Of a DNA stretch of 32,470 bases, positions 1 to 32,470 are shown one piece after another. The position numbers were made by a program, and so were the translations under genes. This DNA is from Chloroflexota bacterium (lineage in GTDB: Bacteria > Chloroflexota > Dehalococcoidia > Lucifugimonadales > UBA3495). The stretch's first letter is position 1. Each line of letters starts with the position of its first letter. The notes below the pieces were generated by a model. The model saw only the letters and a program-made list of their open reading frames with translations, made no database searches and was not told the origin of the DNA. The stretch is from assembly GCA_009840165.1 (NCBI GenBank), contig VXOG01000006.1, positions 1-32,470 on the forward strand, given 5' to 3'.

Positions 1-2
1 CC

Positions 3-2141
3 CCCAACCCCATCGACCCCGATCAGCCCGTCTCCGCCTTGCGCCGCATGGACGGCAAAACCGTGCAACGCCTGGAGCAGCTGGATGTCCGCACCGTCCG
101 CGATCTGCTCTACACGCTCCCCCGCCGCCACGACGACCGCGCCGACATCGCCAGCATCGCCGACCTCTATCCCGGCGGTACGTTCAACGTCGAGGGACAA
201 CTGACCGACATCCGTTCCGCCAACGTGGGGCAACGCCGCCTGCAACTGGCCGAGGGCGTCCTCAGCGACGACACCGGGCAGATTGAACTGCAATGGTTCG
301 GCCAGGGCTATCTCGCCCGTTCCCTGAAACCCGGCAATCACATGGTCGTCAGCGGCAAGGTGGAAATACACCGGGGCCGCCTGTCTATCTCGTCCCCCGA
401 GTACGACGTCATCACGCCCCGCCAGCCGCCGCTCAACGCTGGACGCATCACCCCCGTCTATCGCCTCACCCAGGGCATGACCGCCCGCAACCTGCGCAGC
501 CTCACCTGGCTGGCCGTCACCCGTTCCGCCGGCGCAATCACCGACCCCTTGCCAGCCGACATGCTCCAACGCACCGGGCTGGTAGCCCTGCCCAACGCCA
601 TCCGCGACGTACACTACCCCACCGATTCCGCCGCCGCCGACCGGGGCCGTCGTCGCCTTGCTTTCGACGAAATCCTGGCGTTCCAGCTCGCCATCCTGGG
701 ACGCCGCCACCACCGCGAGCGAAACGCCGTCGGCCTGCCCATCAAGTACCACGCCCCTACCGTTGACGGTTTCCTCAGCGGACTCCCCTTCACTCCAACC
801 GCCGCTCAACTGCGCTGCGTCGCCGAGATCCTTGCCGATATGGGCCGCGGTTCGCCGCCCATGAGCCGCCTGTTGCAGGGGGAGGTTGGCAGCGGCAAAA
901 CCCTGGTCGCCCTGGCCGCGATCCTGGCGGCGGCGTCCGCGCACCGTCAGTCCGCGCTCATGGCTCCAACCGAGGTGCTGGCCGAGCAGCACTTCCGCAC
1001 CGTCAGCCAGCTGCTCGAGGGGTTCGACCAGCCCTTGCAGCAGCCCAACATCCTCTCTGCATACCTGCCGAACCTGCCGCGCCCCTTCACCTTCGGGCTG
1101 CTCACTGGCAGCACCCGCGCCGCGCCCCGCCGCGAACTGCTCCGCATGGTCGCCGAGGGACACCTTGACCTGCTCATCGGCACCCACGCGCTGATTCAGG
1201 ACGGCGTCGAGCTGCCCAACCTGTCCCTGGCCATCGCCGACGAGCAGCACCGCTTCGGCGTCGAGCAGCGTTCCGCCCTTCGGGGCGAGGGCGAGGAACA
1301 GCCCCACTCGCTGATGATGTCGGCCACGCCGATACCGCGCACTTTGCAACTCACCCTCTACGGCGACCTGGACATCTCCACCATCGACGAACTCCCGCCG
1401 GGCCGCCAGGAGATACTCACCCGCGTCGTCCCCGAGGACAAGCGTCGCGCCGCCTACGGATTCGTCCGCCAGCAGGTTGCCGCCGGCCGCCAGGCGTTCG
1501 TCATCTGCCCGCTGGTGGAAGAATCGGACAAGCTGGACGTGCGCGCCGCCATCGACGAGCACAAGCGCCTCTCCGAAGAGGTTTTCCCGGATCTGCGCGT
1601 CGGCCTCATGCACGGGCGCCTGGCATCCCGGGAGAAGGACAAGGTGATGCGCCAGTTCCGCGACGCCGCGCTGGACATCCTCGTCGCCACCGCCGTCGTC
1701 GAGGTCGGCATCGACGTGCCCAACGCCACGGTGATGCTCATCGACGGCGCGGACCGGTTCGGCCTGTCCCAACTCCACCAGTTCCGGGGCAGAGTGGGCC
1801 GCGGCGAGCACAAGAGCTACTGCCTGCTTATGTCGGAGTCCGAGTCCGAGCGCGCCGCCGAGCGCCTGTCTGCCCTGGAATCCACCCGCGACGGTTTCAA
1901 GCTCGCCGAAATCGACTTGCAGATGCGCCACGAGGGCGACATTTTCGGCACTACCCAGAGCGGCGACCAGACCGTCCTGCGCATCGCCAACGTCTTCGAC
2001 CAGGACCTGCTGGCCATCGCCCGCCAGGAAGCCGCCGGAATCATCGAAGCCGACCCCGAACTCAAACACCCGCGCCACGCCGGCATCGCCGCCGAACGCA
2101 ACCGCTTCCTCAACCGCGTCCAGGCCCACATCAGCGACTGA
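3..2141 (+). CDS. recG: ATP-dependent DNA helicase RecG (5' end outside window)
   Basis: RecG unwinds and regresses stalled replication forks and branch-migrates Holliday junctions in the cytoplasm. The N-terminal part has the RecG wedge/OB signature (TVRDLLYTLPRRHDDR, then an OB fold reading GQIELQWFGQGYL). A helicase core follows with Walker A GEVGSGKT near codon 290, DEQH box (IADEQHRFG), motif III SATPIPRTL, the linker DELPPGR, and motif VI QLHQFRGRVGRG near the C-terminus. The reading frame is open to the left edge (codons from base 3 read PNPIDPDQPVSAL), and residues before the wedge fit the usual N-terminal lead-in, so the gene probably starts upstream of the window. If it does start here, the candidates are TTG at 39 or ATG at 48, giving about the length of E. 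coli RecG (693 aa). The stop is intact. The next gene is convergent. Confidence 0.95.
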   Translation, partial: PNPIDPDQPVSALRRMDGKTVQRLEQLDVRTVRDLLYTLPRRHDDRADIASIADLYPGGTFNVEGQLTDIRSANVGQRRLQLAEGVLSDDTGQIELQWFGQGYLARSLKPGNHMVVSGKVEIHRGRLSISSPEYDVITPRQPPLNAGRITPVYRLTQGMTARNLRSLTWLAVTRSAGAITDPLPADMLQRTGLVALPNAIRDVHYPTDSAAADRGRRRLAFDEILAFQLAILGRRHHRERNAVGLPIKYHAPTVDGFLSGLPFTPTAAQLRCVAEILADMGRGSPPMSRLLQGEVGSGKTLVALAAILAAASAHRQSALMAPTEVLAEQHFRTVSQLLEGFDQPLQQPNILSAYLPNLPRPFTFGLLTGSTRAAPRRELLRMVAEGHLDLLIGTHALIQDGVELPNLSLAIADEQHRFGVEQRSALRGEGEEQPHSLMMSATPIPRTLQLTLYGDLDISTIDELPPGRQEILTRVVPEDKRRAAYGFVRQQVAAGRQAFVICPLVEESDKLDVRAAIDEHKRLSEEVFPDLRVGLMHGRLASREKDKVMRQFRDAALDILVATAVVEVGIDVPNATVMLIDGADRFGLSQLHQFRGRVGRGEHKSYCLLMSESESERAAERLSALESTRDGFKLAEIDLQMRHEGDIFGTTQSGDQTVLRIANVFDQDLLAIARQEAAGIIEADPELKHPRHAGIAAERNRFLNRVQAHISD

Positions 2142-2180
2142 TTTCCACCCGCTCATCCTGAGCCTGTCGAAGGACTTATC

Positions 2181-2855
2181 CTACCCCTCACCCCCCACGT
2201 CCCGGAACCGATACCCCACGTTCCAGATCGTCTCCACAAACAGGTGGTCCGGGTCCTCGACCTTGGAGCGCAGCCGGCGTATGTGCACGTCCACCGTGCG
2301 CGTGCCGCCCAGGTAGTCGTAGCCCCAAACCTGGTTCAGCAGCGCCTCCCGCGTATAGACCCGGCCGGGATTGGACGCCAGCAGCGTCAGCAGCTGGAAC
2401 TCCTTGTAGGTCAGCGAGATACGCCGGCCCGCCATCGAAACCTCGTAGCTTTGCAGGTCGATGGTCAGCTCGCCCACGCGCACCACCTGATCGGTGTTCC
2501 GTCCATTGCGCCGGAACACAATCTGCCCCACCCGCGCCATCAATTCCGTGGCGTTCAGCGGCGCGAGGATGAAATCGTCCGGGTTGATCGCCGGGTCGTA
2601 CTGGGCCAGAAAGCCGGAATCCACCACCAGCATGGTCGGCAGGCTCAGCTGGCTGATCTGTTCAATCACGGCTTGCGCGCCGATTCCCACCGCCGACATA
2701 TCCAGCAGCACCACGTCCAGGCTCGTCGTGTGCGCCACGTCCTCCAGTTCCACTATGTCGCTGCCCGCCCGGCACGACAGGCCTGAGGCGTCAATCTGTT
2801 TGACCAGCGACATCATCCCCTCACCGGGGCGTGTCAGTAGGAATACGTTGTACAC
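2181..2855 (-). CDS. OmpR/PhoB-type response regulator with degenerate receiver
   Basis: This is a 224-residue transcription factor. The C-terminal half (about 125-218) is a canonical OmpR/PhoB winged helix: LTYKEFQLLTLLASNPGRVYTRE, then VWGYDYLGGTRTVDVHIRRLRSKVE and the wing ending WNVGYRF. The N-terminal half has the length and strand pattern of a receiver domain and keeps a candidate phospho-acceptor Asp52 (VVLLDMS). It lacks the N-terminal acidic pair that binds Mg2+ (the strand reads NVFLLTRPGEG) and the conserved Lys near the end (ILAPLN where KP is usual). It may therefore work without classical phosphorylation. The start is GTG at 2855, because an in-frame TAA lies eight codons upstream. 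No histidine kinase is adjacent. DNA binding is well supported; the signal and the targets are unknown. Confidence 0.9.
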   Translation of the reverse strand: MYNVFLLTRPGEGMMSLVKQIDASGLSCRAGSDIVELEDVAHTTSLDVVLLDMSAVGIGAQAVIEQISQLSLPTMLVVDSGFLAQYDPAINPDDFILAPLNATELMARVGQIVFRRNGRNTDQVVRVGELTIDLQSYEVSMAGRRISLTYKEFQLLTLLASNPGRVYTREALLNQVWGYDYLGGTRTVDVHIRRLRSKVEDPDHLFVETIWNVGYRFRDVGGEG

Positions 2856-2879
2856 GCTGTCATCCCGCGAAGTTTAACG

Positions 2880-3623
2880 CTACCCGCCGGCACGCAGCCG
2901 GCGAATCTCGGCTTCCAGCTCCTTTACCTGAGTTTCGGCGGACTCGGCGCGGGCCTCGGCGGATTCGGCGCGAGCCTCGGCGGATTCGGCGCGAGCCGTT
3001 TCCGTGGTCAGGGTTGGGATGTGCTCCTCGGTGTGGGGGTCGTGCCAACCCAAGTACGCATCCGCCGCCCGCAGGTTCAGGTTCAGCGCGACGCTATATC
3101 CCTGAAACACGCCGGGGCTGATTTCGTCAACCAGTATGGGTTCGTAGCGGCCCCCTTCCAGCCGGTAGCCCCGCAGCGTGAACCTGTAAAACTCCCCCTC
3201 ACTGTCAAACAGCCAGTATTCACCCACCCCCAGCCTCTCGTAGTAGTCCTTCTTGCCCTCCAGGTCATCGCTGGCGGTGCGCCGCGACGCAACCTCCAGC
3301 ACGAAGTCAGGCGGCTTACCCTGCTCTGAAACTACGTAGCCGTTGCGGGCTTTGTAGGCGCCCGGGTCCGCGTCGAAGGCCACCAGCAGGTCGGGGTAGC
3401 GGCTTTCGCCGGCAACGTAGGCCGGTCCCGGCACGATGTAATGCTCGGCGCTGACGATGGTAGTGTCGGGGTTGCCCAGGTACTGGATTACATTGGCGAT
3501 GGCGCCGTACTGGTGCAGATTGTCAACTGAGGTCATGTCGTCGGGATGGCGCTCCGGGATGTCGGGGAGGCGAAAAGGCGGGGCCGGTACAGCCGGCGGG
3601 TTGGCGGGTCGGGTGGTGGTCAT
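2880..3623 (-). CDS. Uma2-family (DUF820) PD-(D/E)XK nuclease-like protein
   Basis: The protein is 247 residues long and matches the Uma2 family, predicted restriction-endonuclease-fold proteins that are usually multi-copy in Chloroflexi and cyanobacteria and have no settled role. Visible family signatures are YPDLLVAFD in the first core strand, PDFVLEVASRRT with the Glu-x-Ala-Ser pattern, and KKDYYERLGVGEYWLFD. The C-terminal tail (about 205-247) is a charged coiled coil built from repeats of AESAEAR. The start at 3623 is chosen because GAGG lies about nine bases upstream and the protein begins MTTTRPANPP. A longer frame to 3728 has no family support. It is transcribed toward the response regulator gene but stands as a single gene. 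The family call is confident; nuclease activity is inferred. Confidence 0.85.
   Translation of the reverse strand: MTTTRPANPPAVPAPPFRLPDIPERHPDDMTSVDNLHQYGAIANVIQYLGNPDTTIVSAEHYIVPGPAYVAGESRYPDLLVAFDADPGAYKARNGYVVSEQGKPPDFVLEVASRRTASDDLEGKKDYYERLGVGEYWLFDSEGEFYRFTLRGYRLEGGRYEPILVDEISPGVFQGYSVALNLNLRAADAYLGWHDPHTEEHIPTLTTETARAESAEARAESAEARAESAETQVKELEAEIRRLRAGG
2941..2998. repeat. 21-bp tandem repeat inside the Uma2 gene
   Basis: Two full 21-bp units (2941-2961 and 2962-2982) and a 16-base partial third unit, nearly identical, encode the heptad AESAEAR of the coiled-coil tail. Unit length is a multiple of three, so copy-number change would keep the frame. Confidence 0.85.
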
Positions 3624-3701
3624 GCTGAACCTCGTCGGGCGGGGCTGGCGAGATAGAGGAACGATACTATACTGACTGATGGAGCAGAGCATACCATTGC
3701 G

Positions 3702-3717
3702 GCGGCTGGCCAGCCGC
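3702..3717. repeat. 16-bp perfect palindrome upstream of the Uma2 gene
   Basis: GCGGCTGG followed directly by its inverse CCAGCCGC forms a perfect palindrome in the divergent gap between the Uma2 gene (minus) and the DUF1445 gene (plus). The minus strand also holds a TATAGTAT stretch near 3664-3672 that could serve as a -10 region for the Uma2 gene. An operator role is possible but unproven. Confidence 0.4.
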
Positions 3718-3818
3718 TGCCGGCGCAAAATTGACGCTGGCGCATCCCCTGTCTATTATGACTTGCCGTCGGCGCAATTCTAGCATAGCCCGCCGTCATT
3801 CCCCCACGGAGAACCCCC

Positions 3819-4616
3819 ATGACCACCGTTACTCTGCTGCCCACCCAACCGTCCGAAATCCGTCGCCTCATCCGCGCCGGCGAGTACGACGGCGTCACCT
3901 CCGGCCTGGCCAACGGACACGTCCAGGCCAACCTGGCCGTCCTGCCCCGCGATCTCGCTTTCGACTTCCTGCTGTTCTGCCAGCGCAACCCTCAACCCTG
4001 CCCGATCCTGGAGGTCGTCGAAGCCGGTTCCGTGGAGCCGTCCTTCGTAGCCCCCGGCGCCGACATCAGCACCGACGTGCCCGCCTACCGGATCTACGAG
4101 CACGGCGAAATGACCGGCGAATACCAGTCCGTCGCCGATTTCTGGCGCGATGACCTGGTCTCGTTCCTGCTGGGTTGCAGCTTCTCCTTCGAGGCCGCCA
4201 TGTCCGACTCCGGCATCCCACTGCGCCATCAGGAAGCCAACAGCAACGTCCCCATGTACATCACCAACATACCCACCCGACCGGCCGGCATGTTCTCCGG
4301 CCCCATGGTGGTGAGCATGCGCCCCATCCCCCGCGAGCAGATCGTCCGCGCCGTCCAGGTCACTTCACGGTTCCCCGACACTCACGGCGCGCCCGTCCAC
4401 ATCGGCGACCCGGCGGCCATCGGCATCCGCGACATCGACGCGCCGGAGTTCGGCGACGCGGTGGAAATCCGCCCCGGCGAAACCCCGGTGTTCTGGGCCT
4501 GCGGGGTTACGCCGCAAGCCGTCGCCCTCAACTGCAAGCCGCCGTTGATGATTACCCACGCCCCCGGCAAAATGTTCATCACCGACCGCCGCGATTCCGA
4601 CTACGCAGTCATATAA
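3819..4616 (+). CDS. Putative hydro-lyase / D-glutamate cyclase-like DUF1445 protein
   Basis: This 265-residue soluble protein belongs to the DUF1445 (UPF0317, 'D-glutamate cyclase' Pfam) family, whose bacterial members are labelled putative hydro-lyases. Family landmarks are the N-terminal [30 protein letters not shown], then [15 protein letters not shown], the core [23 protein letters not shown], the segment [10 protein letters not shown], and the C-terminal [11 protein letters not shown] and [12 protein letters not shown]. In mammals this domain is fused to DUF4392 in the mitochondrial D-glutamate cyclase DGLUCY, which converts D-glutamate to 5-oxo-D-proline. The gene 22 bases downstream is that DUF4392 half, so the two probably act in one pathway. 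The start has GGAGAA about 9 bases upstream. The exact substrate of this homologue is inferred. Confidence 0.88.
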
Positions 4617-4638
4617 CCCTAACCCGGAGCCCTCAATA

Positions 4639-5505
4639 ATGCCAACCATTGAAGACATCATCCTGAACCACGACCGCCGGGGCATCAACGCCCTGCGTCC
4701 CCACCTCCCGGAGGACTTCTGCACCCAGGCGGCGCAGTATCTCTTGGAACACCCCGGCCCGGTCATCATCGCCACCGGCTTCTACATCATCATGAGCGAC
4801 GCCCCGGAAACCGACGGCCCGCCCGGAGCCTTCGCCATCGGCAACGCCATCCGCGAGCTGGGCCACCCGGTGGCCTACGCCGCCGACGACCCGGTGGCCG
4901 GAATGATGGCCAATTTGCTCTCGCAACAGGGCGATTCGTCTCCGGTAATAGATTTCCCGATCACCGGCGACGCCGCCAAAAACTACCAGGCCGCCCGCAA
5001 CGCTATCGCCGAGCATGAGCCGTCCCTGGTCGTATCCATTGAACGGTGCGCCCCCGATGCCCATGGCACGTACCGCAACATGCGCGGCGTGGACATCTCG
5101 GACAAAACCGCCCGCATCGACCGTCTGTTTGAGCTTGGCATCCCCTCCATCGGCATCGGCGACGGCGGCAACGAGATCGGCATGGGCAACCTGCTGGACG
5201 TAGTCGAGGCGGCTGACATGCTGCCCGACTATCCCGCCATCACCACCTGCAACCACCTCATCGCGTCCAGCACTTCCAACTGGGGCGGCTACGGTTTGGT
5301 CGCGGCCCTGTCGGTAGAAGCCGGACGCAACCTGCTGCCCGACCTTGAAACCGACGCGGCCTGCATCCGCTACCTCGTCGATGCCGGCGCGGTCACCGGA
5401 GTTACCGGCGCCCACGACTACCTGGTGGACGAGTTCACACTGGAAGAGAACGCCGCCGTCCTCCAGGAGCTCCACGACTACGTTGCGTCGAACCTGAAGG
5501 GCTGA
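4639..5505 (+). CDS. DUF4392 (D-glutamate cyclase-like C-terminal domain) protein
   Basis: The 288-residue protein matches DUF4392. It begins with MPTIEDIILNHDRRGINALRPHLP and contains PVIIATGFYI, TDGPPGAFAIGNAIRELGHPVAYAADD, VVSIERCAPDAHGTYRNMRGVDIS, the glycine-rich GIPSIGIGDGGNEIGMGNL and the segment TTCNHLIASSTSNWGGYGL. These are the conserved blocks of the C-terminal half of vertebrate D-glutamate cyclase. The gene follows the DUF1445 gene in the same direction with 22 bases between them, so the pair is very likely co-transcribed. No signal peptide or membrane segment is seen, so it should be cytoplasmic. The likely role is D-glutamate or related hydroxy/amino-acid lactam metabolism, inferred from the fusion. 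Confidence 0.88.
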   Translation: MPTIEDIILNHDRRGINALRPHLPEDFCTQAAQYLLEHPGPVIIATGFYIIMSDAPETDGPPGAFAIGNAIRELGHPVAYAADDPVAGMMANLLSQQGDSSPVIDFPITGDAAKNYQAARNAIAEHEPSLVVSIERCAPDAHGTYRNMRGVDISDKTARIDRLFELGIPSIGIGDGGNEIGMGNLLDVVEAADMLPDYPAITTCNHLIASSTSNWGGYGLVAALSVEAGRNLLPDLETDAACIRYLVDAGAVTGVTGAHDYLVDEFTLEENAAVLQELHDYVASNLKG

Positions 5506-5536
5506 CGGCAGCGGGGTTTTCTATTCTGCAAGAAAT

Positions 5537-5648
5537 CCCCTCTCCCTTGATGGGAGAGGGTCAGGGTGAGGGTGACAGGTGTGGCAGGACGCCATTCCTC
5601 AATAGGCTATACCCCTCACCCCAGCCCTCTCCCACAAGGGGAGAGGGA
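5537..5648. repeat. MITE-like inverted repeat with CCCTCTCCC hairpins
   Basis: Two hairpins face each other: CCCTCTCCC-TTGAT-GGGAGAGGG at 5538-5560 and CCCTCTCCC-acaag-GGGAGAGGG at 5625-5647. Each is followed or preceded by the stretch TCAGGGTGAGGGTG or its complement, so the whole unit is one larger inverted repeat of about 110 bp. Related single hairpins occur at 6537-6575 and 24895-24917, which shows a dispersed family. It fills the gap after the DUF4392 gene. Confidence 0.75.
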
Positions 5649-5697
5649 GCACAGATAGGCTCTGATTGATACCGCGTTTCGGAGTCGTTGCCGGGCG

Positions 5698-6030
5698 CTA
5701 CTTCAACGGCACCGCCAGCGATACCCGCGGCTCCTCGCCCGTGTTGCGGATGATGTGGCCATGCCCGGTCAGGTCCTCGGCAACCAGCACGTCGCCGGGG
5801 CCGAACTGCCGCTTGTCGCCGCTGGCCACCTCGATCTCCGCGCCGCCCGACATGAACACGACGTACTGGTGTCGCGGCGCGGTGTGGTAGTCCTGCCACC
5901 AGCCGGCCGGCCGCTGCCCCACCGTGATGTCGCCGGGGCCGACGTCGTTGGCGATGTCGGCAAACTCGTCCGCCGTCAATTCATGGAAGTGGGACTCGCC
6001 GTCAGCCCCGGTATGAATCCGTACAATCAT
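5698..6030 (-). CDS. Small single-domain cupin protein, copy 1
   Basis: The 110-residue protein starts MIVRIHTGADGESHF. It has a single cupin barrel: TAPRHQYVVFMSGGAEIEVASG carries motif 1 (His, Arg-His-Gln, Glu) and FGPGDVLVAEDLTGHGH carries motif 2 with the PGD turn and the final His. Metal binding by these His/Glu residues is expected for cupins. The ATG at 6030 is preferred over the longer frame to 6060 because AAGGA sits about 8 bases upstream and its paralogue begins the same way. It is the most promoter-distal of three tandem cupin paralogues on the minus strand. The substrate is unknown; small cupins like this are often binding or isomerase/dioxygenase proteins. Confidence 0.85.
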   Translation of the reverse strand: MIVRIHTGADGESHFHELTADEFADIANDVGPGDITVGQRPAGWWQDYHTAPRHQYVVFMSGGAEIEVASGDKRQFGPGDVLVAEDLTGHGHIIRNTGEEPRVSLAVPLK

Positions 6031-6055
6031 TTGCACCGTCCTTGATCTTGCTTCC

Positions 6056-6108
6056 GTCATTCCGGCGGAAGAGCGTCACCCCGTACTCGATACGGGGCCG
6101 GAATCCAG
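6056..6108. repeat. Nested palindromic repeat (GTCATTCCGG ... CCGGAATCCAG)
   Basis: The outer arms GTCATTCCGG and CCGGAATCCAG are the same as the arms of the repeat at 17549-17626. Inside them lies the hairpin CCCCGTA-ctcga-TACGGGG (6079-6097), which recurs exactly at 24928-24946. This looks like one repeat inserted into another. Confidence 0.65.
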
Positions 6109-6121
6109 TCGTCGCAACAGG

Positions 6122-6149
6122 GTAGGGGCGAATAATTATTCGCCCCTAC
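6122..6149. repeat. 28-bp perfect palindrome, copy A
   Basis: Arms GTAGGGGCG and CGCCCCTAC flank the symmetric core AATAATTATT, so all 28 bases form a perfect palindrome. An identical copy lies at 27410-27437. It sits between two cupin genes. Confidence 0.85.
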
Positions 6150-6164
6150 GAGTCAAACGAATGC

Positions 6165-6509
6165 CTAGCCGTCGGCCAATGGCACGGCCAGCGAAACCCG
6201 GAACTCGTCGCCGATGCTGCGCGCGATGTGGCCGTGTCCGGTCAGATCCTCGGCAACCAGCACGTCGCCGGGGAACATTCGGACGACGGTGCCATCGGCA
6301 ACCTCAAACTCGGCGATGCCGTTCATGTTCACCACGTACTGGCGGCGCGGCGCGTTGTGGTAGTCCGAAAAGCTCGGCGATTCCCGGCGACCAACCGTGA
6401 TGTCGCCGGGACCAACGTTGTTGGCGATGTCGGCGAACTGGTCCGGCGTCAGGTGCTCAAAATGACTCTCTCCGTCGCTTCCGGTATAAACCCGTACTAT
6501 CTGTCCCAT
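6165..6509 (-). CDS. Small single-domain cupin protein, copy 2
   Basis: The 114-residue protein MGQIVRVYTGSDGESHFEHLTPDQFADIANNVGPGDITVGRRES is closely similar to the next cupin downstream (same FADIAN.VGPGDITVG block, same APRRQYVV motif 1 and same MFPGDVLVAEDLTGHGH motif 2). A strong Shine-Dalgarno AGGAGG precedes the ATG by about 8 bases. It is the middle of three tandem paralogues and is separated from the next one by palindromic repeats. The likely fold is a metal-binding single cupin barrel; the substrate is unknown. Recent duplication is supported by the high similarity over the whole length to copy 1, while copy 3 is more distant. Confidence 0.87.
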   Translation of the reverse strand: MGQIVRVYTGSDGESHFEHLTPDQFADIANNVGPGDITVGRRESPSFSDYHNAPRRQYVVNMNGIAEFEVADGTVVRMFPGDVLVAEDLTGHGHIARSIGDEFRVSLAVPLADG

Positions 6510-6536
6510 CGTGTTGCCTCCTGTCCGTGGTAGTCT

Positions 6537-6575
6537 CCTCTCCCTTGACGGGAGAGGGCTGGGGTGAGGGTGAAA
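6537..6575. repeat. CCTCTCCC hairpin repeat, dispersed family
   Basis: CCTCTCCC-TTGAC-GGGAGAGG followed by CTGGGGTGAGGGTGAAA. It matches the elements at 5537-5648 and 24895-24917 and lies between cupin copies 2 and 3. Confidence 0.65.
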
Positions 6576-6606
6576 TCCCTCCGAGTTCCCCTACAGATCA
6601 ATTCAA

Positions 6607-6945
6607 TCAACCGGCCAGCGGAATCACCGCCGTCAGGCTCGGCGCGTCGCCGACCACCCGAGTGGTGTGTCCCTGGCCCGTAGTGTCCTCGACCAGCCGG
6701 GCGTCGCCGGGGCCGTAGCGGAACGTCGTACCGTCGCCCAGGCCGATTTCGATCTCGCCACGCAGCGAGATGATGTACTGCCGCCGGGGAGCCGGATGCC
6801 AGTCGATGAAATGGCCCGGCGGCCATTCCCGAAACATGATGGACTGCGTGGCCTGCGCCTCTCCAAGTTCCGGATGCTCTGCCAGGCTGGTTTCTTCAAT
6901 GTGCGACTGTCCGTCGTCGCCGGCGTATAGTCTATAAATTGCCAT
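6607..6945 (-). CDS. Small single-domain cupin protein, copy 3
   Basis: The 112-residue protein MAIYRLYAGDDGQSHIEETSLAEHPELGEAQATQ is a diverged paralogue of the two cupins downstream of it. Motif 1 reads HPAPRRQYIISLRGEIEIGLGDG and motif 2 reads YGPGDARLVEDTTGQGH, so the usual His and Glu ligands are retained. The N-terminal WPPGHFIDWH stretch resembles WWQDYH of copy 1. It is the first gene of the tandem set on the minus strand, and an AGGTG stretch lies upstream of the ATG. The function is unknown. Confidence 0.85.
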   Translation of the reverse strand: MAIYRLYAGDDGQSHIEETSLAEHPELGEAQATQSIMFREWPPGHFIDWHPAPRRQYIISLRGEIEIGLGDGTTFRYGPGDARLVEDTTGQGHTTRVVGDAPSLTAVIPLAG

Positions 6946-7163
6946 GGCTCACCTGCTTTGACGGGCGTGCGCCCGAAGTGCCGCCATATTATCGCGCCCA
7001 ACCGCCAGCGGCAACCAAGAGACGCTACTGGATTCCGGATCAAGTCCGGAATGACGAGAATGGGTCCGACATGACAAGAGTGAGTGCGGAATGACGAGAA
7101 TGGGTCCGACATGACACAAGGCAAACCACCCGAATCGGAACGCCGCCGAGGTCGCCGGGATTG
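6946..7163. other. Intergenic region with direct repeats between cupins and act operon
   Basis: No coding gene is seen in this divergent gap. It holds CTGGATTCCGGATCAAGTCCGGAATGACG-type repeat arms near 7028-7055 and a 30-base unit present twice (7047-7076 and 7087-7116, period 40). Confidence 0.6.
7047..7116. repeat. Two 30-bp direct repeats with 40-bp period
   Basis: The unit starting CGGAATGACGAGAATGGG and ending CCGACATGACA is found at 7047-7076 and again, identical, at 7087-7116. Two copies with a 10-base spacer are not enough for a CRISPR array. Confidence 0.8.
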
Positions 7164-7190
7164 TTGACACGTCATAGTGAATGTGATAAT
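7164..7190 (+). promoter_or_regulatory. Candidate sigma-70 promoter of the act operon
   Basis: TTGACA at 7164-7169 matches the -35 consensus. GATAAT at 7185-7190, preceded by TGT (extended -10), lies 15 bases on; reading TAATTT at 7187 instead gives a spacing of 17. This is the best promoter match noticed upstream of the nine-gene act block, in an AT-rich patch of a GC-rich window. Confidence 0.5.
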
Positions 7191-7213
7191 TTTCACCAGC
7201 CTAAAACGGGAGG

Positions 7214-7238
7214 CGATTTTTACGAGGGTTAAAAATCG
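7214..7238 (+). promoter_or_regulatory. Leader hairpin in the act 5' untranslated region
   Basis: CGATTTTTA (7214-7222), loop CGAGGGT and TAAAAATCG (7230-7238) form a perfect 9-bp stem. It sits about 25-45 bases after the -10 element and 57 bases before the first start codon. No U-run follows, so it is not a plain terminator; it may affect stability or act as a protein or RNA binding site. Confidence 0.5.
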
Positions 7239-7294
7239 GTTTTCGGTAGGGGCAAACAGCGATCAGAAGCCTTAAAGGCAGGTTCACCAGCCAA

Positions 7295-7597
7295 ATGCCG
7301 CCGACTGACCCCAACGCGATGAACGCCGTGCTTTGGCACAACGTTCACCTGTGGCTGACCTACCTGTGGATCTACTTCCCGCTGATCATTATCTTCGCGT
7401 TCAGCATGCTCATCGCCCACGGGTTGATTCCCTCGGGCGTGCAAACGGGCACCTACCCGGCGGCGCTCAGCCGTTTGCGCCTGCCCATCACCGTCATTGG
7501 CTTAGCTGCCCTGGGCGGTGCGGTGGCGATGATGGTTTTGACCGTAATGCAGTCCCCCGTCACCTTCCAAGGCGTGTGGCACCGGCTGTTCGTATAG
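7295..7597 (+). CDS. Small two-helix membrane protein at head of act operon
   Basis: The 100-residue protein has two predicted transmembrane segments (about 22-44 and 66-88): WIYFPLIIIFAFSMLIAHGLI and LPITVIGLAALGGAVAMMVLTVM. The ends are short. No family is recognised. It is the first gene after the promoter-like site and precedes the pentahaem ActA gene by 88 bases, so it is probably co-transcribed. Small single- or double-helix subunits (called ActG or unnamed) are known in purified alternative complex III, and this could be a lineage-specific counterpart, but the sequence alone does not prove it. The start may be ATG 7295 or ATG 7319; neither has a strong ribosome-binding site. Confidence 0.65.
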   Translation: MPPTDPNAMNAVLWHNVHLWLTYLWIYFPLIIIFAFSMLIAHGLIPSGVQTGTYPAALSRLRLPITVIGLAALGGAVAMMVLTVMQSPVTFQGVWHRLFV

Positions 7598-7685
7598 CAA
7601 TCCATCCAGCAGTCTGGTTCCGGCGTCGGCTCTCGGCGCAGCGATTCAACCACCACTCTAACCATCACAACCATTCCATTCACCC

Positions 7686-8390
7686 ATGCCGCCTCTGCCG
7701 CCAACCCGACAGCTCATCCCTATGGCCCTGGCAGGGCTGCTGGCAACAGCAATCGTAGCGTTCATCGTGGCGGTGCTGTTCATTTCCTGGTTTTCCAACC
7801 CACCATTTGGCTGGGGCAACGCGCCCGACCAGCCGATACCCTTCCCGCACACCGTACACGCGGGGGCCGTTGAGGACGGCGGCCATGCCATCCAGTGCGA
7901 ATTCTGCCACCGCAACGTAACCACCGGAGCGGCGGCAACCGTACCTGCGGTTGAGGTCTGCGTCATCTGCCATAAGCAGGTCAACGGCGGAAACGTAAAG
8001 GCCGACCACATTGCGAAGGAACCGGAGATCGGAAAGATCACCGACGAGTCGCTCAGCAACATACAGCGCGTATTGGACAAGCATTCGGACGGCCGTCCCA
8101 TCGACTGGGAGCGGGTTCACCGTATGCCCGACCACGTGCGGTTCGTCCACGAAGCCCATCTGCGTTTCCTGACCCAGGGCGAACCACGCCAGGTGACTTT
8201 GCCCATGGGCGACGAGCAGCCCATGAATCTGCCCGTGCCGGTGCAGGAGGCCTGTACCGTGTGCCACGGCGACGTGGCCCAGATGGCGGAAGTACAGCCC
8301 CAGGACAACCAGTCTCTCAAGATGGGCACCTGCCTGGACTGTCACCGCCAAAACAGCGTAAGCACCGACTGTACCGTTTGTCACAAGTAG
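7686..8390 (+). CDS. actA: ActA-like membrane-anchored pentahaem cytochrome c, alternative complex III
   Basis: This 234-residue protein has an N-terminal membrane anchor (about 11-34) and a periplasmic/outer-facing domain with five CXXCH haem c motifs: CEFCH (71), CVICH (92), CTVCH (190), CLDCH (216) and CTVCH (229). Five haems are what ActA carries in alternative complex III, which oxidises quinol and passes electrons to a periplasmic carrier or oxidase. Additional His residues (HTVH, HEAHLRF) could be distal ligands. The next genes are ActB1, ActB2 and NrfD-like subunits, which settles the assignment. Maturation would need the ccm genes found 9-14 kb downstream. The start ATG follows closely on the stop of the small membrane gene's region. 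Confidence 0.92.
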   Translation: MPPLPPTRQLIPMALAGLLATAIVAFIVAVLFISWFSNPPFGWGNAPDQPIPFPHTVHAGAVEDGGHAIQCEFCHRNVTTGAAATVPAVEVCVICHKQVNGGNVKADHIAKEPEIGKITDESLSNIQRVLDKHSDGRPIDWERVHRMPDHVRFVHEAHLRFLTQGEPRQVTLPMGDEQPMNLPVPVQEACTVCHGDVAQMAEVQPQDNQSLKMGTCLDCHRQNSVSTDCTVCHK

Positions 8391-8448
8391 GCCGCATTCA
8401 GACCACGGAAAACATCGCAACCTCGGAACCATCTGACTAACTAATCCA

Positions 8449-10701
8449 ATGAAACTCAGCCGCCGCAACTTCCTGGCCTGGGCCGGTATCGCCGCCACTG
8501 GTGCGATTGCCTGCAACCTCTTCGACGATGAGTTGAGGGTGCAGAGCCCGGCGCTCATTCCCGAAGACCTGGTCAGCGGCCGGGACAACTGGTACGCCAC
8601 CTACGACGGCTCCACGCCCGGCGGCCAGGGCGTCCTGGTGCGGGTGATGGAAGGCCGCGCCAAGAAGGTGCGGGGCAACCCCCGATTCCCCACCAACCAG
8701 GGCAAGCAGTCCCCGGCGGCCGACGCCATGTTGCAATCCCTGTACCACCCAGACCGCATTGCCGGGCCGATGCTGCGCAACGGCCCTCGCGGTTCCGGCC
8801 GGTTCCGCCCTGTCACCTGGGAAGAGGCGCTGAACCGCTTCAACGCCGCCGTGGACGCCAACGGAAGCCGGATGCTGCTGCTGACCGACGACCGCTGCGC
8901 CAGTTTTGCGCGAATATGCGGCGCTTTCGCCGATGCTTTCGGCGGCCGGCACGTGGCTTTCGGCGGCGCGGCAGACGACGCAGCCTATCGCGCGGCGGTC
9001 CAGGACGTGATGGGCAGCGGCAACCTTCCCTACCACGACATCGCCCACGCGCATACTCTCGTTAGCTTCGGCTCGGATTTCCTGTCCACCTGGGGCAGCC
9101 CCACAGCCTACTCGGTGGGTTACGGAAAGTTCCGCTCCGGCGAATACACCCACCATCGTGGAACACACATCCACTTCGGCGCGCGCTACTCCATGACCGC
9201 GGCCAACGCCGACAAGTGGGTGCCCATCACGCCCGGCGCCGAGGGTTACGCGGCCATGGCCGTGGCATGGGGCATTGCCGACTCGCATCCCGAATCGTCA
9301 TACGTGCAAGCCATCACGGGCGAGGACGGGCCGGGCGCGCTCAGCCAATTCACGCCCGACGCCAACGCCGGCATATTGCAGATACCCGACGCCGTACTTG
9401 ACGGCAAGTCCCTCAACGAGTTCTTCCACGATCTCGCCCACGACTACGCGGCTCATCATGGCCTGGCCATCGGAGGCGGCGGAGAGGCCGCAGCGTACAG
9501 CAACGGAAAGTTCAACGCCTCGGCAGTCCTGATGCTCAACTACATCATGGGCAACGTGGGACACGAGGGCGGACTGCTCCCCAATCCCGACGGCCCGATT
9601 TCAAGTCCCGGCCCGGTTCCGTTGGTTTCCCTGGATGAGTGGCGGTTGATCGCTGGCGACATCGCCAACGGCGCGACGGGGCTGGTCATAATCAACAGCG
9701 CCGACCCGGTACACGGGCTGCCGGCCGGCGTGGGCATGGCCGACGCCCTGCGCAATGAGAACGTCGCCATCATCAGCGCCAGCCCGTTCATCGACGACAC
9801 CAGCGTGATGGCCGACCTGCTGATCCCCGACCGCGTGGCGTTGGAGGACTGGGGCGACGACACCCCCAACCCTGCGCCCGGTTACCAGGTGTACGCGGTG
9901 CAGCAGCCCGTGGTGAACCCGCTGCCCGACCTGGATCCCCGCAGTTTCCCCGACGTTCTGATCAACGCCGCCGCCGCTCTGGGCCGCGCCGACGCCATGC
10001 CGGCCGAGAGTTACGAGGGCACGATCCGGGCCAATGTGGAAGAAACGCTGGGCGCAGACCTCACCGAGACGCTGAAAAACGGCGGCTGGTGGGACGAAGG
10101 CGCTACCGCGCACGGCGCGTCCCCGTCCGGCAACCTGCTTAACGACGTTGTGAGCATGGCCGCGCCGGCCCAGATGCACGGCTCCGGCAACTTCCAGTTG
10201 CTGCCCTTCGCGCACAACACCGTGCTGGATGGCCGCAACGCTCATCTTCCCTGGGCGCAGAACGCGCCGGACCCGATTACTACGGTGGCCTGGCAGACCT
10301 GGGTGGAGATCAACGAGAAACAGGCGCGGGACATGGGACTGCGCGAGGGCGATGTGGTCAACATCACCACGTCCTCCGGGACCATCCAGGCGCTGGCCTA
10401 CCTCAACCCCGGTATGCCCCCTGACATCGCCGCCGTGCCCATGGGCGGCGGGCGCACAGCCGGGTCCGAATTCGCAACGGGCCGGGACTCGCGCGAGAGC
10501 AGCAACGTGGTGTCCATCCTGGCGGTCGCTGGCAACGACGCCGGCGGGGTGACCTGGAGCGGCAACCGCTGCACCATCACGCCGACGGGCGACAGCATGG
10601 CCGTCTCCAAATTGGAGGGTGGTTACACCTCACGCGAAATTGGTGAGCATCCCGCCGAGCAAGTTTTCAAAACAGTCAGCGGAGAGGGAGGAGGCCACTA
10701 G
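8449..10701 (+). CDS. actB1: ActB1: molybdopterin-oxidoreductase-like subunit of alternative complex III
   Basis: The 750-residue protein begins MKLSRRNFLAWAGIAATGAIAC, a twin-arginine-type signal (SRRNFL) ending in a Cys that could also be lipidated. The rest follows the molybdopterin oxidoreductase fold: VTWEEALNRF, a Rossmann-like region with TLVSFGSDFLSTWGSP, VWVEINEKQARDMGLREGDVVNITT in the C-terminal dinucleotide-binding-like domain, and a near-terminal GVTWSGNRC. No N-terminal CXXC cluster is present, in keeping with ActB subunits, which lack the molybdenum cofactor and that Fe-S cluster. In many bacteria ActB is one long chain with the Fe-S half fused; here the Fe-S half is a separate gene after a 102-base gap holding an inverted repeat. 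Confidence 0.93.
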   Translation: MKLSRRNFLAWAGIAATGAIACNLFDDELRVQSPALIPEDLVSGRDNWYATYDGSTPGGQGVLVRVMEGRAKKVRGNPRFPTNQGKQSPAADAMLQSLYHPDRIAGPMLRNGPRGSGRFRPVTWEEALNRFNAAVDANGSRMLLLTDDRCASFARICGAFADAFGGRHVAFGGAADDAAYRAAVQDVMGSGNLPYHDIAHAHTLVSFGSDFLSTWGSPTAYSVGYGKFRSGEYTHHRGTHIHFGARYSMTAANADKWVPITPGAEGYAAMAVAWGIADSHPESSYVQAITGEDGPGALSQFTPDANAGILQIPDAVLDGKSLNEFFHDLAHDYAAHHGLAIGGGGEAAAYSNGKFNASAVLMLNYIMGNVGHEGGLLPNPDGPISSPGPVPLVSLDEWRLIAGDIANGATGLVIINSADPVHGLPAGVGMADALRNENVAIISASPFIDDTSVMADLLIPDRVALEDWGDDTPNPAPGYQVYAVQQPVVNPLPDLDPRSFPDVLINAAAALGRADAMPAESYEGTIRANVEETLGADLTETLKNGGWWDEGATAHGASPSGNLLNDVVSMAAPAQMHGSGNFQLLPFAHNTVLDGRNAHLPWAQNAPDPITTVAWQTWVEINEKQARDMGLREGDVVNITTSSGTIQALAYLNPGMPPDIAAVPMGGGRTAGSEFATGRDSRESSNVVSILAVAGNDAGGVTWSGNRCTITPTGDSMAVSKLEGGYTSREIGEHPAEQVFKTVSGEGGGH

Positions 10702-10718
10702 GGACGATGCATTACCCT

Positions 10719-10773
10719 CCGCTCATGGTGAGCCTGTCGAACCATGATCCTTCGACAAGCTCTGGATGAGCGG
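10719..10773. repeat. Long inverted repeat between actB1 and actB2
   Basis: Arms of 23 bases (10719-10741 and 10751-10773) around a 9-base loop match at 19 of 23 positions; the core is GAGCCTGTCGAA against TTCGACAAGCTC. A half-element of the same family (CTCATCCTGAGCCTGTCGAAGG) is at about 2153-2174. It may form a hairpin in the operon transcript and uncouple ActB1 and ActB2 expression. Confidence 0.75.
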
Positions 10774-10803
10774 CAAAGCAGAACCCCTCGGGATAGTTAG
10801 AAG

Positions 10804-11592
10804 ATGCCGAACGCCCAATTTGAACACAAGTGGGGAATGGTCGCAGACCTGGACAAGTGCACGGGCTGTCAAGCCTGTGTGATCGCCTGCCAGGCCGAAA
10901 ACAACATTCCCATCAACACCAAGGACTACTTCCTCCAGCGTCGGGCCTACGAGTGGATCCGCATCGAACGCTACTGGGAGGGCGAGTACCCCAACGTCAA
11001 GGCGCGGTTCATGCCCGTGCTGTGCCAGCACTGCGAAAACGCGCCCTGCGAGCCGGTCTGCCCGGTGTACGCCACCTACCACAATGAGGAAGGTCTCAAC
11101 GTCCAGGTCTATAACCGCTGCGTGGGCACTCGCTACTGCATCAACAACTGCCCTTACCAGGTGCGGATGTTCAACTACTGGCATCCCAACTGGCCGGCCC
11201 GCATGGAAAACCAACTGAACCCCGACGTAACAGTGCGCACTCGCGGCATCACTGAAAAGTGCACCTTCTGCGTCCAGCGCATCCGCCGGGGCGAGCTCAA
11301 GGTGGAGGCCCAAGACGGCAACCGCCTCAACGACGAGACCATCGCCGGCGGCAACTACGACCCTGCGTGCGTCCAGGCCTGCCCCACTAACGCCCTGATG
11401 TTCGGCGACCTTATGGACCCCAACGCCGCCATCAAGCCGTACTTCGACGACGTGAACGCGCACCCCGGCCACGGGGAACACGACCGCGAGACCCGGGGCT
11501 ACCGGCTGCTGGAGGAAATGGCCACCAAGCCCAGCGTCATCTACCTCAAGAAAGTTGACCAGTACCCTCTGCCGGGTAAGGGTGGACACTGA
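10804..11592 (+). CDS. actB2: ActB2: iron-sulfur subunit of alternative complex III
   Basis: The 262-residue ferredoxin-like protein carries Cys clusters for several Fe-S centres: CTGCQACVIAC (Cys19, 22, 25, 29), CQHCENAPCEPVC (74, 77, 82, 86), the diagnostic CVGTRYCINNCPYQVR (106, 112, 116), CTFC (153, 156) and CVQACPTNAL (189, 193). ActB-type subunits bind three [4Fe-4S] and one [3Fe-4S] cluster; this set is compatible. It transfers electrons between the quinol site in the NrfD-like subunit and the haems of ActA/ActE. The C-terminus ends in EEMATKPSVIYLKKVDQYP, as in other ActB proteins. Its stop overlaps the next start (TGATG), so translation is probably coupled to the downstream membrane subunit. 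Confidence 0.93.
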   Translation: MPNAQFEHKWGMVADLDKCTGCQACVIACQAENNIPINTKDYFLQRRAYEWIRIERYWEGEYPNVKARFMPVLCQHCENAPCEPVCPVYATYHNEEGLNVQVYNRCVGTRYCINNCPYQVRMFNYWHPNWPARMENQLNPDVTVRTRGITEKCTFCVQRIRRGELKVEAQDGNRLNDETIAGGNYDPACVQACPTNALMFGDLMDPNAAIKPYFDDVNAHPGHGEHDRETRGYRLLEEMATKPSVIYLKKVDQYPLPGKGGH

Positions 11593-13100
11593 TGGCTAGC
11601 GAAACCCAGGCGCATCCGCCCACCGCGGACCACGGCCATGACTCGCATGAGCACGGGGCCCACGAACACGGCCACTTCGGGCCGGAAATGTGGGTCATCC
11701 CCGATGCCCCGGGGCTGGTGGCCGATGTTAACGAACGACAGCGCGCTACGCCGGGCATCTGGCGTGTGGTGTTCTATGCCGGCGCCGCGCTTACGATCCT
11801 GGGTATCGTAGGATTCCTCCTCAAGGCGTTCACCGCCGGCTTCTCCGACCACCGTGCCTGGGGCTTCTACGTCGCAGCCTTCGCCTTCGTATTCACGCTG
11901 ACCGCCTCCGCGCCGCTGGCAGCCTGCGCCTTCCGGTTCACCAAGAGCCACTGGCGCCGGCCCCTGTCCCGCATCGCCGAGATTTTCTCGCTGGTCAGTA
12001 TCGTCAACATCCTGCTGTTCATTCCGGCCCTCATCGCCCTGCCCGACATCGGCGTGATGCACGAAAGCGGCGAGCAGATGGTGCGCCGGTCCATCTGGTT
12101 CCAGGAATTAGTGAACCCGTCCGGCTGGCTCCTCGCCGGTATGATCGGCCTGTCCTTCTGCTCCGTGGCGATCCTGTGGCTGGCCGCGTTGCCCGACATG
12201 GCGCAGAGCCGACACCTGGTGTCCGGTTTCCGCGCGTCGCTATATGGCAAGTTGGCCGGAGGATGGTACGGCACCAAGCGACAGTGGCAGATTCAGAAGG
12301 GCGGCCTCGCCATACTCGGCGCGCTCTACTTCATGATGGTCGTGTTCGTTCAGTTCCTGGTGGTCAGCGACTTCGCCATGGCCATGATACCGGGCTGGAA
12401 GGACTCCATCCTGCCCCCGTTCTACACCGTAATCAGCTTCCAGGGCGGCCTCGCCAGCATCCTGCTGGTGGCCTACGCCATGCGACGCTGGGGCGGCTAC
12501 CGCGATCTCATCGGCCAGGCGCCCTTCTGGGCGGCCAGCAAGGTGCTGCTGGGCCTCACCCTGCTGCACACCTACCACCTGTTCGCGTTCTTCATCACCT
12601 ACTGGTACGGCCGGCTTGAGGTGGAGCAAGCGATCCTGAACTACCTGATGTTCGATTCCTACATCGGCATCTTCTGGGCGCAGTTGTTCTTCACCTTCTT
12701 CATACCCTTCCCCATCCTGGTGTCCAACCACGCCCGGCGCGAGGGTTGGGGCGCGCCCCTGGCCGCCATCTTCATCGTCATCGGCCTGATGCTCTGGCAC
12801 ATCCGCATCTTCGCGGCCGCGTTTGCCGCCGCGCCGGCGGTTGAGGGCGGACTGTACTACCTGCCGTCCGACGCCTTCTCATTCCCGGCGTTGCTGCTGC
12901 CGGTTCCCGGCGCAACCTTCCCTGACCTGTGGGACATCTTCATGATCCTGGGCGGCGTGGGCATCGTGCTGCTGGTGTTCCGCATCGGCATGATGCTGTT
13001 GCCGCCATTGTCCCTCTGGGAAATGAAAGAGGGCTCCATGTACCAGCGGGTTGACACCCTCATCCGCGGCCGATACCTGGTGCTGACCAAACCCGAATAG
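11592..13100 (+). CDS. NrfD/PsrC-like integral membrane subunit (ActC/ActF type) with His-rich N-terminus
   Basis: The 502-residue polytopic protein has about ten hydrophobic segments in the NrfD/PsrC manner, for example VVFYAGAALTILGIVGFLL, GWLLAGMIGLSFCSVAILWL and LGALYFMMVVFVQFLVVSDFA. It ends with LWEMKEGSMYQRVDTLIRGRY, like the tails of other Act membrane subunits. The first 35 residues are unusual: HGHDSHEHGAHEHGHFG contains seven His and could bind metal. Alternative complex III has two such membrane subunits, ActC and ActF; this gene lies between ActB2 and the canonical ActC, so I read it as the second NrfD-like subunit, possibly the ActF counterpart. Which of the two binds quinol cannot be told here. 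It begins on the last base of the actB2 stop. Confidence 0.85.
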   Translation: MASETQAHPPTADHGHDSHEHGAHEHGHFGPEMWVIPDAPGLVADVNERQRATPGIWRVVFYAGAALTILGIVGFLLKAFTAGFSDHRAWGFYVAAFAFVFTLTASAPLAACAFRFTKSHWRRPLSRIAEIFSLVSIVNILLFIPALIALPDIGVMHESGEQMVRRSIWFQELVNPSGWLLAGMIGLSFCSVAILWLAALPDMAQSRHLVSGFRASLYGKLAGGWYGTKRQWQIQKGGLAILGALYFMMVVFVQFLVVSDFAMAMIPGWKDSILPPFYTVISFQGGLASILLVAYAMRRWGGYRDLIGQAPFWAASKVLLGLTLLHTYHLFAFFITYWYGRLEVEQAILNYLMFDSYIGIFWAQLFFTFFIPFPILVSNHARREGWGAPLAAIFIVIGLMLWHIRIFAAAFAAAPAVEGGLYYLPSDAFSFPALLLPVPGATFPDLWDIFMILGGVGIVLLVFRIGMMLLPPLSLWEMKEGSMYQRVDTLIRGRYLVLTKPE

Positions 13101-13108
13101 TAGTGCCG

Positions 13109-13136
13109 AGATTGCCACGCTACGCTCTCAATGACA
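13109..13136. repeat. AGATTGCCACG...CAATGACA dispersed repeat, copy 1
   Basis: A 28-base stretch beginning AGATTGCCACGCTACGCTCT and ending CAATGACA matches 15674-15701 at 25 of 28 positions. It lies in the gap before the actC gene. Confidence 0.75.
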
Positions 13137-13156
13137 TTTAGGTAAGAGTAAGGAAC

Positions 13157-14545
13157 ATGCAGGAAGGCAAAGTCCTACCCGCAGCGCAGATCAACCGGGA
13201 CCTGCTGCGGTCCATACTGGAAACGCCACGCTGGTTCTGGCCGGTGGTGTCGCTGCTGGGCCTGATAGTGCTCGCGGCATCCATCACCGTCGGCATCATG
13301 ATCAACACCGGCCTGGGCATCACCGGGTTGAACTACAAGGTGGTGTGGGGCTTTTTCATCACCAACTTCGTGTTCTGGATCGGTATCAGCCATGCCGGCG
13401 TGATGCTCTCTGCCATCCTGCGCCTGGCCAAGGCCGAATGGCGTCGCCCCGCCACCCGCGCCGCCGAGGTGCTGACCATCTTCTCGCTGATGACGGCGAT
13501 GATTATGCCCATCATCCACACGGGACGGCCCTGGCGCATCCTGTACTGGGCCTTCCCCTACGACTTCGCCCGAGGCATCTGGCCCAACATCCGCACACCG
13601 CTGGTGTGGGACCCCTCCGCGATCCTGACCTACCTCACCTCCTCCACGCTGTTCGTGATTATCGCGCTGGTCCCGGACTTCGCCGTGCTGCGCGATCGCA
13701 CCACCGGCTGGCCCAAGCTCGTGTACACCCTGCTGGCCATGGGCTGGGAGGGCAACCCTCGCCAGTGGAAACTCCAGATCATCGCCGGCGTGCTGCTCTC
13801 CGCACTGATCCTGCCCGTGTTCGTGTCCGTGCACTCCATCGTGTCCTGGGACTTCGGCATGGCGGTGGCCATCAAGTCGTGGCACAGCACCGTCTTCGCC
13901 CCCTACTTCGTGGTCGGCGCGGTCCACTCCGGCGTCTCTGCCGTAGTCTTCGCCATGATCCTGCTGCGCTGGGCCTACGGCTGGCAGGACTACATCCGCC
14001 ACGAGCACATCGACGCCCTGGGCCGCCTGCTCATCGTCGTCGCCACCGGCTGGTTCTACTTCCTGGTCATGGAGATCATCTTCGGAATCTATGGCCTGGA
14101 GGGCGACGAGCTTGCCGTCCGCGCCCTGCAATTCCTGCCCACCGACCACGGCGTTGCCTACAACGTCTGGATGATTATTTTCGTCGGCATCACCTACTTC
14201 CTGCCGGTCATCCTGTGGCTCCCCAAAGCGTGGCGGCGCAATCTGTGGATCATGTCCGCCGCGTGTATCTCCGTGAACGTGGGCATGTGGCTGGAGCGGT
14301 ACCTGCTGTTCGTGCCCGGCCAGGCCAACAAGCAATTCCAGACCTTCACCTGGAACGACTACCTGCCCCAGTGGCCGGAAGCCCTGATCGTGGGCGCAAC
14401 CTTCGCCTTCGTATCCATGCTGATGCTGCTGTTCAGTCGCGTGTTCCCGCTGGTGCCGCTGTACGACATCAAGGAAGGCGACATCCTACGGACGGAAATG
14501 CAGGTTGGCCGCCGCACCTTGACCGCCACCTTCAGAGAGGACTAG
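13157..14545 (+). CDS. actC: ActC: NrfD/PsrC-like quinol-oxidising membrane subunit
   Basis: The 462-residue polytopic protein shows the ActC signatures: an N-terminal interfacial stretch (RDLLRSILETPRWFW), the helix with ITNFVFWIGISHAGVMLSAILRLAKAEWRRP, then MIMPIIHTGRPWRILYWAFPYDF, and later SVHSIVSWDFGMAVAIKSWHSTVFAPYFVVGA and LERYLLFVPG. About ten membrane helices are expected. In alternative complex III this subunit carries the quinol site and, in some species, proton-conducting half channels; residues H of WHST and IIHTGR lie in the conserved loop regions. It is followed by two ActD genes at 12 and 21 bases spacing, so co-translation is likely. The assignment is strong; the coupling mechanism is family knowledge, not visible here. 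Confidence 0.93.
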   Translation: MQEGKVLPAAQINRDLLRSILETPRWFWPVVSLLGLIVLAASITVGIMINTGLGITGLNYKVVWGFFITNFVFWIGISHAGVMLSAILRLAKAEWRRPATRAAEVLTIFSLMTAMIMPIIHTGRPWRILYWAFPYDFARGIWPNIRTPLVWDPSAILTYLTSSTLFVIIALVPDFAVLRDRTTGWPKLVYTLLAMGWEGNPRQWKLQIIAGVLLSALILPVFVSVHSIVSWDFGMAVAIKSWHSTVFAPYFVVGAVHSGVSAVVFAMILLRWAYGWQDYIRHEHIDALGRLLIVVATGWFYFLVMEIIFGIYGLEGDELAVRALQFLPTDHGVAYNVWMIIFVGITYFLPVILWLPKAWRRNLWIMSAACISVNVGMWLERYLLFVPGQANKQFQTFTWNDYLPQWPEALIVGATFAFVSMLMLLFSRVFPLVPLYDIKEGDILRTEMQVGRRTLTATFRED

Positions 14546-14557
14546 AGAGTTACCGCC

Positions 14558-15118
14558 ATGGCAATGCCCGGATTTATGCAGCGGCTGCGGGACGCGATGT
14601 CCCCGCCCAGCAGGAAGCAGGCCATCCTGGGCCTGTTCCAGGACGCCGAGTCTGCCGCTTCCGCCGGCGACGCGCTCAAGGAGGCCGGTGTTCCCGACAC
14701 CGACTACGACTTCCTCACCGATTCGCCCTACCCGGAGGGCGCCCTGGGCGAACGGGAGGAGAAGCACCGCCTGTACCTGTATCCCTTCATCGGCGCGCTG
14801 CTGGGCCTGTCCTCCGGCATCATGATCACCGCCATGACCCAGGTGGCATACCCGCTGGTGACCGGCGGCAAGCCGGTGCTGTCTCTGCCACCCATGGCCA
14901 TCGTGTGCTATGAGGGCACCATGCTGGGCGCGATCCTGTTCACCGTAATCGGAATCGTCTTTGAATCTCGCCTGCCCAAGTTCGTGTTGGGACTCTACGA
15001 TGAGCGCATCACCCAGGGATTCCTCGGCCTGCGCGTCAACACCGAGCCCGAGCAGCGCTACGAAGTGATACAGATAATGAACTCCGCCGGCGCGGTGGAA
15101 ATCAAAACCGACCAGTAA
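14558..15118 (+). CDS. actD: ActD subunit (DUF3341), copy 1
   Basis: The 186-residue membrane protein has the DUF3341 fold: an N-terminal ferredoxin-like stretch (KQAILGLFQDAESAASAGDALKEAGVPDTDYDFLTDSPYPEG), two hydrophobic segments (LYPFIGALLGLSSGIMITAMT and IVCYEGTMLGAILFTVIGIVF) and a C-terminal LVNTEPEQRYEVIQIMNSAGAVE-like tail (starting LRVNTEP). DUF3341 is the ActD subunit of alternative complex III, which packs beside ActC. The next gene is a second DUF3341 protein with the same layout and clear similarity over its whole length. Copy 1 has 20 extra residues at its N-terminus. Alternative complex III normally needs one ActD. Confidence 0.92.
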   Translation: MAMPGFMQRLRDAMSPPSRKQAILGLFQDAESAASAGDALKEAGVPDTDYDFLTDSPYPEGALGEREEKHRLYLYPFIGALLGLSSGIMITAMTQVAYPLVTGGKPVLSLPPMAIVCYEGTMLGAILFTVIGIVFESRLPKFVLGLYDERITQGFLGLRVNTEPEQRYEVIQIMNSAGAVEIKTDQ

Positions 15119-15139
15119 CGCAACAAGCGGATTTATCCC

Positions 15140-15649
15140 ATGGCAACGCAAGCAATTCTGGGACTGTTCGACGACGCTTCGGCGGCCGCTGACGCCGGCG
15201 ACGCGCTCAAGTCGGCCGGCATCCCCGAATCCGACTACAACTTCCTCACCGACGTGCCCTATCCCGAGGGCGCGCTGGGCGAGGGTATGGAACGCCACCG
15301 GCTCTACATGTGGCCCCTGCTCGGCGGCCTCATCGGCCTTATCGTTTCGCTGGTGATTGGCGCCATGTCCCCCATGGCCGTCCCCATGACCATCGCGGAG
15401 AAACCCATCTTGGCCATGCCGCCGCTGGCCGTAATTTGCTACACCGGCGCGCTGCTGGGAGCTATCCTGTTCACCGTGGTTGGCGTGGTTATGGCTATCC
15501 GACCCAACCTGCGCAACCCCAGGTCCGACGACCGCATAAGCCAGGGCCTGATCGGCCTGCTGGTCAACGCCGGCGCAGACCAGAGTCCTCGCGTCACCGA
15601 GATACTCAACGAAGCCGGCGCGGTGGACGTTACTACCGGAGGAGCGTAA
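15140..15649 (+). CDS. actD2: ActD subunit (DUF3341), copy 2
   Basis: The 169-residue protein repeats the layout of copy 1: TQAILGLFDDASAAADAGDALKSAGIPESDYNFLTDVPYPEGALGE, two hydrophobic segments (LLGGLIGLIVSLVIGAM and VICYTGALLGAILFTVVGVVM) and a C-terminal VNAGADQSPRVTEILNEAGAVDV. It is clearly a tandem duplicate of the preceding ActD but has diverged in the loop between the membrane segments and around 130-140. Both copies lack stops or frameshifts. With two NrfD-like subunits in the same operon, one possibility is that each membrane subunit pairs with its own ActD. The alternative is that one copy is expressed under different conditions; the operon layout favours co-expression. Confidence 0.92.
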   Translation: MATQAILGLFDDASAAADAGDALKSAGIPESDYNFLTDVPYPEGALGEGMERHRLYMWPLLGGLIGLIVSLVIGAMSPMAVPMTIAEKPILAMPPLAVICYTGALLGAILFTVVGVVMAIRPNLRNPRSDDRISQGLIGLLVNAGADQSPRVTEILNEAGAVDVTTGGA

Positions 15650-15673
15650 CCACGCCTGCCGGTTAAGCCGACC

Positions 15674-15701
15674 AGATTGCCACGTTACACTCGCAATGAC
15701 A
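15674..15701. repeat. AGATTGCCACG...CAATGACA dispersed repeat, copy 2
   Basis: Begins AGATTGCCACGTTACACTCG and matches 13109-13136 at 25 of 28 positions. It lies in the gap before the ActE gene. Confidence 0.7.
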
Positions 15702-15709
15702 AAATAAAC

Positions 15710-16261
15710 ATGAGAACTTTGATGACACGAACTAAACTGATGCGCGGGCGACTGCTGCCGTTGGTCGGATTGGCCATCGTGGCCGGTATGCTGGCCGTCG
15801 GGTGTTCGCAAGGTTCCTATCCGCTGGACATCTTCTACGAGATGCACTACCAGCCGTCCTACAAGGCCCACGAGCCGCCGCGCCTCAGCCCGCCGGCGTC
15901 CGCGGTGCCCTGGTATGGCTCCACGCCGCCGCAGCCCACCTCTTTCGCCGGCTCCGGCAAGCACATCTTCGAGACCAACTGCGTCATGTGCCACGGAGTA
16001 ACCGGCCAAGGCGACGGGCAGGTTTTGGGCCGCATGATCGTCGATTACGGCTATCAGGCCACCGACGCGCCGCTCCTGAACCCAAACCTGACTTCGGAAG
16101 CTGCTACCGGACTGAGCCGGGACGAACTACGAGGCGTACTTACGGGCGGCGTCAACATCATGCCCTCCTTCTCCAAGCTGCTCACCGAAAACCAGATCGA
16201 GCTGGTGCTGGACTACGTGGAAGGCTGCATCCAGGACGGCAACCAGGCAGCATGCCAGTAA
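15710..16261 (+). CDS. actE: ActE-like lipoprotein monohaem cytochrome c
   Basis: With the ATG at 15710 the protein has 183 residues, starting with a lipoprotein signal (LLPLVGLAIVAGMLAVGC, lipobox LAVGC with Cys32). It has one haem c site CVMCH (91-95) and a likely distal Met in the segment GGVNIMPSFSKLLTENQIELVLDYV. Sequence before the haem, YPLDIFYEMHYQPSYKAHEPPRLSPPASAVPWYG, is the conserved ActE lead-in. It would accept electrons from ActA and hand them to the terminal acceptor. A longer frame from TTG 15677 has no family support and overlaps a repeat; ATG 15722 is an alternative with a GAGAA stretch 9 bases upstream. It is the last act gene; a terminator-like hairpin follows. Confidence 0.9.
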   Translation: MRTLMTRTKLMRGRLLPLVGLAIVAGMLAVGCSQGSYPLDIFYEMHYQPSYKAHEPPRLSPPASAVPWYGSTPPQPTSFAGSGKHIFETNCVMCHGVTGQGDGQVLGRMIVDYGYQATDAPLLNPNLTSEAATGLSRDELRGVLTGGVNIMPSFSKLLTENQIELVLDYVEGCIQDGNQAACQ

Positions 16262-16300
16262 CGCAGTGACTGTCCGAACTCACCGGCAAGGTGTCGCTTG

Positions 16301-16331
16301 GAGTGTTACCATTACGGTAGCACTCATTTTT
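16301..16331 (+). terminator. Terminator-like hairpin after actE (possible TA operator)
   Basis: GAGTGTTACC (16301-16310), loop attac and GGTAGCACTC (16316-16325) form a 10-bp stem with one U-G pair, followed by ATTTTTA. It fits a Rho-independent terminator of the act operon. It is also the nearest palindrome upstream of the antitoxin gene (17 bases), so an operator role is possible. Confidence 0.6.
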
Positions 16332-16347
16332 ATGGAGAGGCGCAGCG

Positions 16348-16581
16348 ATGAAGGACACCATAGCAGTGACGGTTGATTCCGACGTGGCCGAAAAATACCG
16401 TTCGGCTTCAAAATCCGAGCGTCTCAAATTAGATTGGCTGGTCAACTTGCACTTGCGCGATCTGATGGGACGCAGGAAGTCACTGGAAGAGTTGGAAGCA
16501 TCTATGAACGAGATGAGCCGAAAGGCGCAGAAGCGAGGACTAACACCCGACATTCTGCAATCCATACTGGACGACGAATAA
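16348..16581 (+). CDS. Antitoxin-like small protein, partner of PIN toxin
   Basis: The 77-residue protein MKDTIAVTVDSDVAEKYRSASKSERLKLDWLVNLHLRDLMGRRKS has a predicted N-terminal strand and two helices. This is the layout of the small antitoxins (RHH-like N-terminus, helical toxin-binding tail) that precede PIN-domain toxins. A good ribosome-binding site GGAGAGG lies about 8 bases before the ATG. The gene ends 6 bases before the PIN gene. The region is less GC-rich than its neighbours. The family is not named with certainty; the role follows from size, layout and partner. Confidence 0.75.
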   Translation: MKDTIAVTVDSDVAEKYRSASKSERLKLDWLVNLHLRDLMGRRKSLEELEASMNEMSRKAQKRGLTPDILQSILDDE

Positions 16582-16587
16582 GCGCGA

Positions 16588-17007
16588 ATGTTTCGGTGTG
16601 TGTTCGATACGAACAGTGTCGTCAGTGCGGCGCTGTTTGCCGATTCCGTGCCGGCGCGAGCTTTGATGCTGGCGTTGCGCTTAGGAGTCGTTTTGATGTC
16701 CCAAGATTTAGCTGACGAGTTGGCCGATGTGCTTGCCAGGCCGCGGTTCATTCGTTATAGCAGCTTGCAGGCGAGAAAGACGCTCCTGGATAACCTGATG
16801 CAGCAAACGGAGTGGATGGAAGTCACCCAGCAAATACACGCCTGCCGCGACCCTGACGACGATAAAATCCTCGAACTAGCCGTCAACGGCGAGGCCGATT
16901 ACATCGTAACCGGCGATGACGACCTGCTGGTGATGAAACCCTTTCGCCGCATAGACATCGTGACGCCGGCCGAATTTCTGGCTATTGCCAGTGCCATAGA
17001 TCAATGA
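16588..17007 (+). CDS. PIN-domain toxin (COG1569-like ribonuclease)
   Basis: The 139-residue protein carries the PIN active site: Asp7 in FDTNSVVSAAL, Glu44 in DLADELADVLARPRF, Asp90-92 in CRDPDDDKILELAVNGEADYIVTGD, and Asp110 in TGDDDLL, followed by the C-terminal RIDIVTPAEFLA. All the acidic residues that bind Mg2+/Mn2+ in PIN ribonucleases are present. It belongs with COG1569 putative toxins, which probably cleave RNA and are inhibited by the preceding antitoxin. The stop codon overlaps the start of ccmH in an ATGA at 17004-17007, an unusual coupling of a toxin to cytochrome c maturation. Confidence 0.85.
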   Translation: MFRCVFDTNSVVSAALFADSVPARALMLALRLGVVLMSQDLADELADVLARPRFIRYSSLQARKTLLDNLMQQTEWMEVTQQIHACRDPDDDKILELAVNGEADYIVTGDDDLLVMKPFRRIDIVTPAEFLAIASAIDQ

Positions 17008-17525
17008 ACAGGATCCTCGCTGTCGTCTCTATTGTTATTGCCTCGGGTTTGTTGCTCTCCGGCAGTGCCTACGCCCAATCCGGCGAGAACGCCGGCGCGT
17101 ATGACGAGGCGGAGGCGCAGGCCATCGACCGTATGCTGATGTGCCCCGTGTGCCCCGCGCAAACCATCGACCAGACTGAGGTTCCCCTCGCCAAGCAGAT
17201 GCGGGCGCAGGTGCGCGAGTTGCTTGCTGACGGCGCCACCCGAAAGGAAGTCCTCGACTGGTTCGCCGCCCCCGAACGCTACGGCCCCGGCGTGCTGGCC
17301 GAACCGCCGCGCTCGGGATTCTATCTGATCGCATGGATCGTCCCCGGCGTCATCGTCGTAGCGGGCCTGGCCGGCGGATTGCTGACCCTGCGCGCTATGC
17401 GTCGCCGCGCCGACGACAACCCATCCGAAACCGCCAGCGAGACCGACGACCTGCAACCCTACCTCGCGGCGGTGGATCGGGACTTGGCGTTAGACAAGGA
17501 TGATGCAAATGCAGAGCAAAACTAA
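17004..17525 (+). CDS. ccmH: CcmH/CycL-type cytochrome c maturation protein
   Basis: The 173-residue protein has a signal peptide (1-24, cleavage after SAYA), then the CcmH redox site MLMCPVCPAQTIDQTEV with Cys47 and Cys50 (family pattern LRCPVC). A helical domain carries LAKQMRAQVRELLADGATRKEVLDWFAAPERYGPGVLAEPP, and a transmembrane anchor (about 108-130) is followed by a charged tail. It reduces the CXXCH thiols of apocytochromes before haem attachment. It overlaps the preceding toxin stop by four bases; whether it has its own promoter is not clear. The downstream ccmF is separated by a repeat element of about 80 bp. Confidence 0.92.
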   Translation: MNRILAVVSIVIASGLLLSGSAYAQSGENAGAYDEAEAQAIDRMLMCPVCPAQTIDQTEVPLAKQMRAQVRELLADGATRKEVLDWFAAPERYGPGVLAEPPRSGFYLIAWIVPGVIVVAGLAGGLLTLRAMRRRADDNPSETASETDDLQPYLAAVDRDLALDKDDANAEQN

Positions 17526-17548
17526 TCCGTCATTCCAGAGACACCTCT

Positions 17549-17626
17549 CGTCATTCCGGCTTTCGCCGGAATCCAGGAATCTATACCAGATAGACCTTCT
17601 GGATTCCCGCCTACGCGGGAATGACG
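17549..17626. repeat. 78-bp inverted repeat (CGTCATTCC ... GGAATGACG)
   Basis: CGTCATTCC-GGC-tttc-GCC-GGAATCCAG and CTGGATTCC-CGC-ctac-GCG-GGAATGACG face each other around a 23-base spacer, so both ends form hairpins and the whole unit can fold. Its right end supplies an ATG at 17621 that can be mistaken for the ccmF start. Related arms are at 6056-6108 and near 7028-7055. Confidence 0.8.
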
Positions 17627-17641
17627 ATTTCGGGGTGGACC

Positions 17642-19630
17642 ATGGCTGACCTGGGAGCCGCCTGCCTCTGGATGGCGTTGGCCTTGGCGACGTACTCTTT
17701 CGCCGCATCGATAGCCGGGCAACTGCGCGGTTCACCGGGCTTGCTGGACAGCAGCCGCAAGGCATCCTACGTGCTCGTAGTGGTTCTGCTGGTGTCCACC
17801 CTGTCGCTGGTGCAGTCTTTCATCACCCGCGACTTTTCACTGGCCTACGTCGCTGCCCACAGCAACATTGCGATGGACAACATCTACACCTGGGTGGCTT
17901 TCTACGCCGGCAACGAGGGGTCGCTGCTGTACATCGCTTTCGCCCTGTCGGTGATGGCGGCGTTGGCGATCTGGCTGGCCCCGGCCTCCACCCACTCCAC
18001 CCTGCCATGGACGGTAGCGATCCTCATGCTCATCGAGGTCTTCTTCCTCGCCGTCATGGGATTCATGGCCAACCCCTTCCAGAAGCTGCCCTTCCCGGTG
18101 CCCGACGGCCAGGGCATCAATCCCCTACTGACCCACTTCGGGATGTTCTTCCATCCGCCGGCTCTGATGGCCGGGCTGGTCGGCATCAGCATCCCGATGG
18201 CCTTCTCCCTGGGTAGTCTAATTGGAGGCAAGGGCGGCGACGAATGGATTGACGCCGGCCGGGCCTGGGGCGTGGGCATCTGGGCGCTGCTGGCATCCGG
18301 CCTGCTGCTGGGTTCCTGGTGGGCCTATACCATTCTGGGGTGGGGCGGGTTCTGGTTCTGGGATCCAGTAGAAAATGCCGCCTTCATGCCCTGGATCGTC
18401 CTGACCGCCTTCATCCACTCCATAATGGTGCAGAAGCGCCGGGGTATGTTCCGGATGTGGAACATCGTGCTGATCAACATCGCCTTCGGATTCGCGCTCT
18501 ACGGTATGTTCATGAACCGGGGCGGGCCGGTGCCGTCGGTCCATTCCTTCGGCGCATCCACTCTGGGCTGGGTGTTCCTGCTGTTCCTCGCATTCGGCGT
18601 CATCGTTCCAATGGCCATATTCTTCTGGCGCTACGACTTGGTACGCAGCGCGCAGCGCCTGGATTCCATGCTGTCCCGCGAGGCAGCGTTCCTCATCAAC
18701 AATCTGCTGCTGCTGGGCATCGCCGTCGCAACCCTGTGGGGCACCGTGTACCCGCTGCTGTCCCGCCTCTTCGCCGAGCAGGAGATCACCGTCGCCCGGC
18801 CCTTCTACGACCAGGTAAACGGCCCGCTCATGCTCGTGCTGGTGCTGCTGATGGGCGTGGGGCCGCTGCTGCCCTGGCGTCGCGCCAATCTGCAATCGCT
18901 GCGACGCGCCCTGCTGTTGCCGGGATCAGCGGCGTTGATCACGGCGGTTGCGCTGCTGGCCGTGGGCATCCGCCAGCCCTACGCCGTTGTCGGGTTTGGA
19001 CTATGCGCTCTCGTCACCACAAGCATCCTCACAGAGTGGACGCGGGGAACCCTGGCCCGCCGGCGCAGCGTCGGCGACAACCCTGCCGTCGGTTTCGTAC
19101 GCCTCATCATCGCCAACCGTCCCCGCTACGGCGGCTATGTGGTCCATCTGGCAGTGGTGATGGTCGCCCTCGGCGTCGTGGGCCAGTCCTTCTACGGGAT
19201 ACAGAAAGACGTGGTCATGTTCCCCGGCGACGAGGTCACCGTCGGCGACTACCGCATGACCTACGTTGACACCACTACGCTGGCCTACGCCGACCGCACG
19301 GAATATCGCACCACCGTCGAGGTGTACCACAAGGGCGAGTTCCTGGACGTAATGCACCCCCGGCGCACGTTCCACCCGGAGTTCAACATGGCGTCCACCC
19401 TGGCCGCCATCCGCTCCACGCCCGTAGAGGACTTCTACGTGGTGCCCAGCGAGAACCGTGAGGACGGCGCCGTCGGATTCCGCATCCTGGTCAACCCGCT
19501 GGTGTGGTGGATGTGGGTCGCCGGCCCGGTGCTGATTCTGGGCACGGTGATCGCCCTCTGGCCGGCCCGCGCGCCGGTGCGCCGTCCGGTGGCAGCGGCG
19601 GCAAGGCCGGCGCCCGGCTCCGCCGATTAG
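17642..19630 (+). CDS. ccmF: CcmF-type haem lyase subunit
   Basis: The 662-residue polytopic protein has the WWD haem-handling signature WAYTILGWGGFWFWDPVENAAFMPW (about 228-252) and flanking conserved blocks: IAMDNIYTWVAFYAGNEGSLLYI, LLTHFGMFFHPPALMAGLVG, ALYGMFMNRGGPVPSVHSFG, and a long C-terminal periplasmic loop before the last helix (VWWMWVAGPVLILGTVIALW). CcmF ligates haem to apocytochromes with CcmH and CcmI. His residues of HPP and VHSF match the conserved haem ligands. I prefer ATG 17642 with GGGGTGG just upstream over ATG 17621, which lies in a repeat. No CcmA, B, C, D or E gene is in the window. Confidence 0.95.
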   Translation: MADLGAACLWMALALATYSFAASIAGQLRGSPGLLDSSRKASYVLVVVLLVSTLSLVQSFITRDFSLAYVAAHSNIAMDNIYTWVAFYAGNEGSLLYIAFALSVMAALAIWLAPASTHSTLPWTVAILMLIEVFFLAVMGFMANPFQKLPFPVPDGQGINPLLTHFGMFFHPPALMAGLVGISIPMAFSLGSLIGGKGGDEWIDAGRAWGVGIWALLASGLLLGSWWAYTILGWGGFWFWDPVENAAFMPWIVLTAFIHSIMVQKRRGMFRMWNIVLINIAFGFALYGMFMNRGGPVPSVHSFGASTLGWVFLLFLAFGVIVPMAIFFWRYDLVRSAQRLDSMLSREAAFLINNLLLLGIAVATLWGTVYPLLSRLFAEQEITVARPFYDQVNGPLMLVLVLLMGVGPLLPWRRANLQSLRRALLLPGSAALITAVALLAVGIRQPYAVVGFGLCALVTTSILTEWTRGTLARRRSVGDNPAVGFVRLIIANRPRYGGYVVHLAVVMVALGVVGQSFYGIQKDVVMFPGDEVTVGDYRMTYVDTTTLAYADRTEYRTTVEVYHKGEFLDVMHPRRTFHPEFNMASTLAAIRSTPVEDFYVVPSENREDGAVGFRILVNPLVWWMWVAGPVLILGTVIALWPARAPVRRPVAAAARPAPGSAD

Positions 19631-19640
19631 CGTACCAGTC

Positions 19641-19937
19641 ATGCAGCTTGGATTGGCGATCGCCGTCGCCCTCCTGATAATCGCCGTGGTGGCCTGGCCG
19701 CTGCTGGCCCGCCGGCGGAACGCGCCGCCTCGAACGGACCCGTCGGAAACACCCGCCAGCGACCACGCCGCCGCGCTCAACGCCGTGTACGACGCCATCC
19801 GCACCCTGCAAACCGACCACAGCCTGGGCCGCGTCAACGACGACGATTACAGGAAGCAGTTGGACGAATACCGACGGCAGGCTGCGGAGTTGCTGCGAGA
19901 CATGGACCGGCGGGGAGAAGCGTCACAGGATGATTGA
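19641..19937 (+). CDS. CcmI-like N-terminal membrane protein
   Basis: The 98-residue protein has one N-terminal membrane segment (LGLAIAVALLIIAVVAWPLLA) followed by a helical stretch ALNAVYDAIRTLQTDHSLGRVNDDDYRKQLDEYRRQAAELLRDMD. That stretch matches the N-terminal module of CcmI/CycH (helix, LxxLxxDxxxGxxxxxDY), which helps present apocytochrome to CcmF. The tetratricopeptide-repeat domain of full CcmI is absent, so this is the short form seen in several bacteria. It starts 11 bases after ccmF and overlaps the next start by eight bases. The role in cytochrome c maturation is inferred from this context. Confidence 0.78.
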   Translation: MQLGLAIAVALLIIAVVAWPLLARRRNAPPRTDPSETPASDHAAALNAVYDAIRTLQTDHSLGRVNDDDYRKQLDEYRRQAAELLRDMDRRGEASQDD

Positions 19938-20484
19938 CCTCGCCGAGCTACCGCCCAACGTGGAGCGGAGAACCGCCGCCGAAATCATCGAAGTGGCGTG
20001 GCTGCCGGCGCTGCTCGCCCTGATCACTGCGGCGTCAACGTGGCTCATCTGGTACTATACCCATACGGTTTGCACACCCGAAATCGCTGCGTTGACCGGC
20101 TGCAATCCGGGCTCCGTTGCCAGGTACATCAACGTTGACGTTTTCGGGAAGATGTTGACCTACGGAGGTCTGGTCGGCGGGATCGGAGGTTTTTGGCGGT
20201 ACGATATGATCAAAAAGGAGCGGGCCGCGCGCATCGCGGCGGAGAACCAGGCAGCTGAACTACGAAAACAGTTGCACGATGAGCGGGAGAAGAACGCCGC
20301 CAGGCGCGAGGAGGAACGCCGGCAGGCCGAGGAGGAACATCGGCAGGCCGCAGAGGAACGCCGACAGGCCGCAGAGGAACGCCGACAGGAGCATCTGGCA
20401 TTCATGGGCGCCCTCTCCGAACTCACCGCCGAAATCGCTCACCTGCGCCAGCAACGCAACGGCAACGGCCAGAGCGGTCAGTAA
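19930..20484 (+). CDS. Unknown membrane protein with coiled-coil tail in ccm cluster
   Basis: The 184-residue protein has two hydrophobic segments (LPALLALITAASTWLIWYY and KMLTYGGLVGGIGGFW), with two Cys between them (TVCTPEIAALTGC). A charged coiled coil follows from about 95 to 170 and is dominated by EERRQAA heptads. I do not recognise the family. It overlaps the CcmI-like gene by eight bases and is followed at 11 bases by another membrane-anchored protein, so it belongs to the ccm operon. The heptad stretch is encoded by four 21-bp DNA repeats. A scaffold role in the maturation complex is possible but is only inferred from position. Confidence 0.75.
   Translation: MIDLAELPPNVERRTAAEIIEVAWLPALLALITAASTWLIWYYTHTVCTPEIAALTGCNPGSVARYINVDVFGKMLTYGGLVGGIGGFWRYDMIKKERAARIAAENQAAELRKQLHDEREKNAARREEERRQAEEEHRQAAEERRQAAEERRQEHLAFMGALSELTAEIAHLRQQRNGNGQSGQ
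20311..20394. repeat. Four 21-bp tandem repeats encoding EERRQAA
   Basis: Units at 20311, 20332, 20353 and 20374 differ at a few bases (for example GAGGAACGCCGGCAGGCC and GAGGAACGCCGACAGGCC). Unit length is a multiple of three and extends a coiled coil by one heptad. Confidence 0.85.
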
Positions 20485-20495
20485 GTAACCCCGCC

Positions 20496-21539
20496 TTGCT
20501 TATCCGGTTGCCCATACTGGCCGCGTTGGTGGCCATCATTCTGCTGGTGATCACACCCGCAGCGCTCTATTCCCAGTCATCCGCCACGTCCCCGGTGTCC
20601 GGCGTCCTGGTCAACGGGACGCAGGGCGGCGCAATCCCCGCCAACGCCACCGTCCTGCTGCACCAGTTCGGCGCTGACTCCGGCTCTGTGGACACCTACG
20701 ATACCACCACAGACGCCACCGGCGCGTTCCGTTTTGACGACGTGCCGCCCACTCCGGAAAATGGCAGCGCGGCCTTAGTCGCCATTTACGGCGGCACACG
20801 ATACAGCGAGGTGCTATCGCCATCGGAAACGTCCGACCCGGTCTCGCTCACCGTGTACGAGCTCACGCGCGATGTCGGCGTAGTTGCCACCACCGAACAG
20901 TCCATCATCGTCGCCGGCATCGACACCGCCACGCGGCGCATGGCTGCCGTCCAGCTCTTCACCCTGGAAAACCGCAGCGACACCACGCTGGTTCCCGACC
21001 TGTCCGCTCCGCCCATAATCGGACAGTTCAGCTTCCTGCGCTTCTCCCTGCCCGCCGAGGCGACCAATCTGGACGTCTCCACCGACCTGGTCGGCGGCGA
21101 GGTAATCCCGGTGGGAACGGGTTTCGCCATCACCGCGCCGGTGCAACCGGGCCGCCACCAGGTGAGCTTCACCTTCACCGTACCCTACGAAAGCGATACG
21201 CTGGCGTGGCGAGACAACACGCTACAGGGCGCCGAGTCCCTGCGCCTGCTGATTCCCGACGAATTCGGCGACATCGGCGTCGGCGGCCTCCCCGCGCAGG
21301 AATCGTTGACCCTCGGCGAGATAACCTACCGCGTCTGGGGAACCGAAAACCTGGCTCCCGGCGCCGGAGTTAACCTTCTGTTGTCCGGCCTGCCCGAACC
21401 CTCGTGGATCACCAAGTTGGGGAATCCGCTGTCGGAAGCCCGCTTCTGGTACGCGGCTATCCCGGTACTGGTGGCGGCGGCGCTGGCTTGCCTTTTGTTG
21501 TGGGGTGCCTGGCGACGCCCGGCGGAATCCACCGCCTGA
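20496..21539 (+). CDS. Secreted, membrane-anchored beta-rich protein of unknown function in ccm cluster
   Basis: The 347-residue protein has an N-terminal signal segment (LIRLPILAALVAIILLVITPAALYSQ), then a carboxypeptidase-regulatory-like beta domain (VSGVLVNGTQGGAIPANATVLLHQF ... DATGAFRFDDVP). After that comes a second beta-rich region (about 110-300) and a C-terminal membrane helix (WYAAIPVLVAAALACLLLWGAW). It would face the outside, anchored at its C-terminus. Proteins with this layout sit in ccm clusters of some Chloroflexi-type genomes, but I cannot assign a role. The start is TTG at 20496, 11 bases after the preceding stop, with no clear Shine-Dalgarno. Its stop overlaps the thioredoxin gene start (TGATG), so it is co-translated with a haem-maturation thioredoxin. 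Confidence 0.78.
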   Translation: MLIRLPILAALVAIILLVITPAALYSQSSATSPVSGVLVNGTQGGAIPANATVLLHQFGADSGSVDTYDTTTDATGAFRFDDVPPTPENGSAALVAIYGGTRYSEVLSPSETSDPVSLTVYELTRDVGVVATTEQSIIVAGIDTATRRMAAVQLFTLENRSDTTLVPDLSAPPIIGQFSFLRFSLPAEATNLDVSTDLVGGEVIPVGTGFAITAPVQPGRHQVSFTFTVPYESDTLAWRDNTLQGAESLRLLIPDEFGDIGVGGLPAQESLTLGEITYRVWGTENLAPGAGVNLLLSGLPEPSWITKLGNPLSEARFWYAAIPVLVAAALACLLLWGAWRRPAESTA

Positions 21540-22102
21540 TGTCCCGCCGCAACTGGATCATCCTGGGGACGGCCGCCGCGCTCATCCCCCTGTTCGCTCT
21601 GCTGGCCTGGGCCGCCTCACAGCAGCGAGGCCAACCGCCCGGCACCGGCATCAACCAGCAATTCGGTGAGATCCGGATCGAGCGCTCCCAAGCCGCGGAC
21701 TTTGATCTCCAACTGCTGAACGGCGATCCCGTCCGACTGTCCGACCTGCGCGGCAAGGTTGTAATGGTTGACTTTTGGGCGTCCTGGTGCGGCCCCTGCC
21801 GTCAGGAGTCGGCGGCGTTGAACCGCGCCTACGCCGCCTACGCCGACCGGCCCGTGGAGTTTGTCGGCGTCAACGTCTGGGACACGGAAAACGCGGCGGA
21901 ACTGTTCCTGGTGGAGTTCGGCGTCGAGTACCCGGCCGGCGTGGATTCCAATGGCGACATCGCCCTCAACTACGGCGTCCGAGGCATCCCCGAGAAGTTC
22001 TTCGTTGACGCCAACGGGATCATCCGGCGCAAGTACGTAGGCCCCATGCCCGAGGACGTTCTCCGGACGACGTTGGACACCCTGCTGGCCGAAGCGGAGT
22101 AA
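21539..22102 (+). CDS. CcmG/ResA-type membrane-anchored thioredoxin
   Basis: The 187-residue protein has an N-terminal anchor (NWIILGTAAALIPLFALLAWA), then a TlpA-like fold: DFDLQLLNGDPVRLSDLRGKVVMVDFWASWCGPCRQE, with the active-site WCGPC (Cys84, Cys87), and the later cis-Pro block GVRGIPEKFFVDANGII. Such proteins reduce apocytochrome or CcmH disulfides during cytochrome c maturation. The start is ATG 21539, which overlaps the preceding stop. A longer frame from 21404 overlaps that gene and has no signal. Position at the end of the ccm block supports the role. The R-M operon beyond is convergent, with a 34-base gap. Confidence 0.93.
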   Translation: MSRRNWIILGTAAALIPLFALLAWAASQQRGQPPGTGINQQFGEIRIERSQAADFDLQLLNGDPVRLSDLRGKVVMVDFWASWCGPCRQESAALNRAYAAYADRPVEFVGVNVWDTENAAELFLVEFGVEYPAGVDSNGDIALNYGVRGIPEKFFVDANGIIRRKYVGPMPEDVLRTTLDTLLAEAE

Positions 22103-22136
22103 TGCGACGCGCCGGTGTCGGGAGGGCAGCGATAGC

Positions 22137-22862
22137 CTAACACTGGTACATTACTCTAAACTCGTCAATGTTGCGATATAGGCGCTCTCGCTCGCTTGCC
22201 GTACGTCCGTAGTTTCGCCAATACGCCAGGAATTCACTTTCAGACTGAAAGACGCCGTTGCCTTGCTGAAAGTCGGTCAGGCGTCCGGAGATGCTCCCGA
22301 TGTTGGTAGTATTTCCGCTGCCGGCACGGTCACCGGCTATGCGCCATTTTTCTTGCACGAAAACCTCAACTTCGTCAAATGGCGTCGGAATTTCGGACAG
22401 GTCGCCGGTAGAATATATGCGATTGGCGGCGGATGCAGGCATTGCCGTGCGGTTATAGACAAAGCCAACAATCCAGTGTTCACCATACTCGCTATATGGA
22501 AACATAATATTCTTGCGGTCATTACGCAAAAAACTGGTGTAGCTGCCCAACGTGGATGAGAATGCATCACCTGATGCTTGGCGGTACGTTGTTTTCACGT
22601 CAACAGCGATCTTTCTCGCATCTTCAGGTCCCGTAGCCAGCGTAAAATCAGGATAATAATTCTGTTTGTCCGCATCAATAAGAACCAACCCGGCGGTGGC
22701 TGTGTAAGCAACCACCGCTTGCCGGACGATGTTCTCAAAAAGCGTGCTGATTACTTTGGTATCCGAACTCAGTGGGTAAATTCGTCCTCGGCGGTCGATG
22801 ATCCCGCAAACGCCATATCCGTTTTCCAGGCCAGATAGATAGTTGAGGACATATTCCTTCAT
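22137..22862 (-). CDS. EcoRV-like type II restriction endonuclease (predicted GATATC specificity)
   Basis: The 241-residue protein is collinear with EcoRV (245 aa). The catalytic PD-(D/E)XK residues are Asp72 (YYPDFTL), Asp88 and Lys90 (KIAVDVKTTY), matching EcoRV Asp74, Asp90 and Lys92. The EcoRV R-loop that reads the DNA, GSGNTTN, is identical here (181-187). Shared blocks include YGVCGIIDRRGRIYPLSSDTKV, LGSYTSFLRND, HWIVGFVYNR and EFLAYWRNYGRT. It therefore probably cuts the sequence recognised by EcoRV, GATATC. The gene follows the methyltransferase on the same strand, overlapping its stop by ATGA, so both are one operon. Composition is visibly less GC-rich than the neighbours, a sign of transfer. 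Confidence 0.93.
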   Translation of the reverse strand: MKEYVLNYLSGLENGYGVCGIIDRRGRIYPLSSDTKVISTLFENIVRQAVVAYTATAGLVLIDADKQNYYPDFTLATGPEDARKIAVDVKTTYRQASGDAFSSTLGSYTSFLRNDRKNIMFPYSEYGEHWIVGFVYNRTAMPASAANRIYSTGDLSEIPTPFDEVEVFVQEKWRIAGDRAGSGNTTNIGSISGRLTDFQQGNGVFQSESEFLAYWRNYGRTASERERLYRNIDEFRVMYQC

Positions 22863-23701
22863 CCGATTACCAGCCCTTCCTGCATTGCATGGCGGAGGGA
22901 TTCCGTAGCGCCCAGGTGGTAGTAGTGCTCAAAGGTGGCAATTTCGTAGCCAGCAAACCAGTCAAACAGCCGGTCGTTGCGCCGGAATCGATTTTCCACC
23001 CACATTGAGTACAGGAACCGACATGGCGCGTCTTTGAGCGCTTGCGCCAGCTCGTAGCCATCCTGGTCGCTCCAAGTATTGTAATAGTCGGTGTAGCGGC
23101 CGGAATAGGGCGGGTCGGCGTAGATGAAATCGCGCTCATCAACTTCGCCAAGTACCACACGCCAGTCAGCGCAAACGAACTCCCAATCACGGCCCCGCAT
23201 CGCACCGCTGGCCCACTGCACCTGGTTGCAGATTTTCGTGATGTAGGCCGGGCGGAATCGTTCCGGCTTCTTGCAGAATGGTGTGTTGAACTGGCCGCGC
23301 TGATTGAATCGCATCAGGCCGTTGAAGCAGGCTCGACTTACGAACAAAAAGTCCAGTGGATCACCGTCGTTGTTGAAACGTTCCCGAATGCGATAGTAGT
23401 GGTCAGCGCCTTCAACTCTCAGTTGCTCTCCTTCTCGTTGCAGAAACTGCTCGACCCGCGCTGCGGTTACCCGCCCATTTTGCAATGCCCGGTAGAAGTT
23501 GATGATGGGTACGCAGGAGTCCGCAACCAGAGCGCGCTGCGGCCTGATGTTCAGCAAAACCGCTCCAGACCCCAGAAACGGTTCTACCCAGCGCCCCGGC
23601 CCATCCCAAGTGATATGGCCGGCGATGAAGGGCGTCAGCTTGGTCTTGATGCCCTGGGTTTTAATTGGTGGCGCTTTCGGTTTCAGGATATCGTTGAGCA
23701 T
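22859..23701 (-). CDS. M.EcoRV-like adenine-N6 DNA methyltransferase
   Basis: The 280-residue protein is of the Dam/M.EcoRV class: the AdoMet-binding WVEPFLGSGAVLLN and the catalytic FIYADPPYSGRYTDYYNTW (DPPY) are present. Blocks PPIKTQGIKTKLTPF, YYRIRERFNNDGDPLDFLF, RACFNGLMRFNQRGQFNTPFCKKPERF and AYITKICNQV are near-identical in layout to M.EcoRV, and the family protein starts with the same PPIK lead-in. The ATG at 23701 is chosen for that match; a frame to 23764 is longer but has no homology. There is no clear Shine-Dalgarno. It would protect the host by methylating the sequence the partner nuclease cuts. Confidence 0.93.
   Translation of the reverse strand: MLNDILKPKAPPIKTQGIKTKLTPFIAGHITWDGPGRWVEPFLGSGAVLLNIRPQRALVADSCVPIINFYRALQNGRVTAARVEQFLQREGEQLRVEGADHYYRIRERFNNDGDPLDFLFVSRACFNGLMRFNQRGQFNTPFCKKPERFRPAYITKICNQVQWASGAMRGRDWEFVCADWRVVLGEVDERDFIYADPPYSGRYTDYYNTWSDQDGYELAQALKDAPCRFLYSMWVENRFRRNDRLFDWFAGYEIATFEHYYHLGATESLRHAMQEGLVIG
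23687..23692. other. GATATC site inside codons 4-5 of the methyltransferase gene
   Basis: GATATC, the EcoRV recognition sequence, lies at the start of the methyltransferase gene (Asp-Ile of MLNDILKP). It is the only copy I noticed when reading for it in the window; the scan was by eye. Confidence 0.7.
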
Positions 23702-23854
23702 GGAACATTTATCGCAGCGTTTTCTTTGCCATTGTGGTATGGCAAGGCCGCAACATCCTAACAAGTGTTCGTTTCAGAAGTCAACAGCGCAGCTGCGGCA
23801 CGAGGGACGATAGCGGTAGTACAATGCCAGCATCTCCATAGGTTGGACTGACTC

Positions 23855-24892
23855 ATGACTGCCCCGGATTCGAGCTCGGAGCCGAATACTTTTGCATCCC
23901 CCGTTGCCCTGGCCATGGACTGGGGCGGCACCTGGGCGCGCGCTGCCGTCATTGATCGCGCGGGGCGGATACTCTGGCAGGACCGGATCGCCAACCGGCC
24001 CGACGCGCTACAGGACGAATTGGCCGCATCGGCCGGCGCTCTGCTCCGCCAGGCCAAATACAACGCCTTTGGCCATCCCATCGCTGGCGCCGGAATCGCT
24101 CTGGCCGGTTCAATTGACGCTGACACCAACATGCTGCTGTCATCGCCCAACCTGCCCGCGCTCAACGGCGTAACGTTGCCCGATCTCTGGCAACCCATGC
24201 TGGACGTGCCCGTGTGGGTAGGCAACGACGCCAACCTGGCCGCCCTGGGCGAATGCTACTACGGGGCGGGGCGTCCCGCTGCTCCACGGGACCGTCCGGC
24301 CCGCACCCTGGTGTTCGTAACTTTCAGCACCGGCGTCGGTGCCGGTGTCGTTGATGGCGGCGAGATGTTCATCGGAGCCGCCGGGGCCGCCGCCGAGGTG
24401 GGCCACATGACCATCGACTGCCGCGCCGACGCTCCGGCCTGCGCCTGCGGCAACAGCGGATGCCTGGAAGCCCTGGCCTCCGGCACCGCCATCGGACGCG
24501 CCGCTCAGGCCCGGCTGGGCGACGCGACCCCGGGTGCGCCGCTGCAACTGGCCTACGAAGCCAACGCCGTCATTACCGGTGAGGACGTATTCAACGCCGC
24601 AGAGCGCGGCGACTCGGTGGCTGTTGAGGTGGTCAACGACGCCGTCGCCGCCATCATCGTGGGCATGGGCAACGTCCTCAACCTGTTCAACCCCGACGTG
24701 GTAGTCCTGGGCGGCGGCGTGACCCAGGGTCTGCTGCAACTGGACCTGCTGGGGCGCATCGAGGACGGTATGCGCCGCCGCGCCATGAGTTCCGGCCACC
24801 GGCAGTTTCGCCTGGCTCCGGCAACCCTGGGCGACAGCCAGGGGCTGGTGGGAGCAGCCAGCCTCGTCTGGTCCAAAACCGAGCGAGTCTAA
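23855..24892 (+). CDS. ROK-family sugar kinase (glucokinase-like)
   Basis: The 345-residue protein has the ROK signatures: phosphate-binding ALAMDWGGTWARAAVID (Asp22 and GGT), GIALAGSIDADTNML, VPVWVGNDANLAALGE with the catalytic Asp, GTGVGAGVV-type loop (STGVGAGVVDGGEM), AAEVGHMTI, and the Zn-binding CACGNSGCLEALASG. The C-terminal part has NLFNPDVVVLGGGV. ROK proteins are cytoplasmic glucokinases, other sugar kinases or repressors; this one lacks an N-terminal DNA-binding domain, so it is a kinase. Which sugar it uses cannot be told from the sequence. It is divergent from the R-M operon and stands alone. Confidence 0.93.
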   Translation: MTAPDSSSEPNTFASPVALAMDWGGTWARAAVIDRAGRILWQDRIANRPDALQDELAASAGALLRQAKYNAFGHPIAGAGIALAGSIDADTNMLLSSPNLPALNGVTLPDLWQPMLDVPVWVGNDANLAALGECYYGAGRPAAPRDRPARTLVFVTFSTGVGAGVVDGGEMFIGAAGAAAEVGHMTIDCRADAPACACGNSGCLEALASGTAIGRAAQARLGDATPGAPLQLAYEANAVITGEDVFNAAERGDSVAVEVVNDAVAAIIVGMGNVLNLFNPDVVVLGGGVTQGLLQLDLLGRIEDGMRRRAMSSGHRQFRLAPATLGDSQGLVGAASLVWSKTERV

Positions 24893-24894
24893 CC

Positions 24895-24946
24895 CCCTCT
24901 CCCTTGATGGGAGAGGGTCGGAGCCTGCCCCGTACTCGATACGGGG
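24895..24946. repeat. Composite repeat: CCCTCTCCC hairpin plus CCCCGTA-ctcga-TACGGGG hairpin
   Basis: CCCTCTCCC-TTGAT-GGGAGAGGG (24895-24917) is followed by CCCCGTACTCGATACGGGG (24928-24946). The first is the family of 5537-5648 and the second is the inner hairpin of 6056-6108. It follows the ROK gene closely and may act as a bidirectional transcript end. Confidence 0.7.
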
Positions 24947-24978
24947 GTGAAGGTGGGATTCTCGCGAGATACGGCGCC

Positions 24979-25764
24979 TTAAACGATGTACCGCCCGCCC
25001 ACCACGTTCATCCGGTCGCCAGTGATGTAGGACGACTCGTCGCTGGCGTAGAACAGGCACGCGTTGGCGATGTCCTGCACCGTGCCCTGCCGCCCCATCG
25101 GAATGGAGCTCAGGTGCTGTGCGGAGTTCCGTTCCACTTCCTGGAACTCCGGATACCATTCCGGGTGCGCCCGGAAGGTGTCCGTAGAACCGGGATTCAC
25201 CAGGTTGGCCCGCACGCCTTGCCCCGCGTATTCGGCGGCCACGGCGCGAATCAGGCCCAACAACCCCGTCTTGGCGGTGGTCACCACGGCGGTTTCCGGC
25301 CGCCCGGTGATCGCAGCCTGCCCGCCCAGCGCGATGATGCTACCGGAACCCTGCTCAAGCATCCCCGGCAGCACGGCCCGCATCAGGTAGAACGATGCGT
25401 GCAGGTTGGTGGCAATCACGTCCTGCCATTCCTCCACCGACACTTCCAGCAGCGGCTTGTGGGGGCGCACCGCCACGTTGCTCACCAGCACGTCCACCGT
25501 GCCCAGGGCCTCGATGCCCTCGGCCGCCATCGCCGACACGCGGTCGGGGTCGGACACGTCACCGATGACAATGTGGGTTTTGACACCCAGCTCCCGGCAT
25601 TCGGCGGCCACTGACTCCAGTTCTTGCGCCGACTGCCGCGTGTTGAGAATCAGGTCCGCCCCCTCGCGAGCAAAGGTGCGGGCAATCTCGGCGCCAATGT
25701 TCCTACTGGCGCCGGTAATCAGAGCGGTTTTGTTTTCCAAACGCATTTTCCAGTTCTTCTCCAT
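24979..25764 (-). CDS. SDR-family protein lacking catalytic Ser and Tyr
   Basis: The 261-residue protein has the SDR Rossmann fold: nucleotide-binding TGASRNIGAEIA (16-27), DVSDPDRV, DVLVSNVAVRPHKPLLE and the helix NLHASFYLMRAVLPGM. The C-terminus (ANACLFYASDESSYITGDRMNVVGGRYIV) is also typical. The active site differs: where SDRs have Ser-Ser and YxxxK, this protein reads IIALGGQAAI and VVTTAK, so the Ser and Tyr are Gly and Val while the Lys remains. It may be a binding protein or a reductase with another proton donor. ATG 25764 has AAGGA 6 bases upstream; ATG 25746 (MRLENK) is an alternative. It follows two tiny membrane-protein genes with no gap. Confidence 0.88.
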   Translation of the reverse strand: MEKNWKMRLENKTALITGASRNIGAEIARTFAREGADLILNTRQSAQELESVAAECRELGVKTHIVIGDVSDPDRVSAMAAEGIEALGTVDVLVSNVAVRPHKPLLEVSVEEWQDVIATNLHASFYLMRAVLPGMLEQGSGSIIALGGQAAITGRPETAVVTTAKTGLLGLIRAVAAEYAGQGVRANLVNPGSTDTFRAHPEWYPEFQEVERNSAQHLSSIPMGRQGTVQDIANACLFYASDESSYITGDRMNVVGGRYIV

Positions 25765-25983
25765 TCATTTCCTTGGCCACCTACGATGCAGCGTCCATAT
25801 AATCAGCCCCACTCCGGCGCTGCTGATGGTAATGAATGCTGCCAAAACATAGAGAACGCCCAGTAAGTCAATGTTTATCTCAATGCGGGCGGCAATTACT
25901 ACCAGAAGCGACAAAGCCAATGCAGCCGTAACCAAGCTAATTGTGGCCAACACCGCCTTGCCGACGAGTGAGTAAAACTCCAT
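25765..25983 (-). CDS. Small two-helix membrane protein A
   Basis: The 72-residue protein MEFYSLVGKAVLATISLVTAALALSLL has two hydrophobic segments (about 8-32 and 40-64) and a positively charged C-terminus RRWPRK. I do not recognise the family. It is the second gene of a three-gene minus-strand unit: its start overlaps the stop of the preceding small protein gene (TGATG) and its own stop abuts the start of the SDR gene. The tight packing suggests co-translation and possibly a shared function at the membrane. Confidence 0.7.
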   Translation of the reverse strand: MEFYSLVGKAVLATISLVTAALALSLLVVIAARIEINIDLLGVLYVLAAFITISSAGVGLIIWTLHRRWPRK

Positions 25984-26195
25984 CAGCCGCGGCTGAAATC
26001 AGTAGTAAAGATCAGAACTATGCCCGACACCGATCCGACAAGTCCTCCCAAGCCAGCAACCGAACCGCCGACAACTGAAGTCACCGGCGACCAACTGGGC
26101 ATCACAAATTCCCCTGCCATGACAGCAAGCATACCGATGAAGAACACGACCAGCGACAAGATGAAGATACGATCCCACATAACGCTACCTCTCAT
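25983..26195 (-). CDS. Small two-helix membrane protein B
   Basis: The 70-residue protein MRGSVMWDRIFILSLVVFFIGMLAVM has two hydrophobic segments (about 10-30 and 40-62), a glycine-rich second one (VVGGSVAGLGGLVGSVSGIVLIF), and ends TTDFSRG. The ATG at 26195 has AAAGG 4 bases upstream; ATG 26180 (MWDRIF) has a better-spaced GAGAGGT and may be the true start. It is the first gene of the unit with the second small membrane protein and the SDR. The function is unknown. Confidence 0.65.
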   Translation of the reverse strand: MRGSVMWDRIFILSLVVFFIGMLAVMAGEFVMPSWSPVTSVVGGSVAGLGGLVGSVSGIVLIFTTDFSRG

Positions 26196-26240
26196 GCACC
26201 TTTACGAATAGCATGGTATGTGCGCCAATGTGTGCTTGTC

Positions 26241-26275
26241 AAAAAGCCCGGGGCCGACATCCGCCGCCCCGGGCT
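26241..26275 (-). terminator. Rho-independent terminator of the Opp ATPase genes
   Basis: On the minus strand AGCCCGGGGC, an 11-base loop and GCCCCGGGCT form a perfect 10-bp stem, directly followed by TTTT. It lies 27 bases after the stop of the OppF-like gene. Confidence 0.88.
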
Positions 26276-26301
26276 GCATAAACGGCAATGTGTCGGCGGC
26301 G

Positions 26302-27342
26302 TCAGTAAGCGCCGTACCCCGGCACGTTGATGCACGCCGCAATGTGGTTCGGCAGCACCTCCCGCGCCTCCGGAAGCACCCGCATGCAGTCGTCCGTCGC
26401 CAGCGGGCAGCGGGGGTGGAACACGCAGCCACTGGGCGGATTCAACGGGCTGGGCACCTCGCCCGACAGGATGATGCGTTCGCGCTGCGCGTCCAGCACC
26501 GGGTCGGGAATCGGCACCGCCGACAGCAACGCCCGGGTGTAGGGATGCTGCGGGTTCTCATAGATGGCGTTCCGGTCAGCAATCTCGACAATCTTGCCCA
26601 GGTACATCACCGCCACCCGGTCGCTGATGTGTCGCACCACTGACAGGTCGTGCGCGATGAACAGATAGGTCAGGTCGTACCGCTCTTGCAGGTCTTCCAG
26701 CAGGTTGATGATCTGCGCCTGGATGGACACGTCCAGCGCCGACACGGGCTCGTCGCACACGATGAACGACGGGTCAACCGACAGGGCGCGCGCCACACCG
26801 ATGCGTTGGCGCTGTCCGCCGCTGAACTCGTGAGGGAATCGGTCGGCCATGTATGGGTTCAGGCCCACGTTGTTCAGAAGCTCGGCCACACGTTCGCGGT
26901 ACTCCCGCTTGTTGTTGACCAGCCCATGCACCGCCAACGGCTCGCCGATGATGTTGCCGGCGGTCATGCGCGGGTTCAGGGAGCTGTACGGGTCCTGGAA
27001 GATGATCTGCATCTGCCGCCGCATCGCCCGCATCTGATTGGTGCGCGCGTTGGCGATCTCGGTGCCGTCGAACCAGATCTCCCCGTCGGTGGGCTTGTAG
27101 AGGCGCAGGATACACCGGCCCGTGGTAGTCTTTCCACAGCCCGACTCACCCACCAAACCCAGCGTCTCGCCGCGCAGCACCGTGAAGTCCACGCCGTCAA
27201 TAGCTTTGATGTGGGCCACCGCCCGCTGGAACAGGATTCCCGACGTCACGGGAAAGTGCATTTTGAGGCCACGAACTTCCAGCAGCACGTCCCCATGGCC
27301 CGGCTGCGTCTGGGCGGTCTGCGGCATTTCGGCAGTCGTCAT
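26302..27342 (-). CDS. OppF/DppF-type ABC transporter ATPase
   Basis: The 346-residue cytoplasmic ATPase has Walker [11 protein letters not shown] (about 65), Q-loop [16 protein letters not shown], signature [15 protein letters not shown], Walker [15 protein letters not shown] and H-loop FIAHDLS. The C-terminal oligopeptide-family extension carries LSAVPIPDP and a Cys-containing block, [18 protein letters not shown], thought to bind a Fe-S cluster or metal. This is the OppF half of a peptide, or sometimes nickel or glycoside, importer. The OppD partner is upstream on the same strand. No permease or binding-protein genes are in the window, so the substrate cannot be told. A clear terminator follows. 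Confidence 0.93.
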
Positions 27343-27409
27343 CGTGAAACTCCTCTTGGAGTGGTGGCGGCAGTTTCTTTACCGGGCAAATTATACGATA
27401 ACCTATCGT

Positions 27410-27437
27410 GTAGGGGCGAATAATTATTCGCCCCTAC
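27410..27437. repeat. 28-bp perfect palindrome, copy B
   Basis: Identical to 6122-6149 (arms GTAGGGGCG and CGCCCCTAC around AATAATTATT). It lies between the two ABC ATPase genes, with a further small hairpin ACGATA-acc-TATCGT at 27395-27409. Confidence 0.85.
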
Positions 27438-27462
27438 CGTGCGCTCACCGTCTTGATTATCG

Positions 27463-28506
<1,044 letters not shown>

Positions 28507-28634
28507 GGCAACGCTCCTTCCTCTAGTTGGCGAGCGTGCAGCCGCACACCCGCGCTATGTTAGCGGCGTGAAATTGATGCGGACAAATTACCATACGCCG
28601 CATGGTACGGCAAGACGACCAGCAACTGGGAAAG

Positions 28635-28985
28635 TTACTGGTACATGATGCGGAAAATGCTCTCCAGAATTTCCTCAAGTTCACCACCCGACATCACGCC
28701 AATCAAATCCCCCATGCGCTGTGCAGATACCGTTCGGATATGCTCCGTCAAAACCCACGAGGGCGTGTTCGGCATAGCAACCGTCCGGATCTGCACAGCA
28801 GTTGCCCGCCCACGATTAGATTCGGAAGAACCTATCAACGCTACGATAACTAACTGCGATGCAGCATTGAAACGGTCGTTGCTCAATATGAGCGCGGGGC
28901 GTCGATTCCCCTGTTCATGCCCTACTACTCTATTGGCAGGCTCTATGTCCACCCATCTTATTTCGCCCCTCAGTAACTGGGCCAT
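28635..28985 (-). CDS. MazF/PemK-type toxin (endoribonuclease)
   Basis: The 116-residue protein has the MazF fold: LLRGEIRWVDIEPANRVVGHEQGNRRPALILSNDRFN with the RP-x-LI and SN blocks, a TEHIRTVSAQRM block near 80-91 (conserved in the family as the dimer/active-site strand), and a C-terminal helix LEEILESIFRIM. MazF proteins cleave RNA at short sequences. Its start overlaps the end of the upstream gene by 16 bases, as is usual for antitoxin-toxin pairs, although the upstream gene is not a MazE-type protein. Its region is less GC-rich than its neighbours. Confidence 0.9.
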   Translation of the reverse strand: MAQLLRGEIRWVDIEPANRVVGHEQGNRRPALILSNDRFNAASQLVIVALIGSSESNRGRATAVQIRTVAMPNTPSWVLTEHIRTVSAQRMGDLIGVMSGGELEEILESIFRIMYQ

Positions 28986-29428
28986 GCCCCGACATCCTCA
29001 GCCAGACCCGCTTCCGCAAGTTCAATCCCTTCTGCTATCTGTTCCGGAGTCAGCGACCAATCAGCAACGGGAGCTTTCTGAAGTTTGCGTTTCATTTTGT
29101 CGAAAGCCACCGCAATCTCTGCGGTACCCGCTTGATGATGCCTCAACTTCGTGATCTCACCATCCCTCAACCGTCGCAAAGCCGCTCTCTGTTCCGCGTG
29201 GTTATCTCCGAACCGCTTAATAAGCGCTTCAGCATCCGCAATTGTGACTTCCCTTGCCACCACCGCTGTCCAGATCTCACGGTCTCCCTTGAGCCGAATT
29301 CTATTGGCTTGCTTAACTGCCCTGTCGGAGCAATTCACATACCGCACAGCCTCTTCCTGAGAAAAACCGTCAGCTCTCAGGAGAGCCCCGAATACGGCCC
29401 AACTTGATTCATCCCAAACCGCAGGCAT
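28970..29428 (-). CDS. Putative antitoxin with ParB/HTH-like repeats, partner of MazF
   Basis: The 152-residue protein starts MPAVWDESSWAVFGALL. It contains DGFSQEEAVRYVNCSDRAVKQANRIRLKGD, a helix-turn-helix-like stretch, then EVTIADAEALIKRFGDNHAEQRAALRRLRDGEITKL, which resembles the ParB/KorB-type helical core (xLTxxxAExLxxxxxx...Q..A...). A helical C-terminus reads SLTPEQIAEGIELAEAGLAEDVGAWP. It could both repress its own operon and bind MazF. ATG 29428 is chosen because GAGGGAAG lies 5 bases upstream; a longer frame to 29473 begins with TTG. The family is not identified with certainty. It is about twice as long as a typical MazE. Confidence 0.7.
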   Translation of the reverse strand: MPAVWDESSWAVFGALLRADGFSQEEAVRYVNCSDRAVKQANRIRLKGDREIWTAVVAREVTIADAEALIKRFGDNHAEQRAALRRLRDGEITKLRHHQAGTAEIAVAFDKMKRKLQKAPVADWSLTPEQIAEGIELAEAGLAEDVGAWPSY

Positions 29429-29543
29429 ACTTCCCTCGTTCGTCGATAGGCGTGGCCAAATCTTCTCCTTCAAATGGATTATACTCCCTTACCGATAAAC
29501 TCACGGTTTATCGCTCGGATTTCGGGCGATGGCTGTTGATGGC

Positions 29544-29571
29544 AAAAGGGGCAACCGAAATGGCTGCCCCT
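29544..29571 (-). terminator. Terminator of the UGSC selenoprotein gene
   Basis: On the minus strand AGGGGCA-gCC-atttc-GGt-TGCCCCT forms a 9-bp stem with one mismatch, followed by TTTTGCC. It is 30 bases after the gene's stop. Confidence 0.75.
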
Positions 29572-29600
29572 CCACATTACTGCAACGATGCCTCGGCTCG

Positions 29601-31322
29601 CTACCCAACGTCCTCCACCGGCACCGTCGCAATGCCATACGTCCCGTAGAAGAAGTTGGCGTAGTGGGTGGAGCCGCCGGTAACCCACAGCAGGTACTGG
29701 TCCGGATCCTCCAGCGCGGGAATCGTCGCGTCAGGGTCGTCGGCAAGGTGCTGCAACTCGGGATGCGCCAGCCACTTGCCGTTCTCGTCCGTCGGGACGC
29801 CGTTGCGGATGGCGTCCTGCACCGACGCGCGGCAGCGCTCGTGCAGCCATTCCTGCGCGTCCCGCTTGCTGAAACCGGCGTTGTGTAGAATTACCGCACG
29901 CGACGGGCTGAGCATGATGGGATGGTACGGCCCCTGGAAGGGCACCCGCTGGTTGGTGTGCCCAACCTGCGCCGTCTGCCGACCCTTGATCCAGGCTCCG
30001 CCGCCGGCGTGCCGGTAGAACATCATGGACGCGATGTTGTTCAGCGTGTCCAGGTGGTTCTTCGAGGCGTTGTCCAGCACGTCCGTCGGCCCGGTTACCG
30101 TCACCACCGTTACCGCGCTTTCGTCGGCACGGAAACCCTTGTCCACGTGATACGGCTGCCACGGGCTGACTTCCTCGTTCTCGGCGATGCACATGCCGAA
30201 CTTGGTGGGCAGCCCGATGAAGTTGGGGTCGCCCGCGCCCGCCTTGCAGTAACCGATGTTGATCAGGCACAACCGCAGCGCGCGCCCGATGGCGGTGTTG
30301 GCCTTGTTGACCACGCCCGGCCCCATGGCCGACGTGCCGTAGTTGATGCCCGCCCGGTCGGCAATCGGACCGTTCACCAGGATCAGCGGCGCCTCGGTAT
30401 GGCCGGAGACCTGCATGTCCCGGTGGTTGCTCTCCGGCTGCGCGATGCACTCGATGGCGGCCAGCAGGATCGGGAACTGCTCGGGACTGCAACCGGCCAT
30501 GACGGCGTTGATGGCGATCTTTTCCACGGTGGCCAAGCCGAACCCAGGCTCCATGACCATCACCACGTCCTGCGGGGCGCGGCGGGTGCCCTTCAGCATC
30601 GCCTCCACCAACTCGGGCGTGGGCGGAACCACGGGCATCCCGTCGCTCCAGTCCCTCTCCTCCATGAAGCGGTTGACGGCGTCAATGCCCCACGGCGATT
30701 CGTCCAGCGTCACCGTGAACACGTCGGTCTCGCTGTGGCCGTTGGTCATGCTCGTGAGGTCCGCCGTGGTGGACATCCGGGTCAGTCCCAGGATGATGTT
30801 GTCGATCTGCTCATCCACCATACTGTGGATGTAATCGGACTGCTGCCCGGTGCAGGCGTGGGGAATCGTGACGAACGCCGTCGCCGGCTGCCCCCAGCCA
30901 TCCACACAAGACTGCCACGCCCGGGCGAAACTGCGCGCGGCGATACCGACGGCGGGAATCCCTGCCTTCTCCATCGCTACCATGTCGTGGGCAAGCCACG
31001 ACGTGCAGCCCCCTCAATGCGCCGCCGCCCCCACCATCGCGTCAACCTCGTTGGCGATGATGGCCGCCTCCGCCTCGTCGATATGGACGCCGCGACTGAG
31101 CGCCGGACGGCCATCGCGTCGGGGGCCGCCGTAGCTCTCAAACTTCACGCCGGAGTAGCGTCGGGCGATGTGCTCGGCCACCCGATCCACCGCCACGCCG
31201 GCGCCGCCGGTCATGTTGTCGTACAGGCCGATGGTCTTGCCCTCCAGCGTCTCCAGGCGCGGAGCCGGCGGAACTTTGAAATCCACCCGCGCGGCGGCGG
31301 GCGACATGATTCGCAACTGCAT
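29601..31322 (-). CDS. UGSC-family selenoprotein with in-frame TGA (Sec103)
   Basis: One 573-codon gene is read through an in-frame TGA at codon 103 (bases 31016-31014). The N-terminal 170 residues form the UGSC-type domain: LEGKTIGLYDNMTGGAGVAVD, VDAMVGAAAH-Sec-GGC-TSWLAHDMVAMEKAGIPAVGIAARSF. The motif Sec-Gly-Gly-Cys resembles a redox pair. From about 200 onward a second domain of about 370 residues follows (SPWGIDAVNRFMEERDWSDGMPVVPPTPELVEAMLKG, INAVMAGCSPEQFPILLAAI, VTVTGPTDVLDNASKNHL); I cannot name it. Homology on both sides of the TGA is continuous in one frame, and a SECIS-like hairpin follows. The start ATG 31322 has AGGGG about 13 bases upstream. If the TGA were a stop, only 102 residues would be made. 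The function is unknown. Confidence 0.85.
30981..31016 (-). promoter_or_regulatory. Bacterial SECIS-like hairpin following the TGA codon
   Basis: In the mRNA the UGA (31016-31014) is followed after 11 bases by GUCGUGG-CUUGC-CCACGAC, a perfect 7-bp stem (30984-31002) with a 5-base loop; two more pairs form beyond a C-A mismatch. UGA-to-loop distance is about 18 bases, within the range known for bacterial SECIS elements. If the top G-C pair opens, the loop begins with G, which is the usual rule. Confidence 0.75.
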
Positions 31323-31467
31323 AATCGTTTCATCCCCTGCTGAGTTTCGCCGATTCTGGCACGTATTCCCCCACTTGGCAACCGGGCGATGACACTTCCG
31401 CCTATCTTGCGTCCGCGCCGGCGCAACTGTTAATATCGCCGAAACTTATAAGGGATGCGAGAGCGAG

Positions 31468-31713
31468 ATGGCCATCTATCAGTTGGACTACATCCTCCAC
31501 GAACCTGAAGAGAGCGAAGGGCGGATGTATTTGGCCGAAGCGCCGGCCTTGCAGGGCTGCATGGCTTGGGGGGACACGCCGGAAGAGACCCTCCTCGAAC
31601 TTCTGGACGTGGCCCGCATGATTTTCGAGCTCCGCAAGGAGTGGGGAGAACCTATTCCGGAAGAACCGCTTGCGCCGGGCGCGCACCGGGGAAGCCTGAC
31701 CGTAGCCGTATGA
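31468..31713 (+). CDS. hicB: HicB-type antitoxin
   Basis: The 81-residue protein MAIYQLDYILHEPEESEGRMYLAEAPALQGCMAWGDTPEETLLELLDVARMIFELRKEWGEPIPEEP has the HicB fold: beta strands with AEAPALQGCMAWGDT and a helix EETLLELLDVA. HicB neutralises the HicA RNA-cleaving toxin. A GAGAGCGAG stretch precedes the ATG by about 4 bases. Its stop overlaps the hicA start (ATGA at 31710-31713), the usual hicBA arrangement. The downstream hicA is frameshifted, so this antitoxin may now lack a partner. No DNA-binding domain is seen in its short tail. Confidence 0.85.
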   Translation: MAIYQLDYILHEPEESEGRMYLAEAPALQGCMAWGDTPEETLLELLDVARMIFELRKEWGEPIPEEPLAPGAHRGSLTVAV

Positions 31714-31918
31714 CCTACGGGGAGCTGCGGCGCAAGCTGGAGAGCCTGGCTGCGTCTTTCAACGGCAAGGCCGAGACTCCCACGAAATTTGGGCGAACCC
31801 GGCAAACGGGCGTGTGACGCCTGTCCCCAGGCACGGAAACCGCGACCTGGCCGCCGGGACGATCCACCGCATCCGCAGAAACCTGGGCATCTCACGCTCA
31901 GAATTCGACCAGGCCTAG
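31710..31918 (+). pseudogene. hicA: hicA toxin gene with single-base frameshift
   Basis: From ATG 31710 the frame reads MTYGELRRKLESLAASF and stops after 35 codons at a TGA (31815-31817). In the -1 frame, the sequence continues as GCVFQRQGRDSHEIWANP, then GRVTPVPRHGNRDLAAGTIHRI and RRNLGISRSEFDQA before a TAG at 31916-31918. That is the complete HicA fold, including the catalytic-region His of DSHEIW. The join falls at GAGAGCCTGGCTGCG near 31738-31752, where one base appears to be missing. It is either a disabled toxin or a sequencing error; -1 ribosomal slippage is less likely. Confidence 0.85.
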
Positions 31919-32056
31919 TTATCCGGAGCCTGGCTCCCCGCAAGATACCTTGTCAAGTCCTTATCCTGAAACCCCGATTCCGAACCAATCCCCCGCTTGG
32001 CAACAGCGCCAGTAATTGCGGCGATTTCGCTACTCGACGGTTCGCAACAGGCGGCG

Positions 32057-32416
32057 CTACACCTGAGTCAGCAACGGGGTCAGCTTGGCCAGCAGAGCCT
32101 CCACGTCGTCAAGGCTTTCGGCCACCATATCGGGCTCCATGTCGTCCTCGTAAAAGTTCTCGTGGAGCGCGCTGGCGGAGTTGAAGAAACGACGGATGTC
32201 GGCGTCACCGGTTTCTGAGCGCAGCCTGTTAGCCGCCCTGTGGTGATGACGATGACGATGGTGTTCCCAGCCGCGTTGCTCGGCGATGGCCTTCAGCATC
32301 CGGACGGCGGCGCCCCATCCTTTCTCGGATGCCTGCGGCAAATCGCCAGCGGCCAATTCCGCTCGGGCCTGTACAAGAAGGCGTTCGCTCGCCTGCCGGT
32401 ATCGTTCGGTGGTCAC
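32057..32416 (-). CDS. HEPN/PaREP1-like small protein, possibly 5'-extended past window edge
   Basis: The 119-residue protein MTTERYRQASERLLVQARAELAAGDLPQASEKGWGAAVRMLKAIAEQRGWEHHRHRHHHRAANRL matches the helical HEPN/PaREP1 type seen with minimal nucleotidyltransferase partners. The tract GWEHHRHRHHHR holds the RxxxxH pattern typical of HEPN nucleases. The ATG/GTG start at 32416 is GTG, and the frame stays open upstream to the right edge (reading KALITPPCRNKRFLGQAQ), so the gene may begin outside the window. No stop or strong ribosome-binding site decides it. A partner nucleotidyltransferase gene would lie beyond the edge and is not seen. Confidence 0.7.
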   Translation of the reverse strand: MTTERYRQASERLLVQARAELAAGDLPQASEKGWGAAVRMLKAIAEQRGWEHHRHRHHHRAANRLRSETGDADIRRFFNSASALHENFYEDDMEPDMVAESLDDVEALLAKLTPLLTQV

Positions 32417-32470
32417 TTGAGCCTGTCCCAGAAAACGCTTGTTTCGACAGGGAGGAGTGATGAGTGCCTT

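Follow-up and report, generated by a model that had tools for sequence, protein, structure and literature searches.

Is the in-frame TGA at positions 31016-31014 (minus strand) of this locus a stop, or is it read as selenocysteine (Sec), and what would the protein then do? The window, i.e. the whole stretch of DNA analysed (32,470 nucleotides), belongs to a Chloroflexota draft genome (115 contigs, 5.7% contamination). Conventional translation of 31322-29601 on the minus strand gives two frames, and this TGA is the sole interruption between them. The initial annotation had joined these frames into one 573-codon gene, and the coordinates, the shared frame and the TGA were all borne out; the UGGC motif at 31016 and the hairpin directly after the TGA are also present as it described them. 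From sequence comparison, we favour (probability of roughly 0.7) a two-domain selenoprotein in which a Sec-decoded UGSC domain related to GrdB is fused to a partner domain, likely forming a thioredoxin-coupled, selenolate-based reductase. The features are the following:

29601-31322, minus strand: fused UGSC selenoprotein gene, 573 codons plus a TAG stop, with codon 103 (TGA) predicted to be Sec
31014-31016, minus strand: TGA codon 103, predicted Sec; TGA in 34 of 34 distinct orthologous genes, including the window's own
31005-31007, minus strand: codon 106 (TGC), the Cys that completes the U-G-G-C pair; TGC or TGT in 34 of 34 orthologs
30984-31002, minus strand: hairpin supported as the bacterial SECIS, in which GUCGUGG and CCACGAC pair as a 7-bp stem around the loop CUUGC; the stem is separated from the TGA by 11 bases
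30780-31310, minus strand: UGSC domain (Pfam PF24696, residues about 5-181), from a profile match and remote similarity to the Sec domain of GrdB
29604-30728, minus strand: residues 199-573, the C-terminal domain, without a named family and encoded by a gene of its own in other loci

A full-length match with exactly one TGA was present in 38 of the 50 genomes of the same family (counted by eye, window's own included). The other 37 full-length copies were 63-98% identical to the window protein, and all 50 genomes searched matched it somewhere. Scanning a contig collection with the window protein gave 29 loci, 25 of which were close orthologs (at least 76% identity) in records titled Chloroflexota, Chloroflexi, Dehalococcoidia or SAR202. 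Every one of the 54 ortholog loci that were fetched (protein identity 74-98%) had the TGA in the same column; many of these are the same genes from two collections and, together with the window's own, they amount to 34 distinct coding sequences, none of which has another in-frame stop. Cys was not found at the Sec position in any of the window's orthologs. The dN/dS values of the window gene against nine orthologs were 0.043-0.156 before the TGA and 0.025-0.149 after it; both sides are under purifying selection. Homologues align through codon 103, mostly with Sec or Cys there, and do not all end before the TGA. For another gene, C115, a reading as a further fusion carrying two Sec codons was considered. 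This reading was tentatively set aside, because the second TGA of C115 falls between its domains and the second in-frame stop is TAA or TAG in other genomes.

Agreement at fourfold degenerate third bases was 80% of pairs in codons 101-110, the top ten-codon window of the gene, vs. 50% overall (34 sequences). The folding energy of the hairpin alone was unremarkable (z of -0.6 vs. shuffles). Synonymous shuffles gave a z of -1.4 to -1.5 at the hairpin site, a level that 14 of the gene's 85 other windows also reached, and a mean of -1.25 in 24 genes of the ortholog group (three not below zero). When 45 UGSC genes were aligned without gaps, pairs 15-21/27-33 were standard in 82.5% of the cells, compared to 20-50% when slid by 1-3 columns, and 28 cells were changed on both sides (shuffled mean 6.8; 0 of 500 shuffles as high). 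When nine initially omitted sites were restored (54 genes), 78.0% were paired and 52 cells were double-changed (18.2 in the shuffles; again 0 of 500). Kinship among sequences can beat such shuffles without any structure, and the slid-column controls guard against this. By one measure, how many of the pairs had changed on both sides, neither set stood out (5 vs. 3.4 with 45 genes, 6 vs. 4.9 with 54), and the two outer stem pairs were unpaired in about half of the UGSC genes compared. The Rfam scan of the window gave nothing above gathering scores. Comparison thus supports a bacterial SECIS, through the codon constraint after the TGA together with the hairpin covariation across UGSC genes. The stem varies as a palindrome in the aligned UGSC genes (UGC...GCA, GCC...GGC, UGG...CCA, UAC...GUA), so that the amino acids at +6 and +9 after Sec vary together; the couples observed were C..H, A..A, W..H and Y..Y. 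The RNA structure seems to steer the protein sequence in the helix following Sec.

The genome search gave selA (551.8 bits), selB (363.4), selD (373.5) and a tRNA-Sec (66.4 bits) with the anticodon tca. The selD gene of the same genome has its own in-frame TGA, its product reading HCAGUAAKL. As the genome is a draft, the linkage of gene to machinery by binning is not certain; for selA, single-contig relatives agree. SelA was over the cut-off in 43 of the 50 family genomes; the 38 that have a full-length ortholog accounted for 35 of these, including three single-contig genomes; the three full-length-ortholog genomes with no selA match over the cut-off are 66, 78 and 87% complete. In a draw of 400 Chloroflexota genomes, selA was found in 39 of 42 UGSC genomes (G266, G378 and G393 had no match above the cut-off) vs. 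321 of 400 overall (compared by eye), a co-occurrence that is weak evidence since selA is common anyway.

Sec insertion, which the initial annotation had inferred, is therefore supported by comparison and by the presence of selA, selB, selD and tRNA-Sec in the genome, and codon 103 is almost certainly decoded as Sec by means of the downstream hairpin and the SelA/SelB/SelC/SelD of the genome. It is scarcely credible that translation truly stops at this TGA, or that the codon is an assembly error, with a separate or dead gene downstream: nine of 32 plausible window genes, chosen by hand, end in TGA, so that this codon is also an ordinary stop in this DNA, but its presence in every ortholog locus fetched, the constraint on both sides, the SECIS covariation and the complete Sec machinery all oppose this. 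Decoding of UGA as another amino acid, by an altered code or by suppression, is just as hard to credit; its one argument is the open frame, against which TGA serves as a stop elsewhere in the window, many homologues have Cys at the site, and the anticodon tca occurred only in tRNA-Sec among the best five of 13 tRNA-Sec candidates scanned.

The read-through protein matched PF24696 over residues 5-181 with 94.8 bits (gathering cut-off 25; E 8.7e-27), and a six-frame search of the genome found the window gene at E 3.2e-25. Two parts of the protein also passed the PF24696 cut-off when taken separately: residues 1-112, which contain the Sec site, and the stretch that starts at residue 114. The score against the NCBIfam equivalog NF041046 was 79.1 bits, below its cut-off of 125; the window protein is a member of the wider UGSC family, not of this equivalog. 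It shares with the family (PF24696/NF041046) the Pfam match across the TGA, the Sec/Cys site and the SECIS, and the partner gene is also adjacent in records named UGSC family by NCBI, but the window protein is fused to the partner domain and has UGGC instead of UGSC. The Ser-to-Gly change had been called unusual, and it proved to be ordinary: UGSC relatives show UGSC, UGGC, UGTC, UGNC, UGAC and USTC, and UGGC recurs in locus L135 and in a second gene of the same genome (C72). This genome has eight UGSC domains, namely the window fusion and seven UGSC genes with a nearby partner-domain gene; six of these seven have UGSC and one (C72) has UGGC.

UGSC was found in 42 of the 400 drawn Chloroflexota genomes, with one TGA in 91 of 96 matches (counted by eye); two of the five matches without TGA are fragments off the site. 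Haloarchaea, proteobacteria and actinobacteria have homologues that carry Cys in place of Sec. Some homologues do not have the Sec/Cys pair (aligned by eye): the site is Thr in L130 and Met in L131, while L129 keeps Cys at the Sec site and has lost the second Cys. In the tree, the ortholog group of the window gene clusters with other fused genes (L058, L133-135, L139) with 94% ultrafast bootstrap (the tool's mark is 95). Fused and split forms need four label changes on it, and one origin of the fusion is possible. Seven loci (L141, L142, L144-L148) have fused UGSC-like genes with USTC, four of them with a TrxB-like gene. A fused homologue of Nitrospiraceae (L060) has two N at 3999-4000, about where the Sec motif is expected, which makes its Sec/Cys state unreadable.

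The C-terminal part, two thirds of the protein, is, from these comparisons, a separate unnamed domain of about 350 residues that accompanies UGSC in archaea and bacteria. It is a separate neighbouring gene in the seven other UGSC loci of the source genome and a separate gene in 10 of 14 plasmid loci. Pfam had no family for residues 199-573 or for six split partners, and neither had NCBIfam except for one match of a split partner to aspartate dehydrogenase (E 0.0059), which was judged spurious. A PDB sequence search with this domain gave no convincing relative (the best, E 0.086, was a short chance match), and a PDB fold search with the domain modelled alone (pLDDT 80.5) gave no match (best E 0.74). 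A GrdB-like C-terminal domain was also considered and rejected (hhalign 0.61 to GrdB, 0.36 to UGSC).

Against plasmids, tblastn found the partner domain in 24 records, including haloarchaea, proteobacteria, actinobacteria and a Sporomusa. In all 14 of these loci that were fetched and examined, a UGSC homologue was beside the partner domain or fused to it. Their Sec site was Cys in 10, Sec in two (Acidovorax and Paracoccus) and neither in two (Vibrio and Sporomusa, both Met). The fused forms were four: Acidovorax (Sec), Variovorax boronicumulans (Cys), Vibrio and Sporomusa (Met). In five plasmid loci the neighbour of the partner is named 'UGSC family (seleno)protein' by NCBI. The fused Met forms of Sporomusa and Vibrio (L169 4323-6047 and L171 4365-6050) have aconitase X and DUF126 genes nearby. 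In Acidovorax, the fused Sec form (UGSC plus partner, one TGA) is on a conjugative IncP plasmid (L165, about 5440-7050). There the annotation lists just one short hypothetical protein ahead of the TGA and no gene over the remainder (the gene table of this plasmid is incomplete).

By hhalign, 46 UGSC rows (44 distinct) aligned with seven Chloroflexota GrdB sequences over 88 columns, Sec on Sec (P 9.5e-9); masking the UGxC columns in both profiles left P at 3.4e-5. The best of 30 column shuffles gave 0.041 and the reversed profile 0.043; the control families gave 0.02 (TlpA), 0.2 (SDR), 0.37 (ABC) and 0.46 (ROK) against the UGSC profile. On these profile alignments, the UGSC domain is remotely related to the domain at the C-terminal end of GrdB that bears its Sec, a relation that is new here. 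With GrdB (PF07355, selenoprotein B of glycine/sarcosine/betaine reductase) it shares U-G-x-C, followed by a helix and then E-x-x-G-I-P, but the UGSC protein is without the N-terminal region of GrdB, and no relation between GrdB and the partner domain was detected. Tested as a full-length GrdB, the protein had no PF07355 match at E 1e-3 and scored 12.9 bits against TIGR01917 (cut-off 602.2). No match to PF09338 (GrdE/PrdA-type subunit) or PF04723 (GrdA) was obtained in the genome; these searches gave no signal from any control, so the absence of both genes is not established. Short GrdB-like selenoproteins aligned less well with the UGSC profile (1.3e-4). Two short GrdB-like genes are in the same genome, L162 (G000:C83:7033-7458) and G000:C67:2814-3029; the in-frame TGA of L162 reads as U-P-L-C, and it is probably another selenoprotein.

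In the predicted model (pLDDT 78.7) strands and helices alternate, with Sec after the fourth strand and just before the helix of residues 104-119, and their predicted order differs from that of thioredoxin. Foldseek with the full model had no match at E 1e-3 or better (best E 4.2e-3); the top rows included Rossmann- or flavodoxin-like folds among others, none significant.

The gene rows point to thioredoxin. The Arthrobacter row is trxB, trxA, partner, UGSC; that of Roseovarius is partner, UGSC, trxB; and in Variovorax SRS16, trxB precedes the partner/UGSC pair with two genes between. A TrxB-like gene was present in 6 of 14 plasmid loci vs. 5 of 116 other loci, the latter being nearly all Chloroflexota with flanks of a few kb. 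Three of five TrxB-like genes tested were above the NCBIfam TrxB cut-off and two were below. No TrxB-like gene was found anywhere in the window or in the fetched loci of its ortholog group (flanks mostly 1.5-4 kb). The 24 ortholog loci compared had no conserved neighbourhood; ABC transporter ATPases were neighbours in five and a hydrolase-like gene (by eye) in eight. Around the split pairs, the 19 neighbours tested were enzymes and genes of many kinds, none common to the pairs.

Glycine and proline reductases use thioredoxin and selenolate attack, and the Sec of GrdB/PrdB is held to attack the substrate as a selenolate. This chemistry, the GrdB alignment, the predicted model and the trxB/trxA rows together favour a thioredoxin-fed reductase whose partner domain binds the substrate. 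The N-terminal UGSC domain would be an alpha/beta domain with Sec at a helix start and Cys three residues on. The partner domain would hold a small organic substrate, which the selenolate would attack; the Sec-Cys pair would then close to a selenenylsulfide, to be reopened by thioredoxin and thioredoxin reductase. By analogy with these reductases, we consider this mechanism somewhat probable; as a guess, it would serve to break down some small organic acid or amine. More tentatively, UGSC and its partner may constitute a separate class of thioredoxin-coupled, selenolate- or thiolate-based reductases, in which the GrdB-type Sec domain is joined to a substrate-binding domain that is unrelated to GrdB and possibly new in fold, spread over archaea, bacteria and plasmids, and multiplied to eight copies in this SAR202 genome, each for a different substrate.

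A thioredoxin-fold redox protein, for which the UxxC motif speaks and which the TrxB and TrxA neighbours would fit as they would any thiol redox enzyme, is unlikely: the predicted model has alternating strands and helices with Sec beginning the helix after the fourth strand, no thioredoxin was among the 50 Foldseek matches listed (none of them significant), and the TlpA-like protein of the window had no match to the UGSC profile (0.02). It is also improbable that this is a binding or carrier protein (for a metal, arsenic, or an acyl or CoA-linked ligand) in which Sec/Cys acts as a ligand and not as a redox nucleophile. Ligand binding would persist in forms lacking Sec/Cys, and the homologues with Met or Thr at the Sec site would fit this, but the thioredoxin-system neighbours and the retention of the UxxC pair in 34 of 34 orthologs, and of U/CxxC in 12 of 14 plasmid homologues, argue against it.

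The Global Ocean Sampling survey of 2008 counted 255 Sec and 21 Cys UGSC proteins, placed UGSC among the commonest selenoprotein families in ocean metagenomes, suggested a thioredoxin order for it, and described a fusion between a UGSC selenoprotein and a conserved but uncharacterised domain, Unknown_1 (PMC2398784). The window protein resembles that fusion in this make-up, and Unknown_1 is likely to be the same as its C-terminal domain. Reviews of 2022 and 2026 list UGSC without function (PMC9312934, PMC13188914), and a term search of the main text of the 2005 Sargasso survey did not return the word UGSC (PMC1088965). No link of UGSC with GrdB or with a thioredoxin gene row was found in the available parts of these four publications. 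The UGSC fusion has thus been in print since 2008, while the GrdB relation and the description of the partner domain are new here. The partner domain, the GrdB relation, the Cys forms of haloarchaea and proteobacteria and the thioredoxin/reductase rows give testable hypotheses in cultivable hosts, and the Acidovorax plasmid illustrates how annotation can miss fused Sec genes.

Several other genes of the window were observed. An EcoRV-type restriction endonuclease adjoins a D12-class adenine methyltransferase (22137-23764), and a PemK/MazF-type toxin gene (28635-29473) is overlapped by the preceding unnamed gene. A HicB-like frame (by eye) lies on the plus strand near 31469-31714. A D-glutamate cyclase is split over two neighbouring genes at 3819-5505 (D-Glu_cyclase and GLUCM-like_C domains), and three similar small consecutive genes, cupin-like by eye, are at 5698-6945.
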